A stretch of DNA of 64,000 bases from Parasedimentitalea marina (GTDB lineage Bacteria; Pseudomonadota; Alphaproteobacteria; Rhodobacterales; Rhodobacteraceae), in contig NZ_CP033219.1 in NCBI RefSeq assembly GCF_004006175.1, forward strand, positions 3,286,001-3,350,000, given 5' to 3'. Under the pieces are notes generated by a model. It was not told where the DNA came from and searched no databases. It saw only the letters and a program-made list of their open reading frames with translations. Made by a program: the position numbers and the translations under genes. How positions within the stretch are numbered: position 1 is the first letter of the stretch; every line of letters begins with the position of its first letter. Positions 1 to 64,000 of this stretch are shown one piece after another.

Positions 1-175
1 TCAGGGCCATCTCTGCCCCCCCTGCAATCCCTTCCAAAAGGCGCCGCAGCTGTGAGGATATATCACCAAGCAACCCACTGAACAGAGCGCGCGGAAGCGC
101 ACAATTTTGTAACAGTCGCCGCGTTTGCCGCATCATCTAAGAAATTAGTTTTCAAAAACGCGCCCTTTGCCTAAG

Positions 176-610
176 ATGGCGAAACGACAAAAAACGGACC
201 GGACACCAGATCCCATGCGAAAAAAGCAGGACAACTCGCTTCTGACCGAGGTTGAACTAGAATTCATGACCGTGGTCTGGGCAACTGGTGGCGGCACTGT
301 GCGTGACCTATCGGCCGAGCTGAACAAGCTGCAGGAGCGGGCCTATACCTCGGTTGCAACCGTGCTCAAGATAATGGAGCAAAAAGGGTTTCTGACTAGC
401 GAGCGCATAGATCGCTCATTGGTCTATCGCCCCGTAGTGCCCAAGGCAGACTATCAAAAAACCACTCTCAAAAACCTTTCGAGCAAACTCTTCAACGATA
501 CCCCTGCCGCGCTGGTGGCGCGACTGGTCGAGGATGAAGAGGTGACCGACGAAATGCTCGTGGAAATGCGGGCACTGTTGAATGAAAGGCTGGGGGACAA
601 TGCAAGCTGA
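176..610 (+). CDS. BlaI/MecI/CopY family transcriptional repressor
   Basis: A 144-residue protein with the N-terminal winged helix of the BlaI/MecI/CopY family (about residues 15-90; the recognisable stretch runs from LTEVELEFMTVVW to MEQKGFLTSER) and a C-terminal helical part for dimerisation. Known members repress their own operon and are inactivated by proteolysis triggered by a partner M56 membrane protease. That partner follows directly here and overlaps by 11 bp, so the two form one operon. I chose the ATG at 176; an in-frame TTG at 167 and an ATG at 215 are alternatives and no strong ribosome site separates them. No beta-lactamase or copper gene lies nearby, so the regulated target is unknown. 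Confidence 0.88.
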   Translation: MAKRQKTDRTPDPMRKKQDNSLLTEVELEFMTVVWATGGGTVRDLSAELNKLQERAYTSVATVLKIMEQKGFLTSERIDRSLVYRPVVPKADYQKTTLKNLSSKLFNDTPAALVARLVEDEEVTDEMLVEMRALLNERLGDNAS

Positions 611-1733
611 GGCTCTGTTAAACGCTTATATCGACCTGAACCTGTTGCTGCTGGTTGGCGCAGTTATCTGGCTGGGATTGCGACGACTATTGACTCGCCA
701 CGGATTGGGCAAGGCATTCTTGCCGCAGCTAAAGCTTCTCAACCGTCTGACTGTGTTGCTGGTGACCGCGCCCCTGCTGGCGCTGGGGTTCACCACCTGG
801 GTCTTTCCACATCCACCGAACATCTCGGATATGCTGGTGTCACAATTTCTACAAGGAAACGTCAGCCTCAGCGCCACCCATTTTGAAACCATCATAGGTC
901 TACGCGAAGATCTGGTGCGTAACCTGATAACGCAACAGGCGGGTTGGGCCCACGCATTGGTGCTGCTGTTTTCCCTTGGCGCTGCACTTTGCACGTTGCA
1001 TGTGATCACCTCTGTCCTGCGCCTGCGCAGCTGCCTGCGCGATGCCTTCTTATGGAAGAGGATCGGACCTGTGGAGCTGCTGATCAGCGACACCGCCACC
1101 GTCGCCTATTCCACCCGCAGTCTGTTCCGGCTTTATGTGGTATTGCCCTCGGCATTGCTTCTCGACACGCGTGACCTGCGGCTGACCATTGCCCATGAAT
1201 TGCAACATTTCCGCCAACGCGACATCGAGTGCGAATTTCTGCTGGAAACTCTGCGTCCGCTGCTATTCTGGAACCCGGCCTATTTTCTGTGGCGCAGCGA
1301 AGTCCGCACTTTGCGCGAATACGCCTGCGATCAGGCCCTGATGGCGCGACCTCACTTTGATGCCCGCGCCTATTGCGAATGCCTGATTCGCGCCTGCGCC
1401 ATGGCAGCAAAGGACCGTGTGTTCTTTAGCCGCCGCAGTCCAGCTGTCGCCTTGGTTGATCGTCGCGAGACCAGACGCAGCGCCACACTGGAACAGCGCA
1501 TTCTGGCAGTGACGGCCAAAAAAGATCAGCCCGACTATACTATCAGCTGGGCGCTGCTGTCTGGCCTGCTGGTCGGCGCAGTCATGATTTCCACCCTGCT
1601 GATGCAACGCCCCAGCGACTGGAGTCATGACAGGTTGATGCTGTCGACCATCGTCAACCTTGAACGCATGGCAAGCCGCAATACTGCCGGCCTGGGTACA
1701 GCGCATAGCCCCATTCAGATCACTTTGGAATAA
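600..1733 (+). CDS. BlaR1-like M56 family membrane metallopeptidase
   Basis: A 377-residue membrane protein with N-terminal hydrophobic segments (about residues 15-30, 48-70 and 115-140), a gluzincin HELQH zinc motif at about 199-203, a downstream LREYACD segment likely to supply the third ligand, and a last hydrophobic helix near 315-335. This is the M56/BlaR1 protease core, which in known systems cleaves the BlaI-type repressor. The long penicillin-binding sensor domain of true BlaR1 (about 600 residues) is missing, so whatever it senses is not explained by a beta-lactam domain. The ATG at 600 follows a GGGGGA ribosome site and overlaps the repressor gene; an in-frame ATG at 582 is less likely. 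Confidence 0.85.
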   Translation: MQAEALLNAYIDLNLLLLVGAVIWLGLRRLLTRHGLGKAFLPQLKLLNRLTVLLVTAPLLALGFTTWVFPHPPNISDMLVSQFLQGNVSLSATHFETIIGLREDLVRNLITQQAGWAHALVLLFSLGAALCTLHVITSVLRLRSCLRDAFLWKRIGPVELLISDTATVAYSTRSLFRLYVVLPSALLLDTRDLRLTIAHELQHFRQRDIECEFLLETLRPLLFWNPAYFLWRSEVRTLREYACDQALMARPHFDARAYCECLIRACAMAAKDRVFFSRRSPAVALVDRRETRRSATLEQRILAVTAKKDQPDYTISWALLSGLLVGAVMISTLLMQRPSDWSHDRLMLSTIVNLERMASRNTAGLGTAHSPIQITLE

Positions 1734-1764
1734 CGGGTCTAAAACGGTGCAGCGGTGGCCTGAA

Positions 1765-2265
1765 TCAGGCCTCTTTGGCCAAACGCTCTTCGAGCACCTC
1801 AAATGGTACACCGGGCTCATCTTTGGCGCCGCGGATCACCAGCGACGTTTTGACCGAGGCCACATTTGGTGTGGTCAGTAGCCCGCCTGTCAGAAAGCTT
1901 TGAAACGTGCTCAGATCTGGGGCGACGCATTTCAAGATGAAGTCCACCTCGCCGTTCAGCATGTGGCACTCACGCACCAGCGGCCAGCTGCGACATTTCG
2001 CTTCAAAGGCGCTCAACTCAACCTCAGCCTGACTTTCCAGCCCCACCATGGCAAAGACCTGCACCTCGAAACCCAGTTCACGGGCGTTGACCTCGGCATG
2101 GTAGCCACGGATATAGCCTGCCTCTTCTAACGTCCGCACCCGACGCAGACAGGGTGGCGCAGAAATGCCCACACGTTTGGCCAGCTCTACATTGGTCATG
2201 CGCCCATCGGCTTGCAACTCCGAAAGTATCTTGCGATCAATCGGGTCCAGGCGTGTTGTGACCAT
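1765..2265 (-). CDS. Lrp/AsnC family transcriptional regulator
   Basis: A 166-residue protein with the standard Lrp/AsnC plan: an N-terminal helix-turn-helix (LDPIDRKILSELQADGRMTN to about residue 60) followed by a RAM ligand-binding domain. Family members regulate amino-acid metabolism as octameric DNA-binding proteins that respond to amino acids. The start has a GGAGAG site 7 bp upstream. The gene converges on the BlaR1-like gene with 31 bp between stops, and diverges from trxB. A perfect 14-bp direct repeat lies 50-84 bp upstream and is a good candidate for its own operator. The ligand cannot be read from sequence. Confidence 0.93.
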   Translation of the reverse strand: MVTTRLDPIDRKILSELQADGRMTNVELAKRVGISAPPCLRRVRTLEEAGYIRGYHAEVNARELGFEVQVFAMVGLESQAEVELSAFEAKCRSWPLVRECHMLNGEVDFILKCVAPDLSTFQSFLTGGLLTTPNVASVKTSLVIRGAKDEPGVPFEVLEERLAKEA

Positions 2266-2314
2266 GTTCAGCTCTCCGTGAAAATTTCATTTCTTATATC
2301 ACCATGGCCAGAGC

Positions 2315-2349
2315 GCGCAATTATATTTCGTGTTAGCGCAATTATATTT
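2315..2349. promoter_or_regulatory. Tandem 14-bp direct repeat upstream of the Lrp-type gene
   Basis: GCGCAATTATATTT occurs twice, at 2315-2328 and 2336-2349, without mismatch and with a 21-bp period (two helical turns). It sits in the divergent intergenic region between the Lrp/AsnC gene and trxB. AT-rich repeats in helical phase suit an Lrp-type octamer; assignment as an autoregulatory operator is inference. Confidence 0.5.
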
Positions 2350-2491
2350 GCCGAACAACGACATCACCCAACTGTCACCCCAGTTTGGCCAATCCACCCC
2401 TTTCCGGGGGTTTAAGACATACCGCAGGGCGGCTATATGAGATGCCAATCAGCGGGCTGACCGCGTTGCTACCATATTTGGGGATACATCG

Positions 2492-3436
2492 ATGACTGAC
2501 ACGCGCCACACCAAGGTTCTGATCATTGGCTCGGGACCTGCGGGATACACCGCAGGCGTTTATGCCAGCCGCGCCATGCTAGAGCCAATCCTGGTCCAGG
2601 GCATCGAGCCCGGCGGACAGCTGACCACCACCACGGACGTAGAAAACTATCCCGGCTTTACCGAAGTGCAGGGCCCCGACCTTATGGTCAAAATGCAGGA
2701 CCATGCACAGGCGATGGGCTGCGAGATCATTGGCGACATCATCACCGAGCTGGACACCTCCAAACGTCCCTTCACTGCCAAAGGGGACAGCGGCACGGTC
2801 TATTCGGCTGATGCGGTCATTCTGGCTACCGGTGCACGGGCCAAATGGCTGGGGCTGGACAGCGAAGAAAAATTCAAAGGCTTTGGTGTCTCAGCCTGCG
2901 CCACCTGTGACGGGTTCTTTTACCGGGGCCAGGAAATCGTCGTCATCGGCGGCGGCAACACAGCCGTCGAAGAGGCGCTGTTCCTGACCAAGTTCGCCTC
3001 GAAGGTCACATTGATCCACCGCCGCGACGAATTGCGCGCCGAGAAAATCCTGATCGACCGCCTGATGAAGAACGACAAGATCGTACCGCTGTGGTTCAAC
3101 ACCCTGAAAGAGGTCGTTGGCACCGAAAGCCCACTGGGCGTCGAAGGCGTCATTACCGAAAACGTTCAAACCGGCGAACTGACCGAGATCCCATGCAAAG
3201 GCGTCTTTGTTGCCATCGGCCACGCCCCCGCCAGCGAATTGGTCAAGGATTCTCTGGACACCCACGCGGGTGGGTATGTGGTGACCAAACCGGGCACAAC
3301 CGAAACCAGCGTTCCTGGCGTGTTTGCCGCTGGTGATTTGACCGACCACGTCTATCGCCAAGCCGTGACCTCGGCCGGTATGGGCTGCATGGCCGCGCTT
3401 GATGCCGAACGGTTCCTGTCTGAACAAGACGACTGA
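2492..3436 (+). CDS. trxB: Thioredoxin-disulfide reductase
   Basis: Cytoplasmic flavoenzyme of 314 residues, the usual length, that reduces thioredoxin with NADPH. The FAD-binding motif GSGPAG is at residues 13-18, the redox-active pair is in CATC at 136-139, and the NADPH site motif VIGGGNTAVEEA follows near 150. The C-terminal FAD motif appears as GVFAAGDLTD. The start at 2492 follows a GGGGATA site. It stands alone between a divergent Lrp-type regulator and a downstream cyclase gene, and a perfect 13-bp hairpin follows its stop at about 40 bp. Confidence 0.97.
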   Translation: MTDTRHTKVLIIGSGPAGYTAGVYASRAMLEPILVQGIEPGGQLTTTTDVENYPGFTEVQGPDLMVKMQDHAQAMGCEIIGDIITELDTSKRPFTAKGDSGTVYSADAVILATGARAKWLGLDSEEKFKGFGVSACATCDGFFYRGQEIVVIGGGNTAVEEALFLTKFASKVTLIHRRDELRAEKILIDRLMKNDKIVPLWFNTLKEVVGTESPLGVEGVITENVQTGELTEIPCKGVFVAIGHAPASELVKDSLDTHAGGYVVTKPGTTETSVPGVFAAGDLTDHVYRQAVTSAGMGCMAALDAERFLSEQDD

Positions 3437-3477
3437 TGTCGCCACACCACGTGTGACATTGAGACGTGAAAGATTGC

Positions 3478-3509
3478 TATGCTGACCGGAGATTTTTCCG
3501 GTCAGCATA
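3478..3509 (+). terminator. Perfect 13-bp inverted repeat after trxB
   Basis: TATGCTGACCGGA at 3478-3490 pairs exactly with 3497-3509 around a 6-nt loop. There is no clear T run behind it, so it may be a transcript-stabilising hairpin or a weak terminator for trxB rather than a classical intrinsic terminator. Confidence 0.5.
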
Positions 3510-3632
3510 CACACCAGAAACAACAAAGCTCGCTCTTCCAACTTGGACTTTGGCGCAGGTATTGGGGATTAGTCTTGACCTGAACAGTGGCATCCAGCAC
3601 CCTGATCCAGACCAACCGAAGAGATAGACCCA

Positions 3633-5345
3633 TTGGCGCAAGCAATCTGGCAGGGTAATCTGGTTCAGCGCAGCAGGACCATAAGCGGGGTTTTCCTGCT
3701 TATCTTTGCTTTTTTTCACTTTCTGAACATAGCGGCCGGTCTTGTTTCGCCCGAGTTCATGGCCCAGGTGCAAGAAGTCCGCAAGCTATTCACAGGCCAT
3801 CCTCCCGGTCAAATCATCCTGTTTTCCGCGCTGTTGGTGCATGGAGGTCTAGCCCTTTGGCAGGTCGCCAGCCGCCGCACCCTACGCATGACCGTTGCTC
3901 AGGCCGTTCAGCTGTTCTTTGGCCTCGCGATCCCGTTACAGTTGATCCAGCATGTTGTTTTTACAAGCTACGCTGATGGCGTTTTCAACGTCGAGGACAA
4001 AATGTCTTCGGTCATTTTGTTGATGTGGAACTCTCCGGAAATCTGGCACCAATATCTGCTGCTGCTGGTGGTCTGGGTGCATGGCTGCATTGGCTTGCAT
4101 ATGTGGCTGCGGATCACCACCTGGTGGCGGCCTCTTGTTCCCTATTTGATCGGCTTTGCTGTCATGGTGCCCACATTGGCGTTGGCAGGCCTGATCACCG
4201 AGGGCCGCAGGATGTGGGCGATCTATATCGTTCCGGGCAATGCAGAGGCGATCCAAGAGGATTTCAACTGGCCTGACCTAACCGAGTTCGCCCATCTTTA
4301 TAGAGTGTACGAGGTGAGCCTCTGGGTCTTCTTCGGCCTATTAGGGGCAGCCATCAGCACCTATTATTTGCGCCAGCTTGTCCGAAAACGGCAGTCGGTT
4401 CGAATCCGTTATGAAGATGGCCCAGAATTAACCGTAGAGCGCGGTTTGACTCTGCTGGAGATTTCTCAAGTCAACGGGGTACCACATACATCGCTCTGCG
4501 GTGGTAAAGGGCGCTGCACAACCTGCCGGATAACGATCACCGACGGAAGCGACAGCCTGCCCGCCCCCAGCCCTACCGAGGCGCGTTCCTTGTTGGCAGT
4601 TAAAGCGCCGGGAAACGTCCGGCTGGCCTGCCAGATCTATCCGACTTCAGCCCTTACTGTGAAACGCGTTTACCGGCCCAAAGGACGCCGCCAAGTCCAT
4701 TCCGCACAAGGCGAAGAGAAGACCATCGCGGTGCTGTTTTTGGATATCCGTGGTTTCACCTCCCGCTCTGCCGATCTGTTGCCCTATGATGTTGTGTTCC
4801 TGCTGAACCGGTTCTTTGACGCCATCGTGCCCGAGATCACCCGCGTTGGCGGCAAAGTAGATAAATATATGGGCGACGGGTTACTGGCCCTGTTCGAAAT
4901 GGACAGCCCCGAGGCCTCGTCTCAAGCGGGTATCACGGCCGTCGGCAACATCGGCGTAGCCCTGGCGCGGTTTAACAGGCTGTTGGCATCCGAAGGGGAC
5001 GACCCGGTGCGTATTGGAATGGGGCTGCACACCGGAACGGTCGTGCTAGGTGAAATCGGCACCACAGATAATGCGCCGCGCACGCTTATTGGAGCCACTG
5101 TAAACACCGCCAGCCGTCTTGAGGCCAAGACCAAGGAACTTGGCGTTGAGCTTCTGATATCCGAGCGTGTGGTGCAAATGGCCAGTTTTGCGGCTCATGA
5201 GGCTAAATTCCAAGTCTTTGAGTTGCGTGGCGTAGACCAACCAGTGAGCGCGCTCCCCGTCCCGCATGCATCTGTGCTGGAAATGCTGCTATCGCCGCAT
5301 CCGGATTCGCCTGACCCGCTTTCAAGTCAGCCCTCACACCTATAG
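3633..5345 (+). CDS. Membrane cytochrome-b-like / [2Fe-2S] / class III nucleotide cyclase fusion
   Basis: A 570-residue three-part protein. Residues 1-245 hold about six hydrophobic helices with scattered His residues, like a small cytochrome b or SdhC-type anchor. Residues about 250-335 form a plant-type [2Fe-2S] ferredoxin domain with Cys residues in SLCGGKGRCTTC and a fourth in RLACQ. Residues about 355-530 are a class III cyclase domain with metal-binding Asp in VLFLDIRGFT and in KYMGDG; the Lys in GGKVDKYMGDG fits adenylate cyclase. The plan suggests cAMP synthesis controlled by membrane redox state, which is inference. The start is a TTG at 3633; no better start is obvious. It appears monocistronic. 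Confidence 0.87.
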   Translation: MAQAIWQGNLVQRSRTISGVFLLIFAFFHFLNIAAGLVSPEFMAQVQEVRKLFTGHPPGQIILFSALLVHGGLALWQVASRRTLRMTVAQAVQLFFGLAIPLQLIQHVVFTSYADGVFNVEDKMSSVILLMWNSPEIWHQYLLLLVVWVHGCIGLHMWLRITTWWRPLVPYLIGFAVMVPTLALAGLITEGRRMWAIYIVPGNAEAIQEDFNWPDLTEFAHLYRVYEVSLWVFFGLLGAAISTYYLRQLVRKRQSVRIRYEDGPELTVERGLTLLEISQVNGVPHTSLCGGKGRCTTCRITITDGSDSLPAPSPTEARSLLAVKAPGNVRLACQIYPTSALTVKRVYRPKGRRQVHSAQGEEKTIAVLFLDIRGFTSRSADLLPYDVVFLLNRFFDAIVPEITRVGGKVDKYMGDGLLALFEMDSPEASSQAGITAVGNIGVALARFNRLLASEGDDPVRIGMGLHTGTVVLGEIGTTDNAPRTLIGATVNTASRLEAKTKELGVELLISERVVQMASFAAHEAKFQVFELRGVDQPVSALPVPHASVLEMLLSPHPDSPDPLSSQPSHL

Positions 5346-5534
5346 AAACCGCGAAAATATTTCCTCCCGCTTCAAGTCAGCCCGGAAACAGTCCCTCCTG
5401 ACGCCAAATCGGCACATTTCGTCCTTTTTCAGCGCATACGCTAGACTTCCCTAACCCCTCCGGGGTATTTCGCCCCAGAAAACCAACCAGTCCTATGCAG
5501 GACGTCTTCTTTTGCAAGTGATGAGAGATTTCAC

Positions 5535-7250
5535 ATGACAATGATTAGTAATCTGGCGCCAGTTCCAGAACTTTATGTTTCCTACGACTCTGCCCAGAAA
5601 TTAAAGATTGAAGCGGGAAATCTTAAAAGCCACGACCTGTCGCCACGCCAGATCTGCGACCTGGAACTGCTGATGAATGGCGGTTTCAACCCTTTGAAAG
5701 GCTTCCTGTCCGAGGAAGACTACAATGGTGTTGTCAATAACATGCGTCTGGCAGACGGTCAGCTTTGGCCAATGCCCATCACCCTGGACGTTTCGGAAGA
5801 CTTCGCCGCCTCGCTTGAGCCAGGTGAAGACATCGCTCTTCGAGATCAGGAAGGCGTTATTCTGGCGACTATGACCGTCACTGACAACTGGGAGCCGAAC
5901 AAAGCCCTGGAGGCCGAGAAGGTCTTTGGCGCTGACGACGATGCCCACCCTGCCGTCAACTATCTGCACAACCAGGCTGGCAAGATTTACCTCGGTGGCC
6001 CGATCACAGGTATCCAACAGCCAGTGCATTATGATTTCCGCGCTCGCCGGGACACACCAAACGAGTTGCGTGCTTATTTCCGCAAACTGGGCTGGCGCAA
6101 AATTGTTGCGTTCCAAACCCGCAACCCGCTGCACCGTGCCCACCAGGAGTTGACCTTCCGCGCCGCCAAAGAGGCCCAGGCCAACCTGCTGATCCACCCC
6201 ATTGTTGGCATGACCAAACCGGGTGACGTGGATCACTTTACCCGCGTGCGCTGCTACGAGGCGGTTCTGGACAAATACCCGGCGTCCACCACCACCATGA
6301 GCCTGCTGAACCTGGCCATGCGTATGGCTGGCCCGCGTGAAGCCGTCTGGCACGGGTTGATCCGCGCCAACCACGGTTGCACCCACTTTATCGTTGGCCG
6401 CGACCACGCTGGACCCGGCAAAAATTCAGCCGGTGAAGATTTTTACGGCCCCTATGATGCGCAGGATCTGTACCGCGAATTCCAGTCCGAAATTGGCTGT
6501 GAAATGGTCGACTTCAAGCACATGGTCTATGTGCAGGAACGCGCTCAGTACGAACCCAATGATGAAATCGAAGATCGTGACAATGTCACCGTCCTGAACA
6601 TCTCGGGCACCGAGCTGCGCCGCCGTCTGGCTGAAGGTCTTGAGATCCCCGAGTGGTTCTCGTTCCCTGAAGTGGTCAAAGAACTGCGCCGCACCAAGCC
6701 ACCACGCTCCAAGCAGGGCTTTACCGTGTTCTTCACTGGTTTCTCTGGCTCGGGCAAATCCACCATCGCCAACGCGTTGATGGTCAAGCTGATGGAAATG
6801 GGTGGCCGTCCGGTGACGCTGCTGGACGGGGATATCGTGCGTAAGAACCTCAGCTCGGAACTGGGCTTCTCGAAAGAGCACCGCGATCTGAACATCCGTC
6901 GCATCGGCTATGTTGCGTCCGAGATCACCAAAAACGGCGGCATTGCCATCTGTGCACCCATCGCGCCTTATGCCACCACCCGCCGGGCAGTTCGCGAAGA
7001 CGTCGAAGACTTTGGCGCCTTTGTCGAAGTCCATGTTGCGACTTCTATCGAAGAATGTGAACGCCGCGACCGCAAGGGACTGTACAAGCTGGCCCGCGAG
7101 GGCAAGATCAAAGAATTCACCGGTATTTCCGATCCTTACGACGTTCCATCGAACCCGGAACTGTCAGTGGAAACAGAAAACCTCGAAGTTGACAACTGTG
7201 CCCATCAGGTTTTGCTGAAACTGGAAAGCATGGGTCTGATCGCAGGCTGA
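5535..7250 (+). CDS. sat/cysC: Bifunctional sulfate adenylyltransferase / adenylylsulfate kinase
   Basis: A 571-residue fusion that makes APS from sulfate and ATP, then phosphorylates it to PAPS. The ATP-sulfurylase part spans about residues 1-385, with the nucleotide-binding HxxH motif in RNPLHRAH (HRAH at 200-203). The APS kinase part follows, with its P-loop GFSGSGKST at 402-410 and a LLDGDIVRKNLSSELGFS segment typical of CysC. This monofunctional-type Sat fused to CysC is usual in Rhodobacteraceae and replaces CysDN. It likely feeds assimilatory sulfate reduction, though PAPS could also serve sulfotransferases. A strong terminator follows at 7272. Confidence 0.95.
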   Translation: MTMISNLAPVPELYVSYDSAQKLKIEAGNLKSHDLSPRQICDLELLMNGGFNPLKGFLSEEDYNGVVNNMRLADGQLWPMPITLDVSEDFAASLEPGEDIALRDQEGVILATMTVTDNWEPNKALEAEKVFGADDDAHPAVNYLHNQAGKIYLGGPITGIQQPVHYDFRARRDTPNELRAYFRKLGWRKIVAFQTRNPLHRAHQELTFRAAKEAQANLLIHPIVGMTKPGDVDHFTRVRCYEAVLDKYPASTTTMSLLNLAMRMAGPREAVWHGLIRANHGCTHFIVGRDHAGPGKNSAGEDFYGPYDAQDLYREFQSEIGCEMVDFKHMVYVQERAQYEPNDEIEDRDNVTVLNISGTELRRRLAEGLEIPEWFSFPEVVKELRRTKPPRSKQGFTVFFTGFSGSGKSTIANALMVKLMEMGGRPVTLLDGDIVRKNLSSELGFSKEHRDLNIRRIGYVASEITKNGGIAICAPIAPYATTRRAVREDVEDFGAFVEVHVATSIEECERRDRKGLYKLAREGKIKEFTGISDPYDVPSNPELSVETENLEVDNCAHQVLLKLESMGLIAG

Positions 7251-7271
7251 ACTAGACACATATAGCATCAC

Positions 7272-7307
7272 AGAAAAGCGGCGGGGTAACCTGTCGCTTT
7301 TCTTTTT
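7272..7307 (+). terminator. Rho-independent terminator of sat/cysC
   Basis: AGAAAAGCG (7272-7280) pairs perfectly with CGCTTTTCT (7295-7303) and is followed by a T run. It lies 21 bp after the sat/cysC stop. Confidence 0.85.
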
Positions 7308-7384
7308 GGCGGTATCATTTATTCAGGTTTTCCATTTTAAGTTCCTGTGTAAAATAGCGCATTGTTAGCCAAACACGGTCGCCC

Positions 7385-8506
7385 ATGCACAATCCTATTA
7401 AAACCCATGTCTTTACCGATGTGCCGGAGAGAATGTTTCTCAAGCAGTCACCGGGCCAAACACCTGTGGTGGGTGATGTCACGTTGACGTTTGGGCTAGA
7501 TATTCCCGACGACATTGACGTGTTGATTGTGTTCAACCGCGCCTCTTATTCGTTGGAAACAACCTTACCCAAAGGGCGCACCGTGTTTGTCGCTGCAGAA
7601 CCGGACGTCATTCACCCCTATAGTCGCCGCTTCCTTGATCAATTCGGAATTGTGCTGACAACAACGCCTAAGCCACTGGGCACGGAAAAATGGCACCGCA
7701 GTACCTGTTGGTACTGGTTTGCTGGCATCAATTTTTCTAATTCAGAAGATGCACCCCCAATGCGTGACCATGATTGGTTTTCAGCGCTTGAAGTACCAAA
7801 GAAATCAAACAAAATCTCGATTGTGACCTCGACCAAGGTTCACACTGACTATCACCGCAAACGGATGCGGTTTGTTGAGACGCTGATCGAAAAAATCCCG
7901 GACCATCTGGAGATATACGGACGTGGTTTCCAATCCATTGATGACAAAGCAGACGCAATGCTGCCCTGCCGCTATCATTTGGCAATTGAAAACGGTGACG
8001 GGCCGCATTCATGGACCGAAAAACTGGTGGACCCGTGGCTATGCTGGGCTTTCCCGTTCTACGCCGGTTGTGACAACGTCGAAGACTATTTTCCACGTCA
8101 AAGTTTTGAGTATCTTGATCTGGCGCAACCCGAGCAAGAAGCCGATCGCATGATCCGCGACATCCAAAACGGACGTTGGCAAAATGCAATGCCCGCGATC
8201 ACTGAAGCCCGGCAACGGGTTCTTGAACAGCATAACCTGATTGCTCTGATTGGCGAGTTGGCCACCGCGGCTGCCCAAATCCCATTGCCCGCTCAGCCAC
8301 AGAAGCGCCGTCACATCTGGTCCGAGCGCTCTTTACTGCCAGAAAAAGGTTGCCGCGGCAGCCTACCAGAATGGGCTTTTAGAAACACCATCATGATGTT
8401 TGACCCCAAGGCCGAACTGAAAACCGTAGCGCTGCGGCGCTGGCTGGAAAAGCGCCGCACCGACCGGCGGGCACAAAAGCTGGCGCAATTGGAAGATTCC
8501 CGTTAA
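7385..8506 (+). CDS. Glycosyltransferase family 10 (fucosyltransferase-like) protein
   Basis: A 373-residue protein whose C-terminal half carries the family 10 motif: YHLAIENGDGPHSWTEKL followed by a hydrophobic stretch and AFPFYAGCDNVEDYFP, around residues 198-240. Family 10 enzymes use GDP-fucose or related donors in an inverting transfer to N-acetylglucosamine-type acceptors. The N-terminal half is poorly conserved, as expected for the acceptor-binding part. No signal peptide is visible, so it should act in the cytoplasm on a lipid-linked glycan. A second family 10 gene follows 33 bp downstream. The ribosome site is weak and the start at 7385 is the first reasonable ATG. Donor and acceptor are unknown. 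Confidence 0.82.
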   Translation: MHNPIKTHVFTDVPERMFLKQSPGQTPVVGDVTLTFGLDIPDDIDVLIVFNRASYSLETTLPKGRTVFVAAEPDVIHPYSRRFLDQFGIVLTTTPKPLGTEKWHRSTCWYWFAGINFSNSEDAPPMRDHDWFSALEVPKKSNKISIVTSTKVHTDYHRKRMRFVETLIEKIPDHLEIYGRGFQSIDDKADAMLPCRYHLAIENGDGPHSWTEKLVDPWLCWAFPFYAGCDNVEDYFPRQSFEYLDLAQPEQEADRMIRDIQNGRWQNAMPAITEARQRVLEQHNLIALIGELATAAAQIPLPAQPQKRRHIWSERSLLPEKGCRGSLPEWAFRNTIMMFDPKAELKTVALRRWLEKRRTDRRAQKLAQLEDSR

Positions 8507-8539
8507 AGGAGCGGCACATTCGCCGGTGCAAAGGATCTA

Positions 8540-9433
8540 ATGTTGAAAGCGAAACGAGGCATGCCCCAGGACAACCCGACTGTTGGAATTCTGGCACCTG
8601 CAGCGAAACTCGGGTTCGTCCCGCATCTGTACCCGCTGGACAAATTACACTGGCCCTTGGGGCAACCTGAACGACTACTAGGCAAACAACTCAAAGATTT
8701 GGGCCGCAAGGATCACTTGTTATTGCCCCCCCGCAGCACGTCGTACTTTCGGCCCAGCTTCGGCACCCGCGCGAAGGTGTCTGTGATGGTCCTGGAGCCA
8801 CGCATTGTCCAAGAACGCCACATCCAAAAGCTCCTTCGGTTTCACTGGCGGTTTCACAAAGTCCTTGCAGCCGTCGAAGATGACCTTATTGCACATATTC
8901 CTAATGGTGTGTTTTTCCCATTTGGCAGCACCTGGGTAGACAACGTGGACAGTCTGGACCTAACTAAATCCCGCATGACATCGCTGATTGCCTCGGCGAA
9001 ACGATCGCAACCAGGCCATCTCGTCCGTCATAATATTGTCGATTGGGCACGTGCCAACGAAATGGATCTGGTCGCACTGGGCGGCGGATACCACCCCTTT
9101 GAGAACAAACACGAAGGGCTAGCGCCTTATCGTTTTTCAGTGGTGATCGAAAACTCAAACGAAACCAACTACTTCACCGAAAAGCTGATCGACACCATTC
9201 TGTGTGGTTGTGTGCCAATCTATCTGGGTTGCCCTAACATCGACCGTTTTTTCGACACGTCGGGTATGATCATTTGCAAAGATGAAAATGACATTCGCCA
9301 CGCCGTTGAGAATGCCTCAGAGCAGCTTTACCAGTCAAAATTACCCGCATTGCAGGCGATCCGGGATAAAGCTGCCCATTGGGGTGATCTCGAAGGCCGC
9401 GCAGCGCGGGCTCTTCTGGCGAGCGATGCCTAA
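8540..9433 (+). CDS. Glycosyltransferase family 10 (fucosyltransferase-like) protein
   Basis: A 297-residue protein with the family 10 C-terminal signature: YRFSVVIENSNETNYFTEKL then CGCVPIYLGCPNIDRFF at about residues 195-235. This is a closer match to the alpha-1,3-fucosyltransferase motif than the upstream paralogue shows. The start at 8540 is supported by AAAGGA 5 bp upstream. It is probably co-transcribed with the previous gene, and the two differ enough outside the motif to suggest different acceptors. No GDP-fucose synthesis genes or polysaccharide exporter lie in the window. Confidence 0.82.
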   Translation: MLKAKRGMPQDNPTVGILAPAAKLGFVPHLYPLDKLHWPLGQPERLLGKQLKDLGRKDHLLLPPRSTSYFRPSFGTRAKVSVMVLEPRIVQERHIQKLLRFHWRFHKVLAAVEDDLIAHIPNGVFFPFGSTWVDNVDSLDLTKSRMTSLIASAKRSQPGHLVRHNIVDWARANEMDLVALGGGYHPFENKHEGLAPYRFSVVIENSNETNYFTEKLIDTILCGCVPIYLGCPNIDRFFDTSGMIICKDENDIRHAVENASEQLYQSKLPALQAIRDKAAHWGDLEGRAARALLASDA

Positions 9434-9437
9434 AGCC

Positions 9438-10322
9438 TTACGGGACCTCAGGCAAATCTACCGTGCCACGCATCAGGACAAATCCTTTACCTGCAACCCG
9501 GATACCGGTCATCGCCTCTGCCGGGCCGACGCGGGTTACCTGGGCCTGGCCCGGGCGCCCCATGCCATGCCCCTGCTCGGCGATGAAGGTGTCCTTGTTC
9601 ATCATCCCGTGCCGCCACAGATAAGCACCCATGGCCCCTGTGGCCGAGCCGGTGAACGGATCTTCGGGTGGGCTGGGTGGCGCCAGCAACAACCGTGCAT
9701 AAGTGTCCCCGACAGGCGTTGCTCCCTGTAGCACCACCAAAAACGGTTCCATCATGTCAATCCCGTTAGCCCCAAGCACTTGCCCGACTTTTGCCAGTGC
9801 CTTTAGGTCAAGCTGCGCTGCAGTCAGGGCGGTGTGATCCTTTAGTACCGTGATGCAGAATGGCAGCCCGGTGGACACTTTTTGCGGCTGCCCGACAATT
9901 GCGTCCACAGGCAACGACACTGCTGCCGCTACCAATGCAGGGTCAACGGTTGGGCCAAACTCTGGGGCTATCTGGGTCATCTCAATCAGATCGCCATCCA
10001 ATGTGACTTGAACCAGCCCAGCGCCGGTTTCCAAAACCAACTGCGTACCGTCAATCAATCCGCGATCGCGCATCGCGGCAACTGTGGCAATAGTTGGGTG
10101 ACCTGCAAAGGGGATTTCACGGCTGGCCAAAAAATAGCGCACCTGTATGTCCGCCACATCCGATGGACCAGTAAACGTGCACTCCACCAGCGAGGTCTCG
10201 CGGACATATGCTGTGCAAACCGCCTCGGGCAAATCAGCGCCACCATGCACCACCGCGCAGCCATTGCCACCAAATGCCCGGTCCGAAAACGCATCTACCC
10301 AGTCGAAATCAAATCTGCTCAT
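9438..10322 (-). CDS. PhzF family isomerase/epimerase-like protein
   Basis: A 294-residue protein of the PhzF fold. The N-terminal FDWVDAFSDRAFGGNGCAVV segment and the EIPFAGHPTIATVAAM segment near residue 75 are family hallmarks, and an early Glu in the SLVECTF region fits the catalytic acid position. Known members include phenazine-pathway isomerases and diaminopimelate-epimerase-like enzymes; most, including this one, have no assigned substrate. There are no other phenazine genes here, so a phenazine role is unlikely. AAAGGG precedes the start. It converges on the second glycosyltransferase gene with 4 bp between stops. Confidence 0.88.
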   Translation of the reverse strand: MSRFDFDWVDAFSDRAFGGNGCAVVHGGADLPEAVCTAYVRETSLVECTFTGPSDVADIQVRYFLASREIPFAGHPTIATVAAMRDRGLIDGTQLVLETGAGLVQVTLDGDLIEMTQIAPEFGPTVDPALVAAAVSLPVDAIVGQPQKVSTGLPFCITVLKDHTALTAAQLDLKALAKVGQVLGANGIDMMEPFLVVLQGATPVGDTYARLLLAPPSPPEDPFTGSATGAMGAYLWRHGMMNKDTFIAEQGHGMGRPGQAQVTRVGPAEAMTGIRVAGKGFVLMRGTVDLPEVP

Positions 10323-10455
10323 TTGCGTACCCTTTCACCGCCGACCAAAACCCATGATTTCAGAAAATCAACCAACAGCATATCACCTGTCGTCGCGTTC
10401 TCGTTGGTCGTATCTGTGACACGGTCAGTACGGTATATCCAGCCCCCCAGTCAGG

Positions 10456-10683
10456 TCAGTGGACAGGCACAGGCGCATAGTCATTCTGACGCGCCAGGAC
10501 GAAAGCCATACGGCGGTCAGCAACCAATGCCAGTTGCTCTCCCTCGGCGTCGTGCAGCGCATATAGGTGAGTTCGCCCCTTGGCCCCCTTTTGCACCTCT
10601 TCCGGAAGATCCGCGACATCCACGGTTTTCACATAGGCCGCGCGCGGTTCAGGACCGTTGTGTTCACTTGCTACCTGCATCAT
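10456..10683 (-). CDS. DUF1150 family protein
   Basis: A 75-residue protein matching the small DUF1150 family found almost only in Rhodobacterales and relatives. The recognisable part is the central stretch HLYALHDAEGEQLALV followed by DRRMAFVLARQND. Its start codon overlaps the stop of the upstream hsp20 gene by 4 bp, so translation is coupled and the two form a heat-shock operon. The function is unknown; co-transcription with a small heat-shock protein suggests a role in proteostasis, which is inference. Confidence 0.88.
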   Translation of the reverse strand: MMQVASEHNGPEPRAAYVKTVDVADLPEEVQKGAKGRTHLYALHDAEGEQLALVADRRMAFVLARQNDYAPVPVH

Positions 10684-11096
10684 TCACTCTTTCTGATATT
10701 GATGGTCTGAACCACGGTTTCCGGGCGCGAGCGGGTTAGGTCTACGTGAAGCAAACCGTTTTCCATAATAGCATCTCCAACTTCGACACCGTCTGCCAAT
10801 ACAAACATGCGCTGAAACTGACGCGCGGCAATGCCGCGGTGCAAAAATACCCGTCCTTCGCTGTCTTCACCTTGCCGTCCGCGGATCACCAGCTGTCGAT
10901 CCTCGATGGTAATGGCCAGATCCTTTTCCGCAAACCCGGCCACAGCCAAAGTAATCCGGTAGGAGAAATCCGACGTTTGTTCGATGTTATAGGGGGGATA
11001 ACCCTCGTTACCCGATTTGGCCGAACGCTCTAGCAGACGTTCCAGCTGCTCGAACCCCAGCATATGTGGGTAAGAGCCCAGAGTGAGTTTTGACAC
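10680..11096 (-). CDS. Hsp20 family small heat-shock protein
   Basis: A 138-residue alpha-crystallin-type chaperone (IbpA-like). The N-terminal LTLGSYPHMLGFEQLERLLE and the crystallin core from about residue 38 to 125 are clear, including FAEKDLAITIEDRQLVIRG and a GIAARQFQRMFVL segment near the core end. It holds unfolded proteins for refolding by other chaperones. Translation starts at a GTG at 11096, with AAGGA 8 bp upstream. A heat-shock-type promoter is visible 66-95 bp upstream. It is followed by an overlapping DUF1150 gene. Confidence 0.94.
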   Translation of the reverse strand: MSKLTLGSYPHMLGFEQLERLLERSAKSGNEGYPPYNIEQTSDFSYRITLAVAGFAEKDLAITIEDRQLVIRGRQGEDSEGRVFLHRGIAARQFQRMFVLADGVEVGDAIMENGLLHVDLTRSRPETVVQTINIRKSE

Positions 11097-11161
11097 GTAA
11101 TTCGTCCTTCAAAGCGTAAGCGACGGTAAGCGCAAACCCCATTGTGGCAGCCTGCACTGTG

Positions 11162-11191
11162 AATATGGGAAGAAACTAACATTTTAACAAG
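11162..11191 (-). promoter_or_regulatory. RpoH-type (sigma-32) promoter of hsp20
   Basis: On the minus strand, CTTGTT (11186-11191) and CCCATATT (11162-11169) are separated by 16 bp. This matches the CTTG / CCCATNT pattern of alphaproteobacterial heat-shock promoters and lies upstream of the hsp20 GTG start. Confidence 0.65.
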
Positions 11192-11272
11192 TGCAAGGCG
11201 TACAGGGACTAGGCGAAAAGAACGTAAACGCGTACCCTACGGCGACGACTTTCTTCACTTTCCGAGTCACCA

Positions 11273-11497
11273 ATGAACGCCCCTACTGATATTTCTATGA
11301 AAACCGATGATGTGCTGAAGGTGGAACTCGAAGTGTTCCGCCGCCAGCACCGTGACTTGGATGAGGCTATTCACGCCCTGCAAGACAAGGGCACCGGCGA
11401 TCAGCTAACGCTCCGCCGTCTGAAAAAGCAAAAGCTGTGGCTTAAGGATATCATCGCCCAAATCGAAGATCGCCTGTTGCCAGATATACTTGCCTGA
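11273..11497 (+). CDS. YdcH family (DUF465) protein
   Basis: A 74-residue, almost wholly helical protein. The FRRQHRDLDEAIHAL segment and RRLKKQKLWLKDIIAQIE near the C-terminus are typical of the YdcH/DUF465 family of short coiled-coil proteins. No function is established. It stands alone, divergent from the hsp20 operon, with no strong ribosome site in front of the chosen ATG. Confidence 0.85.
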   Translation: MNAPTDISMKTDDVLKVELEVFRRQHRDLDEAIHALQDKGTGDQLTLRRLKKQKLWLKDIIAQIEDRLLPDILA

Positions 11498-11562
11498 GGT
11501 CGGGACAGGTCTCTTCATTATTCCTTTGATCCGCACGGCATGGGTGAGAGTGAAGCTGTCCC

Positions 11563-12477
11563 TTACCCCAGCTTTTCAGCTGCTTCTGCCTCCAGCACAA
11601 CTTGCACGGCCTGAAGCACCAATTGCATATTGGATACAGCCTCTGACACCTGCTGTTGCAATTTTGACCGGGTTACAAATAACCCACCCAGCTCCATCGG
11701 ATTTCCATCGCAAGACAACGCGACATGGGTTTCATCCCAGGACCTTACCAGCGAAAACAACCGGCAATTGGGCAACTCGGCATTTAGTCTAAGGATATTC
11801 TCCAGATAGGGCTCAAAACCGTGATCATTGGCCTTTTCTCTCTTGCTGGAAAATGCACGAAATTCTTCGCCTTTGGGACATTTCTTTCGGGCTGTCTCTA
11901 TGAAATTTCTGGTGCCAACCAATGGCCTGCGAAAATGTTCACTGCGCGTCCGCTCCTCCGTTGTTACTACCAGACTATTCCTGTTTTCCGGATGCTTCAG
12001 TAAAATAACCAAGCCAGCAAAAAGGGTTTTGGGGCTCTTTCCGCCTGTTGTGATGTGGATATCGCGACTGCTCACAGAGACACGGCCAAAGTCACTTTTT
12101 AAACTATCCTCAGATCGCGCAACGCGACCCGAGGGAAGCAGCCCGGTGTCCAGCAAGTCCTGCACCCCATGAAAGGTACGGCTGTATTCAAACCCCACCG
12201 CCTTGGCCACTGTCGGTAATAGTGAAGCAGAGAACGTTTTACGAAGAAAACCACTGACAGAAGCTGCTCCAATAAATGCTCCAATCAGTGGCAAGAATGA
12301 GAGTCCTAACTCTTCCGGATTGCTAGCATAAACCAAATGGGTGCCCCAAACACCCGCCAATAGGATGCTGAGCACGGCAATCCAAGACAATATTTGGCCC
12401 ATTTTCAAGGCGCTAAGCGCGCCCTGAAGCTGGCTGTCTATGCTAGGCTCGCCTGTAAGTTCATAATATTTTGTCAT
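11563..12477 (-). CDS. DUF3137-like membrane protein
   Basis: A 304-residue protein with two N-terminal hydrophobic helices (about residues 23-50 and 58-78) and a large soluble C-terminal part, a layout like DUF3137 proteins. The central VSSRDIHITTGGKSPKTLFAG block resembles the family's shared beta-rich segment. Function is unknown. The start at 12477 has AGGG 5 bp upstream; the longer reading from 12504 lacks a ribosome site. The coding sequence is richer in A+T than its neighbours, which hints at later acquisition. It is isolated, with repeats upstream. Confidence 0.7.
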   Translation of the reverse strand: MTKYYELTGEPSIDSQLQGALSALKMGQILSWIAVLSILLAGVWGTHLVYASNPEELGLSFLPLIGAFIGAASVSGFLRKTFSASLLPTVAKAVGFEYSRTFHGVQDLLDTGLLPSGRVARSEDSLKSDFGRVSVSSRDIHITTGGKSPKTLFAGLVILLKHPENRNSLVVTTEERTRSEHFRRPLVGTRNFIETARKKCPKGEEFRAFSSKREKANDHGFEPYLENILRLNAELPNCRLFSLVRSWDETHVALSCDGNPMELGGLFVTRSKLQQQVSEAVSNMQLVLQAVQVVLEAEAAEKLG

Positions 12478-12652
12478 AAATACCCTATACCGACCACTGG
12501 CCACTCAATCCTTAGCCGTCACGTTCCACGTAAAATTCTAATCCTGATTATTGCCCAGATACAGTTTTACCTGAGTTATCCAAAGCCACCTAAAGTTTCA
12601 CCAAGTTGAACACTGCAAAATTGGTGGCACTGTTCAATTGGTAAAACAAGAA

Positions 12653-12823
12653 CTCCCGCCTCCTTGGCCCCCACGGCTACGCCGCAGGATCCGCAGAGTT
12701 GGGCCAGGCAGCGCGCCAGTGCGCGCTGCGGTTGCGACCAGACACCACCCGCGCCGCGCACTGGCGCGGTGCCATGCCCAACGGGAGGACGGGCATGTTT
12801 CATGCCCAAACGACGGGCGGGAG
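12653..12823. repeat. REPIN-like paired palindromic repeat
   Basis: The stretch begins with CTCCCGCC (12653-12660) and ends with its complement GGCGGGAG (12816-12823). Inside are several strong hairpins, including GCAGCGCGC / GCGCGCTGC and GGGCATG-TTT-CATGCCC. The right half (from about 12763) follows the pattern GCRCGGYGCCAYGCCC, variable hairpin, GCGGGAGCC that recurs at 49253-49323 (inverted) and 49453-49535. The 455-bp gap between the DUF3137-like gene and purE otherwise holds only the purE promoter. Confidence 0.7.
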
Positions 12824-12863
12824 CCTCTGAGATAGAATACTGCCGCGCACCGCCAATGCCGCA

Positions 12864-12891
12864 TTGCCTCAGGCCCCGTTTTCCCTATAGT
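12864..12891 (+). promoter_or_regulatory. Sigma-70-type promoter of purEK
   Basis: TTGCCT at 12864-12869 and TATAGT at 12886-12891 with a 16-bp spacer, about 70 bp upstream of purE and outside the repeat. Confidence 0.6.
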
Positions 12892-12959
12892 GCCCGCTTC
12901 TCTTTCACCCCGGCAGAGGCATCCCGCGCTCTGCAGTAAAACAAGGGACAGGGCAAAAT

Positions 12960-13448
12960 ATGGCCGACATCAAAGTGGGTATCATCATGGGCAGCCAGTC
13001 GGACTGGCCCACCATGAAAGAAGCCGCCAATATTCTGGATGAGCTGGGCATTGCTTATGAGGCCAAGATAGTCTCGGCTCATCGCACACCCGACAGGCTG
13101 TGGAGCTATGGCAAGTCTGCCGCTGACCGTGGCTTGCAGGTTATCATCGCCGGCGCTGGCGGTGCTGCGCATTTGCCAGGCATGGTGGCCTCCAAGACCC
13201 GCGTTCCAGTGGTCGGCATTCCGGTTCAAACCCGTGCTCTGTCCGGAGTTGATTCACTGTATTCCATCGTTCAGATGCCCAAGGGATTCCCCGTTGCCAC
13301 AATGGCAATCGGTGCTGCTGGCGCGGCCAATGGCGCCTTGATGGCCGCTGGCATCCTCGCATTGCAAGACACAGCTCTGGCCGAACGGCTCGATGCCTGG
13401 CGCGCCGCCCTGTCGGCCTCGATCCCTGAGGAGCCAGTAGATGACTGA
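12960..13448 (+). CDS. purE: 5-(carboxyamino)imidazole ribonucleotide mutase
   Basis: A 162-residue class I PurE that converts N5-CAIR to CAIR in purine synthesis. The substrate-binding motifs GSQSDWPTM (near residue 11), SAHRTPDR (near 40) and [11 protein letters not shown] (near 66) are all present, as is the [13 protein letters not shown] stretch. An AAGGGACAGGGC purine-rich ribosome region precedes the start. It overlaps purK by 8 bp, so the two are translationally coupled and PurK supplies its substrate. Confidence 0.97.
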
Positions 13449-14517
13449 TGCCCTGAAACCCGGTGCCACCATCGGCATTCTTGGCGGTGGCCAGTTGGGC
13501 CGGATGCTGTCGGTTGCTGCCTCTCGCCTGGGCTTTGTCACCCATATCTATGAACCCGGCGCCAATCCGCCCGCTGGTCAGGTGGCCGACCGTGTGACCA
13601 CGGCAGGCTATGACGACGCCGAGGCGTTGACGGCCTTTGCGGCCTCGGTTGATGTGATCACTTATGAGTTTGAGAACATTCCAACCGCCGCGCTGGATAT
13701 TCTGGAAAGCCAGCTTCCAATCCGCCCCGGCCGCGAGGCCCTGCGGATCAGTCAAGACCGGCTGACCGAGAAGAATTTTCTGCAAGGTCTCGGCCTGACC
13801 ACAGCACCCTTTGCCGATATCACCGATCAGGCCAGTCTAAACGCAGCACTGGCGGATATCGGCGCCCCGGCGATCCTGAAAACCCGCCGCTTTGGCTATG
13901 ACGGCAAGGGACAGGCACGGATCAAGACCCCTGATGATGCCCCACAGGCATTAGCTGACATGGCCGGAGCCCCTGCTCTGCTTGAAGGTTTCATCAGCTT
14001 CAGCCACGAGGTATCAGTCATTGCTGCGCGCGGATTGCAGGGCGATGTCGCCTGCTATGATCCCGGTGAGAACGTCCACACTGACGGCATTCTGGCCACC
14101 ACAACCGTTCCAGCCAAACTCTCCGCCTCTCAGCGCATGGATGCGGTCCTACTGGCGGCACGTATCCTGACCGAGCTGGACTATGTTGGCGTCTTAGGGG
14201 TCGAGCTGTTTGTCACGCCTCAGGGCCTTGTGGTGAATGAGATTGCGCCACGGGTTCACAACTCCGGTCATTGGACCCAGAACGGCTGCAGCGTGGATCA
14301 ATTTGAACAGCACATCCGGGCTGTCGTCGGCTGGCCGCTGGGCGATGGTCAACGTCACAGTGATGTGGTGATGGAAAATCTGATCGGCGCCGACATGGAT
14401 CGCCTGCCGGATCTGGCAAAAGAGGTCGATTGCGCCATTCATCTATATGGCAAAGCTGACACCAAACCTGGCCGTAAGATGGGCCACGTAAACCGGATCG
14501 TTCGCAACAAGGCATAA
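13441..14517 (+). CDS. purK: 5-(carboxyamino)imidazole ribonucleotide synthase
   Basis: A 358-residue ATP-grasp enzyme that carboxylates AIR with bicarbonate and ATP to give N5-CAIR. The N-terminal [13 protein letters not shown] and central [10 protein letters not shown] motifs are diagnostic, and [14 protein letters not shown] near the C-terminus supplies metal and nucleotide ligands. Length is normal. It overlaps purE and is followed within 25 bp by a strong terminator that ends the purEK operon. Confidence 0.97.
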
Positions 14518-14538
14518 GCCTCGGTTGCCTGCCCCTTC

Positions 14539-14566
14539 AACACCCGCCCTTCGGCGGGTGTTTTCA
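14539..14566 (+). terminator. Rho-independent terminator of purEK
   Basis: AACACCCGCC (14539-14548), loop CTTC, GGCGGGTGTT (14553-14562), then TTC. The 10-bp stem is perfect. Confidence 0.88.
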
Positions 14567-14629
14567 TGTGGCACCACAGATGTTTGATCTCACACCAGCA
14601 GGATGGTTTGGCCAATGCAGGAAGCCAGG

Positions 14630-15436
14630 TCAGCGTGTCTCAGTCTCGTCTCCGGTCTCGTCATTACCACAGCCCAACCCATCGCAGACCTCCTCGATGA
14701 TGGCATGAACCGAGCCAATCCAACTCATCGTTTCGTTGAAGCTCCCGAATTCGATAAAATGCAGCGTCTGCACGATGACCTTTGAGTTGTTCATCATAAA
14801 AGTATGAGTGACAGGTAGCGTCAGATGGCCAACCATGCCCTCGATCATGGTGGATTTGACCGAGACCTTGCCATCATCCGGGCCGTCAATCAGATTGGAA
14901 AAAACCGGGCTGATGCTGCGATTGCCTGCAATCACACCCAAGGGAAAATCCACCGCCGGCAAGCGCTCAGGCACCCCGTCAGGACCCGTACCCAGCTGCA
15001 TGCCCGCCGGACCGTTCAGCAGGCCAAACACTTCCCAATCGCCCAACTCGTCCACCAGTTCACTGCCGTGGTTGGGTGGGCCAAGCATAACCGTGCGGCC
15101 CAACTGCCTGGGCCGGTTGTCCTGCAGCCAATAGCGCAACAAAATGCCGCCCATTGAATGGGTAACAAAATTGACCGGCCTGTCGCCACATTCTGCCACC
15201 GCTTTCGGCAACGTCAGATCCGCCAGCTCCGGGATCGGCAGATCTGTCGATGGGTAGCCTGGCACCACCACCTTGTAGTCCCGTGCTTTGAAGACCTGCT
15301 CCATCACTGCAAACGACGTTTCGGTGCGGGCCAGCCCATGTAGCAGGATCACACATTCACCACTGTCGGCGCGGGCCGGAGACAGTGGCAGCAGAACCAA
15401 GGCGATAGCCAGAAGGCACGATTTACAGTTTCTCAT
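14630..15436 (-). CDS. Secreted alpha/beta hydrolase (lipase-like)
   Basis: A 268-residue protein with an N-terminal signal peptide (cleavage likely after the ARA near residue 23). It has an alpha/beta-hydrolase fold: the oxyanion segment VILLHGLART at 29-38 and the nucleophile elbow THSMGG with Ser94. The sequence LGPPNHGSELVDELG and the overall order resemble PGAP1- or LipA-like lipases acting outside the cytoplasm. The substrate is unknown. It lies 42 bp downstream of a DMT transporter gene on the same strand and may share its transcript. Confidence 0.82.
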   Translation of the reverse strand: MRNCKSCLLAIALVLLPLSPARADSGECVILLHGLARTETSFAVMEQVFKARDYKVVVPGYPSTDLPIPELADLTLPKAVAECGDRPVNFVTHSMGGILLRYWLQDNRPRQLGRTVMLGPPNHGSELVDELGDWEVFGLLNGPAGMQLGTGPDGVPERLPAVDFPLGVIAGNRSISPVFSNLIDGPDDGKVSVKSTMIEGMVGHLTLPVTHTFMMNNSKVIVQTLHFIEFGSFNETMSWIGSVHAIIEEVCDGLGCGNDETGDETETR

Positions 15437-15478
15437 GATATGCAGATAAGCCCAAAAAGGACGCCGTGAAAGCCTTTA

Positions 15479-16327
15479 TCAGCGCGCTTTCCTTGGCGAC
15501 AAGGTGATGACCAGCGCGATCCCGCCCAGCACGGCCAGCGTCCCGATGAGCAGTTGCAGCGACAGGCTCTCTCCCAGGCCGATCACCCCGGCCAGTATGG
15601 CAATCACCGGAACGCTCAACTGAACCGTAGCCGCGACAGCCGGTTGCAGTTGCGGCAATACCCGGTACCACAAGGCATATCCCAACCCTGAGGTTACAGC
15701 CCCGGATACAATCGCCAGCCCTGCCCCTGACATTGATATCGCAACTGGTTCGGACAGCACCCAGGTCAGTGGCAACACCATGACCGTCGCCCACATGAAG
15801 TTCATTGTCGTTGCTGCCAAGGGCGATTGCACCTGTCGCCCCAGCAAACTGTATATCGCCCAGCCCAGACCTGCGGCGACCATGCAGGCCGCTCCGATCA
15901 AAGGCACCTGAACTGACCCAGTGGGCCAAAGTACATAGGTCAGCCCCGCAAAGGCCAGCAAAGCCCCCAGAACCTGTCCCGGCGCCACCACAGACCCACG
16001 CAGCGCACCCCAGCCGAACATGGTAATCTGCACAACGCCAAACAGGATCAAAGCACCTAACCCGGCGTCCAGATTACGATACGCCAACGAAAACCCGATC
16101 ATATACAGCGCCAATGAACCGCCACCGACCAGACTAGCCCGGACAGGTTGAGAAAGGTCTTGCTGGCGCCATCGACACAGTGCCAACAACGTGACCATCC
16201 CGGCAGCCAGCCGGATCTGCGCAAAGCCCATCGCATCGATTTCACCTGATCCAACGGCCAATCGGTTCAGTATTGAATTGCCAGCAAACGCCAGCATGAC
16301 CACCACAGTCAAAATAATCAGCCGCAT
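15479..16327 (-). CDS. DMT superfamily (EamA) transporter
   Basis: A 282-residue inner-membrane protein with about ten hydrophobic helices arranged as two EamA repeats (roughly residues 3-135 and 145-275), ending in a positively charged tail SPRKAR. The family exports metabolites or amino acids; the substrate cannot be inferred. The start at 16327 has GAGGG about 6 bp upstream. It is probably the first gene of a two-gene unit with the lipase-like hydrolase. Confidence 0.87.
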   Translation of the reverse strand: MRLIILTVVVMLAFAGNSILNRLAVGSGEIDAMGFAQIRLAAGMVTLLALCRWRQQDLSQPVRASLVGGGSLALYMIGFSLAYRNLDAGLGALILFGVVQITMFGWGALRGSVVAPGQVLGALLAFAGLTYVLWPTGSVQVPLIGAACMVAAGLGWAIYSLLGRQVQSPLAATTMNFMWATVMVLPLTWVLSEPVAISMSGAGLAIVSGAVTSGLGYALWYRVLPQLQPAVAATVQLSVPVIAILAGVIGLGESLSLQLLIGTLAVLGGIALVITLSPRKAR

Positions 16328-16361
16328 ACCCGACCCTCATTATTGGTCGGTTCGACCCGAC

Positions 16362-16724
16362 CTAGTTGTCCAGAATACGCAATCCTGTATCGCCTTGACC
16401 GCAGGTATAACAGCAATCTGTGCATCCGCTGACATCATTCATTCCGACGCCCCAATAACTTTCAGATTCCCCACGCACCCAAGCGCCATAACAGATTTTC
16501 TCTCCACTACTGCATTCCAAATTGTACGAGTGTGAGTCGTAGTCCTTCAATAGGTAAACCTGGCCATCACCAGGCCAGGCGCGATTGTAATCCTGACTGT
16601 AGAATTCCAGGCTCACGATATTGGGATGTTCACTCCGAATTGTCCATTTCAGGCTGTCTGCGAACGCCGGCCCGCTGAGCGCCAGCACTGCTATGACACC
16701 GGCTAGAATACTTGATACCTTCAT
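16362..16724 (-). CDS. Small secreted cysteine-rich protein, unknown function
   Basis: A 120-residue protein with a clear signal peptide (MKVSSILAGVIAVLALSG, cleavage after AFA near residue 23). The mature part has several Trp and Tyr residues, two Cys around LECSSGEKIC, and a C-terminal cluster SGCTDCCYTCGQGDTG with a CxxCCxxC pattern, consistent with disulfides or a metal site in the periplasm. The ATG at 16724 is supported by a GGGGGGAA ribosome site; a longer reading from 16787 is not. I do not recognise a family. Confidence 0.72.
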   Translation of the reverse strand: MKVSSILAGVIAVLALSGPAFADSLKWTIRSEHPNIVSLEFYSQDYNRAWPGDGQVYLLKDYDSHSYNLECSSGEKICYGAWVRGESESYWGVGMNDVSGCTDCCYTCGQGDTGLRILDN

Positions 16725-16917
16725 CGTTCCCCCCATCGATTTCCAATTCACACCACTCCAGTTTACGGCAGAGACCCCAAAACGCAAAATGACCGCAAAA
16801 TATCGCGGTCAGTTTCCAGTCTGTCGATCTTATTTCCGGCTGGTTACGCAGACCCCACGCTGCCTGGCCGCCGCAGTTGACGCAAATTGAGGCCGCTTTT
16901 TCAGGCGGCCTCATGAC

Positions 16918-17148
16918 TCAAAACCAAGGCGGTATGTCCAACGGGGAGCGGTCCCGTATCGGCGGAAGGCCGATATCCTTGCGCATATGAGCATTCAGCG
17001 GCGGCGACAGCATTGCGACCGGGGTTTTGCGGACGAACAAATGGCGCAGCAAGGCGCTCAGCACCCGCCACTTACCAAAGTCCGAGGTGATTTGGGTGAG
17101 CGCCGTATTCAGGTCGGCAAACGGGTTTGTAGGTTCAAGTCGTGTCAT
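16918..17148 (-). CDS. DUF1127-like small protein
   Basis: A 76-residue basic protein whose C-terminal LNAHMRKDIGLPP resembles the end of DUF1127 (YjiS-like) proteins, short Arg-rich proteins that in some alphaproteobacteria affect small-RNA and phosphate responses. The ATG at 17148 is preceded by GGAGG at the right distance; the in-frame ATG at 17166 would place that site inside the gene. The ribosome site is part of a hairpin (17158-17176), suggesting translational control. Family membership is tentative. Confidence 0.62.
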   Translation of the reverse strand: MTRLEPTNPFADLNTALTQITSDFGKWRVLSALLRHLFVRKTPVAMLSPPLNAHMRKDIGLPPIRDRSPLDIPPWF

Positions 17149-17157
17149 GATTTGCAA

Positions 17158-17176
17158 CCTCCGCATAAAACGGAGG
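17158..17176 (-). promoter_or_regulatory. Hairpin masking the ribosome-binding site of the DUF1127-like gene
   Basis: On the minus strand CCTCCG (17171-17176), a 7-nt loop, then CGGAGG (17158-17163), which is the Shine-Dalgarno sequence for the start at 17148. The perfect 6-bp stem would hide the ribosome site when folded. Confidence 0.5.
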
Positions 17177-17286
17177 ACTCCTTGGGTTGGTTGGGAAAAG
17201 ACTGGACCTTAAACAGACGGCGCACTGCCGCTGGTCAGACCCATTTAGACTTCAGATATGAAGAGACGTGTTCCGCCGAGGCAGGA

Positions 17287-17364
17287 TCAGCAGGTCCGCT
17301 GGGCAGCCATCGCTATCCAATTGCCAACAGATCTGAGGCGGTAACTTATAACGAAATTGGTCAT
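17287..17364 (-). CDS. Possible 25-residue small protein or leader peptide
   Basis: A 25-codon frame starting MTNFVISYRL and ending AAQRTC, preceded by a near-perfect AGGAGG six bases before the ATG. Its Shine-Dalgarno sequence is among the strongest in the window. It lies upstream of the DUF1127-like gene on the same strand, with 138 bp between them, so it could be a leader peptide or an independent small protein. No database family is known to me. The rest of the 17177-17563 gap shows nothing else clear. Confidence 0.35.
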   Translation of the reverse strand: MTNFVISYRLRSVGNWIAMAAQRTC

Positions 17365-17563
17365 GAAACGCCTCCTGTGGCTATGGGTTAAACACAGGGA
17401 TGCTGATAGCACACGACGACACACAACCATAGAGTGCGGATATTTTGACCCGGCAAGCGTTGCACAATAGCAACTGCCACTCCACATGGCTGGCTTCACA
17501 GTCAAAACCATCTAAGACTAAGAACAGAGCCGACCATTTAAACAAGCAATTTCAGGACAGACG

Positions 17564-18589
17564 ATGATCAGAGATTTAGTAAATCCATTTGACTGGAGTG
17601 GCGTCGTTTATCGGCGTACCTATTGGATCGCGTTATGCCTCTATTTTTCAATTGCACTGGGATGTCTCTATTTAAGATCCCAGGGCCAAGCTGAGGCCTG
17701 GGCCTTCGTAACGACATTGGCTGTGCTTCAACTGTTGATCTGGTCAGTCCTCGTCAGGCGGCTACACGACATGGGCCGCAGCGGAACGTGGAGCCTACTA
17801 TTCTTGGTCCCCTTCGTCTCAGCCCTTGCAGCACTTTGGCTTGGCTCCATAAGATCAAAACCGCATCAAGCAAGCCGGTGGATCAAAAAACCTATCCATC
17901 TCATTGGTCAATCTCTGCTTATCGCCGTTATTGCGCTTGGACTAAGCCGCGCTTTCTGGGCCCCTTATTGGATTCCGTTTGGAAGCATGAAGCCAACGTT
18001 GCTCGTTGGCGATTTTATCATAGTCTCATTGATCAACGAGGCCGATTCACTACAACGTGGCGATGTGGTCATTTTCCGGCACCCCACCAATAACATGGAG
18101 TTCATAAAGCGCCTGATCGGCTTGCCCGGAGATACCGTCCAAGTGCAAAATGGTCACTTGCATATCAACGGCACTGCTGTTGGAATAGAAAATGCCGGAG
18201 AATTTGAAGAACCCATGATCCGTCAAAGGCCATTGTCCCACTTTCCCCGCTGCGCAAATGGCTCAGTAGGTCGTGGCGCGGTCTGCCTTAAGTCTCAGTT
18301 CATTGAAACCCTGCCGGACGGGTCACAGCACCGAATCTTAGATATCACCAATCAAAGGGTCGACCATACAGGTCTCTTCCGCGTCCCCGAAAACCACTAT
18401 TTTGTCATGGGGGACAACCGTGACAATTCCACTGATAGCCGCATTCCGCAACCGGCTGGTGGGATCGGGTTTGTGCCCAAAGCAAACTTAGTTGGGCGTG
18501 TGGATCTGGTCTTGTTTTCGTCAGCTGGGAGCTCGTTGGCTCAGTTCTGGACCTGGCGAAAAGATCGCTTTTTCATGTGGGTGGACTAA
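17564..18589 (+). CDS. DUF805-signal peptidase I fusion
   Basis: A 341-residue membrane protein joining two domains. Residues 1-95 are DUF805-like, with WSGVVYRRTYW and the family motif RRLHDMGRSG, and three hydrophobic helices. From about residue 115 comes a membrane helix and then an S26 signal peptidase I domain: nucleophile Ser141 in FGSMKPTLL, general-base Lys182 in FIKRLIGLPGD, and the C-terminal MGDNRDNSTDSR box. It should cleave signal peptides at the outer face of the membrane. This is probably a second, accessory leader peptidase beside the usual lepB. A GGACAG site precedes the start. The neighbours are unrelated, and the gene is AT-richer than the core. Confidence 0.85.
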   Translation: MIRDLVNPFDWSGVVYRRTYWIALCLYFSIALGCLYLRSQGQAEAWAFVTTLAVLQLLIWSVLVRRLHDMGRSGTWSLLFLVPFVSALAALWLGSIRSKPHQASRWIKKPIHLIGQSLLIAVIALGLSRAFWAPYWIPFGSMKPTLLVGDFIIVSLINEADSLQRGDVVIFRHPTNNMEFIKRLIGLPGDTVQVQNGHLHINGTAVGIENAGEFEEPMIRQRPLSHFPRCANGSVGRGAVCLKSQFIETLPDGSQHRILDITNQRVDHTGLFRVPENHYFVMGDNRDNSTDSRIPQPAGGIGFVPKANLVGRVDLVLFSSAGSSLAQFWTWRKDRFFMWVD

Positions 18590-18753
18590 GCCGGTTGGGT
18601 AATCAGCGGCGGGCAACAAATTTGACGTCAAGTCGCGGGCCTCTTTCTTGCGCCCTTCGATTTCGGCCGTCCTAAAGGTGTCTAAAATTGCGGCATCCAT
18701 ATGCGACCCTTTAGCTACAGGCTTGATATAGGTTCGATGTCCATAGGTAGCAG

Positions 18754-19251
18754 CTAACTTCCGCCAAACAGGCGCTTCAAGAAGCCTTTTGGCTTTTGCT
18801 GAACTTTCACGAATCCAGAGAAACGAACAGGTACAATCCTAATCGAAGCGCCAGCTAGATCCTCTGGCTTAGTTCCGTCTTCTAGTGCTTTGAAAATGGC
18901 CCCAGCAACCGAACCTTTGAGTAACAAAGCATCCAACTCATCTTGGGTCACTTTCCCTTCGACAAAGGCTTTTTGCAGGCAGATACAAACTGCTGTTTTC
19001 GCAAGATCCAATGATGTATTGGAATCAAGTTCAACCACCTTTGAAATATTTGGAATGTCAGGATTTAGGGCAGAAACTTCCAAAGCAGCGTCGCAAATGA
19101 GATCAGCAGCTAGCAAGATCCGCAAATCAGTTGTTTCTTGCTGAGTTTCGGCAGTTTCATTGTCAATTACCGAGCGAAGTTCCCTGAAATTGAGTGGAGA
19201 AGTCGCTATGGCCAATTTTTCTTCGTGAGTAATCATGTGCTTAAAATTCAT
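18754..19251 (-). CDS. Hypothetical protein
   Basis: A 165-residue protein I do not recognise. It is mainly helical with acidic middle segments, several Cys residues (two in the VCICLQ stretch), and a basic C-terminal KPKGFLKRLFGGS. No signal peptide or membrane helix is seen. Base composition is more AT-rich than the neighbours, suggesting acquisition. An internal in-frame ATG lies six codons into the reading (MITHEEK). A second open frame overlaps its 3' end and continues downstream. Confidence 0.6.
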   Translation of the reverse strand: MNFKHMITHEEKLAIATSPLNFRELRSVIDNETAETQQETTDLRILLAADLICDAALEVSALNPDIPNISKVVELDSNTSLDLAKTAVCICLQKAFVEGKVTQDELDALLLKGSVAGAIFKALEDGTKPEDLAGASIRIVPVRFSGFVKVQQKPKGFLKRLFGGS

Positions 19252-19316
19252 TTTTTGTTTTTGGACAGAGATTATTCCAAGTTTGAAGCATCAGAATACA
19301 ACTCAACAAGACATTC

Positions 19317-19350
19317 AACAAAAAAGAGGCCGCCCGAAGGCGACCTCAAA
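19317..19350 (-). terminator. Rho-independent terminator of groESL
   Basis: Minus-strand hairpin formed by 19326-19334 and 19339-19347 (GAGGTCGCC / GGCGGCCTC with one wobble pair) with a TTCG loop, followed by a T run. Two further perfect hairpins lie between it and the groL stop, at about 19386-19407 and 19419-19443. Confidence 0.8.
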
Positions 19351-19442
19351 TTCATCCGGTAGGATGGCGTGACTTTCCCTTTCGGCAGACCTTCCCAAAG
19401 GAAGGTCGCCTGTCGGGCATCACAAGTCCAAAGGACTTGTGA

Positions 19443-21098
<1,656 letters not shown>

Positions 21099-21158
21099 TT
21101 ATTCTCCTCGAGAAATCTGTGTTTGTAAGCAATTGTGGGATCAGAGAAGCAAGGTGGC

Positions 21159-21446
21159 TTACTCGATGATGCCCATGATGTCGCTTTCTTTCATCATCAG
21201 CAGCTCTTCGCCGTCGACAGTGACTTCGGTGCCGGACCATTTGCCGAACAGGATAGTATCGCCTGCTTTTACCGACATATCGATCAGCTCACCGCTGTCT
21301 TTGCGAGCGCCTTCGCCGATGGCGACGACTTGGCCTTCGCTTGGCTTTTCTTTGGCGGATTCAGGAATGATCAATCCACCAGCAGTTTTTTCTTCGCTTT
21401 CAGTGCGACGAACCAGCACGCGGTCGTGAAGTGGTTTCAATGCCAT
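21159..21446 (-). CDS. groS: Co-chaperonin GroES
   Basis: A 95-residue heptameric lid of Gro[22 protein letters not shown] with the mobile loop near residues 16-32 and the C-terminal [13 protein letters not shown] are typical. It is the first gene of the groESL operon; an AAAGGAGCTGCAAAG ribosome region precedes the ATG at 21446. Confidence 0.98.
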
Positions 21447-21512
21447 CTTTGCAGCTCCTTTAAAGGCTCAAAGGTTAAAAATCTAAGACGTCCTACTCTC
21501 TGGCAGGGGTCG

Positions 21513-21539
21513 TTATCACTCACATCAAGCGAGTGCTAA
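21513..21539 (-). promoter_or_regulatory. CIRCE operator of groESL
   Basis: Minus strand TTAGCACTC (21531-21539), 9-bp spacer, GAGTGATAA (21513-21521), one mismatch from the consensus inverted repeat. CIRCE is bound by the HrcA repressor, and here it lies just downstream of the -10 box. Confidence 0.92.
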
Positions 21540-21546
21540 CGAGGGA

Positions 21547-21575
21547 TAGCTAGGCAGTGCATTGGCTCGAGTCAA
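21547..21575 (-). promoter_or_regulatory. Sigma-70 promoter of groESL
   Basis: Minus strand -35 TTGACT (21570-21575) and -10 TAGCTA (21547-21552) with a 17-bp spacer, placing the transcription start at or just before the CIRCE element. Confidence 0.8.
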
Positions 21576-21594
21576 CATCGCCTGCGCAGTTTTT

Positions 21595-22272
21595 TCATAC
21601 GTTTGTCAGATCCCAGCTGTAGGCCCAGTGTTTTAAGCCCTTTGAGCCTTCCGGAGATAGCGCATAAACGCCGGTTGAGACCTTCTCAAACCAGCCATAA
21701 TGGTTATCACGCATTAATCCTGTGGCCCCAGCAACCCCGGTGGCCTTAGCAACATCCCGTCCGCGGGCCGGGCTGTTGTCGGCTAGGTAAGCGGCACAGC
21801 GCAGGGCGTCTTGGCGATACCCGGTCACAATTCCATGCCGCGTTGCACCGCCGGCATTGGGATCCCCCTGCAACCTGTCAAACTCACGCAGCAGGCGGGT
21901 CTGTTTCTTCTTGGATTTGCGCGGTGCATAGGGGCCGGGATCACATTGAACTTCGGCGCGGCCATCAGGCAGCACGGTGATCAACCCCAGGCCCAAACGG
22001 CGACACAGCGCCAGATTGTCCTTTAACATCCGCCGCGCCTGCTTCCCCTTGGGTTTGGGCACTGCGATGTAAACCAAATCCGACACTGCGAGCCGGGTGA
22101 TCGCCTGATGGAACAGCGATAATGAAAACCGCAGCTTCAGTTCGACCACCACCACAGGGTCATCACCACGACGTGCCACCACATCAGCCGCCCCGACCTC
22201 GCCCTTGACGGTATAGCCCTGACGTTCCAGCAGTGCCTTGATTGGTGGATAGAGTTGATCTTCACGGTCCAT
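21595..22272 (-). CDS. DUF2161 family putative PD-(D/E)XK-type protein
   Basis: A 225-residue protein of the DUF2161 family, annotated as having a PD-(D/E)XK nuclease-like fold. The plausible active-site pattern is GAADVVARRG followed by VVVELKLRFS near residues 28-50 (Asp then ExK). A helical, probably winged-helix, C-terminal region includes SPARGRDVAKATG and a conserved GWFEKVSTGVYALS. The function is unknown; a DNA-related role is inference. It lies upstream of the groESL promoter on the same strand but is separated by that promoter. Confidence 0.8.
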   Translation of the reverse strand: MDREDQLYPPIKALLERQGYTVKGEVGAADVVARRGDDPVVVVELKLRFSLSLFHQAITRLAVSDLVYIAVPKPKGKQARRMLKDNLALCRRLGLGLITVLPDGRAEVQCDPGPYAPRKSKKKQTRLLREFDRLQGDPNAGGATRHGIVTGYRQDALRCAAYLADNSPARGRDVAKATGVAGATGLMRDNHYGWFEKVSTGVYALSPEGSKGLKHWAYSWDLTNV

Positions 22273-22427
22273 GGCAACTGCTTGGCAGGTGATGCGCTCA
22301 ATATCAATCAGTTGTGTCGTGATGGTGCCGCTAAAACCAGCTTGCTACTCTGGATTCTGATGTCAGCTAAACACGTCTTGCTGCTCTCAAAATCGCCACT
22401 TAAGGTGCTGACAATCTATTTGGAGAC

Positions 22428-23495
22428 ATGACATTGCATTGTTTTGCAACTTTCCTTTCTAAACTTGCCCGCATCACGGCTAAATGGGCCCAGCGCAGGC
22501 TCACGACCGCCGTCATTTTAGTGTTTTCCCTCACCATTATAGGCTTGATCCCAAATCAGGCAGAGGCAGCCTGCAGTGGCAAAGACTTGCGCAGAAGCCT
22601 GAGCCCCGAAGCACGTGCGCAATTGGCGCAACAGGCTGCAGCGATCCCATACAGCCAAGGCAACCACTGGATCGCCTCGCGCAATGGGCAACGCATTCAC
22701 ATCATCGGAACACAGCATTTCGGCGATTCCCGCATGCATTCCGTCATGCGCAACATGCGGCCACTGATCAAAGCAGCTGACGTGGTCTTCCTAGAGCAAA
22801 CCACGGTGGCCATGGAAGCCTATTCTAAAAACGGAACAAGGAAGGCGCGGGACTACCTGCTGCCCAAGGGAACAACATTACCAAATCTGATGTCGAGCGA
22901 AGACTGGGCCGCTCTCCGCATGATGGCACCGCTTCTGGACATTCCGGCGGATATAGCCCCGCATTTGCAACCCTGGGTCTATACGATGCACTTTGGCGGA
23001 TCGCGCTGCAACGTCCGTGGCTTTACATCACGGCGTGGGTTGGACGCCCGAATCGAACGGTATGCCATACGCAACAAAATTCCGGTTGGTGGATTGGAAA
23101 ACCCCGGGGACGGCGTCAAAGCATTCTCACGGCGACCGCTACGCGATCAGGTGAAATACCTGAAGTTCACCATGCGCGGCAGTGCCGAAAATGATGACCA
23201 TCTGATCACCCTTCGTGAATCCTATTTCGACGGCAGGTTGGCCGAGGGCCGACTGCTGTCACGCCAACTCCGTTTCAGCAATCAAGGGGTATCACGGCGT
23301 GAAGCCGCCCGTTTGATCAATCAGCTGGACCGGACCTTATTGGACGGGCGCAACAAGGCCTGGATGCCTGTTATTCTGGGTCGCAAAGAGCCAGTGGTCT
23401 TCATCGCCGTTGGGGCAGCCCATCTGCCCGGCAAAAACGGTCTACCGGCCTTGCTGGCACGCAGAGGTTACGATTTGCAACGCGCCGAATTCTAA
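22428..23495 (+). CDS. TraB/GumN family protein
   Basis: A 355-residue protein with an N-terminal signal or anchor segment (about residues 23-45, ending AEAA) and a TraB/GumN domain. The two family motifs with conserved Gly-His are present: IIGTQHFGD near residue 94 and VGAAHLPG near the C-terminus. The family is related to the EreA/ChaN/Tiki fold and some members are metal-dependent proteases; the role in bacteria is uncertain. It is probably periplasmic. It stands alone. Confidence 0.83.
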   Translation: MTLHCFATFLSKLARITAKWAQRRLTTAVILVFSLTIIGLIPNQAEAACSGKDLRRSLSPEARAQLAQQAAAIPYSQGNHWIASRNGQRIHIIGTQHFGDSRMHSVMRNMRPLIKAADVVFLEQTTVAMEAYSKNGTRKARDYLLPKGTTLPNLMSSEDWAALRMMAPLLDIPADIAPHLQPWVYTMHFGGSRCNVRGFTSRRGLDARIERYAIRNKIPVGGLENPGDGVKAFSRRPLRDQVKYLKFTMRGSAENDDHLITLRESYFDGRLAEGRLLSRQLRFSNQGVSRREAARLINQLDRTLLDGRNKAWMPVILGRKEPVVFIAVGAAHLPGKNGLPALLARRGYDLQRAEF

Positions 23496-23605
23496 CAATC
23501 CGCAGTTTCAGGTGGGCCAAGCGCCGCATTGCATGGCTGGCGGGGTGACAAGTGTGTTCACCCTGCTATAAGGCGCGCAAACTCCCCCGTTGTTTATAGG
23601 ATAGC

Positions 23606-24529
23606 ATGATGACCCTCCAGATTTTTGGCCACAAATCCCCGGATACAGATTCCACCGGCTCGCCCCTCATCTGGGCCTGGTACATGAACGAAATCAAAGG
23701 CGTCGCCGCCGAGGCAAAACTGCTGGGCGAGCCCAACACCGAAGCGCTGTTCATGCTGGATCGCTGGAATCTGGATAAGCCCGAAATCATCGCGGATGTT
23801 GCGGACGACCAGCCGGTGATCATCGTCGACACCAACAATCCAGCCGAGCTGCCCGCAAATATCAACGGCGCCGATGTTCAGGCGATCATCGACCACCACA
23901 AGCTGGTTGGCGGATTGGAAACCAAAGGCCCGATCGACATCACCATCCGCCCATTGGCCTGTACAGCCACCATCATGCTGGACCTGATCGGCAAAGACGC
24001 CACCAAGATGCCCAAAGAGATCATGGCCGCTGCCCTGACCTGCATCCTGTCCGATACCCTGGAATTCCGCAGCCCCACAACCACCGATCACGACCGGGCG
24101 GTTGCCGAGCAACTGGCAGCTGATCTGGACCTCGACATAGCGGAATACGCCGCCGAAATGTTCGCTGCAAAATCCGACGTCTCGTCGTTCTCAGATGCTG
24201 AACTGCTGCGGATGGACAGCAAGGAATACGCCGTCGACGGCACCAAGTTCCGCGTCAGCGTGCTGGAAACCACCGCTCCGGCTGTGGTTCTGGACCGCAA
24301 GGCCAGCCTGATGGACAGCATGAAAACTGTCGCAGCTGAGGACGGCGTTGAGCAGGTTCTGCTGTTTGTCATCGACATCCTGAACGAAGAGGCCACCCTG
24401 CTGGTGCCCAACGATCTGGTCAAAACTGTCGCCGAGAAAAGCTTTGGTGCGACTGTCGAGGGCGACACCGTTGTCCTGCCCGGCGTGATGAGCCGCAAAA
24501 AGCAGATCATCCCCAACCTGAAGGTCTGA
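23606..24529 (+). CDS. ppaC: Manganese-dependent inorganic pyrophosphatase
   Basis: A 307-residue family II pyrophosphatase of the DHH superfamily that hydrolyses PPi to phosphate in the cytoplasm. Metal ligands sit in GHKSPDTDS near residue 9 and IIDHHKLVGG near residue 95, and the substrate-binding SRKKQ lies near the C-terminus. Length is normal for family II without regulatory CBS domains. A terminator follows 25 bp downstream. Rhodobacteraceae commonly use this enzyme in place of family I Ppa. Confidence 0.96.
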   Translation: MMTLQIFGHKSPDTDSTGSPLIWAWYMNEIKGVAAEAKLLGEPNTEALFMLDRWNLDKPEIIADVADDQPVIIVDTNNPAELPANINGADVQAIIDHHKLVGGLETKGPIDITIRPLACTATIMLDLIGKDATKMPKEIMAAALTCILSDTLEFRSPTTTDHDRAVAEQLAADLDLDIAEYAAEMFAAKSDVSSFSDAELLRMDSKEYAVDGTKFRVSVLETTAPAVVLDRKASLMDSMKTVAAEDGVEQVLLFVIDILNEEATLLVPNDLVKTVAEKSFGATVEGDTVVLPGVMSRKKQIIPNLKV

Positions 24530-24554
24530 TAGACTGCTTTACATATGATGATTG

Positions 24555-24583
24555 AAAAGGCGCCTTACTGGGCGCCTTTTTCA
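24555..24583 (+). terminator. Rho-independent terminator of ppaC
   Basis: AAAAGGCGCC (24555-24564), 6-nt loop, GGCGCCTTTT (24571-24580), then TTC. The stem is perfect. Confidence 0.88.
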
Positions 24584-24680
24584 TATCCGATCAAATATTG
24601 ATTGCCTGCTCAACAAGGCCGCGCCTAACCTGATTGCAGCCCGTAATTTTGGGACCCTAAATTTTCAGAAAGGCTTTCTT

Positions 24681-25238
24681 ATGCGAAATTTCTTTTTGGG
24701 TTTCATCGCCTTTATGGCCACGGTCTCCGGCCCAGCCTTTGCGGCATCAAACTGCGAGACCCTGTGTCAGGCTGAATTTTATCAAACAGCAACAGCCACG
24801 ATAGTTCGGCAATTGATAGACGATGGCGCAGACGTCAATGCCACGGACCCGGATGGAAAAACGCCATTGCACTGGGTTGCACGGGCCACTCCGGAGGCGA
24901 TCCAAGCTTTGATTGCAGCGGGTGCAGATGTGAATGCCAAGGACAATCTGGACCGCACCCCGTTTCACTTTGTTTCTGCTATGGCAGCGCCCGAAATTGT
25001 GGTTTTATTCCTGAACGCCGGTGCGGATGTGAATGCAAAAACTGCAAATTACTGGACGCCGCTGCATGGTGTTGCCAAATTCGGCTCGCCAGAAGTTGTC
25101 AAGATCCTGCTTGAGGCCGGCGCGGATGCATCAGCCACAAACGAAATGGCAGAAACCCCGTTTGATCTTGCTGCCACTAATGAGCGCGTAAAAGCGTCTC
25201 CTGAATATCAAATTCTTCGAGAGGCAAGTGGGCATTAA
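24681..25238 (+). CDS. Secreted ankyrin-repeat protein
   Basis: A 185-residue protein with a signal peptide (MRNFFLGFIAFMATVSG, cleavage after AFA near residue 22), a short Cys-containing segment SNCETLCQ, and then about four ankyrin repeats. Three carry the DGADVNA, AGADVNA or AGADASA loop that marks each repeat. Ankyrin domains bind partner proteins; this one should do so in the periplasm. The ATG at 24681 follows an AGAAAGG site; the longer frame from 24552 covers the ppaC terminator and is unlikely. The partner is unknown. Confidence 0.85.
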   Translation: MRNFFLGFIAFMATVSGPAFAASNCETLCQAEFYQTATATIVRQLIDDGADVNATDPDGKTPLHWVARATPEAIQALIAAGADVNAKDNLDRTPFHFVSAMAAPEIVVLFLNAGADVNAKTANYWTPLHGVAKFGSPEVVKILLEAGADASATNEMAETPFDLAATNERVKASPEYQILREASGH

Positions 25239-25370
25239 TGCCTGACCAGCCATACGGGCTGAAAACCGTTACAGTCGAAACTGCCCGCCCAAGCAGATCA
25301 TGGTATCTTCGCATGGATATTGACGGTGGATTACGTCATACCTCGTTCAAAGCCAGCTCAAGGACGAACT

Positions 25371-26246
25371 ATGACCCAAATCATCTCCGCCCTCACCGAA
25401 GTGTCAGACCGATACAAAGCGTTGTTTGTTGATCTTTGGGGCTGTGTTCACAATGGCATCACCGCCTACCCCGAGGCCGTTGCCGCGTTGCAGGCCTATC
25501 GCGCGTCGGGCGGCATTGTGGTTCTGGTGACCAACTCGCCCCGCCCGCGCAAAGGCGTGGCCCAGCAACTGGCGGATTTCAACGTGCCAGCAGATGCCTA
25601 TGACACCATTGCCACCTCGGGCGATTCTGCGCGCTCGGCAATGTTTCGCGGTGCGGTTGGCGACAAAGTCTATTTTATGGGCGAATGGCACCGTGATTCA
25701 GGGTTTTTCGAACCGCTGAACCTACTGGACAGCCCTCACAACATCACCACCGTTCCCCTGGCCGAGGCTGAGGGCATTGTGTGCTGTGGGCCGTTTGATC
25801 CCTCTGCCGACCCCGAAGTGAACCGCGCTGATTTTCTATACGCCAAGCAAAAAGGCATGAAACTGCTCTGCGCCAATCCCGATATTATTGTCGATGTGGG
25901 CGAGACCCGTGTCTGGTGTTCCGGTGCCTTAGCTAAATTCTACACCGAAATGGGCGGTGAGAGCCTGTACTTCGGCAAACCGCATCCGCCGATTTACGAT
26001 CTGGCCCGCCGCCGGTTGCTGGAACTGGGGCTCGACATTCCTGACGCCGACGTACTCGCCATTGGCGATGGTCCCCACACTGACATCTCGGGTGGCATGG
26101 GCGAAGGCATTGATACGCTGTTTATCTCGGGCGGATTGGCCGCAAAAGAGACAAAAACCGCGCCTCAACCCGATCCCGAGGCCCTGAAGTCTTATTTAGA
26201 ACAGGAAGGATCAGCCCCGACCTATACGATTGGACGGTTGCGCTAG
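25371..26246 (+). CDS. HAD-superfamily hydrolase (TIGR01459-like)
   Basis: A 291-residue HAD phosphatase of the NagD/pNPPase-like class. The nucleophile motif is altered to FVDLWGCVHNG near residue 20, matching the TIGR01459 group. Motif II is in VVLVTNSPRPRKGV, and the C-terminal FGKPHPPIYD and IGDGPHTDISGG carry the catalytic Lys and metal Asp. The substrate is unknown but should be a phosphorylated small molecule. The ATG at 25371 has AGGAC upstream; the reading from 25320 lacks support. It may be co-transcribed with the MaoC gene 100 bp downstream. Confidence 0.88.
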   Translation: MTQIISALTEVSDRYKALFVDLWGCVHNGITAYPEAVAALQAYRASGGIVVLVTNSPRPRKGVAQQLADFNVPADAYDTIATSGDSARSAMFRGAVGDKVYFMGEWHRDSGFFEPLNLLDSPHNITTVPLAEAEGIVCCGPFDPSADPEVNRADFLYAKQKGMKLLCANPDIIVDVGETRVWCSGALAKFYTEMGGESLYFGKPHPPIYDLARRRLLELGLDIPDADVLAIGDGPHTDISGGMGEGIDTLFISGGLAAKETKTAPQPDPEALKSYLEQEGSAPTYTIGRLR

Positions 26247-26346
26247 TCCGATTGGCTCTTGATTTTCTGCAGCTGCGAAGCAATAAAGTTGCGGAACGTT
26301 GATATTTGACGTTTCATAATTTCAAGAGCGCGACTCGGAGGGCGAT

Positions 26347-26790
26347 ATGTTGGACAACCAGCCACGCGGCACCATCTGCATCGAAGACATCGAAATGGGC
26401 ATGACCCGTTCGTTGCAGAAAGTCGTAACCGATCGCGACATCGAGATGTTCGCCGAGGTCTCGACGGATCATAACCCGGTGCATCTGGATGATGACTATG
26501 CCCGTGACACAATATTTCAGGGGCGTATCGCGCATGGGATGCTGACGGCTGGGTTGATCTCGGCGGTCATTGGCGAGCAATTGCCGGGTCATGGCACTGT
26601 CTACATGGGGCAATCGCTCAAGTTTCTGGCCCCGGTGCGCCCCGGCGATCTGGTCCATGCCGAGGTTGAGGTAATCGATATCGATATGTCCAAGCGTCGG
26701 GTCAAGCTGGATTGCCACTGCAGCATTGGTGGAAAGAAAGTTCTGATTGGCGAGGCCACGGTGCTGGCCCCCTCACGCAAATTCGACTGA
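26347..26790 (+). CDS. MaoC family (R)-hydratase/dehydratase
   Basis: A 147-residue hot-dog-fold enzyme. The hydratase 2 motif appears as DHNPVHLDDDYARDTIFQGRIAHGML near residues 42-67 (Asp and His catalytic pair within). Members hydrate or dehydrate acyl-CoA in (R)-specific beta-oxidation or polyhydroxyalkanoate supply. A GGAGGG site lies 5 bp before the start. It follows a HAD phosphatase on the same strand; a bidirectional terminator follows. Confidence 0.9.
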   Translation: MLDNQPRGTICIEDIEMGMTRSLQKVVTDRDIEMFAEVSTDHNPVHLDDDYARDTIFQGRIAHGMLTAGLISAVIGEQLPGHGTVYMGQSLKFLAPVRPGDLVHAEVEVIDIDMSKRRVKLDCHCSIGGKKVLIGEATVLAPSRKFD

Positions 26791-26834
26791 CAGCTACAAC
26801 TGTCCATCACTTTACCCGCACGGTTCATGCCCAA

Positions 26835-26882
26835 AAATGGCAATACCCTGCCTTGAGAGATCTCTGCAGGGCATTGCCATTT
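26835..26882. terminator. Long bidirectional terminator hairpin
   Basis: AAATGGCAATACCCTGC (26835-26851) pairs with 26866-26882 with one mismatch, around a 14-nt loop containing AGAGATCTCT. T runs flank both sides, so it can end the MaoC transcript and, on the other strand, the decayed gene at 26892. Confidence 0.75.
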
Positions 26883-26891
26883 CAATTTGAC

Positions 26892-26993
26892 CTAGGCCGC
26901 GACCGTTGCCGCCAGGTATTTATCAACCCACTTGGCGTTTTCCGACAGCTTATCGTGCAATTGGCCGTGGCGGCGATGTCTAACAGCACGCAC
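26892..26993 (-). pseudogene. 3' remnant of an unidentified gene
   Basis: A minus-strand frame of about 33 codons ending HDKLSENAKWVDKYLAATVAA (last part from residue 13) and a TAG stop at 26892, followed 10 bp later by a strong terminator whose T run is in the right orientation. The amino-acid pattern looks like a real helical protein C-terminus, but no gene body is found upstream, where the secreted-protein gene begins on the other strand. I infer a decayed gene whose 3' end survives. The parent family is not identified. The rest of the 26791-27125 gap holds nothing else clear. Confidence 0.4.
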
Positions 26994-27125
26994 CCTCCCT
27001 ATATCGCAAACGAGCGTTTAACTGCCAAGTACCGCAAATCCAGTTGCCCCCGGCTCTGTCTCCATTACAATTTAACGGCCCGGTAATTTGACCGCCGGTG
27101 CAGTTATTGGTTCTGAGGATTGGAT

Positions 27126-27635
27126 ATGTTTAAACTAAAGTCACTTTTTATCGGCGCAGCATTGGCAGGCATGGCCACAACTGTCCCAGCTGGGGATGCT
27201 CCATTTTTGCAATTTGGTGAGTCCGAAGGCTGGATCGTAATGATCGACACCGAGAAAAACTCTTGCCTGATTGAAAAATCCGATGGTCTGGGCAACGTGG
27301 TGCAGATGGGCCTGACCAAGGACCGCAGCATCGGATATGTCGGCGTGTTCACCACAGCCGAGACCGACATCAAACGCGATGACACGCAGGCGGTTCTGAT
27401 CTCGTTGGACGGCAATCTTTATGTCGGTGAGGCAAAAGGCATGCGCGGCAATATCACCAAGGGCTATTCAGGTGGCTATGTCTTGTCTGATGACCCCCAG
27501 TTTGTTGACGATCTGGCCCGCAAGCATGTCATGGAGGTCTTCCCCGAGAAGGCATATGGCTTCTCGGTCAATCTTGACGGCACCTACAAGGCCATCGAAA
27601 TGGCACGGGCTTGCAATAAAGAGCTATTGGGCTAA
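27126..27635 (+). CDS. Secreted protein, unknown function
   Basis: A 169-residue protein with a signal peptide (MFKLKSLFIGAALAGMATT, cleavage likely after VPAG). The mature part contains GWIVMIDTEKNSCLIEKS and a C-terminal MARACNKELLG, giving two Cys residues that could pair in the periplasm. Beta-strand-like alternation (GNVVQMGL, DGNLYVGEAKG) suggests a small beta-rich domain; I do not recognise the family. The start could also be the ATG at 27120. It stands alone, 260 bp before ribF. Confidence 0.72.
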   Translation: MFKLKSLFIGAALAGMATTVPAGDAPFLQFGESEGWIVMIDTEKNSCLIEKSDGLGNVVQMGLTKDRSIGYVGVFTTAETDIKRDDTQAVLISLDGNLYVGEAKGMRGNITKGYSGGYVLSDDPQFVDDLARKHVMEVFPEKAYGFSVNLDGTYKAIEMARACNKELLG

Positions 27636-27894
27636 GCCCAAAGGGCGGGCATTACGCTCGAAACACCAACAGTTTGACCCACCGCCCCAATGGACTTTGG
27701 TGCGGTGGTTTTGAGGTCAAAGAATGGCCTGACCGCTGTCAAAGCGCTGATCTGGCGGCACCCTCATTTGTGAATATCAGAACGAGGCATTGTGCCACCT
27801 GAGGCGATACAAATGCACAGCGTGATCAAAGCTGACGGCCCTGCCCTGAAACACGCCGCTTGAACAGACTGACCACTGCAGGTACGGATGCCAA

Positions 27895-28827
27895 ATGCGC
27901 ATCATCCGAGACTATCAGTTTGTAGAACCCCAAGACCGCGGCGCCAGCGTTGCGATTGGCAATTTTGACGGCGTCCATCGCGGCCACCAGTCGGTCATCG
28001 ATCTGGCCCGGCAAGCGGCCCCTGACGCTCCACTTGGGGTGATGACCTTTGAGCCCCATCCGCGGGAATACTTCGCCCCCGAAGCCCAACCGTTTCGGTT
28101 GATGTCGCCCGAGGCCCGCGCCTCGCGGTTAGACAAACTTGGCGTAAAGCGACTGTACCAGCTGAACTTCAACGCAGCACTATCCGGGCTAACCCCCGAA
28201 GAATTTGCTCGCGACGTGATCGCCGAGGGCCTGGGCCTAGCCCATGTAGTGGTTGGCGCAGATTTCTGCTTTGGCAAGGGCCGCAGCGGCTCGCCGCAGG
28301 ATCTGCAGCGCTTTGGTGATCAATATGGTTTTGGTGTGACCATTGCTCCGCTGATGGAGTATTCTGATCATACCGTATCCTCGACGGCGATCCGCGCTGC
28401 GCTAAGCGAGGGCCGCCCCCGCGATGCCGCCGCAATGCTCAGCCATTGGCACCGGATCGAAGGCGAGGTCATTGGCGGCGAACAGCGTGGCCGAGAGCTG
28501 GGCTTTCCCACAGCTAATATGTCGATTGACGGGCTGCATCCGCCCGCCTTTGGCGTTTATGCGGTCTTGGTGGACGTGTTGGATGGCCCCCATGCGGGTA
28601 GCTATCACGGCGCGGCCTCCATGGGCGTCCGCCCAATGTTTGACGGCGATCACCCTAATCTGGAGACTTTCATTTTTGATTTTTCCGGTGATCTGTATGG
28701 GACAACGCTGTCAGTGGGATTGGTTGCCTACTTGCGACCTGAAATGAAATTTGACGGGCTGGAAGCATTGATCGAACAAATGGATGCGGACTGTGCTAAA
28801 GCCCGCGAGATATTGGCCAAGGCATGA
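27895..28827 (+). CDS. ribF: Bifunctional riboflavin kinase / FAD synthetase
   Basis: A 310-residue enzyme that makes FMN and then FAD from riboflavin. The N-terminal nucleotidyltransferase domain has IGNFDGVHRGHQ near residue 22 and the downstream EYSDHTVSSTAIR motif; the C-terminal flavokinase domain has GRELGFPTANM and ETFIFDFSGDLYG. Normal length. Its stop overlaps the YcgN gene start by 4 bp, so it heads a three-gene unit with ycgN-like and threonine aldolase genes. Confidence 0.96.
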   Translation: MRIIRDYQFVEPQDRGASVAIGNFDGVHRGHQSVIDLARQAAPDAPLGVMTFEPHPREYFAPEAQPFRLMSPEARASRLDKLGVKRLYQLNFNAALSGLTPEEFARDVIAEGLGLAHVVVGADFCFGKGRSGSPQDLQRFGDQYGFGVTIAPLMEYSDHTVSSTAIRAALSEGRPRDAAAMLSHWHRIEGEVIGGEQRGRELGFPTANMSIDGLHPPAFGVYAVLVDVLDGPHAGSYHGAASMGVRPMFDGDHPNLETFIFDFSGDLYGTTLSVGLVAYLRPEMKFDGLEALIEQMDADCAKAREILAKA

Positions 28828-29294
28828 CGGATGCAATCGAACGCACCGGGCTTGCCAAACAGTTCTGGGAAAAGAAGCCGCTGAACAAGCTGAACACCAA
28901 GGAGTGGGAGGCGCTTTGTGACGGCTGTGGCAAGTGCTGCCTGAACAAGCTGGAAGACGAAGACACGGGTGAGGTCGCGCTAACCCGGGTCGCCTGCCGC
29001 CTGCTCGATGATTCCAGTTGTCTGTGCGCCCAATATGACATCCGCCACAACTTTGTGCCCGAATGCATCGTGCTCAAGCCTGACAACCTGGACACCCACG
29101 CCTATTGGATGCCACAAACCTGCGCCTACCGACTGTTGTGGGAAGGCAAACCGCTGCCCGAGTGGCATCCGTTGCTGAGTGGCACGGCCGACTCTGTGCA
29201 CGCCGCCGGGGTCTCGGTCAAAGGCTGGACAGTATCCGAATTCGACACCCCCGAAGAAGACTGGGAAGATCACATTATCGAGGAACCAATCTGA
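28824..29294 (+). CDS. YcgN family cysteine-cluster protein
   Basis: A 156-residue protein of the UPF0260/YcgN family. The metal-binding cysteine cluster CDGCGKCC is at residues 32-39, with further Cys in LCAQYD, PECIVL and QTCAYRLL, the family pattern for binding zinc or an iron-sulfur cluster. No biochemical role is established. It overlaps ribF by 4 bp (ATGA) and the threonine aldolase gene by 1 bp (TGATG), so translation is likely coupled through all three. Confidence 0.93.
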   Translation: MTDAIERTGLAKQFWEKKPLNKLNTKEWEALCDGCGKCCLNKLEDEDTGEVALTRVACRLLDDSSCLCAQYDIRHNFVPECIVLKPDNLDTHAYWMPQTCAYRLLWEGKPLPEWHPLLSGTADSVHAAGVSVKGWTVSEFDTPEEDWEDHIIEEPI

Positions 29295-30328
29295 TGTTTT
29301 TTGCCTCTGACAATTCTGGCCCCGTTCACCCGCAGGTTTTGCAGGCGTTGACGCAGGCAAACTCTGGCTACGCAATGGGCTATGGTGCCGATGCCCAAAT
29401 GGATGCATTGCGTGATACAGTTCGCACTGTATTTGAGGCCCCCGAGGCGGCGGTCTTTCTGGTTGCCACCGGCACCGCAGCCAATGCGCTGGCGCTGGCG
29501 ACCCTGAGCCAGCCCTATCAGACCGTGTTCTGTTCGGATGTAGCCCATATCCATGAGGATGAGTGCAACGCGCCCGAATTTTATTCGGGAGGGGCCAAAC
29601 TGACGCTGGTGCCTTGCGGTGACAAGATGTCTCCGCAGGCCCTGTGCCTGGCGATTGAAGGCGAAGAAACCCGAGGCGTGCATGGACCACAACGCGGCCC
29701 AGTGGCAATCAGTCAGGTCACTGAACGCGGCTCGGTCTATTCGTTGGAAGAATTGCGGGCGTTAACAGCCGTTGCAGGTGAATTTGACCTGCCGGTGCAC
29801 CTGGATGGCGCGCGTTTTGCCAATGCCATGGTAGCGCTGGGTTGCACTCCGGCTGAAATGAGTTGGAAGGCGGGCATTGATGCGGTCAGCTTTGGCGGCA
29901 CCAAGAACGGCTGCATGGGCGTCGAGGCAGTAATCTTTTTTGATCCAAAACATGCCTGGGAATTTGAGCTGCGCCGCAAACGCGGGGCGCATCTGTTTTC
30001 CAAAAACCGTTTTTTGGCTGCACAGATGCTGGCCTATTTGCAGGACGATTTGTGGCTGGACAACGCCCGTAAGGCCAATGCCAACAGTGCCTATTTAGGT
30101 GAAGGTTTGCACCAGGCCGGAGCCGAATTTCTGCACAAGCCTCAGGCCAACATGATTTTTGCCTCCCTGCCCCGCGCCAGTCACCAGCGCGCCTTTGATG
30201 CGGGTGCGTCTTATCACCTGTGGGATGGGCCGTTGGCGGGTCAAGGTGATGAAATGGTTGGCGCACGTTTCGTTTGTGACTGGTCGATCAGTACAGCTCA
30301 GATTGACGAATTTCTGGCGTTGATTTGA
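29294..30328 (+). CDS. ltaE: Low-specificity L-threonine aldolase
   Basis: A 344-residue PLP enzyme of the beta-eliminating lyase / threonine aldolase family that cleaves threonine and allo-threonine to glycine and acetaldehyde. The cofactor-binding Lys is K204 in SFGGTKNGCMG, and HLDGARFANA near 169 supplies the Asp contacting the pyridine ring. The ATG at 29294 shares a base with the YcgN stop; a much longer reading from 29105 is not plausible. Rhodobacteraceae threonine aldolases of this length are common. A dispersed repeat follows its stop. Confidence 0.93.
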   Translation: MFFASDNSGPVHPQVLQALTQANSGYAMGYGADAQMDALRDTVRTVFEAPEAAVFLVATGTAANALALATLSQPYQTVFCSDVAHIHEDECNAPEFYSGGAKLTLVPCGDKMSPQALCLAIEGEETRGVHGPQRGPVAISQVTERGSVYSLEELRALTAVAGEFDLPVHLDGARFANAMVALGCTPAEMSWKAGIDAVSFGGTKNGCMGVEAVIFFDPKHAWEFELRRKRGAHLFSKNRFLAAQMLAYLQDDLWLDNARKANANSAYLGEGLHQAGAEFLHKPQANMIFASLPRASHQRAFDAGASYHLWDGPLAGQGDEMVGARFVCDWSISTAQIDEFLALI

Positions 30329-30342
30329 TAGCCAGACGGGAA

Positions 30343-30392
30343 TGGGGGCCAGCCCCCAAACCCCCGGGATATTTTAGGCCAGATGAAATATG
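30343..30392. repeat. Dispersed CCCCCGGGATATTTT repeat, copy 1
   Basis: GGGGGCCAGCCCCC forms a short hairpin, then ACCCCCGGGATATTTT and GGCCAGATGAA follow. The 50-bp unit is nearly identical to the one at 54526-54575, and both sit within 25 bp of a gene's stop codon. Repeats of this type are widespread behind genes in Rhodobacteraceae. Confidence 0.75.
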
Positions 30393-30438
30393 GATCCTGT
30401 TGGGGCGGCGCAGATCAAATCTGCTCAATTCTAGACTG

Positions 30439-31242
30439 CTATGTATTCCAAAATTTTCTTAATGCTGCGGCAACTTCTGCAGGGTGAGAAATCGGCACCA
30501 TGTGACCTGCCCCCTCAATCACCGCGAGACTCGCATTCGGCAGATGCTGAAGAAGACCCGCATTAACCGCTGATATCACCGGGTTTGTATCCGCGCCATG
30601 CAATAGCAATGTCGCCATGACCAGGCCATCCGCCCCTCCCGGAGCCAGCAGGCCTGTTCGATCCGTCAGGATCGCCGGATCACAAGCTGGCACGATCTCG
30701 ATAGCCCGCACCATTGCAGCACGTGTGGTTTCAGGCAGGTCTGGCCATTTCGGCGCACCCGAGCTCCACATCCGGTTGAACAAGCGGGCCGCCACCATTG
30801 GCTCGCCGGCCTTTAAAGCATCGGTAAAGGGACGGTTCTGCTCCTTGAGGTCGAACAGTAAGCTGGCATTTTTAGCTGCTGCGAAAAAAACCGGCTCGAT
30901 CAACGTCAGGCTACGTACCAACTCAGGCCGTCGGAGCGCCATTTGTAGCGCCACCGTCGCCCCAAAAGAGTGCCCAATCAGATCCATCGGCTGCGTTAAC
31001 AGCGACTGACCGGCCGCAACATTTCGATCCTGGAAATCACCCCGTTGGTCCCAATTCGGACTGCGGCCGTGGTGCAGCATGTCAAATGCCGTGACAGTCA
31101 CCTCGTCCGACAATTCCGTGGCCAGGCCCCTCCACGTTCCTGAATGCGCCAGTGAACAATGTACGGCCAGCACTTGCCTCTGGCCCTTTCCGAAACTTCG
31201 ACTGAAAACGGGTTGCGGCACTAGGCTGGCGGGCTTGTTCAT
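30439..31242 (-). CDS. Alpha/beta hydrolase
   Basis: A 267-residue cytoplasmic alpha/beta-hydrolase. The nucleophile elbow is LIGHSFGATVAL (Ser at about 92), the oxyanion region is AVHCSLAHSGTW, and the likely catalytic Asp and His are in LLLHGADTNPVI and EGAGHMVPISHP. There is no signal peptide. The substrate is unknown. Its start overlaps the stop of the upstream DsbA-like isomerase gene by 4 bp, so the two are co-translated, perhaps in aromatic or thiol-conjugate breakdown (inference). Confidence 0.9.
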   Translation of the reverse strand: MNKPASLVPQPVFSRSFGKGQRQVLAVHCSLAHSGTWRGLATELSDEVTVTAFDMLHHGRSPNWDQRGDFQDRNVAAGQSLLTQPMDLIGHSFGATVALQMALRRPELVRSLTLIEPVFFAAAKNASLLFDLKEQNRPFTDALKAGEPMVAARLFNRMWSSGAPKWPDLPETTRAAMVRAIEIVPACDPAILTDRTGLLAPGGADGLVMATLLLHGADTNPVISAVNAGLLQHLPNASLAVIEGAGHMVPISHPAEVAAALRKFWNT

Positions 31243-31841
31243 TCCGCGGGTGCCGCTAGGTGCAGATCCAAGTCCTCAAGGCGGTCCTGCCCCCAAAACT
31301 TTGCCCCATCAGAGGTGATATAAAACGGTGCGCCAAACACCCCTTCACTGACTGCGTCCTCAAGGTTTTGCACATAGGTTTCGGCGCCGGTAAGCAATCC
31401 GCTGTCCGCCAGCGCAGGGTCGAAACCGGCACTTTTGAGACAGTCGCGGATCACGTCATCCTCGGCAATGTTCTTGTCTTCAGCCCAGACCGCGCGGGTG
31501 AACGCATGATGCAGTTTCCCCAGGTCCCCACCGCCTGCATTCTGGGCCGCTATAATAGCATAAGACGACGGCGCCGGGTTGGTGGGCCAAAAGGCTGGCT
31601 TTAGGTTCAAGGGCAAACCAAGTTTCTTAGCTTGACGCTCCAATTCAATCAGGCGGTACTCTTGGCGCGAGGGATGTCGATCCTTTGGAGGGGTGCCACC
31701 GGTTCGACCAAACATCGCCATGATATCAAGCGGCTTGTAGATGATCTCGACGCCATGTCGGGCTGCGATCTCCTCTACGCGGGTGGCGGCGAGATAAGTA
31801 AACGGCGACAGAGTGGAAAAATAGAAACTGATCCGGGTCAT
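31239..31841 (-). CDS. 2-hydroxychromene-2-carboxylate isomerase-like (DsbA family)
   Basis: A 200-residue thioredoxin-fold protein of the kappa GST / HCCA isomerase group. The N-terminal [16 protein letters not shown] with an active-site Ser, the [20 protein letters not shown] segment and the C-terminal [19 protein letters not shown] are the family pattern. Known members use glutathione to isomerise aromatic ring-cleavage products. The ATG at 31841 follows a GGAGAAAGCC ribosome region; the reading from 31886 is less likely. It is co-transcribed with the alpha/beta hydrolase that follows. Confidence 0.88.
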
Positions 31842-31949
31842 ATTGGCTTTCTCCTGCCTAAGAACTTTGCGCGACGGTACGCCCATGCTAAGCGGTGTTC
31901 AACATCACGAATCTGTCACATTGCTCAGCTGCCTGGGGATATTCAGCTT

Positions 31950-32972
31950 ATGCCGACACTAAACGAACCCAAACTCATATCTGGGAACGCAAACCCGCCT
32001 TTAGCCGAAGCCATCAGCCGCCGAATGAGCCTGCATCGCGGTGTCGATCAGGGTCTGGTTGATGCCCGCGTCGAGCGGTTCAACGACGGAGAAATCTTCG
32101 TCGAGGTCTACGAAAATGTCCGCGGCGAGGACATGTTTATCATTCAGCCGACCAGCAACCCGGCCAATGATAACCTGATGGAGCTTCTGATCATCTCGGA
32201 TGCTCTGCGCCGGTCATCTGCCCAGCGTATCACTGCGGTGATCCCATATTTTGGCTATGCTCGTCAGGATCGACGCACCAAGGCGCGCACTCCGATCACC
32301 TCTAAGCTGGTCGCAAATATGCTGGTTGAATCCGGCATCGAGCGGGTTTTGACCATGGACCTGCACGCAGCGCAGATCCAGGGCTTCTTCGACATTCCCG
32401 TCGACAACCTGTATGCCAGCCCGATCTTTGCACTGGACGTCAAACACCAGTTCAAGGACCAGATGGACGAGCTGATGGTGGTGTCACCTGACGTTGGCGG
32501 TGTTGCCCGCGCACGCGAGTTGGCCAAACGTATCAACGCACCGCTGTCGATCGTGGACAAACGCCGGGGCAAACCGGGCGAAGTGGCCGAGATGACTGTC
32601 ATTGGCGACGTCAAAGACAAGATCTGCCTGATCATCGATGACATGTGCGACACCGCCGGCACCCTGTGCAAGGCGGCGCAGATCCTGCTGGATAACGGCG
32701 CCAAGGAAGTTCATGCCTATATCACTCACGGTGTGATGAGCGGCCCAGCGGTTGAACGTGTGACCAACTCGGTTATGAAATCACTGGTGCTGACCGATTC
32801 AATCCAGCCGACTGAGGCGGTCCTGAACACACCTAACATTCGTGTTCTACCCACCGCGCCGCTGTTTACGCAGGCGATCCTGAACATCTGGCATGGTACA
32901 AGTGTGTCGTCGCTGTTTGACGACAAAACCCTGATCCCGATCTACGAGTCGCTGTATTCGAATAATATCTGA
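31950..32972 (+). CDS. prs: Ribose-phosphate pyrophosphokinase
   Basis: A 340-residue PRPP synthetase, the standard class I length, joining ribose 5-phosphate and ATP to make PRPP for purines, pyrimidines, His, Trp and NAD. The ATP and metal motifs [28 protein letters not shown] and the PRPP loop [12 protein letters not shown] are all present. The start at 31950 is chosen over much longer upstream readings that overlap the divergent DsbA-like gene. A strong terminator follows. Confidence 0.97.
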
Positions 32973-32994
32973 TCTGGACTACAATCTGATCAAC

Positions 32995-33029
32995 AGCCCC
33001 GTACAGGAAACTGTGCGGGGCTTCGTTTT
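32995..33029 (+). terminator. Rho-independent terminator of prs
   Basis: AGCCCCGTACAG (32995-33006), GAAA loop, CTGTGCGGGGCT (33011-33022, one mismatch), then TTCGTTTT. Confidence 0.85.
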
Positions 33030-33084
33030 GCCGTGGTGCTGCCAAAGAACTCAACGCATCATACAGCAAGCGATCCTGCGTCTG

Positions 33085-33435
33085 CTATTCCACGTCCCAG
33101 TCATCTTCAAACGGCAGCTCACCAAATGCTGTCCACGAGGCACGCAATCGCGCGAAACGGCTGTCAGCCCAGGTGCGGAATACAATTTCAAAACCGTTGG
33201 CGGTAACGTTCTCGGCCACCAACTCAGCGCGGATGGCTGCTGTAGTATCCATGTCCCAAAGCGAAATTGCCAACTGTACGGCTGGTGGCGATGCAAAGGA
33301 TTCGTCGAACCTGACCATCTTACGCCGCTCACGCGCGCCGGAGCCCGTCCACATTGCGCCATCATTCTCAAAATCGGCAAAGACCATCACATCGCCCTGA
33401 TCAATTCCAGTGCGCGGGTTTCTTAGTCGCTTCAT
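33085..33435 (-). CDS. H-type lectin domain-like protein
   Basis: A 116-residue protein resembling the H-type lectin domain (discoidin / Helix pomatia agglutinin type): a run of beta strands with VRFDESFASPPAVQLAIS, then VTANGFEIVFRTW and RASWTAFGELPFEDD. The family binds N-acetylgalactosamine-like sugars in eukaryotes; bacterial roles are unclear. There is no signal peptide, so a secreted lectin role is doubtful. Genes like this often lie beside the ATP synthase operon in Roseobacter-group genomes, as here between prs and atpC. Confidence 0.72.
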   Translation of the reverse strand: MKRLRNPRTGIDQGDVMVFADFENDGAMWTGSGARERRKMVRFDESFASPPAVQLAISLWDMDTTAAIRAELVAENVTANGFEIVFRTWADSRFARLRASWTAFGELPFEDDWDVE

Positions 33436-33631
33436 GTCATGTCTGATCCGTTATCCCCGCTTCAACCATAGAGCATAAATTGGGCAAGAATAGGGTCGTA
33501 ACCCGATAATTTGCCCGCCCTTGATCACTGAAAGGAACGATGTGTTTTGCAGACGCAAGAGAGTGGCCTTCTACGTTTATCACGTGAGACGTCTGTATCA
33601 GAGCGACATCACACGCGCCTTGAATATACAT

Positions 33632-33662
33632 AAAAAAACCGGCCCATGATGGGGCCGGTTTT
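33632..33662 (-). terminator. Rho-independent terminator of the atp operon
   Basis: AAAACCGGCCC (33635-33645) and GGGCCGGTTTT (33652-33662) form a perfect 11-bp stem; on the minus strand it ends in seven T residues. It lies 25 bp after the atpC stop. The 33436-33686 gap holds nothing else convincing. Confidence 0.88.
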
Positions 33663-33686
33663 CACAAACAGCAAAGACATCGACCT

Positions 33687-34103
33687 TTACAGGTTGATGT
33701 GCTCACCCAGTGCTTCCATGTCCGCCAACAGCTTGGTGGCGTCATCGACCAGTGTGTGATGCTCTTCTTTGTTCTCGTGTGCCGATGCCTGAGCCGCGCG
33801 CGCGGCTTCGATCAGCTCGTCCAGATGATCTCGGGTCATCTCGGTTACCGGGATGGCCTTTTCAGCCAGAACCGACAAACCGTCAGAACCGATTTCAGCA
33901 AAACCGCCCGACACAACATAGTCCATGTTCCCTTCGGGGCTTTCGACCCGAAGAAGACCAGGACGCAGGGTGGTGATGGTTGGCGCATGCGCGGGCATTG
34001 CCGTCATGTCGCCATCCGCACCCGGAATTTGAACCGCGGTCACCTGAAGCGAAGCTAGGCTTCGCTCCGGGCTCACGAGGTCGAATTGCATGGTATCAGC
34101 CAT
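33687..34103 (-). CDS. atpC: F1 ATP synthase subunit epsilon
   Basis: A 138-residue central-stalk subunit. The N-terminal beta sandwich starts [14 protein letters not shown] and includes [22 protein letters not shown] near residue 30; a short C-terminal helical part rich in Glu and Ala follows. In alphaproteobacteria this subunit has little inhibitory role; the zeta subunit does that job. Last gene of atpHAGDC, 11 bp after atpD. Confidence 0.96.
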
Positions 34104-34114
34104 TACGACCCTCC

Positions 34115-36435
<2,321 letters not shown>

Positions 36436-36450
36436 TGCCGCGTCCCCTCC

Positions 36451-37989
36451 TTAAGCGAAATCAGCGGCGAATTCGTCCAGCGCAGCTTTGATCTTATCGG
36501 CGGCATCACCTTTGATCTTGGGATCTTCATTGGTGATGAAGTCCAGCAGATCCTGATGCTTGCCACGCAGGTGCGCCAGAAGACCAGCTTCGTAGCGGCC
36601 AACTGCGTTCACGTCGATCTTATCCAGGTAACCAGTAGTACCTGCAAAGATAACGCAGACGATTTCGGCATTGGTCAATGGCGAGTACTGAGGCTGTTTC
36701 ATCAGCTCAGTCAAACGAGCACCCCGGTTCAGCAGCTGCTGAGTAGCGGCATCCAGATCGGAACCGAACTGCGCAAAGGCAGCCATTTCACGATACTGAG
36801 CAAGTTCAAGTTTAACCGGACCAGCAACCGACTTCATGGCGTTTGTTTGTGCGGACGAACCAACACGAGACACCGACAGACCGGTGTTCACAGCAGGACG
36901 GATGCCCTGGTAGAACAGTTCGGTTTCCAGGAAGATCTGACCATCGGTGATCGAAATCACGTTGGTTGGAATAAACGCCGAAACGTCACCACCCTGGGTT
37001 TCGATGATTGGCAGCGCAGTCAGCGAACCATTGCCGTTGTCGTCGCCCAGTTTGGCCGAACGTTCCAGCAATCTGGAGTGCAGATAGAACACGTCACCTG
37101 GGTAAGCTTCACGTCCGGGCGGACGACGCAGCAGCAGCGACATCTGACGGTAGGACACAGCCTGCTTGGACAGATCATCATAGATGATCAGCGCGTGGCG
37201 GCCGTTGTCGCGGAAGAATTCAGCCATGGCTGTCGCGGCGTAGGGTGCCAGGAATTGCATCGGTGCCGGGTCGGACGCGGTTGCGGCCACAACGATGGAG
37301 TATTCCATCGCACCGGTTTCTTCCAGTTTCTTAACCAGCTGAGCAACAGTCGAACGCTTCTGGCCGATCGCTACGTATACGCAGTACAGCTTTTTGCCTT
37401 CGTCGTCGCCAGCGGCTTCGTTGTAGGATTTCTGGTTCAGGATCGCGTCCAGAGCAACGGCAGTTTTACCGGTCTGACGGTCACCAATGATCAGCTCACG
37501 CTGGCCACGACCAATTGGGATCATCGCATCAACCGACTTCAGGCCAGTTGCCATCGGTTCGTGAACCGACTTACGTGGAATGATGCCTGGCGCCTTAACG
37601 TCGGCTACGCCGCGCTCGGTGCTTTCAATTGGGCCCTTACCGTCCAGCGGGTTACCCAGACCGTCAACAACACGACCCAGCAGACCGTTACCGATTGGAA
37701 CGTCCACGATCGAGTTGGTGCGCTTGACTGTGTCGCCTTCTTTGATGTCACGGTCGGACCCAAAGATAACGATACCGACGTTGTCGCTTTCCAGGTTCAG
37801 CGCCATGCCCATGATGCCACCGGGGAATTCGACCATTTCGCCAGCCTGAACATTGTCCAGACCATAAACGCGGGCGATACCATCGCCTACGCTTAGCACA
37901 CGACCGATTTCAGCCACTTCGGCTTCTTGACCAAAGTTCTTGATCTGGTCTTTCAGGATTGCAGAAATCTCTGCAGCTTGGATACCCAT
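36451..37989 (-). CDS. atpA: F1 ATP synthase subunit alpha
   Basis: The 512-residue non-catalytic hexamer subunit. The nucleotide-binding loop [14 protein letters not shown] near residue 170 and the downstream [20 protein letters not shown] and [18 protein letters not shown] motifs (arginine finger region) are present. The start immediately abuts the atpH stop. Confidence 0.99.
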
Positions 37990-38556
37990 TTATCCGACCT
38001 CTTTCATTACATTCTGGAGGGAGTCGAGCTTGGAGCGGATCGAGCTATCGATCATCTTCGAGCCCACTTTGACGACAAGACCGCCGATGATGCTCTCATC
38101 GACGGTTGCATTGATGGTAACTTTTTTGCCTACGCGAGCGGACAGCGTCTTAGCCAGCTTTTCGCTTTGGGTCTTGGTCAGTGCCTTGGCCGAGGTCACA
38201 TCAGCTGTGACTTCTCCGCGAGCCTCTGCCAATTGGCTACGCAGCGCGGCAATCAGCGCTGGAAGAACAAACAGACGGCGGTTTTCAGCCATCAGCGCCA
38301 GTGCATTGCTCATCATGGGGTCGAGCCCCATTTTGGCAGCAATCGCAATGATCGCAGCGCCCTGCTCTTCGCGCGATACGAGCGGCGAAGAGATCAGATT
38401 GCGCAGTTCAGCACTGTCGTCCAGCGCCGCTTGCAAATCATTGATACTGGTTTCAAGCCCATCAAGGGCCTTATTTTCGTCTGCAATCTCAAAGATCGCA
38501 GTGGCATAGCGCGCGGCAATGCCTGCGGAAATCGAAGCTGGTTCGGACACGTCCAC
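37990..38556 (-). CDS. atpH: F1 ATP synthase subunit delta
   Basis: The 188-residue peripheral-stalk subunit linking F1 to the b subunits. It has the N-terminal helical domain (GIAARYATAIFEIADENKAL) and the conserved C-terminal VTINATVDESIIGGLVVKVGS motif. It is the first gene of the F1-only operon; F0 genes atpIBEF are not in the window, as is usual for alphaproteobacteria. Confidence 0.97.
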   Translation of the reverse strand: MDVSEPASISAGIAARYATAIFEIADENKALDGLETSINDLQAALDDSAELRNLISSPLVSREEQGAAIIAIAAKMGLDPMMSNALALMAENRRLFVLPALIAALRSQLAEARGEVTADVTSAKALTKTQSEKLAKTLSARVGKKVTINATVDESIIGGLVVKVGSKMIDSSIRSKLDSLQNVMKEVG

Positions 38557-38926
38557 CCTTCCGATACTGGCCCCGGTTAGCAGACCTTGCGGCGCGTCCG
38601 GGGGCGTGAGTCAGCCCTCCCATCACGGAAGGACGATAAAATCAGCGTGGATGTAACAGAGCCATAGCCACCAAGCAACATTAGATAACGGCAACGGCAA
38701 AAGTGCTTAATTGATATATTTCAAATACTTAACCAAAGTGCGACCCTTTGCACCCCCCTAATGGACGGAAAAAGGTAAGACTTTTGCAAGTTTTTCCGAT
38801 TCCAAGAGGTACAAAAACCAAATTCCTGCTGTGGATAACTCGGATCTGAGTTCCATATTCCGGCCAAAATGACGTTTTGCGCGCAGATGACAGCGCAAAA
38901 AGGGAATCAACCGCACCTGAGCCAAT
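38557..38926. other. Intergenic region upstream of atpHAGDC
   Basis: A 370-bp non-coding stretch between the methyltransferase gene and atpH, both on the minus strand, with an AT-rich centre (about 38690-38820). It must hold the atp promoter, but I cannot pick a convincing -35/-10 pair. One exact DnaA-box 9-mer is present at 38830-38838. No open frame or strong hairpin is evident. Confidence 0.5.
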
Positions 38927-39673
38927 TCACGCGGGTTTTGGCATTGGATTTGACAGGCCTTCCAACACTCGGATGCGGCTACGCGCCTTTACTTTGGTTG
39001 CCAGTCCGCGTGGCTGATGGATTTGCTTACTGACCTCGACCAAAAATACGCCTCCAGCCAAAACCGTTGGCAGCTTGCGCCCCATGTTTTCGATCATCGG
39101 CCCGGACTTCAGCCAAAAGCGCCGCATCGATGGCACCTGATACAGAGCTGCGGCATGGCGTTCGGTGGTGAATTGGTGGGTTCTCAGCTGACTTTCCAGC
39201 TGACCAAGAGTATAAGGTCGCCCATACCCAAACGGCGTCTTGTCTGACCGTGACCACAACCCAGCCCGGTTTGGCACCACAAAGATGGCGCGACCGCCCG
39301 GTCCCAAAACGCGCCAGCATTCCTCTAGAAGTTTGGCCGGATGGTCCGAGGTCTCTAACCCGTGCATGACCAGTAACCGGTCAACGCGGCCTGTATCCAA
39401 CGGCCAGCGTGTTTCTTCGCATAACACAGAGACATTGGGCATGCCGGCCGGCCATTGCATCACTCCCTGCGGCCCTGGCATCAGGGCAATGACCCGACGG
39501 GCCTTGGACAGATAGGGACGCATCAGCGGCGCGGCGAACCCGAACCCTGCCATCGTCTGCCCGGTCGCATCCGGCCACATTTGTAGCAACCGCGCCCTGA
39601 TTGATGCCTGTGCCGCACGCCCAAGGGTGCTGCGGTAATAAAAATTTCTCAAGTCTTGCACATCAAGATGCAT
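38927..39673 (-). CDS. Class I SAM-dependent methyltransferase-like protein
   Basis: A 248-residue protein of the methyltransferase type 11 group. The post-motif [19 protein letters not shown] and the [19 protein letters not shown] segment (motifs II-III) are clear; the glycine-rich SAM motif I is weak ([14 protein letters not shown]), which is usual in this roseobacter group. The substrate is unknown. It diverges from gloB with 62 bp between starts, a gene order common in Rhodobacteraceae, so the two may share a control region. Confidence 0.85.
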
Positions 39674-39735
39674 TGCGGGCGCCCGTCGCTTCAGTCAGTC
39701 TGCTACACAGTTTAACCATGAAAAGGCGAATGACC

Positions 39736-40503
39736 ATGCCTCTTGAGATCATCACTGTCCCCTGCTTGTCAGATAATTACGCCTTTTTGTTGCATGCGCC
39801 TGGCAGCGGCATGACTGCATTGGTCGACGCCCCAGAAGCCGCACCGATCAAGGCCGAACTCGACAAGCGCGGGTGGGGGTTGGATTTCGTGCTGCTGACC
39901 CATCACCATCCAGATCACATCGATGCCGTCGATGAGTTGCGCGAGATTTACAAACCAAGTGTCGTCGGCGCCGAGGCCGATGCGCACCGGTTACCGCAAT
40001 TGGATGTATCCGTGAAGGAAGGCACAGCCTATTCCTTGTTGGGCGAAGATGTACAAGTCATCGAGGTGCCGGGCCACACGGTTGGACATATCGCTTTCTA
40101 CCTGCCAAAATCGAATGCTGTTTTTACCGCTGACAGTTTGATGGCCTTGGGCTGCGGCCGCCTATTCGAAGGCAGCGCCGCCCAGATGTGGCAAAGCCTA
40201 GGCAAGCTAGCCGCACTGCCCGCTGAAACCATGGTTTATTCGGGCCATGAATACACGCAGGCCAACGGCGCCTTTGCGTTAACAATCGAACCTGGCAACT
40301 CCGCGTTGCAGGCTCGCGTCGCTGACATCGCCAAAGCACGCGCAAACGGTGTTGCAACAGTGCCATCGTCGCTATCTTTGGAAATTTCCACAAATCCCTT
40401 CCTTCGGGCTGATCGACACGAAGTGAAGCAGGCGATTGGCATGGAAGGCATTGATTCTGAAGAAGTATTCACTGAAATTCGCAAACGGAAAGATCGCTTT
40501 TGA
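39736..40503 (+). CDS. gloB: Hydroxyacylglutathione hydrolase (glyoxalase II)
   Basis: A 255-residue metallo-beta-lactamase-fold enzyme that hydrolyses S-lactoylglutathione to lactate and glutathione, the second step of methylglyoxal detoxification. Metal ligands are in LTHHHPDHID (near residue 55), VPGHTVGHIAFY, VFTADSLM and VYSGHEYT; the C-terminal NPFLRAD contacts glutathione. The ATG at 39736 is chosen; ATG 39730 (two codons longer) with AAAGG upstream is equally possible. Confidence 0.95.
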   Translation: MPLEIITVPCLSDNYAFLLHAPGSGMTALVDAPEAAPIKAELDKRGWGLDFVLLTHHHPDHIDAVDELREIYKPSVVGAEADAHRLPQLDVSVKEGTAYSLLGEDVQVIEVPGHTVGHIAFYLPKSNAVFTADSLMALGCGRLFEGSAAQMWQSLGKLAALPAETMVYSGHEYTQANGAFALTIEPGNSALQARVADIAKARANGVATVPSSLSLEISTNPFLRADRHEVKQAIGMEGIDSEEVFTEIRKRKDRF

Positions 40504-40683
40504 TGGGGCTTCATGCAGTGAAAAAAGGCACGGTCACACCGAATGTGACCACTATTTTCAAGAAAAGCCTTGAAGCTGCGGCTCTATCAACCAAAATCTA
40601 ACACTATGAGGACATGGTTGGTACTAGGCGAAGATTGGTAAACGAATGGTCTCTCCACCGACCCAAGACAGAGGAGCACGCCC

Positions 40684-43005
40684 GTGCCTTCATTCTCGAG
40701 CACACTAGAAACCGCCATCCATGCCGCGCTTGCGCTGGCAAACGAAAGGCGCCACGAATTCGCAACCCTGGAGCATCTGCTACTGGCCCTGTTGGACGAG
40801 CCTGAGGCCGCCCGTGTGATGCAGGCCTGCAGCGTTGATCTGACGGAACTGCGCAAAACACTGTCGGAATTTGTCGATGAAGATCTGGCCAATCTGGTCA
40901 CTGATATCGATGGATCCGAAGCGGTGCCAACAGCCGCGTTCCAACGGGTGATCCAGCGCGCTGCGATCCATGTTCAAAGCTCTGGTCGCACGGAAGTCAC
41001 CGGCGCCAATGTGCTGGTCGCAATCTTCGCCGAGCGCGAAAGTGATGCGGCGTATTTCCTGCAGGATCAGGACATGACCCGGTATGACGCGGTAAACTAT
41101 ATCGCGCATGGCGTGGCCAAAGATCCCGCCTTTGGCGATCAGCGCCCAGTCACCGGGGCCCATGACCCCGAAGACGAGCCCCAGACCGTCACTGAAGAAG
41201 ACAAAAAGGAAAGCGCACTCGACAAATATTGCGTGGACCTGAATGCCAAGTCACGTGAAGGCGACATTGATCCGCTGATTGGTCGCGACCCAGAGGTCGA
41301 GCGTTGCATCCAGGTGCTCTGCCGTCGCCGCAAGAACAACCCCTTGCTGGTAGGTGATCCTGGTGTCGGCAAAACCGCCATCGCCGAAGGTCTGGCCCGC
41401 AAGATCGTGGCTGGTGAGATCCCCGAAGTCCTGTCCAAAACCACCATTTTCTCGCTCGACATGGGCGCGTTGCTAGCCGGCACCCGCTATCGCGGTGATT
41501 TTGAGGAACGCCTAAAAGCCGTGGTCACCGAACTGGAGGACCATCCGGACGGGGTGTTGTTCATCGACGAGATCCACACTGTGATTGGTGCTGGTGCCAC
41601 TTCGGGTGGGGCTATGGATGCCTCGAACCTGCTGAAGCCTGCGTTGCAGGGCGGCAAATTGCGCACCATGGGGTCGACCACCTACAAAGAATTCCGCCAG
41701 CACTTTGAAAAAGACCGCGCCCTGGCGCGTCGGTTCCAGAAAATCGACGTTGATGAACCCTCGGTTGATGATTCGGTCAAAATCCTGCGCGGTTTGAAAC
41801 CGTACTTCGAAGAGCACCACGGCACCAAATACACTGTCGAAGCGATCAAAACTGCGGTGGAACTGGCCGCGCGCTATATCAATGACCGCAAACTTCCCGA
41901 CAGTGCGATTGACGTGATCGACGAGGCGGGCGCCGCCCAGCATCTGATCATCGAAAGCAAGCGCCGCAAAACCATCGGTGTCAAAGAGATCGAAGCCGTT
42001 GTGGCCAAAATCGCCCGGATCCCGCCGAAAAGCGTTTCCAAGGACGATGCCGAAGTTCTGAAAGATCTGGAAAAGTCACTGAAGCGCGTGGTGTTTGGTC
42101 AGGACGATGCGATCACTGCGCTGTCCTCAGCGATCAAACTGGCCCGTGCCGGTCTGCGCGAACCGGAAAAGCCAATTGGCAACTATCTGTTCACCGGCCC
42201 TACCGGCGTCGGCAAAACCGAAGTGGCAAAACAGCTGTCCGATATGCTGGGACTAGAGCTGCTGCGTTTTGACATGTCTGAATACATGGAGAAACACGCG
42301 GTGTCCCGCCTGATCGGTGCGCCTCCGGGCTATGTGGGATTTGATCAGGGTGGCTTGCTGACCGACGGTGTTGACCAGCATCCACACTGTGTCTTGCTGC
42401 TGGATGAAATCGAAAAGGCGCATCCGGATGTGTTCAACATCTTGTTGCAGGTGATGGATCACGGTGAGTTGACCGATCACAACGGCCGTACGGTCAATTT
42501 CCGCAATGTGATCCTGATCATGACCTCAAACGCCGGTGCCTCTGAAATGGCAAAATCCGCCATTGGCTTTGGCCGTGACCGCCGCGAGGGCGAGGATACA
42601 GCTGCGGTCGAACGCACCTTCACGCCCGAGTTCCGCAACCGTCTGGACGCCGTGATCTCGTTTGGTGCACTTCCCAAAGATGTCATCATGCAGGTGGTCG
42701 AAAAATTCGTTCTCCAGCTGGAGGCGCAGCTGCTGGATCGCAATGTTTCGATCGAGCTGACACGTCCCGCCGCAGAGTGGATCGCCAACAAGGGTTATGA
42801 TGATAAGATGGGGGCCCGACCTTTGGGGCGCGTCATCCAGGAGCACATCAAAAAACCACTGGCCGAGGAACTGTTGTTTGGCAAGCTTGCCAAAGGCGGC
42901 TTGGTCAAGGTTGGTATCAAAGATGGCGCTTTGGATCTTCGGATTGAAGGCCCCGCCAAAGCACGGATTACAGGTGACAAACCACCGTTGCTGACCGCTG
43001 ACTGA
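40684..43005 (+). CDS. clpA: ATP-dependent Clp protease ATP-binding subunit ClpA
   Basis: A 773-residue AAA+ unfoldase that feeds substrates to ClpP. It has the N-terminal Clp repeat domain (residues 1-145; LEHLLLALLDEPEAARVM), AAA1 with Walker A GDPGVGKT at 224-231, AAA2 with GPTGVGKT at 505-512, and a IGFG-type ClpP loop (SAIGFGRDR). GTG start at 40684 with GAGGAG about 8 bp upstream. No clpS is found in the 180 bp before it. Its stop overlaps the next gene's start. Confidence 0.97.
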   Translation: MPSFSSTLETAIHAALALANERRHEFATLEHLLLALLDEPEAARVMQACSVDLTELRKTLSEFVDEDLANLVTDIDGSEAVPTAAFQRVIQRAAIHVQSSGRTEVTGANVLVAIFAERESDAAYFLQDQDMTRYDAVNYIAHGVAKDPAFGDQRPVTGAHDPEDEPQTVTEEDKKESALDKYCVDLNAKSREGDIDPLIGRDPEVERCIQVLCRRRKNNPLLVGDPGVGKTAIAEGLARKIVAGEIPEVLSKTTIFSLDMGALLAGTRYRGDFEERLKAVVTELEDHPDGVLFIDEIHTVIGAGATSGGAMDASNLLKPALQGGKLRTMGSTTYKEFRQHFEKDRALARRFQKIDVDEPSVDDSVKILRGLKPYFEEHHGTKYTVEAIKTAVELAARYINDRKLPDSAIDVIDEAGAAQHLIIESKRRKTIGVKEIEAVVAKIARIPPKSVSKDDAEVLKDLEKSLKRVVFGQDDAITALSSAIKLARAGLREPEKPIGNYLFTGPTGVGKTEVAKQLSDMLGLELLRFDMSEYMEKHAVSRLIGAPPGYVGFDQGGLLTDGVDQHPHCVLLLDEIEKAHPDVFNILLQVMDHGELTDHNGRTVNFRNVILIMTSNAGASEMAKSAIGFGRDRREGEDTAAVERTFTPEFRNRLDAVISFGALPKDVIMQVVEKFVLQLEAQLLDRNVSIELTRPAAEWIANKGYDDKMGARPLGRVIQEHIKKPLAEELLFGKLAKGGLVKVGIKDGALDLRIEGPAKARITGDKPPLLTAD

Positions 43006-43958
43006 TGCAGCGAGCTGCCCTTCTGGCACTAACAGTCACGCTCGTCCCTTCCCTAGGGGCGAGCGATTTTTTATTAGACCTGCCCATTGACTGCACATTG
43101 GGGCAGACCTGTTTCATTCAAAATCACGTCGACCGAGATCCCGGCCCCAGCATGCTTGATTATCAATGCGGCGAACTTGGCTATGACGGCCACAAGGGAA
43201 CTGATTTTCGACTTCCCACGTTAGCCGATATGGCACGCGGCGTGAACGTGCTGGCAGCAGCCGATGGTGTAGTGCGCGGGTTGCGCGACGGGATACCAGA
43301 CGTTGGACCAACCGAAACCACCGCAGGCAAAGAATGCGGCAACGGGGTAGTCCTGCGTCACGCCGACGGTTGGGAAACTCAATATTGCCACATGAAATCC
43401 GGCTCCATCGCTGTGCAGTCGGGACAACAGATTGCGGCGGGTACGGTTTTGGGTCAGGTCGGACTAAGTGGTAAAACCGAGTTTCCGCATTTACACCTTA
43501 GCTTGCGGCGCCACGGCGAAGTGGTCGATCCCTTTGATCTGTCAGCCTTCCCGGCCTGTGACGCCTTGGGGGAAAGCCTCTGGCGGGATGCGCCTGACTA
43601 TCAGGCCGGCGGCCTGTTGGGGGTCGGGTTCAATGTTGCGGTGCCGCAGTATTCTGACGTAAAGGCCGGATCTGCGGACCAAAGTCCCCTACCCGCCGAT
43701 GCAGCAGCACTTGTGTTTTGGCTGCATGCTTTTGGCGGTCACAAAGGGGACGTTGTAACCCTAATTGTCGACGGCCCCGAAGGACGGCTGGTTGACCATC
43801 GCGCAACCTTGCCAAAAGATCAGGCAGAATTCTTCCGAGCGGCAGGAACGCGGTTGAAAACCTCCGCCTGGCCAAACGGAGAGTACACTGGAACCGCAAT
43901 TCTAACCCGCTCTGGCGCCGAAATCAGCCGTTCTGAACACCAGATGCACGTTCGTTAG
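43005..43958 (+). CDS. M23 family (LytM-type) metallopeptidase
   Basis: A 317-residue secreted protein with a short signal peptide (MQRAALLALTVTLVPSLG) and an M23 domain. The zinc ligands lie in GYDGHKGTDFR near residue 62 (HxxxD) and in FPHLHLSLRR near residue 163 (HxH). Such enzymes cut peptidoglycan cross-links; four or more Cys suggest disulfides in the periplasm. A C-terminal 110-residue beta-rich extension of unknown role follows. Its ATG shares one base with the clpA stop, so it is in the same transcript. Confidence 0.9.
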   Translation: MQRAALLALTVTLVPSLGASDFLLDLPIDCTLGQTCFIQNHVDRDPGPSMLDYQCGELGYDGHKGTDFRLPTLADMARGVNVLAAADGVVRGLRDGIPDVGPTETTAGKECGNGVVLRHADGWETQYCHMKSGSIAVQSGQQIAAGTVLGQVGLSGKTEFPHLHLSLRRHGEVVDPFDLSAFPACDALGESLWRDAPDYQAGGLLGVGFNVAVPQYSDVKAGSADQSPLPADAAALVFWLHAFGGHKGDVVTLIVDGPEGRLVDHRATLPKDQAEFFRAAGTRLKTSAWPNGEYTGTAILTRSGAEISRSEHQMHVR

Positions 43959-43964
43959 CCGGGG

Positions 43965-46382
43965 TTACTTCTCAGTAAATTTCAACTCAATCCGGCGGTT
44001 TTGCGCCCGCGCCTGAGGGGTATCAGCCGTGTTGATGGGCTGGTATTCCCCGAAACCGTTGGCCGACAGTCGCCCCGGAGGGATGCCCAGGATCTCGACC
44101 AGGAACCGCACCACTGACAACGCCCTGCCCTGACTAAGCTCCCAGTTATCCGCATATTTGAAATGTCCAATCAGCGGTGTGTCGTCGGTATGACCGTCCA
44201 CCCGGATCACCCAATTGATACTGGGTGGAATGTCGCCCGCAACACTGCGCAGGATACTGGCCACTTTGGCAATCTCGATCTCACCTTCGGGCGACAATTC
44301 AGATCCACCCGGGGGAAACAAAACTTCCGAGGAAAACACAAACCGGTCGCCTTCGATGCGAACACCCTCTTGGTTGCCCAGCACGTCACGCAGGCGGCCA
44401 AAAAATTCTGACCTGTAGCGTTGCAGATCTTCGGCCTGGTTTTCCAGATCAGAGGCCCGGTTCGCCAGTTCAACCGCCTCAGCTTCCAACCGCTTGCGCT
44501 CGGCCTCTTCCAGCAGGCGGCGCTTGCGCTCTTCCGAGGCGGCCCGTGCCAAGGCCGAGTTCAAATCTTTACCCAGGTTTTGCAGCTGCACCTGCTGCGC
44601 CACATCACGGGCCTGACCATCGTCCAGCAGCGCCTGCAAACTGCCCAATTGGTTTCGCAACGCTGAAACCTGCTGATTTAACAACGCGGTCTGGCGCTGT
44701 GCCTCGGTGGATATTTCTTTTTCACTGGCCAAAGTTTCGCGCGCCTGATCTAGCAGGGCTGCCCGTTGCTGTGCCAGTGACAGCTGCTCAGCGGCCCGAC
44801 CTTCGGCATCGGATTGTTGCTCTAATGCGGCCAGCAAACGGCTTTGCAACACCTCCTGATCTGACGCCGCGACCTGTGCCTTTTCCAAAGCTTCCAATGC
44901 GTCCAGCAAACGACTTTCCACCGCAGCGCGCTCTTGCTGAGTTGAGCTTGCAGCGGTGCGCATCGCCGCAAGATCGGCGCGGGCCTGCTCCAGTTGCGAC
45001 GACAGTCCGGCCTCTGCGCTGGCAGCATCAGACTGTAGCTGCGCCAAACGCTGCTGCAATCCGCGTTGTTCGGCATCTGCAGTCGCCTGCAACGCGGCAA
45101 TCTGCGTCTCCAGACGGGCACGGGCCGCTGCATGTTCACTCTGCAAGCGTTGCAATTCAGACTGATAGTCAGACTGGGACTGCACATTGGTGGCGCGTTG
45201 ACTGGCCAGTTCCGCCGCCAGAGCGTCACGGGTTTGCGCTGCTTCGTCCCGCGCCTGCGTCAGTTCAGCGGTCAACCGGTCCCGCGTGGCAGTGCTGTCA
45301 GTGCGGATACGGCCCAGCTCGGCCTCCAGCGCATTGACGCGGGCCTCGGCAGTGGATTGGGTGACCTGCATCTGCGCCAACACCCGGGTCAGACGCTCAG
45401 CCAGTTCATCGCGCTCGCGTGTTTGGGCCCTCGCGGCCTCGATCGCGGTTAGCGCTTCGGCCAGTTTTTCATCCAAGGCCGCCTTGGCTACATTGGCAGC
45501 AGCCAGCAGGGTCAGCGTATCTTCGGCATCTTGCCGCTGTGCTTCAAGCGCCAGTGTCATTGCTGTCAGTTCGCCATCCGCGTTTGCCAATTTTTCGCGT
45601 AGCGCCTCGGCGGCGGCGGCTTCGACCAGACGGGCGGCCTCTTCATCGCTAAGCTGCTGGCGCGCCTCGGCCAGTGCCGCCGCCCGCTCTTCACTCAGCT
45701 GCCGAGAACCAGTCAGCTCGGCATCGCGAACGTCACTTTGTTGTTCGAGCCCAGCAATCATTGCCTCTAGCGCCTCGCGTTTGGCTGCCGCCAGCCGAGC
45801 AGCTTCGACTTGTAAATCAATTTCACCCCGGCTTTGTGCCAGGGCCAGATTCAGCGCCTCTTGTTCCGACAGAAGGTCAGCGCGCGCCAATTCCAACGCC
45901 TCGCGATCAGACTGCAAGGCCGCAATGCTGGCATTTGCCTGATCCCTGTTTGCCAGCAAAGTCGCCACCTGGGCCTCGAATGAGGTGATCTGCGCCGAAG
46001 CATCCGCCAGTTCAGCGGCCTGTTGATCGCGTTGGTTGGTCAGCGAGGCGATCAGCGTCGCCTGCTCGCCCAATTGAATTTGTGTACGATCCAGATCAGT
46101 CTGGGTGTCATTCAAGGTGGCGTTCAACGCACCCAACCGGGCGTCTAGTTGGCTATTGGCACGTTCTTCCAACCCCAGCGCGCTGGCCAAGGCACCCACC
46201 TCGCCTGCTAGCGAGTCCAGCTCACTTTCCTGATTGGAAATGGTGTCGCGCAGCACAAACTGGACAATCATGAAAATCGTAATCAGGAACATCAAGACCA
46301 GTAGCAGACCGGTCATCGCATCAACGAACCCCGGCCAGATCGAGGCCTGGAATCGTTGTCCGGTGCGCCGTGACAAAGCCAT
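43965..46382 (-). CDS. Giant MotB/OmpA-like protein with long coiled coil
   Basis: An 805-residue protein. After a short basic N-terminus, a single membrane helix (about 20-45) begins IWPGFVDAMTGLLLVLMF, with Asp21 in the position of the proton-binding Asp of MotB and ExbD-type partners. Residues about 45-670 are Ala/Glu/Gln/Arg-rich heptad-like sequence, predicted as an extended periplasmic coiled coil. The last 130 residues are an OmpA-type peptidoglycan-binding domain (VDGHTDDTPL, NRRIEL). Flagellar MotB and ZorB are about 250-350 residues, so the insert is the odd part. It is encoded 3 bp after its ExbB/MotA-like partner. Function unknown; it could span the periplasm as a motor-driven tether. 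Confidence 0.8.
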   Translation of the reverse strand: MALSRRTGQRFQASIWPGFVDAMTGLLLVLMFLITIFMIVQFVLRDTISNQESELDSLAGEVGALASALGLEERANSQLDARLGALNATLNDTQTDLDRTQIQLGEQATLIASLTNQRDQQAAELADASAQITSFEAQVATLLANRDQANASIAALQSDREALELARADLLSEQEALNLALAQSRGEIDLQVEAARLAAAKREALEAMIAGLEQQSDVRDAELTGSRQLSEERAAALAEARQQLSDEEAARLVEAAAAEALREKLANADGELTAMTLALEAQRQDAEDTLTLLAAANVAKAALDEKLAEALTAIEAARAQTRERDELAERLTRVLAQMQVTQSTAEARVNALEAELGRIRTDSTATRDRLTAELTQARDEAAQTRDALAAELASQRATNVQSQSDYQSELQRLQSEHAAARARLETQIAALQATADAEQRGLQQRLAQLQSDAASAEAGLSSQLEQARADLAAMRTAASSTQQERAAVESRLLDALEALEKAQVAASDQEVLQSRLLAALEQQSDAEGRAAEQLSLAQQRAALLDQARETLASEKEISTEAQRQTALLNQQVSALRNQLGSLQALLDDGQARDVAQQVQLQNLGKDLNSALARAASEERKRRLLEEAERKRLEAEAVELANRASDLENQAEDLQRYRSEFFGRLRDVLGNQEGVRIEGDRFVFSSEVLFPPGGSELSPEGEIEIAKVASILRSVAGDIPPSINWVIRVDGHTDDTPLIGHFKYADNWELSQGRALSVVRFLVEILGIPPGRLSANGFGEYQPINTADTPQARAQNRRIELKFTEK

Positions 46383-46385
46383 GGA

Positions 46386-47576
46386 TCAGGCCTCGCCGTT
46401 GTCTGGGGCCACCTCGGCACGTGCCCGGCCCCGCGGGCGGGCAAACGTCTTGACCAAGACATCGATGTCTCGCCGCAGCTCTGCCAGGCTTTCCTGACGG
46501 CCGGCCGAGATTTCCTCGAGGATGCGCAGCATCTGTACATCAATCGAGCGCAATCGCATCCGGCTTTCAGCGTCAATGCCAGCATCACTGCCATAGGCGC
46601 GCATCACTTCGGTCAGCGCCTCTTGGCCAATGGCAACCCGCTCTAGCGAGGCGGCAACTGTGTCACTCTGGTCCTGACGATCGTTCATCGCTGAAATACT
46701 GTCGACCAGATGAGTCAGCTTGTGGTTGACCATATCGCGACCCTCGGCAGATTGCACAAACAGCGCCTGCAAAGCATCCATCTGTTCCGCCATGGTATCC
46801 AGCACCTCGGTCACCACTCCGGTTTCACTTGTGCCTTCTTCCCCGGATGAAAAACTAACCCGGGTAAATGTCGACAACCATTCCTCCAGTTCGCGATAAA
46901 ATCGGTTCTGGCCGTGACCTGCGAACAGTTCCAGCAAACCCACGATTAACGAGCCAGCCAACCCCAGCAAGGACGAGGCAAAGGCAACGCCCATGCCACC
47001 CAGTTGGTCTTCAAGCCCGCTCATCAAACGTTTGAACACCGCCAGGCTTTCTTCTCCATCCCGTGGTGACAGGCTGCGAATGGTTTCCACGACAGCCGGA
47101 ACAGTGGTTGCCAGACCGTAGAAGGTACCCAACAGACCAAGGAAAATCAGCAGATTGACGATATAGCGCGTGATCTCGCGTTCTTCGTCAATGCGATTGG
47201 CAACAGTGTCCAGGATCGAACGGGTCGAGGACGAGCCCAGCTGCATCCGCGCTGCCCGCGATTTCAGCATCGTGGCCAGCGGTGCCAATAACGACGGCGC
47301 GCGAACGTCGTCACGGATCTCGCCGGCGGCAAAACGTTCGATCCAGCGCACTGACCCGATGAGCTGAATTACCTGCCAGAAACAGGCCAGAACGCCAAAG
47401 ACAAACACCAACAGGATAAAACCGTTCAGCCAGGGATTGGACTGAAACACAGGCAGAACCCGCGGCAGGGCCACAAAGGCGCCAAACCCTGACAGGCCCA
47501 GCGCGATCAACATCATCATGATTTGACGGACCGGTTGCGAAAATTGCACGCGGGTCTCGCTATGTGGCTGCGCCAT
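46386..47576 (-). CDS. MotA/TolQ/ExbB-like proton channel protein
   Basis: A 396-residue inner-membrane protein with four hydrophobic helices: about 18-40, 48-72, 138-162 (LLIFLGLLGTFYGLATT) and 192-218 (GMGVAFASSLLGLAGSLIVG). The last two match the pore helices of the MotA/TolQ/ExbB family, including the GLLGTFYGL and GMGVAF signature. A cytoplasmic tail of about 175 mostly helical residues follows, recalling ZorA. With the Asp-bearing partner encoded next, it should form an ion-driven complex. No flagellar, Tol or Ton genes are adjacent. First gene of the pair. Confidence 0.87.
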   Translation of the reverse strand: MAQPHSETRVQFSQPVRQIMMMLIALGLSGFGAFVALPRVLPVFQSNPWLNGFILLVFVFGVLACFWQVIQLIGSVRWIERFAAGEIRDDVRAPSLLAPLATMLKSRAARMQLGSSSTRSILDTVANRIDEEREITRYIVNLLIFLGLLGTFYGLATTVPAVVETIRSLSPRDGEESLAVFKRLMSGLEDQLGGMGVAFASSLLGLAGSLIVGLLELFAGHGQNRFYRELEEWLSTFTRVSFSSGEEGTSETGVVTEVLDTMAEQMDALQALFVQSAEGRDMVNHKLTHLVDSISAMNDRQDQSDTVAASLERVAIGQEALTEVMRAYGSDAGIDAESRMRLRSIDVQMLRILEEISAGRQESLAELRRDIDVLVKTFARPRGRARAEVAPDNGEA

Positions 47577-47649
47577 TCGTGGGTGTTCCTGAAATCTATT
47601 CTGCTCTCACTTCAGAGACTACAGATTAATATTCCAAAGCGCCAAGGCT

Positions 47650-48180
47650 TTATGCTGTCAGGGCCTGGACGCGCTGTGTCAGCCAATCGAGATCGGTGTC
47701 TCTCAAGCCGATTTCGGCCAAATGTGCGGCCGTGTTGAACAAATATTCCGGGTTCGGCCCCCTCCCGCCAACGGCTACGGCAATAATCTGAGCCTGTTCT
47801 TCCAGACTTAAGCCGCCACAATACTGTACATGATGTGGGTCGATGACATAGGTGACTGCGGTGACCGTTTCGCCGTTGGCCAGGTCAACCTTCAACTCTC
47901 TCTCTACATAAGCAGAGGAAATCAACTCTCGTTCGCGCAATTCTGCTAGTGTTTGGTCCTCGTGCCCTGTCTCAACGGCCAATGCCAGCCCTGTGCAATG
48001 GGCGCCCTGGATCTCGTCCAATGCCAGAACCAGGCCGGGTGTCTCCTCGCTGCCACGATGATGGATCGAACTCATGCAGAACGAGCGGGCAAAGCCTTGC
48101 AGAGCCGCGACTTCTTGTCGAGCTACAGGAAAGCCGGGATTCCACAGCAAAGATCCATATCCAAAAACCCACATCGTCAT
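47650..48180 (-). CDS. ChaC-like gamma-glutamylcyclotransferase
   Basis: A 176-residue cytoplasmic protein. The substrate-binding FGYGSLLWNPGF at the N-terminus and the catalytic region near GSEETPGLVLALDEIQG are typical of ChaC-type enzymes, which split gamma-glutamyl residues from glutathione to 5-oxoproline. The ATG at 48180 follows AGAGGG; ATG 48174 is an alternative. It diverges from the DUF2125 gene with 66 bp between starts. Confidence 0.87.
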   Translation of the reverse strand: MTMWVFGYGSLLWNPGFPVARQEVAALQGFARSFCMSSIHHRGSEETPGLVLALDEIQGAHCTGLALAVETGHEDQTLAELRERELISSAYVERELKVDLANGETVTAVTYVIDPHHVQYCGGLSLEEQAQIIAVAVGGRGPNPEYLFNTAAHLAEIGLRDTDLDWLTQRVQALTA

Positions 48181-48246
48181 TCCACTGGCCCTCTTTGGTT
48201 TCGCGTCTATAAACAGCAAAAACCAATTGGACAAAAGAGGCTGTTG

Positions 48247-49248
48247 ATGCTGCGTGTGATGAAACTGCTTCTGACTGGGGCCTTGTTGTGGTCGCTCTAT
48301 TGGTTTGCTGCGGGCTGGGGCCTGCGCAGTGGCATTGACAGCTGGTTTTCCGAACAGCAGCGCCAGGGCTGGCAGGCTGAATATTCTGAGCTAAGCGGCG
48401 GCGGTTATCCCAGCCACCATTCAACCCGGATCAACCAGCCAACCCTCGCGGATCCCGGCACCGGCACTGCCTGGAGAGCCGATTGGCTGGAAATCGAAAG
48501 TCCGGCGATCTGGCCTGGCCGTCAAACGCTGCAGTTTGCACCAACCCCGCAACGCCTGTCTTACTTTGATCAGACCGTAGTGATCGACGCTCAGGAGTTG
48601 CAAGCCCGGTTACATCTGGCTCCCGGACTGGCGCTGGGATTGGAAACAATGGCGCTTAGCAGTGGCAAGTGGCGCATCTCCGACGGCAGTGAGACAATGA
48701 TCAAAGCCGACACGATGCAGATGTCTATGAGTCAGACAGATAGTCCTGAGCGTTATCAGCTATTGGTCGCTGCAACGGGATTTTCCCCTGGCACCCAATT
48801 GCGTGAAATACTGTCCGCCAGCGATGCACTGCCGGACGATTTTGACACTCTGACGTTAGATATGGAGGTGACCTTTGACACAGCCTGGGACAGGACGGCA
48901 CTCGAACTGCGCCGCCCACAACCGCGCCAGATCACTTTGGCGCTGGCAGATGCCCATTGGGGCGAATTGCGCCTGAAAGCAACTGGCGCACTTGACGTCA
49001 ACGAAGCCGGGATCCCCACCGGGGAATTATCCCTGAAAATTGAAAATTGGCGCAAGATGCTGGTGATGGCCGATGGCGCAGGGGCGCTACCTGCCAAAGC
49101 CCTGGATGGGATTGAGCGGGTGTTGGCCCTGCTTGCAGGGCTTAGCGGCAATCCGCGCGATCTCGACACACAGCTAAGTTTCCGCAATGGTTACATTGCC
49201 CTGGGCCCAATCCCCCTAGGCGCCGCTCCTAGATTGATTCTGCGGTAA
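48247..49248 (+). CDS. DUF2125 family exported protein
   Basis: A 333-residue protein with an N-terminal membrane anchor or signal segment (LLLTGALLWSLYWFAAGWG), then a DUF2125 domain made of long beta strands, with a typical QWQAEYSELSGGGYPSHHST-like start (residues 40-58). DUF2125 resembles the repeated-strand lipid-transfer proteins of the AsmA kind, but no role is proven. The ATG at 48247 is chosen; the longer frame from 47953 overlaps the divergent cyclotransferase gene. Repeats follow its stop directly. Confidence 0.85.
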   Translation: MLRVMKLLLTGALLWSLYWFAAGWGLRSGIDSWFSEQQRQGWQAEYSELSGGGYPSHHSTRINQPTLADPGTGTAWRADWLEIESPAIWPGRQTLQFAPTPQRLSYFDQTVVIDAQELQARLHLAPGLALGLETMALSSGKWRISDGSETMIKADTMQMSMSQTDSPERYQLLVAATGFSPGTQLREILSASDALPDDFDTLTLDMEVTFDTAWDRTALELRRPQPRQITLALADAHWGELRLKATGALDVNEAGIPTGELSLKIENWRKMLVMADGAGALPAKALDGIERVLALLAGLSGNPRDLDTQLSFRNGYIALGPIPLGAAPRLILR

Positions 49249-49252
49249 CAAG

Positions 49253-49323
49253 CCCTCCCGCCCGTCGTTCGGCATCTCCGATGCCAGCCTCCCGTTGGGC
49301 GTGGCGCCGCTACGCGGCGCACA
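49253..49323. repeat. REP-like palindromic repeat, copy 2 (inverted)
   Basis: Reads CTCCCGCCCGTCGTT, then hairpin GGCATC-TCC-GATGCC, then CTCCCGTTGGGCGTGGCG and CGCTACGCGGCG. It is the reverse complement of the right half of the 12653-12823 element, with a different but still paired hairpin. Confidence 0.7.
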
Positions 49324-49452
49324 GTGATCCTATCTCGGATCACTTGGAAGTTACTACAATACAATGTGCGAAATAGTCTTCCTAAACAGACATTTGCGTC
49401 TAATTTGGCAAACCCGACCCTCAATCGTTGTTCAAAATTGTTTTTCTGTTTG

Positions 49453-49535
49453 CGCCGTGCGCAGCACGGCGCCACGCCCGCGTCCATTTGGGGATCAGCG
49501 CAGCTGATCATCCAAATGGACGCGGGAGCCCTGCG
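49453..49535. repeat. REP-like palindromic repeat, copy 3, with long hairpin
   Basis: GCACGGCGCCACGCCC, then a near-perfect 50-nt hairpin built on CCCGCGTCCATTTGG and its complement with inner GATCAGC-GCA-GCTGATC, then GCGGGAGCC. It faces copy 2 across about 130 bp of AT-rich sequence (49324-49452) with no gene, and ends 10 bp before the extensin-family stop, where it could also act as terminator. Confidence 0.7.
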
Positions 49536-49544
49536 ATGTCGTAC

Positions 49545-50375
49545 TTACCGACAGTAAGGACCGCCGCGATGCTCAGCCGTATCCAAGTGGAAATGATCGC
49601 GGTGATGCCTATCGGCTTCGGGGCCCAAGACTGTTCCAAAGGGGCCACACGCCGCTGACCAGGCCTTACGCAACCGTTTAGAAAACTCTTTGGCGCTCCA
49701 CCCCTGAGCGACAGTGACCAACTCGCCATTGGCCAAAGTAAAGCCCGAAATGTCGATCGCCTTGCCTTTGCCGTGTTCGGATATCCTGGCGCCCGGTTGG
49801 TTGTTGCGAGTGCGACAGGCGTAATGTGCAGCGACGCGCAGGCTTACCACCTGGTTTCTGCGGCGAAAGGCCGGTTGCAATCCTTTTTCCACCCAAATGT
49901 TCAGCGCCTGCGCTGTCTCACATGTCATCACCGCTGGCTGGCTGAGCGTTACCCCGGCCACCGAGCGCACCCGCACAGCATTTTGCGCACCACAGCCACT
50001 CTGTTTCGCAGGCACCGTGCCGACCTTATCACCTTGAATACTAATGTCGCCGCAGACCGACCCCTTACGCAGTCGCCGACGCTTGAACAGCGCCTGTTCA
50101 ACCACACTATCGGGTCGCAGGGTCGGTCGCAGCGATTGGATAGGCCCCAAAGCCGGCAGATCCGCTGGCCGTGCGGCAGCACTCAGGATCTGGTCAGACA
50201 CCGGCCGCAGCTTCGGTCGCACCTGGGGGTTGGCTGTCACTGGAACAGTCAATACAGCAAGCTGAACCTTTGCAGCGGGTCGTGACGCTGGGCGCAAAGA
50301 AGTTTCCGGCGCGGCGATACCCATCGATGCACCACCCACAATTGACAGAGCAGCTATCCAACATCGTGTGATCAT
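49545..50375 (-). CDS. Extensin-family (M15-like fold) periplasmic protein
   Basis: A 276-residue protein with a signal peptide (CWIAALSIVGGASMGIAAP) and a low-complexity Arg/Pro linker to about residue 95. The C-terminal extensin-like domain contains VRSVAGVTLSQPAVMTCETA and ends with the metal-site-like motifs RISEHGKGKAIDISGF and RHHRDHFHLD, the zinc pattern of M15 D-Ala-D-Ala peptidases. It may trim peptidoglycan; activity is unproven. The start overlaps the tyrC stop by 4 bp, so it is third in a hisC-tyrC unit. Confidence 0.87.
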   Translation of the reverse strand: MITRCWIAALSIVGGASMGIAAPETSLRPASRPAAKVQLAVLTVPVTANPQVRPKLRPVSDQILSAAARPADLPALGPIQSLRPTLRPDSVVEQALFKRRRLRKGSVCGDISIQGDKVGTVPAKQSGCGAQNAVRVRSVAGVTLSQPAVMTCETAQALNIWVEKGLQPAFRRRNQVVSLRVAAHYACRTRNNQPGARISEHGKGKAIDISGFTLANGELVTVAQGWSAKEFSKRLRKAWSAACGPFGTVLGPEADRHHRDHFHLDTAEHRGGPYCR

Positions 50376-51316
50376 TTTTCCGTCCCGATTGTCTTTGCCG
50401 CAGATTGCCCGCGACCAAAATCCGGCGCGTCAGTGTCCTGTCCTGCCTCGATGATACCACGGCGGATGGCGCGCGTGTGAGTGAAATAGTCGTGCAGATG
50501 CTCGCCATCCCCTGTCCGGATCGCGCGCTGCAGCGCAAACAGCTCTTCGGTGAACCGCCCTAGGATTTCCAGCGTTGCCTCTTTGTTGCTGAGGAAAACA
50601 TCGCGCCACATGGTCGGGTCCGAGGCTGCAATGCGGGTGAAATCGCGAAAACCAGCGGCCGAGTATTTGATCACTTCGCTATCAGTCACCCGGCGCAGGT
50701 CGTCGGCAACGCCCACCATTGTATAGGCAATCAAGTGCGGTGTGTGGCTGGTGACGGCCAATACCAAGTCATGGTGATCGGCCTCCATCTCGTCCACATT
50801 GGCCCCAATGCCTTCCCACAGTGCCCGCAATCTGGCGACGGCCTCCGGGTCCGAGCCTTCAACGGGAACCAACAGGCACCAGCGGTTGTCATAGAGCTCG
50901 GCAAAGCCGGATTCCGGGCCGGAATGCTCGGTCCCGGCCAGGGGGTGAGCGGGCACAAAATGGACACCCTTGGGGATATGCGGCAGGACCGCCTCGATCA
51001 CATTGCGTTTGACAGACCCCACATCCGACACCGTTGCGCCGGGCTTCAAGGCCGAGGCAATGTCCTGCATCACAGGCCCCATGGCCCCGACCGGCACACA
51101 AAGCACAACCAGATCAGCACCCTCAACCGCCTCAACAGCACTGTCACAGATCCGGTCGCATAAGCCGATTTCGCGGGCCTTATTACGGGTCTCGGGCGAG
51201 CGGGCATAACCGGTCACTTCGCCCGCCAACCCAGAGCGCTTGATCGCCCAAAACATCGACGAGGCAATCAGCCCCAGCCCAATCAGGGCAATGCGGTCAT
51301 ATATTGGCTGGCTCAT
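50372..51316 (-). CDS. tyrC: Prephenate / arogenate dehydrogenase
   Basis: A 314-residue NAD(P)-dependent dehydrogenase of tyrosine synthesis. The dinucleotide motif is IGLGLIASS at 12-20, followed by [13 protein letters not shown] and [14 protein letters not shown] near 125, with the substrate-binding His. It lacks fused chorismate mutase or ACT domains. It overlaps hisC by 4 bp and the extensin gene by 4 bp. Substrate preference between prephenate and arogenate is not readable. Confidence 0.94.
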
Positions 51317-52398
51317 GTGGCACCATTCTTGAAATCTTTCACAGCCTGCGCCAAGCGGCGGCAGGATGTCTCATCTCCGATTGTAATCCGTAGCGCCTCG
51401 GGCAGATTATAGCCTGCCACCCGGCGCACGATCAGGCCTTGTTTTTGCAAATACAAATCACAGGCCTCGGCCTCGGTCTGACTGCCAAAGCGGGCCAGAA
51501 TAAAGTTTGTGCAGGAGATATCCGAGCTCACCCCAACCTCAGCCAGCGCATCGGCCAGCCAGGCGCGCCACTTAGTGTTTTCGGCGCGGCAACTGGTGAC
51601 ATAGTCCAGATCGCGAATTGCCGCCTCAGCCCCAGCCAGCGCTACAGAGGATACGTTGAAGGGTCCGCGGACCCGGTTCAGCACATCGATTACAGATGCA
51701 GGACCATAGCCCCAGCCGATCCTTGCTCCGCCCAAACCGTACAGTTTGGAAAACGTGCGGGTCATAATTATGTTAGAGCGCGCATCGATCACGGCAGCCC
51801 CTGCGTCAAAGCCATCGACATATTCCGCGTAGGCACCGTCCAACACCAGCAACGTGCCTTTTGGCAGGCCGTCGGCCAGCCGGGCTACCTCACCCTCGGA
51901 GATCATGGTGCCAGTCGGGTTGTTTGGATTGGCAATGAACACAAGCTTGGTGCGATCGGTGCAGCCTTCCAGTAGAGCATCCACATCCGTCACCCTTTCG
52001 CGTTCGCGGACCTCAACCGGGGTCGCACCCGCCGCTAGTGCGCTGATGCGATACATCGAAAACCCGTGTTCAGTATACAGAACCTCGTCGCCTGGACCGG
52101 CATAGCACTGGCACAGAAACGCAATAATCTCGTCGCTACCGGCGCCACAGATGATCTGCTCGGGGTTTAACCCATGAACCTCGCCAATCGCGCCGCGCAA
52201 ACCAGCGTGATCCGAGCTGGGATAGCGGTGCACCCCTGCTGCCGCTGCCTGCATCGCTTCAATCGCACGTGGACTGGCGCCAAGGGGGTTTTCATTGGAG
52301 GACATCTTCACCACATTGCTGACCCCGGCCACATGGGCTGCACCACTTTGATAGAGTGTGATGTCCATAATACCGGGCTGCGGTGTGATCTTGTTCAT
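51313..52398 (-). CDS. hisC: Histidinol-phosphate aminotransferase
   Basis: A 361-residue fold-type I PLP aminotransferase. [17 protein letters not shown] near residue 33, the PLP lysine in [17 protein letters not shown] near 215, and a C-terminal RITIGDE are the HisC signature. It acts in histidine synthesis and, paired here with tyrC, probably also as the aromatic aminotransferase; this pairing is common in alphaproteobacteria. First gene of hisC-tyrC-extensin. Confidence 0.95.
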
Positions 52399-52516
52399 GT
52401 CTCGGGCTCCTTATCAGAGACCCTAATAGCCGCCTCCGCCAAATTGGGGAAGCGGCAAGATCACGGCAAACCTGAAAACGCGAATTTTTGCGTGTCGAGG
52501 GCAGCCCGGCAAAGGG

Positions 52517-53941
52517 TTAAGCGGCGCGGGCTTTGAACCGGGCAGTGCTTTCGTCGACAGCATATTGGGCCGCTAGGGTTTCGGCGGTCCGGGACAACTC
52601 ATTCACACTGTCGATGATGTATTGCGCGGTCTTGTCGCTCATCAAATACGAGAAGTTCAACCGCACCCACCCCGGTTTACTCATCTCTTCGCCGGCCTCG
52701 AGGTCGGCAAACAGCTGCTGTGAGGTTTCCTGGTCAATCCCCAGCAGTCGATGCGCATAAGGTCCCGCACAGGCACACCCGCCACGGGCCTGAATACCGT
52801 AGATGTCACTGAGCATCCGGGTGAACAATTGCTGATGGATCGGTGCGCCGGAACGGCCGGTGACCAGAAAGGAAAAGATCGGCAACCGGTCTGCTGTGGC
52901 GTGACCCAGCAGTGCCAGATGGGGGTTTTTGGCCCAGCCCGCGCGGGCCATTTCAGTAAACCGCGCCTCTTTGGCGGCAATCTCAGCCTCGCCCACCGCC
53001 TCTTTCACCAGAAACACCAATGCGGCGCGAATATCACCTATCACATTCGGTGTACCGGCCTCTTCGCGCGCGGCCAGATCGTCGCTGTAATCATGCTGCC
53101 AAGGTGAGACAAAGCTGACAGTGCCGCCGCCCGGCCACGAGGGGCACTTGCGGCGCACAATCTGGCTGTTGACGATTAACACACCAGAGGACCCAGGCCC
53201 GCCGGGGAATTTATGGGGTGAGACCACAACCGCATCTTTGCGCGCTGCGCCATTGCCACCCATATCGATGGGAAGATAAGGCGCGCCGCCAGCGTAGTCC
53301 CAGATCGCAAATGCGTCATGCGCATGCAACAGGCGGCTGATCGGATCCGGGTCTGTCAAAATTCCGGTCACGTTCGAGGCCGCCGAGAAGCTGCCGATTT
53401 TCAGGTCGCTGTGGGCATGATCAGTCAGTGCCTGATGCAAAGCCGCCATATCAACACCGCCACCGTCGGCTTCGGGGATTTCGACCACCTTGGCCTTGCT
53501 TTCACGCCAGGGCAGGATGTTGGAGTGATGCTCATAGGGTCCGATGAAGACAACTGGCTGATCTGCGTCCTCAATCCCCAAAAGACTGACCAAGCGGTTC
53601 AGCCCGGCCGTGGCCCCAGAGCCCGCAAAAATCACCGCGTCGTCCTGCATTGCTCCCGTCACACGGGCGATCTCGGCGCGGGCCTGACGACGCATCCGGG
53701 TGACATAAGACCCACAATAAGAGGCTTCGGTGTGGGAATTGGCATAGAAGGGTAACACCTGTGAGGTCACAAACTCTTCGACCTGGCGCAGCGCCCGTCC
53801 TGAAGCCACATAGTCGGCATAGACCAGCGGCACATCCCCGTTCAGTCCGGGGATCATCACCCCGTCACCAATCACCCCTGCCTGCAGGCTGCCATCACGA
53901 GCTGCATTTTGGATATTTTTTTTGAAATCTGCGAGGGTCAT
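52517..53941 (-). CDS. Class V PLP enzyme (cysteine desulfurase-like)
   Basis: A 474-residue fold-type I enzyme of the aminotransferase class V / SufS-like group. The PLP lysine lies in VVSPHKFPGGPGSSGVL near residue 245, ASNVTGILTDP marks the substrate loop, and ARGGCACAGPYAHRL supplies a Cys where desulfurases carry the active Cys, although in a different neighbourhood. It lacks Suf or Isc neighbours. A divergent Lrp/AsnC gene 103 bp away probably regulates it, suggesting amino-acid breakdown. The substrate is unknown. Confidence 0.82.
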   Translation of the reverse strand: MTLADFKKNIQNAARDGSLQAGVIGDGVMIPGLNGDVPLVYADYVASGRALRQVEEFVTSQVLPFYANSHTEASYCGSYVTRMRRQARAEIARVTGAMQDDAVIFAGSGATAGLNRLVSLLGIEDADQPVVFIGPYEHHSNILPWRESKAKVVEIPEADGGGVDMAALHQALTDHAHSDLKIGSFSAASNVTGILTDPDPISRLLHAHDAFAIWDYAGGAPYLPIDMGGNGAARKDAVVVSPHKFPGGPGSSGVLIVNSQIVRRKCPSWPGGGTVSFVSPWQHDYSDDLAAREEAGTPNVIGDIRAALVFLVKEAVGEAEIAAKEARFTEMARAGWAKNPHLALLGHATADRLPIFSFLVTGRSGAPIHQQLFTRMLSDIYGIQARGGCACAGPYAHRLLGIDQETSQQLFADLEAGEEMSKPGWVRLNFSYLMSDKTAQYIIDSVNELSRTAETLAAQYAVDESTARFKARAA

Positions 53942-54044
53942 TTGGGCGCTCCTATCTGTTGCGTTACAGAATGAACGAAAAGTCGCGAGAAAACTTCACC
54001 ATTTTCACAGTGGATTCGGGAATACTTGTGTCATATGATCGGGC

Positions 54045-54506
54045 ATGAGTAAAAACGCAGATCAAATTGACCGTGCCATTTTGCGCGCTCTTCAACGGGA
54101 TGGCAGCATGTCTCAGCGTGATCTGGCCGAGGTTGTCGGGCTGTCGCAGAATGCCTGTTGGCGGCGGTTGAAAGGGCTGAATGAATGCGGCTTGCTGATG
54201 GGCACAACCGCCCGCGTCGATCGTCGGCAATTGGGGCTGGATCTGGTGGTCTTTGTCATGCTGCGCACCCGGCATCATTCAGCCGAATGGTTGCAGACGT
54301 TTCGCAGACATGTGTTGACGATCCCCGAGGTGGTGGATTTTCACCGGATTGGTGGCGATTATGACTATCAGCTGAAAGTGGTGACTGAAGATATGACCGG
54401 CTATGACCGCGTCTATCAACGGCTGATTGACGGTATCGAACTCGACAGTGTTACCTCATATTTTGCAATGGAGACCATTGCCGAGGGGCGGCCCCTACCC
54501 TTGTAA
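54045..54506 (+). CDS. Lrp/AsnC family transcriptional regulator
   Basis: A 153-residue Lrp-type regulator. Helix-turn-helix in residues 5-55 (RAILRALQRDGSMSQRDLAE, then LSQNACWRRLKGL), then a RAM domain with HRIGGDYDYQLKV. It diverges from the class V PLP gene and is its likely regulator, a standard arrangement for Lrp paralogues that control amino-acid catabolism. A dispersed repeat begins 19 bp after its stop. Confidence 0.93.
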   Translation: MSKNADQIDRAILRALQRDGSMSQRDLAEVVGLSQNACWRRLKGLNECGLLMGTTARVDRRQLGLDLVVFVMLRTRHHSAEWLQTFRRHVLTIPEVVDFHRIGGDYDYQLKVVTEDMTGYDRVYQRLIDGIELDSVTSYFAMETIAEGRPLPL

Positions 54507-54525
54507 CAGTGGTCGTGGGGAACGC

Positions 54526-54575
54526 CGGGGGCCAGCCCCCGGACCCCCGGGATATTTTTGGCCAGATGAAGAGCG
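54526..54575. repeat. Dispersed CCCCCGGGATATTTT repeat, copy 2
   Basis: GGGGGCCAGCCCCC, ACCCCCGGGATATTTT, GGCCAGATGAAG: almost identical over 50 bp to 30343-30392. It lies between the convergent Lrp and secreted-protein genes and its hairpin may help end transcription. Confidence 0.75.
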
Positions 54576-54600
54576 GAGCGGTGGGCCCCTGTCGGTAGAC

Positions 54601-55170
54601 TTAGTGGCCGAAGGCCGCATTGGACATCCATGTCACGCGGCTGCCCTTTGCACCACTACGCATATGTAGGCAGGCGGTTTTATTGCGCTGGAAGTACAGG
54701 ATATGCAAAGGATACCAGCCGGCCTTAGGGACCTCGACCTCGGTTGCAAAGGTTTCCTGGCAAGTTTGGCGCCCGTCAAACCTGCCCACCAGCTGGCCTC
54801 CGACTGTGGCCTCAACGCCGTCATTGGTTAGAAAATCAATCACATAGATACCTGGCGCGTCAAAGCGGACATAGCCGCGGATGTCAGCGGCGACCCGTTC
54901 AGCGCGTTCCGCTGTCAGGATTTTCTCGCCAATATCGGTCACGCGGTAGTCCAATCCCGACAGCAAAGGTCCAGGCTTGCCCATACTACGGATAGAATTG
55001 GCGGCCTGGTGCAGGGACTTGACATCACTTGGGTAAGCGTAGGTCACAGTCAAGCCAGGTTTGACCCGCGGCTGCGGATTGGCTGGTGTTAGTTTAAGTG
55101 GTGCCGCAGTCGCCACACTGGCGCCCAGAAAAACGGCCAGCGCGAACACCGCTGTGATAATCTTCCTCAT
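54601..55170 (-). CDS. Secreted PA14-like protein, unknown function
   Basis: A 189-residue protein with a signal peptide (MRKIITAVFALAVFLGASVA, cleavage after TAA). The mature part resembles the PA14 beta-barrel: AERVAADIRGYVRFDAPGIY, then GVEATVGGQLVGRFDGRQ, then AGWYPLHILYFQRNKTACLH, in which ligand-shaped receptors show PA14 similarity. Two Cys may form a disulfide. Function is unknown; sugar binding is one possibility. It stands alone. Confidence 0.65.
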   Translation of the reverse strand: MRKIITAVFALAVFLGASVATAAPLKLTPANPQPRVKPGLTVTYAYPSDVKSLHQAANSIRSMGKPGPLLSGLDYRVTDIGEKILTAERAERVAADIRGYVRFDAPGIYVIDFLTNDGVEATVGGQLVGRFDGRQTCQETFATEVEVPKAGWYPLHILYFQRNKTACLHMRSGAKGSRVTWMSNAAFGH

Positions 55171-55289
55171 AGTATTCTCCCAATATTGCCCCCGACACTC
55201 CCCCGCGCCGATAAGTCAAGACGAGCTTAACACGTCAACGGCCAAGGAAAACCAATTTCATGCCGCTGGTGATCTTGGGTACGCGCAAC

Positions 55290-55323
55290 AAAAAAGGCCG
55301 CACCCGGTGGGCACGACCTTTTG
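55290..55323 (-). terminator. Rho-independent terminator of rpsD
   Basis: Minus-strand hairpin with stem AAAAGGTCGTGCCC against GGGTGCGGCCTTTT (two wobble pairs), 3-nt loop and a T run, about 40 bp after the rpsD stop. Confidence 0.82.
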
Positions 55324-55359
55324 ATCTTGGATCTGCAGACCCCTTGCGGGGCAGCAAAT

Positions 55360-55980
55360 TTAGTTCTTGGCGTAGAATTCCACAACCAGGTTTGGTTCCA
55401 TGACAACCGGGTACGGCACATCGCCCAAAGCTGGGGTGCGCACGAAAGTGGCTGTGAACTTGGAGTGGTCGGTATCGAGATAGTCTGGAACGTCACGCTC
55501 GGGCAGCTGAGTGGCTTCCAGCAGAGCAGCCATTTGCTTGGACTTTTCGCGAACCTCGATCACGTCGCCTTCTTTGACACGGTACGAAGGAATGTTGACG
55601 CGCTTGCCGTTGACCAGGACGTGGCCGTGGTTGACGAACTGACGAGCAGCAAAAACTGTTGCAACGAACTTGGCGCGGTAAACTACTGCGTCCAGGCGGC
55701 GCTCCAGCAGACCAATCAGGTTTTCACCTGTATCGCCTTTAACACGCTCAGCTTCGCCGTAGATGCGGCGGAACTGCTTTTCGGTCAGGTCGCCGTAATA
55801 GCCTTTAAGCTTTTGCTTGGCGCGCAACTGGATACCGAAGTCAGAAATTTTGCCCTTGCGGCGCTGACCGTGCTGGCCGGGGCCATATTCACGACGATTG
55901 ACTGGGGACTTAGGACGACCCCAGATGTTTTCGCCCATGCGGCGGTCAATTTTGTATTTGGCAGCTGTACGTTTAGTCAC
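55360..55980 (-). CDS. rpsD: 30S ribosomal protein S4
   Basis: A 206-residue primary 16S rRNA-binding protein. The GTG at 55980 gives the conserved N-terminus [20 protein letters not shown]; the frame upstream of it is not coding. The S4 domain is at about residues 95-160 ([38 protein letters not shown]). It stands alone with its own terminator, as is common in alphaproteobacteria. Confidence 0.98.
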
Positions 55981-56188
55981 GGCTGATATCCTTCGTATAA
56001 ATCGTGGCCCGGAATGGGCCACTATGAAGGGCGTTGTCCTCTTGCCTGAAATCCGAAGATCCCGGACATGACAGGAATCCCCTTGCGGGGCCCACCAACA
56101 CCAATAGAGCGGCGCTTATATGAGGCTGGGGCGCAGAGTCAACAGGGCGCCCCAGCCAATTTTACGAGGTCTGAGGTAATTCTGAAAA

Positions 56189-57250
56189 TTAAGCGGCCTG
56201 ATGCGCCAAAATAGCAGCCTCGGGTGCGCTGAGATTGCGGCGGGCGTAGCCCCCATAAGATAGCGGGTCACGGTCCAGACCCGGCAACAACTGCAACAAA
56301 CGCAGCCGGTCACTGTCGTCCAATGCAGACAATGCGGCATTGGCGGGATGGAAGCTTTCGGTTTCGACGCCGTTGGCCCACAGCACCTGATGATCACTGA
56401 GCAAGAGATGCACATAGGTGACCTCGCGCACTGCCAGATCCGTGACAATGGTCGAACCATTGACCAGGTCACGCGCCGCCACCAGAACTTCGGGTGTATT
56501 GAAAAGGGCCTGCGCCGCAGGTCCGCGCACCAACATACGATGCTCGGGCGAGACCAGCAGTTCTTCTTCGGGGCGGTCAATACCCAGAGCGCCGGCTTTG
56601 ATGCGGACCGGCCGCAGTTTGGGCATCACGAACAATCGTGCACCACTCATCCGGCGCGCGCCAATCCACAGGACCTCTTGGGCGCCGTTGTCGCGGGTTT
56701 GCACCCAATCCCCCTCACGCAGGCGTTCGACGAGACGCGGACCTTCGGGGGTGGCAATACGGGTACCGGGAGTGAAACAAATGACACCGCCGTCTGACGG
56801 CTGATCCGGCGCCGCAATTGAACCAAGCGAGTGGTGCACCACCCACAGATCAGTATTGCGCGGTGGCAATTCGTCGACAAACATCAGCAGCGGTCGCTGA
56901 GACGGGCCAACTTCGATCAAGGTGACAGTGTAACTTTGCACGCCATTGGTGACCACGAAACTACTGTCCAGCAGTGGATCGTCCACTTCGACCGCATCAA
57001 TATCAGTTCTGCATTGCACGGCAGCCCCAACAAGACGGCGCACAGATCGCGCTGCGCGACGCCGAAGGTCTGCTTCACCTTTTGCCATGTCCAGCCGCAA
57101 CAGATTCGATGGTCCATCTACGCGCACAGCTTCGCCGTGCCACGACCATGCCGCCCCCACATCAAGGGTATCAATAGGGGCGGTCGAAAGACCATCCACA
57201 TCTGTTTGTGACCAGGAGATGACAAACGTGCCTTTGAAGCCCGTTTTCAT
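56189..57250 (-). CDS. Hint-domain protein
   Basis: A 353-residue protein. The C-terminal 185 residues form a Hedgehog/intein (Hint) domain: the presumed nucleophile Cys in VICFTPGTRIATPEG, then RLREGDWVQT and the block-F-like LLLSDHQVLWANGVETES. The N-terminal 165 residues are a less conserved domain. Proteins of this layout are very frequent in Rhodobacteraceae and their role is unknown; autoprocessing has been proposed for Hint domains, but the terminal Asn/His residues of inteins are not obvious here. Confidence 0.85.
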   Translation of the reverse strand: MKTGFKGTFVISWSQTDVDGLSTAPIDTLDVGAAWSWHGEAVRVDGPSNLLRLDMAKGEADLRRRAARSVRRLVGAAVQCRTDIDAVEVDDPLLDSSFVVTNGVQSYTVTLIEVGPSQRPLLMFVDELPPRNTDLWVVHHSLGSIAAPDQPSDGGVICFTPGTRIATPEGPRLVERLREGDWVQTRDNGAQEVLWIGARRMSGARLFVMPKLRPVRIKAGALGIDRPEEELLVSPEHRMLVRGPAAQALFNTPEVLVAARDLVNGSTIVTDLAVREVTYVHLLLSDHQVLWANGVETESFHPANAALSALDDSDRLRLLQLLPGLDRDPLSYGGYARRNLSAPEAAILAHQAA

Positions 57251-57349
57251 TTGCCTGTATGCCTGCTCTTATTTTTTTATTAAGGAATCGTTAACACAGG
57301 CTGCTTCATCCGCAAAGATTAAAGTTTAACAGCATATTACAGCGTGTTC

Positions 57350-58327
57350 TTAAAACCTCAATTTTAGTCGAAGAGACCCTGTCACCTGGCCTTCACTCTG
57401 CCCAGAGAATTCCTTCCCAAGGTATGTAAGTCCATAAAAAGCTGAGGCCTTTTCGCCCTGCCAGTGCACCCCGACCCGTGCGCGATCCCGATGACTGGTC
57501 AATTCATAACCACGATCGTCAGGCAAGTAGACCGAGTCGGCGACATAGGCAATATCACCGCCAATCGTGAAGCTATAGCCCGGCGCCGAATCGTAAACGG
57601 CCCGGTAGCGCTGACCAGTTACAGGATCGCGAACCAGCAGTTCCCCGCGGCCGACCAGTCCAACGTTAACATCCGCTCCTATCCGCACCAAAGTCTCGTC
57701 GCCTGCCCGCGCCTCGACAAACGGGCGAAGGGATGCGGCCCCGGAAAAATCAATCACCTGCCCTGTTTCAAACACCAGCGTCGGGCGGATTTTGTCCGGA
57801 ATTTGCTGTGCAAGCATGGCATCCGACGGACGTGGAGCCCCCAAAGCCCCGTGCAGTGCATCCTGCAAACTGTCCAAACGTGTCTGTGGGCCGATGAACA
57901 CAAGATCAGCCCCGAGGGCAAATTCAGTCTCATCGCGTTGCATGTGACTGTGCAACCCAAAGGACAAAGCCCCGGCCCAGGGACGATCGCTGGCATTTAG
58001 CGTCGTCAGATCCTCTGGTGCAATGATCTGCCCCTGCATACGGAATTCCCAAAGCTCTCCGAACCGTACAGGGGCAGAGCCGTTCCAGCCGTAGCCGAAA
58101 ATGCGTGATGCGGAAATTGAGCCGGTGCGCCAGCGATCCTTGCCATCACCAATCAGGTCATTGGACGTCAGGCGACCATAGCCAATTTGAAAGCGCGTGC
58201 TGACCTTTGATGGCGACGAATACTCGGTCTCTTCCTGCACCACTTCGGGCGCGCCCGCGACCTGCGCCTGCGTAACACCAGAAACCAAAAGCACATTGGC
58301 CAAGGCCACCACAATCATCCGAAACAT
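57350..58327 (-). CDS. LpxR-like lipid A 3'-O-deacylase family protein
   Basis: A 325-residue outer-membrane beta-barrel protein with a signal peptide (MFRMIVVALANVLLVSGVTQ). It matches the LpxR family: TSNDLIGDGKDRWRTGSIS near residue 55 holds the Asn-Asp pair and the calcium-site region, and ASDRPWAGALSFGLHSH near 113 is the second hallmark with the catalytic His candidate. It ends in a barrel C-terminus (SLRLKLRF, terminal Phe). LpxR removes the 3'-linked acyl chains of lipid A. A perfect palindrome 34 bp upstream may control it. Confidence 0.82.
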   Translation of the reverse strand: MFRMIVVALANVLLVSGVTQAQVAGAPEVVQEETEYSSPSKVSTRFQIGYGRLTSNDLIGDGKDRWRTGSISASRIFGYGWNGSAPVRFGELWEFRMQGQIIAPEDLTTLNASDRPWAGALSFGLHSHMQRDETEFALGADLVFIGPQTRLDSLQDALHGALGAPRPSDAMLAQQIPDKIRPTLVFETGQVIDFSGAASLRPFVEARAGDETLVRIGADVNVGLVGRGELLVRDPVTGQRYRAVYDSAPGYSFTIGGDIAYVADSVYLPDDRGYELTSHRDRARVGVHWQGEKASAFYGLTYLGKEFSGQSEGQVTGSLRLKLRF

Positions 58328-58360
58328 AGTATTTTCCTGCTCAATGCCCTCAAGAGGCTT

Positions 58361-58376
58361 GTTTACCTTGGTAAAC
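58361..58376. promoter_or_regulatory. 16-bp palindrome upstream of the lpxR-like gene
   Basis: GTTTACC-TT-GGTAAAC, perfect 7-bp arms, 34 bp upstream of the lpxR-like start. It looks like an operator for a dimeric repressor. The rest of the 58328-58635 gap shows nothing else convincing. Confidence 0.5.
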
Positions 58377-58635
58377 GCCGTGTCCGCGCAGAGCTAGTGC
58401 AGCAAGGTCACACACCAAAGGAATACACTGAAACGCTGGCCAAGTTTCGCCCCAGTTTCGCCATAGTCTGAGCCTGATGACAGTGCGCTGTGGTTCAGGG
58501 AACGACGGTTCTTACCCTACAAATCGGGACCACCAAACAATCTCGTGAGGCAGCAACCAAGATGGTTGTATCTAAGACAAATCCCCCCCTACACTTGGGA
58601 CACGTTTATCTGTCTCTGGGAATATTTGCTGCCCG

Positions 58636-59400
58636 ATGATGTTCATTGCCGACAACCAGCTACTGCTGATCGCGATGTGTTTTACCTTGGGCTGTGTCGG
58701 TACCGGTTTTTTGTTCCGCCACCCAGCCGGTCACCAGGCTTGGAAAATCGCCGATCTTGTCTGGGTGGCGCTTGGGGGTTTTGGGGCATTGGTGGCGGTG
58801 ATCTCGGGCATTTACACCACCGACAGCTCGCGACTAGAGCGCCAGATAGACATCGCCTTTGCTGCAACAGCTGCTTTCGACCGCGACGCCGCCCGTTTTC
58901 GTCTGCGGTTCTGCGACCCGGCATATGATGCCGACATTTCTGTGCTCTGTGACAAGATCGAATTCCTGTCGGCCTCGACTGCGGGCAATGCGGATCTGCC
59001 ACTGTTTCTGGCCGTCACTGACGAAGTCGCCCCCCTGCGCAGTCTTTCGTTTTTACTGGGCGGGCATGATGATATGGACGAAATGCAAGAAATGGCCGCC
59101 AAGGCCGATGCTTTTGACCCCGCAGCCTTTATCGTTTTCACCACATTGGATGAAGTGACCCAGGCCTCTGTCGACAACATGCGCCGCAAGGTCCCCGCCA
59201 TCGCCGGCGACTTCCTGATACTTGCGCGAACCTATGACGACTTGATCGCCCATGTCTCCCAATTGAAAAGCGAATGGGAAGTCCTGCAGGACAATATCCA
59301 GATCCTGATCTTGCAAATCCTTGCTCTCTGCCTGGTTAGCTTTGCTGCACCCTTTCGGTTGGGAAAATCCCTGGTAGAGCTACACCTCTTTAATCGCTAG
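58636..59400 (+). CDS. Membrane protein, unknown function
   Basis: A 254-residue protein with two N-terminal hydrophobic helices (about 7-28 and 40-62), a soluble middle of about 160 residues, and a C-terminal helix (about 224-244, ILILQILALCLVSFAAPFRL). The middle contains two Cys (FRLRFCDPAYDADISVLCDK) and an acidic GGHDDMDEMQEM segment. No family is recognised. It sits alone between divergent and convergent genes. Confidence 0.65.
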   Translation: MMFIADNQLLLIAMCFTLGCVGTGFLFRHPAGHQAWKIADLVWVALGGFGALVAVISGIYTTDSSRLERQIDIAFAATAAFDRDAARFRLRFCDPAYDADISVLCDKIEFLSASTAGNADLPLFLAVTDEVAPLRSLSFLLGGHDDMDEMQEMAAKADAFDPAAFIVFTTLDEVTQASVDNMRRKVPAIAGDFLILARTYDDLIAHVSQLKSEWEVLQDNIQILILQILALCLVSFAAPFRLGKSLVELHLFNR

Positions 59401-59487
59401 GCCGACACAGATGAAGGACCAGCAAGCCCAAATTCACCTCTCACAACACCTGCAGCACATGCAACCAAGCTGACAATCCTGCCGACG

Positions 59488-60045
59488 TTATCCTCGATCT
59501 CTGTCCTCGAATTCAGCCAACGTGTACCGGGGAGTGATATGCTGCGGGCAATTCCAGTCGAAGGCTTCGATGGCAATCATGAGCCCCCGTTCAACCCGCG
59601 CCCTGTAGGTGTTTTCCGGTGCCAGCGTCTGAAGAAGACTATCTTCAGCAGGTGTAATTACACGGGCACGTCCCAGCAATTTGAGCCGCGTCTTATTCGC
59701 GTAGTCCATAAAGAACAGGGACACCCGGTCCTCATTTTTCAGATTTCCCACGCTGATGTATTGCCGATTGCCCCGATAGTCCGCAAAGCCAAGCCTGTTC
59801 TCGTCCAGGATTTTGACAAACCCAACCGGGCCGCCCCGATGCTGAACATAGGGCCATCCGGTTTCGCCAATCGTTGCCATGTAAAAACTATCACGCGCGG
59901 CGATGAACTGGGCCTCGTTAGGGCCAAGGGCGTTGTTATAGTCGACACCTGCCTCCATTCGTGCATAGGCAGTACGGGTGCCTTCGGTTGACTGGATTTC
60001 TTTGACGGTATCGGTAAAGGCCAACTCTGCGAATTTATGTCCCAT
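59488..60045 (-). CDS. Pyridoxamine 5'-phosphate oxidase-like flavoprotein
   Basis: A 185-residue split-barrel flavin protein of the PNPOx-like family. ARDSFYMATIGETGWPYVQH near residue 50 and DYRGNRQYISVGNL near 92 are typical of FMN-binding members; it is not PdxH itself. It likely reduces or oxidises a small substrate. A textbook AGGAGG ribosome site precedes the start. Last gene of a three-gene unit below a divergent LysR regulator. Confidence 0.87.
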   Translation of the reverse strand: MGHKFAELAFTDTVKEIQSTEGTRTAYARMEAGVDYNNALGPNEAQFIAARDSFYMATIGETGWPYVQHRGGPVGFVKILDENRLGFADYRGNRQYISVGNLKNEDRVSLFFMDYANKTRLKLLGRARVITPAEDSLLQTLAPENTYRARVERGLMIAIEAFDWNCPQHITPRYTLAEFEDRDRG

Positions 60046-60070
60046 TTTCGGACCTCCTAATGTTTGGATT

Positions 60071-60538
60071 TCAAAGGCCCAGATCAGTCAGGCTTGGATG
60101 ATTGGCTGGCCGTGGACCCTGTGGCCATAGAAACAGGCGATCCTCTGCTGAGATAGCCAGATCGTTAATGCTGGCGTGACGGGTCAGCATTAATCCATCT
60201 GGGTCGAACTCCCAATTTTCATTACCAAATGACCGGAACCACGCTCCTCTATGGTCGCGCCATTCATAGGCAAATCTGACGGCAATTCGGTTCTCGTGGT
60301 AAGCCCAAAGCTCCTTAATCAGGCGGTACTCCACTTCCCTGATCCACTTTTGGGTCAGGAACTCACGAATTTCACGCCTGCCTGTGGGAAAATCAGACCG
60401 GTTTCTCCACTTGCTATCTTCTGTGTAGGCCAGTGACACTTTTTCAGGATTTCTTGAGTTCCAGCCATCTTCGGCCATTCGAACTTTTTGGATCGCGGTT
60501 TCTCTGGTGAAAGGTGGCACAGGTAAACGTAGGGACAT
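60071..60538 (-). CDS. DUF1348 (NTF2-like) family protein
   Basis: A 155-residue protein of the DUF1348 family with an NTF2-like cone fold. The N-terminal [20 protein letters not shown], then [16 protein letters not shown] and [20 protein letters not shown] are characteristic. The fold often holds small hydrophobic ligands; no reaction is assigned. GGAGG precedes the start. Middle gene of the cluster, with gaps of 56 bp and 25 bp to its neighbours. Confidence 0.9.
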
Positions 60539-60594
60539 GATGACCTCCAGTTATGACGGCGGTGCGGGGGGAATTTCCCCCGCACCGTGTTGGA

Positions 60595-61596
60595 TCAATT
60601 GGTCGGATTGTCAGCGAGAAAATTGCGGATCAGTTCGGCAACTTCGGGTCCGTGAGATTCCAGAATGAAGTGCCCCGCGTCGATGAGATGCGTTTCGGCA
60701 TTTGGCAAGTCTCGCAGATATGGCGCTGCCCCCTCAGCCGGGAAGATATGGTCGTTTTCGCCCCAGACGATCAGCGTAGGGGGCTGATGTGTGCGAAAGA
60801 ACTCTTGAAAGGCCGGGTATAATTCGACGTTGGTCCGGTAGTCATAGAACAGGTCCAGCTGAATGTCCTGATTTCCTGGACGGTCCAGATAGGCTTGGTC
60901 AAGCATCCAGGCATCGGGGCTGACCCGGCTGACATGGGTGTCGGGGACACCATGTGTGTACTGCCATTCGGTGGCCTCAACGTTCAAAAATGCACGCAAT
61001 GGTTCCCGGGTTTCAGTCGACGGTGCCGTCCAGTAACTGCGGAACCCATCCCAGAATTCAAGCAGACCTTCGTCATATGCATTGCCGTTTTGGATGATAA
61101 GGGCGTCAATGGCCTCGGGGTTCTTCAGGGCCAGACGATACCCCACTGGGGCTCCATAATCCATGACGTAGAGCGCGTAGGATTCTAGTTCCAGTGCGGT
61201 CGTAAACTGAGACATGAGCTCAGCATAATTGGCAAAAGAGTACTCAAAATCGCTGCGAGCGGGCATCGAGCTGCGGCCAAAGCCCGGGTAGTCAGGGGCG
61301 ATGACATGATAGTCGTCAGACAGCTCGGGGATCAGATCGCGGTACTGCTGCGACGACGTCGGGAAACCGTGCAACAAAAGCAAGGTTGGTGCATCTGCAT
61401 TGCCCGCTTCACGATAGAAAATGTCCTGCCCAGCAATTTCCACAGTGTTGTATTTGACAGCCGCTTCGCTGTGATCAGCAAAGGTGCCAGACACAGTCTC
61501 AGCGGCGGCAGGCGCAGTGGCAACTGCAAGATGGGCAGCAAGGCCCAGCGACATCAGGCCGGCATGCAAGAGCGGTTTAAGAGTGTTTGTGGTCAT
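60595..61596 (-). CDS. Exported epoxide hydrolase/haloalkane dehalogenase-like protein
   Basis: A 333-residue alpha/beta hydrolase with an N-terminal signal peptide (about residues 1-33, ending AAAE). The nucleophile is Asp in YVMDYGAPVGY, the pattern of epoxide hydrolases and haloalkane dehalogenases rather than Ser esterases; HGFPTSSQQYR is the oxyanion loop, and WGENDHIFP and DAGHFILE give the acid and base. It is probably periplasmic. First gene of the unit divergent from the LysR gene, so its substrate or product may be the inducer. Confidence 0.88.
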   Translation of the reverse strand: MTTNTLKPLLHAGLMSLGLAAHLAVATAPAAAETVSGTFADHSEAAVKYNTVEIAGQDIFYREAGNADAPTLLLLHGFPTSSQQYRDLIPELSDDYHVIAPDYPGFGRSSMPARSDFEYSFANYAELMSQFTTALELESYALYVMDYGAPVGYRLALKNPEAIDALIIQNGNAYDEGLLEFWDGFRSYWTAPSTETREPLRAFLNVEATEWQYTHGVPDTHVSRVSPDAWMLDQAYLDRPGNQDIQLDLFYDYRTNVELYPAFQEFFRTHQPPTLIVWGENDHIFPAEGAAPYLRDLPNAETHLIDAGHFILESHGPEVAELIRNFLADNPTN

Positions 61597-61685
61597 GGTC
61601 AGTGTCCTTCAATTATGAGCCGCTCGAGTGCGAGTTGGCCATTGCGGTGGATGAACACAGACATAAAGATCTTCCAGAAGTGAAA

Positions 61686-61707
61686 GAATTCCGATAATTG
61701 TGAATTC
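61686..61707. promoter_or_regulatory. Palindromic site in the divergent LysR region
   Basis: GAATTC at 61686-61691 and 61702-61707 separated by 10 bp (TTC-N10-GAA in the core), in the 132-bp region between the LysR gene and the hydrolase cluster. The arms and spacing fit the T-N11-A type site of LysR regulators. Confidence 0.5.
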
Positions 61708-61728
61708 ATTACTGCGAAAGGTGGAATA

Positions 61729-62658
61729 ATGGATCGCATCCTTCAGATGGAAGTTTTCGCCGCGATCATTGATGGCGGTAGTTTCGTTCAGGCCGCGCAG
61801 CGTCTTAGAATGTCACCACCTGCCGTGACCCGCGCGATGAACGCACTGGAGGAGCGGCTTGGCGTGCAGCTTTTGACCCGCTCCACGCGGCAACTCTCTT
61901 TGACAGATGCAGGCAGCAGGTTTCTGGAGTCTTCGCGGCGGCTGCTGTCAGAAATCGAAGATGCAGAAAAGCAGGCAGTTGGTGAAATTGGCATAGCGCA
62001 GGGCCATTTGACAATCTCCGCATCGGTAACCTTCAGTCGCATGATCGCAGCACCTATCACGCGGGCCTTTATTGCGGCGCATCCAAAAATTACCGTGTCG
62101 CTGATTGGGATGGATAGGGTGGCCAACATAGTGGAGGAAGGGATTGATATTGCGATCAGGATTGGGAACCCGCCGGACTCAAACTTGATGGCGAAACGGA
62201 TTGGGAACGTTCACCGCATGTTTGTTGCCAGTCCCGCCTACCTTCAGCGCCGCGGCTTACCAACCGAACCCGCCGATTTGAAACTGCATTCCATCATAGG
62301 GTTCACTGGGATCATGGCCAGTCACGACTGGCACTACAGGTCAGAAACCGCACGCGGCCATGTGGTGCTGCACCCTCGGTTTGAAGTAAACGATGCAGCC
62401 ACTGCCCTTGCAGCCGCAGTCGCAGGTGAAGGCATCACCATGGCGCTATCCTACATGGTCTCGGATCACTTGCGCACCGGCGAACTGGTACCAGTGCTGC
62501 CCGAATATCTACCACCGCCAGAGCAGGTGAACCTGATTTACCCTCAGAGCAAACTTATCGCCCCCAAGGTCCGTGCATTCCTAGATTTTTCCGCCGATCG
62601 ATTAAAAGCGGCCATAGGCACCGGTGTGATAGAGCATAAACGTGCACCTATGACGTAA
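61729..62658 (+). CDS. LysR family transcriptional regulator
   Basis: A 309-residue LysR-type regulator. The N-terminal winged helix (residues 1-60; FAAIIDGGSFVQAAQRLRMS) and the periplasmic-binding-protein-like effector domain from about 90 are intact. It most likely controls the divergent hydrolase / DUF1348 / flavoprotein cluster, from a palindrome in the shared intergenic region. An IS3 end begins 7 bp after its stop. An AAAGGTGG site precedes the start. Confidence 0.93.
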   Translation: MDRILQMEVFAAIIDGGSFVQAAQRLRMSPPAVTRAMNALEERLGVQLLTRSTRQLSLTDAGSRFLESSRRLLSEIEDAEKQAVGEIGIAQGHLTISASVTFSRMIAAPITRAFIAAHPKITVSLIGMDRVANIVEEGIDIAIRIGNPPDSNLMAKRIGNVHRMFVASPAYLQRRGLPTEPADLKLHSIIGFTGIMASHDWHYRSETARGHVVLHPRFEVNDAATALAAAVAGEGITMALSYMVSDHLRTGELVPVLPEYLPPPEQVNLIYPQSKLIAPKVRAFLDFSADRLKAAIGTGVIEHKRAPMT

Positions 62659-62664
62659 AAGTAA

Positions 62665-63008
62665 TGGACCTGTCGCGGTTTCGTGCCGCCCCGGGTGCTC
62701 GTTCAGGCGACTTTCCATTCGAAAGCCACTGGGGTTTTTCCAGCCCTACGCTGAGTGGCGGCATCAGAGCGGAATGAGCTCTGGAAGCTCCGGTTCGTTA
62801 GTGTGATTGATTATGCGGCTTGTTTTTGGTGTTTCAAGCGGCGGTTTTGGATTGTCAGTTTCTTGATCTTTACCCTTTCTCTGATGATGGCTTTGTCTCG
62901 CCCATAATAGACGTCAGCCGGAGTGACGTTGTTCAGGCTTTCATGGTAGCGTTCGTTGTTGCAGTAATCGACGAAGACCCCGATCTGGCGCTCGAGATTA
63001 CCGTGCAA
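62665..63008 (-). mobile_element. IS3-family insertion sequence remnant
   Basis: The minus-strand frame 62811-63008 encodes the C-terminus of an IS3-type integrase-core transposase: QIGVFVDYCNNERYHESLNN, then VTPADVYYGRDKAI and a basic tail NRRLKHQKQAA. Only about 65 of some 300 residues remain and the start is lost. A typical IS3 terminal stretch follows to a TGGACCTG end at 62665, next to the LysR stop. The left end and gene 3' end survive, the rest is gone, so the element is inactive. Confidence 0.78.
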
Positions 63009-63120
63009 TGGTAGCAGGGCTTCCAGGCGATAATATAGAGGCTGAAATCATTCAAACCCTCAGCGGCCAGAGGGACACCCCACAAAAATAGTGCGCAAGT
63101 GTCTGTGCATCTGTGCAGGT

Positions 63121-63642
63121 CTAGCTGCGGCCAGTGATTTTGTTCAACCAACCCCTTTTCTCCTCGCCTTCAGGAGAGGGCTCACTGTCGGAGGCCTCAG
63201 CCACAGGCGCCAAGGCCTCTTGAAGATTGGTAAAAAACTGATCCGCCATCTTTTTTGCAAAACCATCAATCAACCGACTACCCAGTTGGGCCAACTTCCC
63301 GCCGACCCTGGCCTCTACGTCATAGGCCAACAGAGTTCCGGTTTCACTGGCGCTCAGAGTAACCACAGCGCCACCCTTGGCAAAGCCAGCCGCGCCACCC
63401 TTACCCTCGCCCGCGATGGTCAGCTTCTCATTCTCGACCAAATCCGACAACGTCACCTGCCCCTTGAAGGTCGCTTTGACTGGCCCGACCTTTTGCGTAA
63501 CCGTGGCCTCAAATCCCTCTTCAGGCGAGCCGACCACTTCTTTGGCGCCAGGCACGCAGACCATAAGAACATCAGGATTAAGCAACGCCGCATAGACGGT
63601 AGCCGGATCGGCAGCGATCTCTTTGTGATCACTCATTTGCAT
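63121..63642 (-). CDS. CoxG-like SRPBCC family protein
   Basis: A 173-residue protein of the CoxG (CO dehydrogenase subunit G) group with the SRPBCC fold. HKEIAADPATVYAALLNPDVL at the start, then VPGAKEVVGSPEEGFEATV and the C-terminal helix GGKLAQLGSRLIDGFAKKMA are diagnostic. Members assist maturation or membrane docking of molybdenum hydroxylases; no cox genes are in the window, although they could lie beyond it. The ATG at 63642 has GGAAGG upstream. Confidence 0.87.
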   Translation of the reverse strand: MQMSDHKEIAADPATVYAALLNPDVLMVCVPGAKEVVGSPEEGFEATVTQKVGPVKATFKGQVTLSDLVENEKLTIAGEGKGGAAGFAKGGAVVTLSASETGTLLAYDVEARVGGKLAQLGSRLIDGFAKKMADQFFTNLQEALAPVAEASDSEPSPEGEEKRGWLNKITGRS

Positions 63643-63885
63643 GGTTAGTCCTTCCTGACGTTGCTCTTTTCCCACCTCTACTCGCAGCTCCTCCCGCCTG
63701 CCAAGTCTCGTACGACCAATTGGCAATAGCGGCTATGAAGTCACAACACAGCGCGTACATCCGCGCGGTGTTTTGTTGTTGGAGCCGACTGCCGTTGTTT
63801 TGTTGTCTGAGCTTTCAGTGGTTGGGTCCAAATGCAAACAGCCCCGCTGGAGCGGGGCGTAAGATGTGGTATCGTTGTTTTAAGT

Positions 63886-63939
63886 TGGTTGCGGGAGTAG
63901 GATTTGAACCTACGACCTTCAGGTTATGAGCCTGATGAG
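63886..63939 (-). tRNA. 3' fragment of an initiator tRNA-Met gene (CAT anticodon)
   Basis: On the minus strand the anticodon arm with CAT (around AGGCTCATAACCT), the variable region, the T arm (GGTTCAAATCC) and the acceptor 3' side with encoded CCA are intact and match initiator tRNA-Met. The D arm and the acceptor 5' half are absent; upstream sequence is unrelated. A tRNA 3' fragment of this kind is the usual mark of an attachment site left by an integrative element. Confidence 0.8.
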
Positions 63940-63953
63940 GTGAGACCGTTAAT

Positions 63954-63976
63954 CAAACAGTCCGGGGGACTGTTTG
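63954..63976. repeat. Perfect 10-bp inverted repeat beside the tRNA fragment
   Basis: CAAACAGTCC, 3-nt loop, GGACTGTTTG. It lies 15 bp from the tRNA fragment on the side where an integrated element would continue past the window. Confidence 0.6.
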
Positions 63977-64000
63977 TAGGTCGAACGGGCTGTTGCGATC

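Follow-up and report, generated by a model that had tools for sequence, protein, structure and literature searches.

A pair of adjacent genes in a 64,000-nucleotide stretch of the Parasedimentitalea marina chromosome (the window) probably encodes a 5:2-type membrane motor that serves a housekeeping role in the cell envelope and is held to peptidoglycan by an unbroken, in-register coiled coil. The gene for subunit A (396 aa; 46386..47576, minus strand) lies 3 bp upstream of that for subunit B (805 aa; 43965..46382, minus strand). The initial annotation described a MotA/TolQ/ExbB-type protein preceding one with a membrane aspartate (Asp21), a helical stretch and an OmpA domain, and each of these parts was confirmed. 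The fold of A, together with the N-terminal membrane helix of B and its conserved Asp, is that of the broad class of 5:2 ion-driven motors. The pair would represent a widespread branch of these rotary motors that is as yet uncharacterised.

The MotA/TolQ/ExbB/ZorA fold of A was assigned from a single-chain structure prediction showing four long helices, which matched TolQ, ExbB, ZorA and MotA chains, with TolQ and ExbB at the top, slightly above ZorA. A sequence profile of A searched against the PDB returned coiled-coil and unrelated chains instead, with no MotA, TolQ or ZorA among the 60 matches listed, which leaves the model as the basis for assigning the fold. Pfam MotA_ExbB reached E 0.058, under the family cut-off, and close relatives of A carry the NCBI label 'biopolymer transporter ExbB'. 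The third long helix contains a GLLGTF motif (residues 147–152; 47121..47138, minus strand), and GLLGT[FV] was kept in 145/145 paired A proteins reaching the motif, a count which leaves out 14 proteins ending at a locus edge before it. In ExbB and MotA, Thr and Asp residues have a role in the ion path, and by analogy the GLLGT region of A would take part in ion passage. Likewise, the helical tail of A (approximately residues 243–396; 46386..46850, minus strand; pLDDT ∼50–83 in the model) would face the cytoplasm, as in MotA and ZorA.

The membrane helix of B (46248..46337, minus strand) carries the sequence WPGFVDA, with Asp21 at 46320–46322. This Asp was invariant in 45 aligned relatives and its equivalent was present in 159/159 pairs; the membrane motif was matched in 155 of the paired B proteins, and in the other four, one of which has a mis-set start, the Asp was seen by eye to be kept. 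The OmpA peptidoglycan-binding domain (residues 688–796; 43995..44321, minus strand), identified by Pfam, is closest to that of MotS/MotB. A search with NxxL[ST]xxRAxxV, which we take to be the motif of this domain, was positive for 142/159 B proteins. Pfam matches to B at E up to 1 comprised only OmpA and ADIP, MotB_plug (PF13677) being absent. By whole-protein score B belongs to NCBIfam NF006542–NF006546/PRK09039, passing the curated cut-off of NF006542 (PRK09039.1-1) with 869.6 bits against 388, and an NCBIfam scan of A gave no match. Hence the pair is not wholly unassigned, as first supposed: B already belongs to a named NCBI family ('peptidoglycan -binding protein'), while our literature search found no study of the B family or of the A–B pair. 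PRK09039 does appear in two papers, as an entry for a Methylobacterium protein in a BLUF-protein table (PMC8508746) and in PMC5735904.

Between the membrane helix and the OmpA domain lies a coiled-coil stalk (approximately residues 46–668; 44379..46247, minus strand) of ∼600 helical residues, free of Pro and Cys and with a periodicity of 3.49 residues. Across the 159 pairs, 54,495 stalk residues include 0.02% Pro and zero Cys. The middle of the protein is thus not globular, and the initial expectation was borne out: B is uncommonly long, coiled, and terminates in a domain that binds peptidoglycan. The monomer model of B (pTM 0.31, low global confidence) shows four breaks, which could represent hinges or fold-backs. 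Among relatives the stalk ranges about ten-fold, from 133 to 1300 residues, and B as a whole from 315 to 1502 aa; a short-stalk example is of the Rhizobium type (343 aa). With a rise of 0.1485 nm per residue, straight stalks would measure 20–190 nm; the periplasm is ∼20–30 nm wide, so that the long stalks would be unable to stand upright in it. The initial picture of a long rod spanning to the wall has accordingly to be modified, since a straight rod of this length is too long for a simple span. The length samples include loci picked for extremes (L173–L192), so that the same-family maximum is not that of a random sample, and one B on the pair list (L175, 2363 aa across a gap) was excluded from our counts.

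Stalk lengths change mostly in heptad steps. Between nearest relatives, the difference is an exact multiple of 7 in 25 of 40 disjoint pairs (5.7 expected, p 3e-12), whereas the A tail, used as a control, gave exact multiples in 2/35 pairs. Outside the window's family the stalk length is 0 mod 7 in 35/49 unique lengths (Rayleigh p 4e-14). Within that family exact multiples were obtained in 6/19 pairs (p 0.04), which points to looser heptad locking there, and 16/19 differences are 0, 3 or 4 mod 7. B proteins containing X (L175) were omitted from the register tests, and proteins lacking the motifs from the counts. Tandem arrays are present in 24/159 B genes, the period being a multiple of 21 bp in 23/42 array rows. 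The steps could thus arise from duplication of DNA that codes for heptads, with register not under selection, and other coiled-coil proteins may show equal ones.

We infer a stoichiometry of five A around two B, a parallel B dimer, a driving ion with its flow, rotation and a role for the pair. Ions would cross between A and B via Asp21 of B and the helix of A with the conserved Thr151, and their passage would make the ring of A subunits rotate about the B dimer. Beyond the membrane the dimer would continue as a coiled coil of two strands in register, long and unbroken, with the OmpA domain gripping peptidoglycan at its end; as this grip would let the wall hold B, it would be A with its helical tail that moves, as the ZorAB model has it. 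Since stalk length varies widely and mostly by whole heptads, the stalk may be a tether or torsion shaft in which coil register outweighs reach, the long stalks being slanted, laid along the wall or folded back. The role would be a housekeeping task, such as wall sensing or coupling of the inner membrane to the wall, rather than phage defence, and in many lineages the pair would work with a secreted OmpA-domain protein whose gene lies immediately upstream. A bolder version is offered tentatively, being doubtful as a whole: a wall-anchored rotary motor, sister to that of Zorya, with the rod length moved from the A tail to the periplasmic B stalk. The stalk would be a continuous coil of 20 to ∼190 nm, running laterally along the wall as a torsion shaft, whose length drifts while the register of Asp and wall domain stays fixed; a second, secreted OmpA-domain protein of the same operon would be its wall or outer-membrane partner in many lineages.

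A was matched in 188/289 sampled alphaproteobacterial genomes, 184 of the 188 at E 4e-39 or better and mostly once per genome, a spread on which a machine confined to roseobacters was rejected. B was within reach in 159 of 177 A matches below E 1e-30, these pairs representing 157 distinct A readings, with some genomes under two locus ids. Among the 18 A matches without B, 14 have under 1500 bases left and one (L055) has B split into two ORFs, the remaining three being L100, L111 and L114. In 80 named loci B adjoins A, downstream, in 72; this set was drawn from the top of a search whose query was led by a single Kiloniella-like A, and therefore leans to the relatives of that protein. The pair was absent from one complete genome (G311) of the window's own family, the Rhodobacteraceae (code f1, 'same-family' throughout), suggesting that it is not always needed.

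A wall role had been drawn from the neighbouring M23 and extensin-family genes, which now argue for it only weakly. The M23 gene and the pair are transcribed convergently, and the gene shares one base with the end of clpA; an M23 neighbour was present in 27/52 same-family loci, some genomes counted twice, and none of the ORFs in the 80 named loci matched either gene (phmmer, E 1e-5). Pfam matches on the neighbours (inositol monophosphatase, EF-P, transketolase and GAPDH) describe a housekeeping context. A better hint of the wall is a third gene, directly upstream of A in 67/73 named loci with room, for which an OmpA domain was found in 29/32 scanned proteins; four of these proteins gave no NCBIfam match over cut-off. 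The third gene is absent beside the pair in the window and beside A in all 31 same-family loci with room, and is missing from this position in 12/16 other loci of the phylum sample and in 3/3 non-alphaproteobacterial loci. When the third gene was sought across the window's genome, five OmpA-type matches came up, the strongest at E 8e-10 and all of them away from the pair. The heptad-stepped stalks and this upstream gene are new observations.

In the tree, the A proteins of the pair form their own clade (96/95), sister to ZorA3 (97/88), and they remained apart in three reduced quick trees. Comparison by hhalign gave 97.8% for ZorA3, and 64 and 57% for TolQ/ExbB. The claim of a separate pair of the ion-driven-motor type is supported, A falling outside the MotA and ZorA groups tested and, in the best tree, outside TolQ and ExbB as well, with a joint TolQ/ExbB grouping not rejected (AU p 0.11).

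A force transducer of the Tol/Ton kind, in which ion-driven A moves B, and the wall or outer membrane is pulled by B itself or, where present, by the OmpA-domain protein encoded upstream, aiding envelope constriction alongside Tol–Pal, appears unlikely, although it would suit both the top fold matches of A and the second OmpA-domain gene found upstream in other lineages. It would also suit the position of tolB, 10–33 kb from the pair in 43/50 one-contig genomes (105 genomes have both among the matches listed), and its co-occurrence with A (both 183, A without TolB 5, TolB without A 86, neither 15). However, tolB lies 2.5 Mb away in the window's genome and is unlinked in 6 other one-contig genomes; moreover, glycolysis genes, efp and inositol phosphatase share the neighbourhood, so that the linkage may reflect old gene order only. 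The genome also carries tolQ, tolR and, by eye, a tolA-like gene, and both the tree and the profile comparison place A closer to ZorA3 than to TolQ. TolQR and ExbBD have a short B without OmpA (TolR of this genome is 160 aa), unlike the 805 aa, OmpA-bearing B described here. Replacement of Tol by the pair was ruled out, TolB being unmatched in only 5/188 A-bearing genomes.

The nearest A relatives are PADLOC ZorA3 proteins (type III Zorya; DUF802), which like A share an operon with an OmpA-bearing B, and ZorB profiles match B with up to 66 bits. A chromosomal Zorya-family defence system, one that senses phage damage to the wall and uses the A tail to drive an effector in the cytoplasm, is nevertheless very improbable. 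The best ZorA score of A was 38.9 bits, against over 800 for four ZorA3 compared, and, unlike in ZorA3/ZorB3 systems, no ZorC–G effector was matched by PADLOC among 9 neighbouring genes, where the other matches were of generic ATPase, methyltransferase and NifS type. The class-wide spread, mostly with one match per genome, and the housekeeping context also speak against defence. The proportions are reversed as well: the four ZorA3 have 675–1074 aa and ZorB3 215–227 aa, whereas here A has a short tail and B is long. From GxxGT to the C-terminus A measures 150–316 residues (140 pairs), and A proteins of the tree set have 267–453 aa in total, compared with 652–1074 aa for nine ZorA. According to a cryo-EM study (PMC11890865), ZorAB of types I and II is a 5:2 motor with a wall-binding B, in which ZorB D24 is required for defence and the long rod is the cytoplasmic tail of A; in the present, separate clade the rod is the B stalk.

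A spare or ancestral flagellar-type stator is barely credible despite the four long helices of A and the MotS/MotB-like OmpA domain, given that a distinct MotA, recognised by Pfam MotA_N, and a MotB_plug match are present in the genome and that B, unlike that of MotAB/PomAB, is without MotB_plug. A flagellar stator was rejected on the tree (grouping with MotA rejected, AU p 0.005) and on the distribution of MotB_plug, unmatched in 65/188 A-bearing genomes. A phage origin was also rejected, PHROGs giving OmpA-type families of unknown function, a weak spanin match and one weak A match.

Section 14 of a 2025 survey (PMC12505986) reports no discernible OmpA homology in its non-flagellar B subunits; a non-flagellar A with an OmpA-bearing B is thus a pairing not discerned in that group. 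GldLM likewise has a B-type subunit as a long shaft, the GldM dimer being a four-domain shaft of 18 nm (PMC9389320), whereas the helical coil described here would reach ∼190 nm if straight. The same paper carries the suggestion that length variation in the MotB family tracks periplasm thickness. This idea does not readily account for the present family, where relatives whose A proteins are 87–88% identical have stalk lengths 404 and 223 residues apart, equal to 60 and 33 nm in straight form. Its members make up a natural series in which to ask whether a motor shaft needs a fixed length, a fixed register or neither. Finally, A-tail and B-stalk lengths correlate with a Spearman coefficient of 0.37, uncorrected for relatedness.

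Both genes of the pair lie on the minus strand of the window, A (the 396-residue MotA/TolQ/ExbB-fold protein) at 47576-46386 and B (its 805-residue OmpA-domain partner) 3 bp away at 46382-43965, as the initial annotation had placed them; its observation was correct, and its central proposal of a distinct motor pair holds up. The host genome carries four further MotA/ExbB-family genes, namely a TolQ with a TolR-type gene after it, two genes resembling ExbB/TolQ and one MotA with a MotA_N domain; the pair is a fifth such system in its genome. A was barely detected by the Pfam MotA_ExbB model (E 0.058), and its AlphaFold2 model (pLDDT 82.7) matched structures of TolQ, ExbB, ZorA and MotA. Relatives of A are labelled ‘biopolymer transporter ExbB’ at NCBI (best named relative from Parasedimentitalea, 95% identity), and the family of B already has an NCBI name, PRK09039. 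What would be new to specialists is the heptad-stepped stalk of B, free in length, and an OmpA-domain gene upstream of A.

A tree of 52 A-type proteins (153 columns) placed the A of the pair in its own clade (96/95), with four ZorA3 proteins (PADLOC type III Zorya A; 97/88) as its sister group; the clade falls with ZorA, across a branch (97/91) from TolQ, ExbB and MotA. The program warned that long branches meet and the bootstrap was unsettled. The grouping with ZorA3 was kept in three reduced quick trees (87, 98 and 88% SH-aLRT), which left out, in order, MotA; MotA with the ZorA1 and giantA groups; and TolQ/ExbB. Profile comparison of A gave 97.8% for ZorA3, 97.5% for vWA_A and 94.2% for giantA (the last two being labels coined here), followed by ZorA1 (65.3%), TolQ (63.8%), ExbB (56.7%) and MotA (8.6%); vWA_A was nearly as close as ZorA3 by profile, but not in the full tree. 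Joining A to MotA was rejected by the AU test (p 0.005), and joining it to TolQ/ExbB was not (p 0.11). Two relatives of A (L201 2018-3807; L202 889-2726) have a B that by eye looks vWA-like, not OmpA, possibly another motor type; no Pfam vWA match was found for the two vWA_A partner proteins scanned. ZorA-like A proteins of at least 1100 residues occur in several lineages (L242-L252, e.g. L245 1219-4707).

Of 289 genomes in a spread sample of the alphaproteobacterial class, 188 gave a match to A, four of them a weak one (E 1e-16 to 3e-30); among the 235 good-quality genomes the figure was 161. The roseobacter scope first proposed for the pair proved too narrow. Within the window's family (code f1, called Rhodobacteraceae here), 96 of 100 genomes gave a B match at E 1e-50 or better; among the remaining four, the complete genome G311 lacks A as well. 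Strong A matches outside the class numbered four in 249 Pseudomonadota genomes (G445, G505, G539 and G520), that in G505 containing an internal stop, and a full B adjoins A in each of the three out-of-class loci read (L193-L195). B is next on the same strand in 72 of the 80 named A loci (the best matches to a query led by one Kiloniella-like A, leaning to its relatives), and the gap is most often 3 bp (53 of 159 pairs). Pair members at L045, L062, L112 and L099 sit in records titled gamma- or betaproteobacteria or Mesoflavibacter, reflecting wrong bins or transfer. Contig JAMFRO010000072.1 gives its locus on both strands (L085 and L087), suggesting inverted duplication or assembly artefact. 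An A match with two internal stops in a 0.9-Mb genome (G068:C2:75972-76748) suggests decay. Genome G015 holds a 965-residue open frame with a B-type C-terminus (L032 576-3473) and a second match on another contig (C4).

The 54,495 stalk residues of 159 pairs contain 0.02% proline and no cysteine, and 149 of the 159 stalks are proline-free. B spans 315-995 residues in 95 non-Rhodobacteraceae loci and 459-1502 in Rhodobacteraceae, setting aside one 2363-residue reading (L175 1406-8497) that crosses an assembly gap and holds a tandem repeat of 339 bp (rows with 5.8 and 6.2 copies). Measured from the membrane Asp motif to the conserved LGxxLNxAL motif, 35 of 49 unique non-Rhodobacteraceae stalk lengths (133-595 residues) leave the same remainder on division by 7 (best period 3.50, Rayleigh p 4e-14); the 39 unique Rhodobacteraceae lengths (255-1300) give a weaker signal (best period 3.48, p 0.025 at 3.5). 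With nearest-free-relative pairing, used to limit shared ancestry, stalk length differed in 40 of 54 non-Rhodobacteraceae pairs, and in 25 of the 40 the difference was divisible by 7 (5.7 expected, p 3e-12). It also differed in 19 of 21 Rhodobacteraceae pairs, with six differences divisible by 7 (p 0.04) and 16 equal to 0, 3 or 4 modulo 7 (p 0.0003). The same multiple-of-7 test on the A tail gave 2/35 outside the Rhodobacteraceae and 1/13 within. Across eight genomes of the window's genus the B frame has 806 residues in five and 792 in two, a 14-residue step, and is split into two frames in the eighth. Tandem arrays occur in 24 of 159 B genes, with periods that are multiples of 21 bp in 23 of 42 array rows, and duplication of heptad-coding DNA contributes to the stepping. 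The stepping therefore shows that the coil lengthens in register; that this register is under selection is likely, not proven. The coil motif TLT[LM]LAA, present in 52 of 57 B proteins from Rhodobacteraceae and none of 117 others, is a possible docking or hinge site.

A coil rises 0.1485 nm per residue, and the periplasm is usually about 20-30 nm wide. At this rise the window stalk (587 residues) would be 87 nm long and the longest stalk would reach about 190 nm, both exceeding that width, so the coil may either run along or slanted to the wall or fold back at breaks in the B model. The long rod of the initial annotation holds, but at 87 nm its periplasm-spanning picture is too simple.

An OmpA-family protein is encoded immediately upstream of A, in the same orientation, in 67 of the 73 named loci that have 600 bp or more of room (e.g. 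L042:7966-8997). The gene also occurs in 4 of the 16 other loci from the phylum sample and in one of two further loci. As read, the protein has 114-578 residues; its middle is rich in Pro and Ala, and its start resembles a signal peptide by eye. Nineteen of these genes overlap A by 4 bp, and the Pfam OmpA model matched 29 of the 32 proteins scanned. The gene was seen in none of three non-alphaproteobacterial loci and in none of the 31 Rhodobacteraceae loci with enough space for it (two sets, of 18 and 13), and it is absent beside the window pair; class-sample loci L009-L034 have too little room upstream to show it. Many lineages therefore combine two OmpA domains in a unit of three genes, and the window's lineage has a two-gene form, the upstream product being a candidate third component.

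This three-gene unit supports the proposed envelope role better than the neighbours first cited for it, M23 being found in only 27 of 52 Rhodobacteraceae loci. It also adds slightly to our confidence that the pair is, as we consider probable, a 5:2-type ion-driven motor anchored to the wall, and equally to the less favoured reading as a Tol-like force transducer. The latter is unlikely. In 43 of the 50 genomes with both on one contig, among the matches listed, tolB is within 40 kb of the pair, at a distance of 10-33 kb, which may be old gene order. Examples of such linkage are G059 C83, G120 C2 and G009 C1; the window's own genome has none. A phage-defence role is unlikely, since no Zorya effectors were seen among nine genes near the window pair. 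Co-occurrence with TolB does not point to a Tol substitute, and that of A with MotB_plug does not point to flagella (123 genomes with both, 65 with A only, 53 with MotB_plug only, 48 with neither; Fisher p 0.04). Around the pair, clpA-M23-B-A-chaC-DUF2125 is a common gene order in Rhodobacteraceae, and nearby gene clusters are inositol monophosphatase, EF-P, transketolase, GAPDH, ZapA and an ABC transporter.
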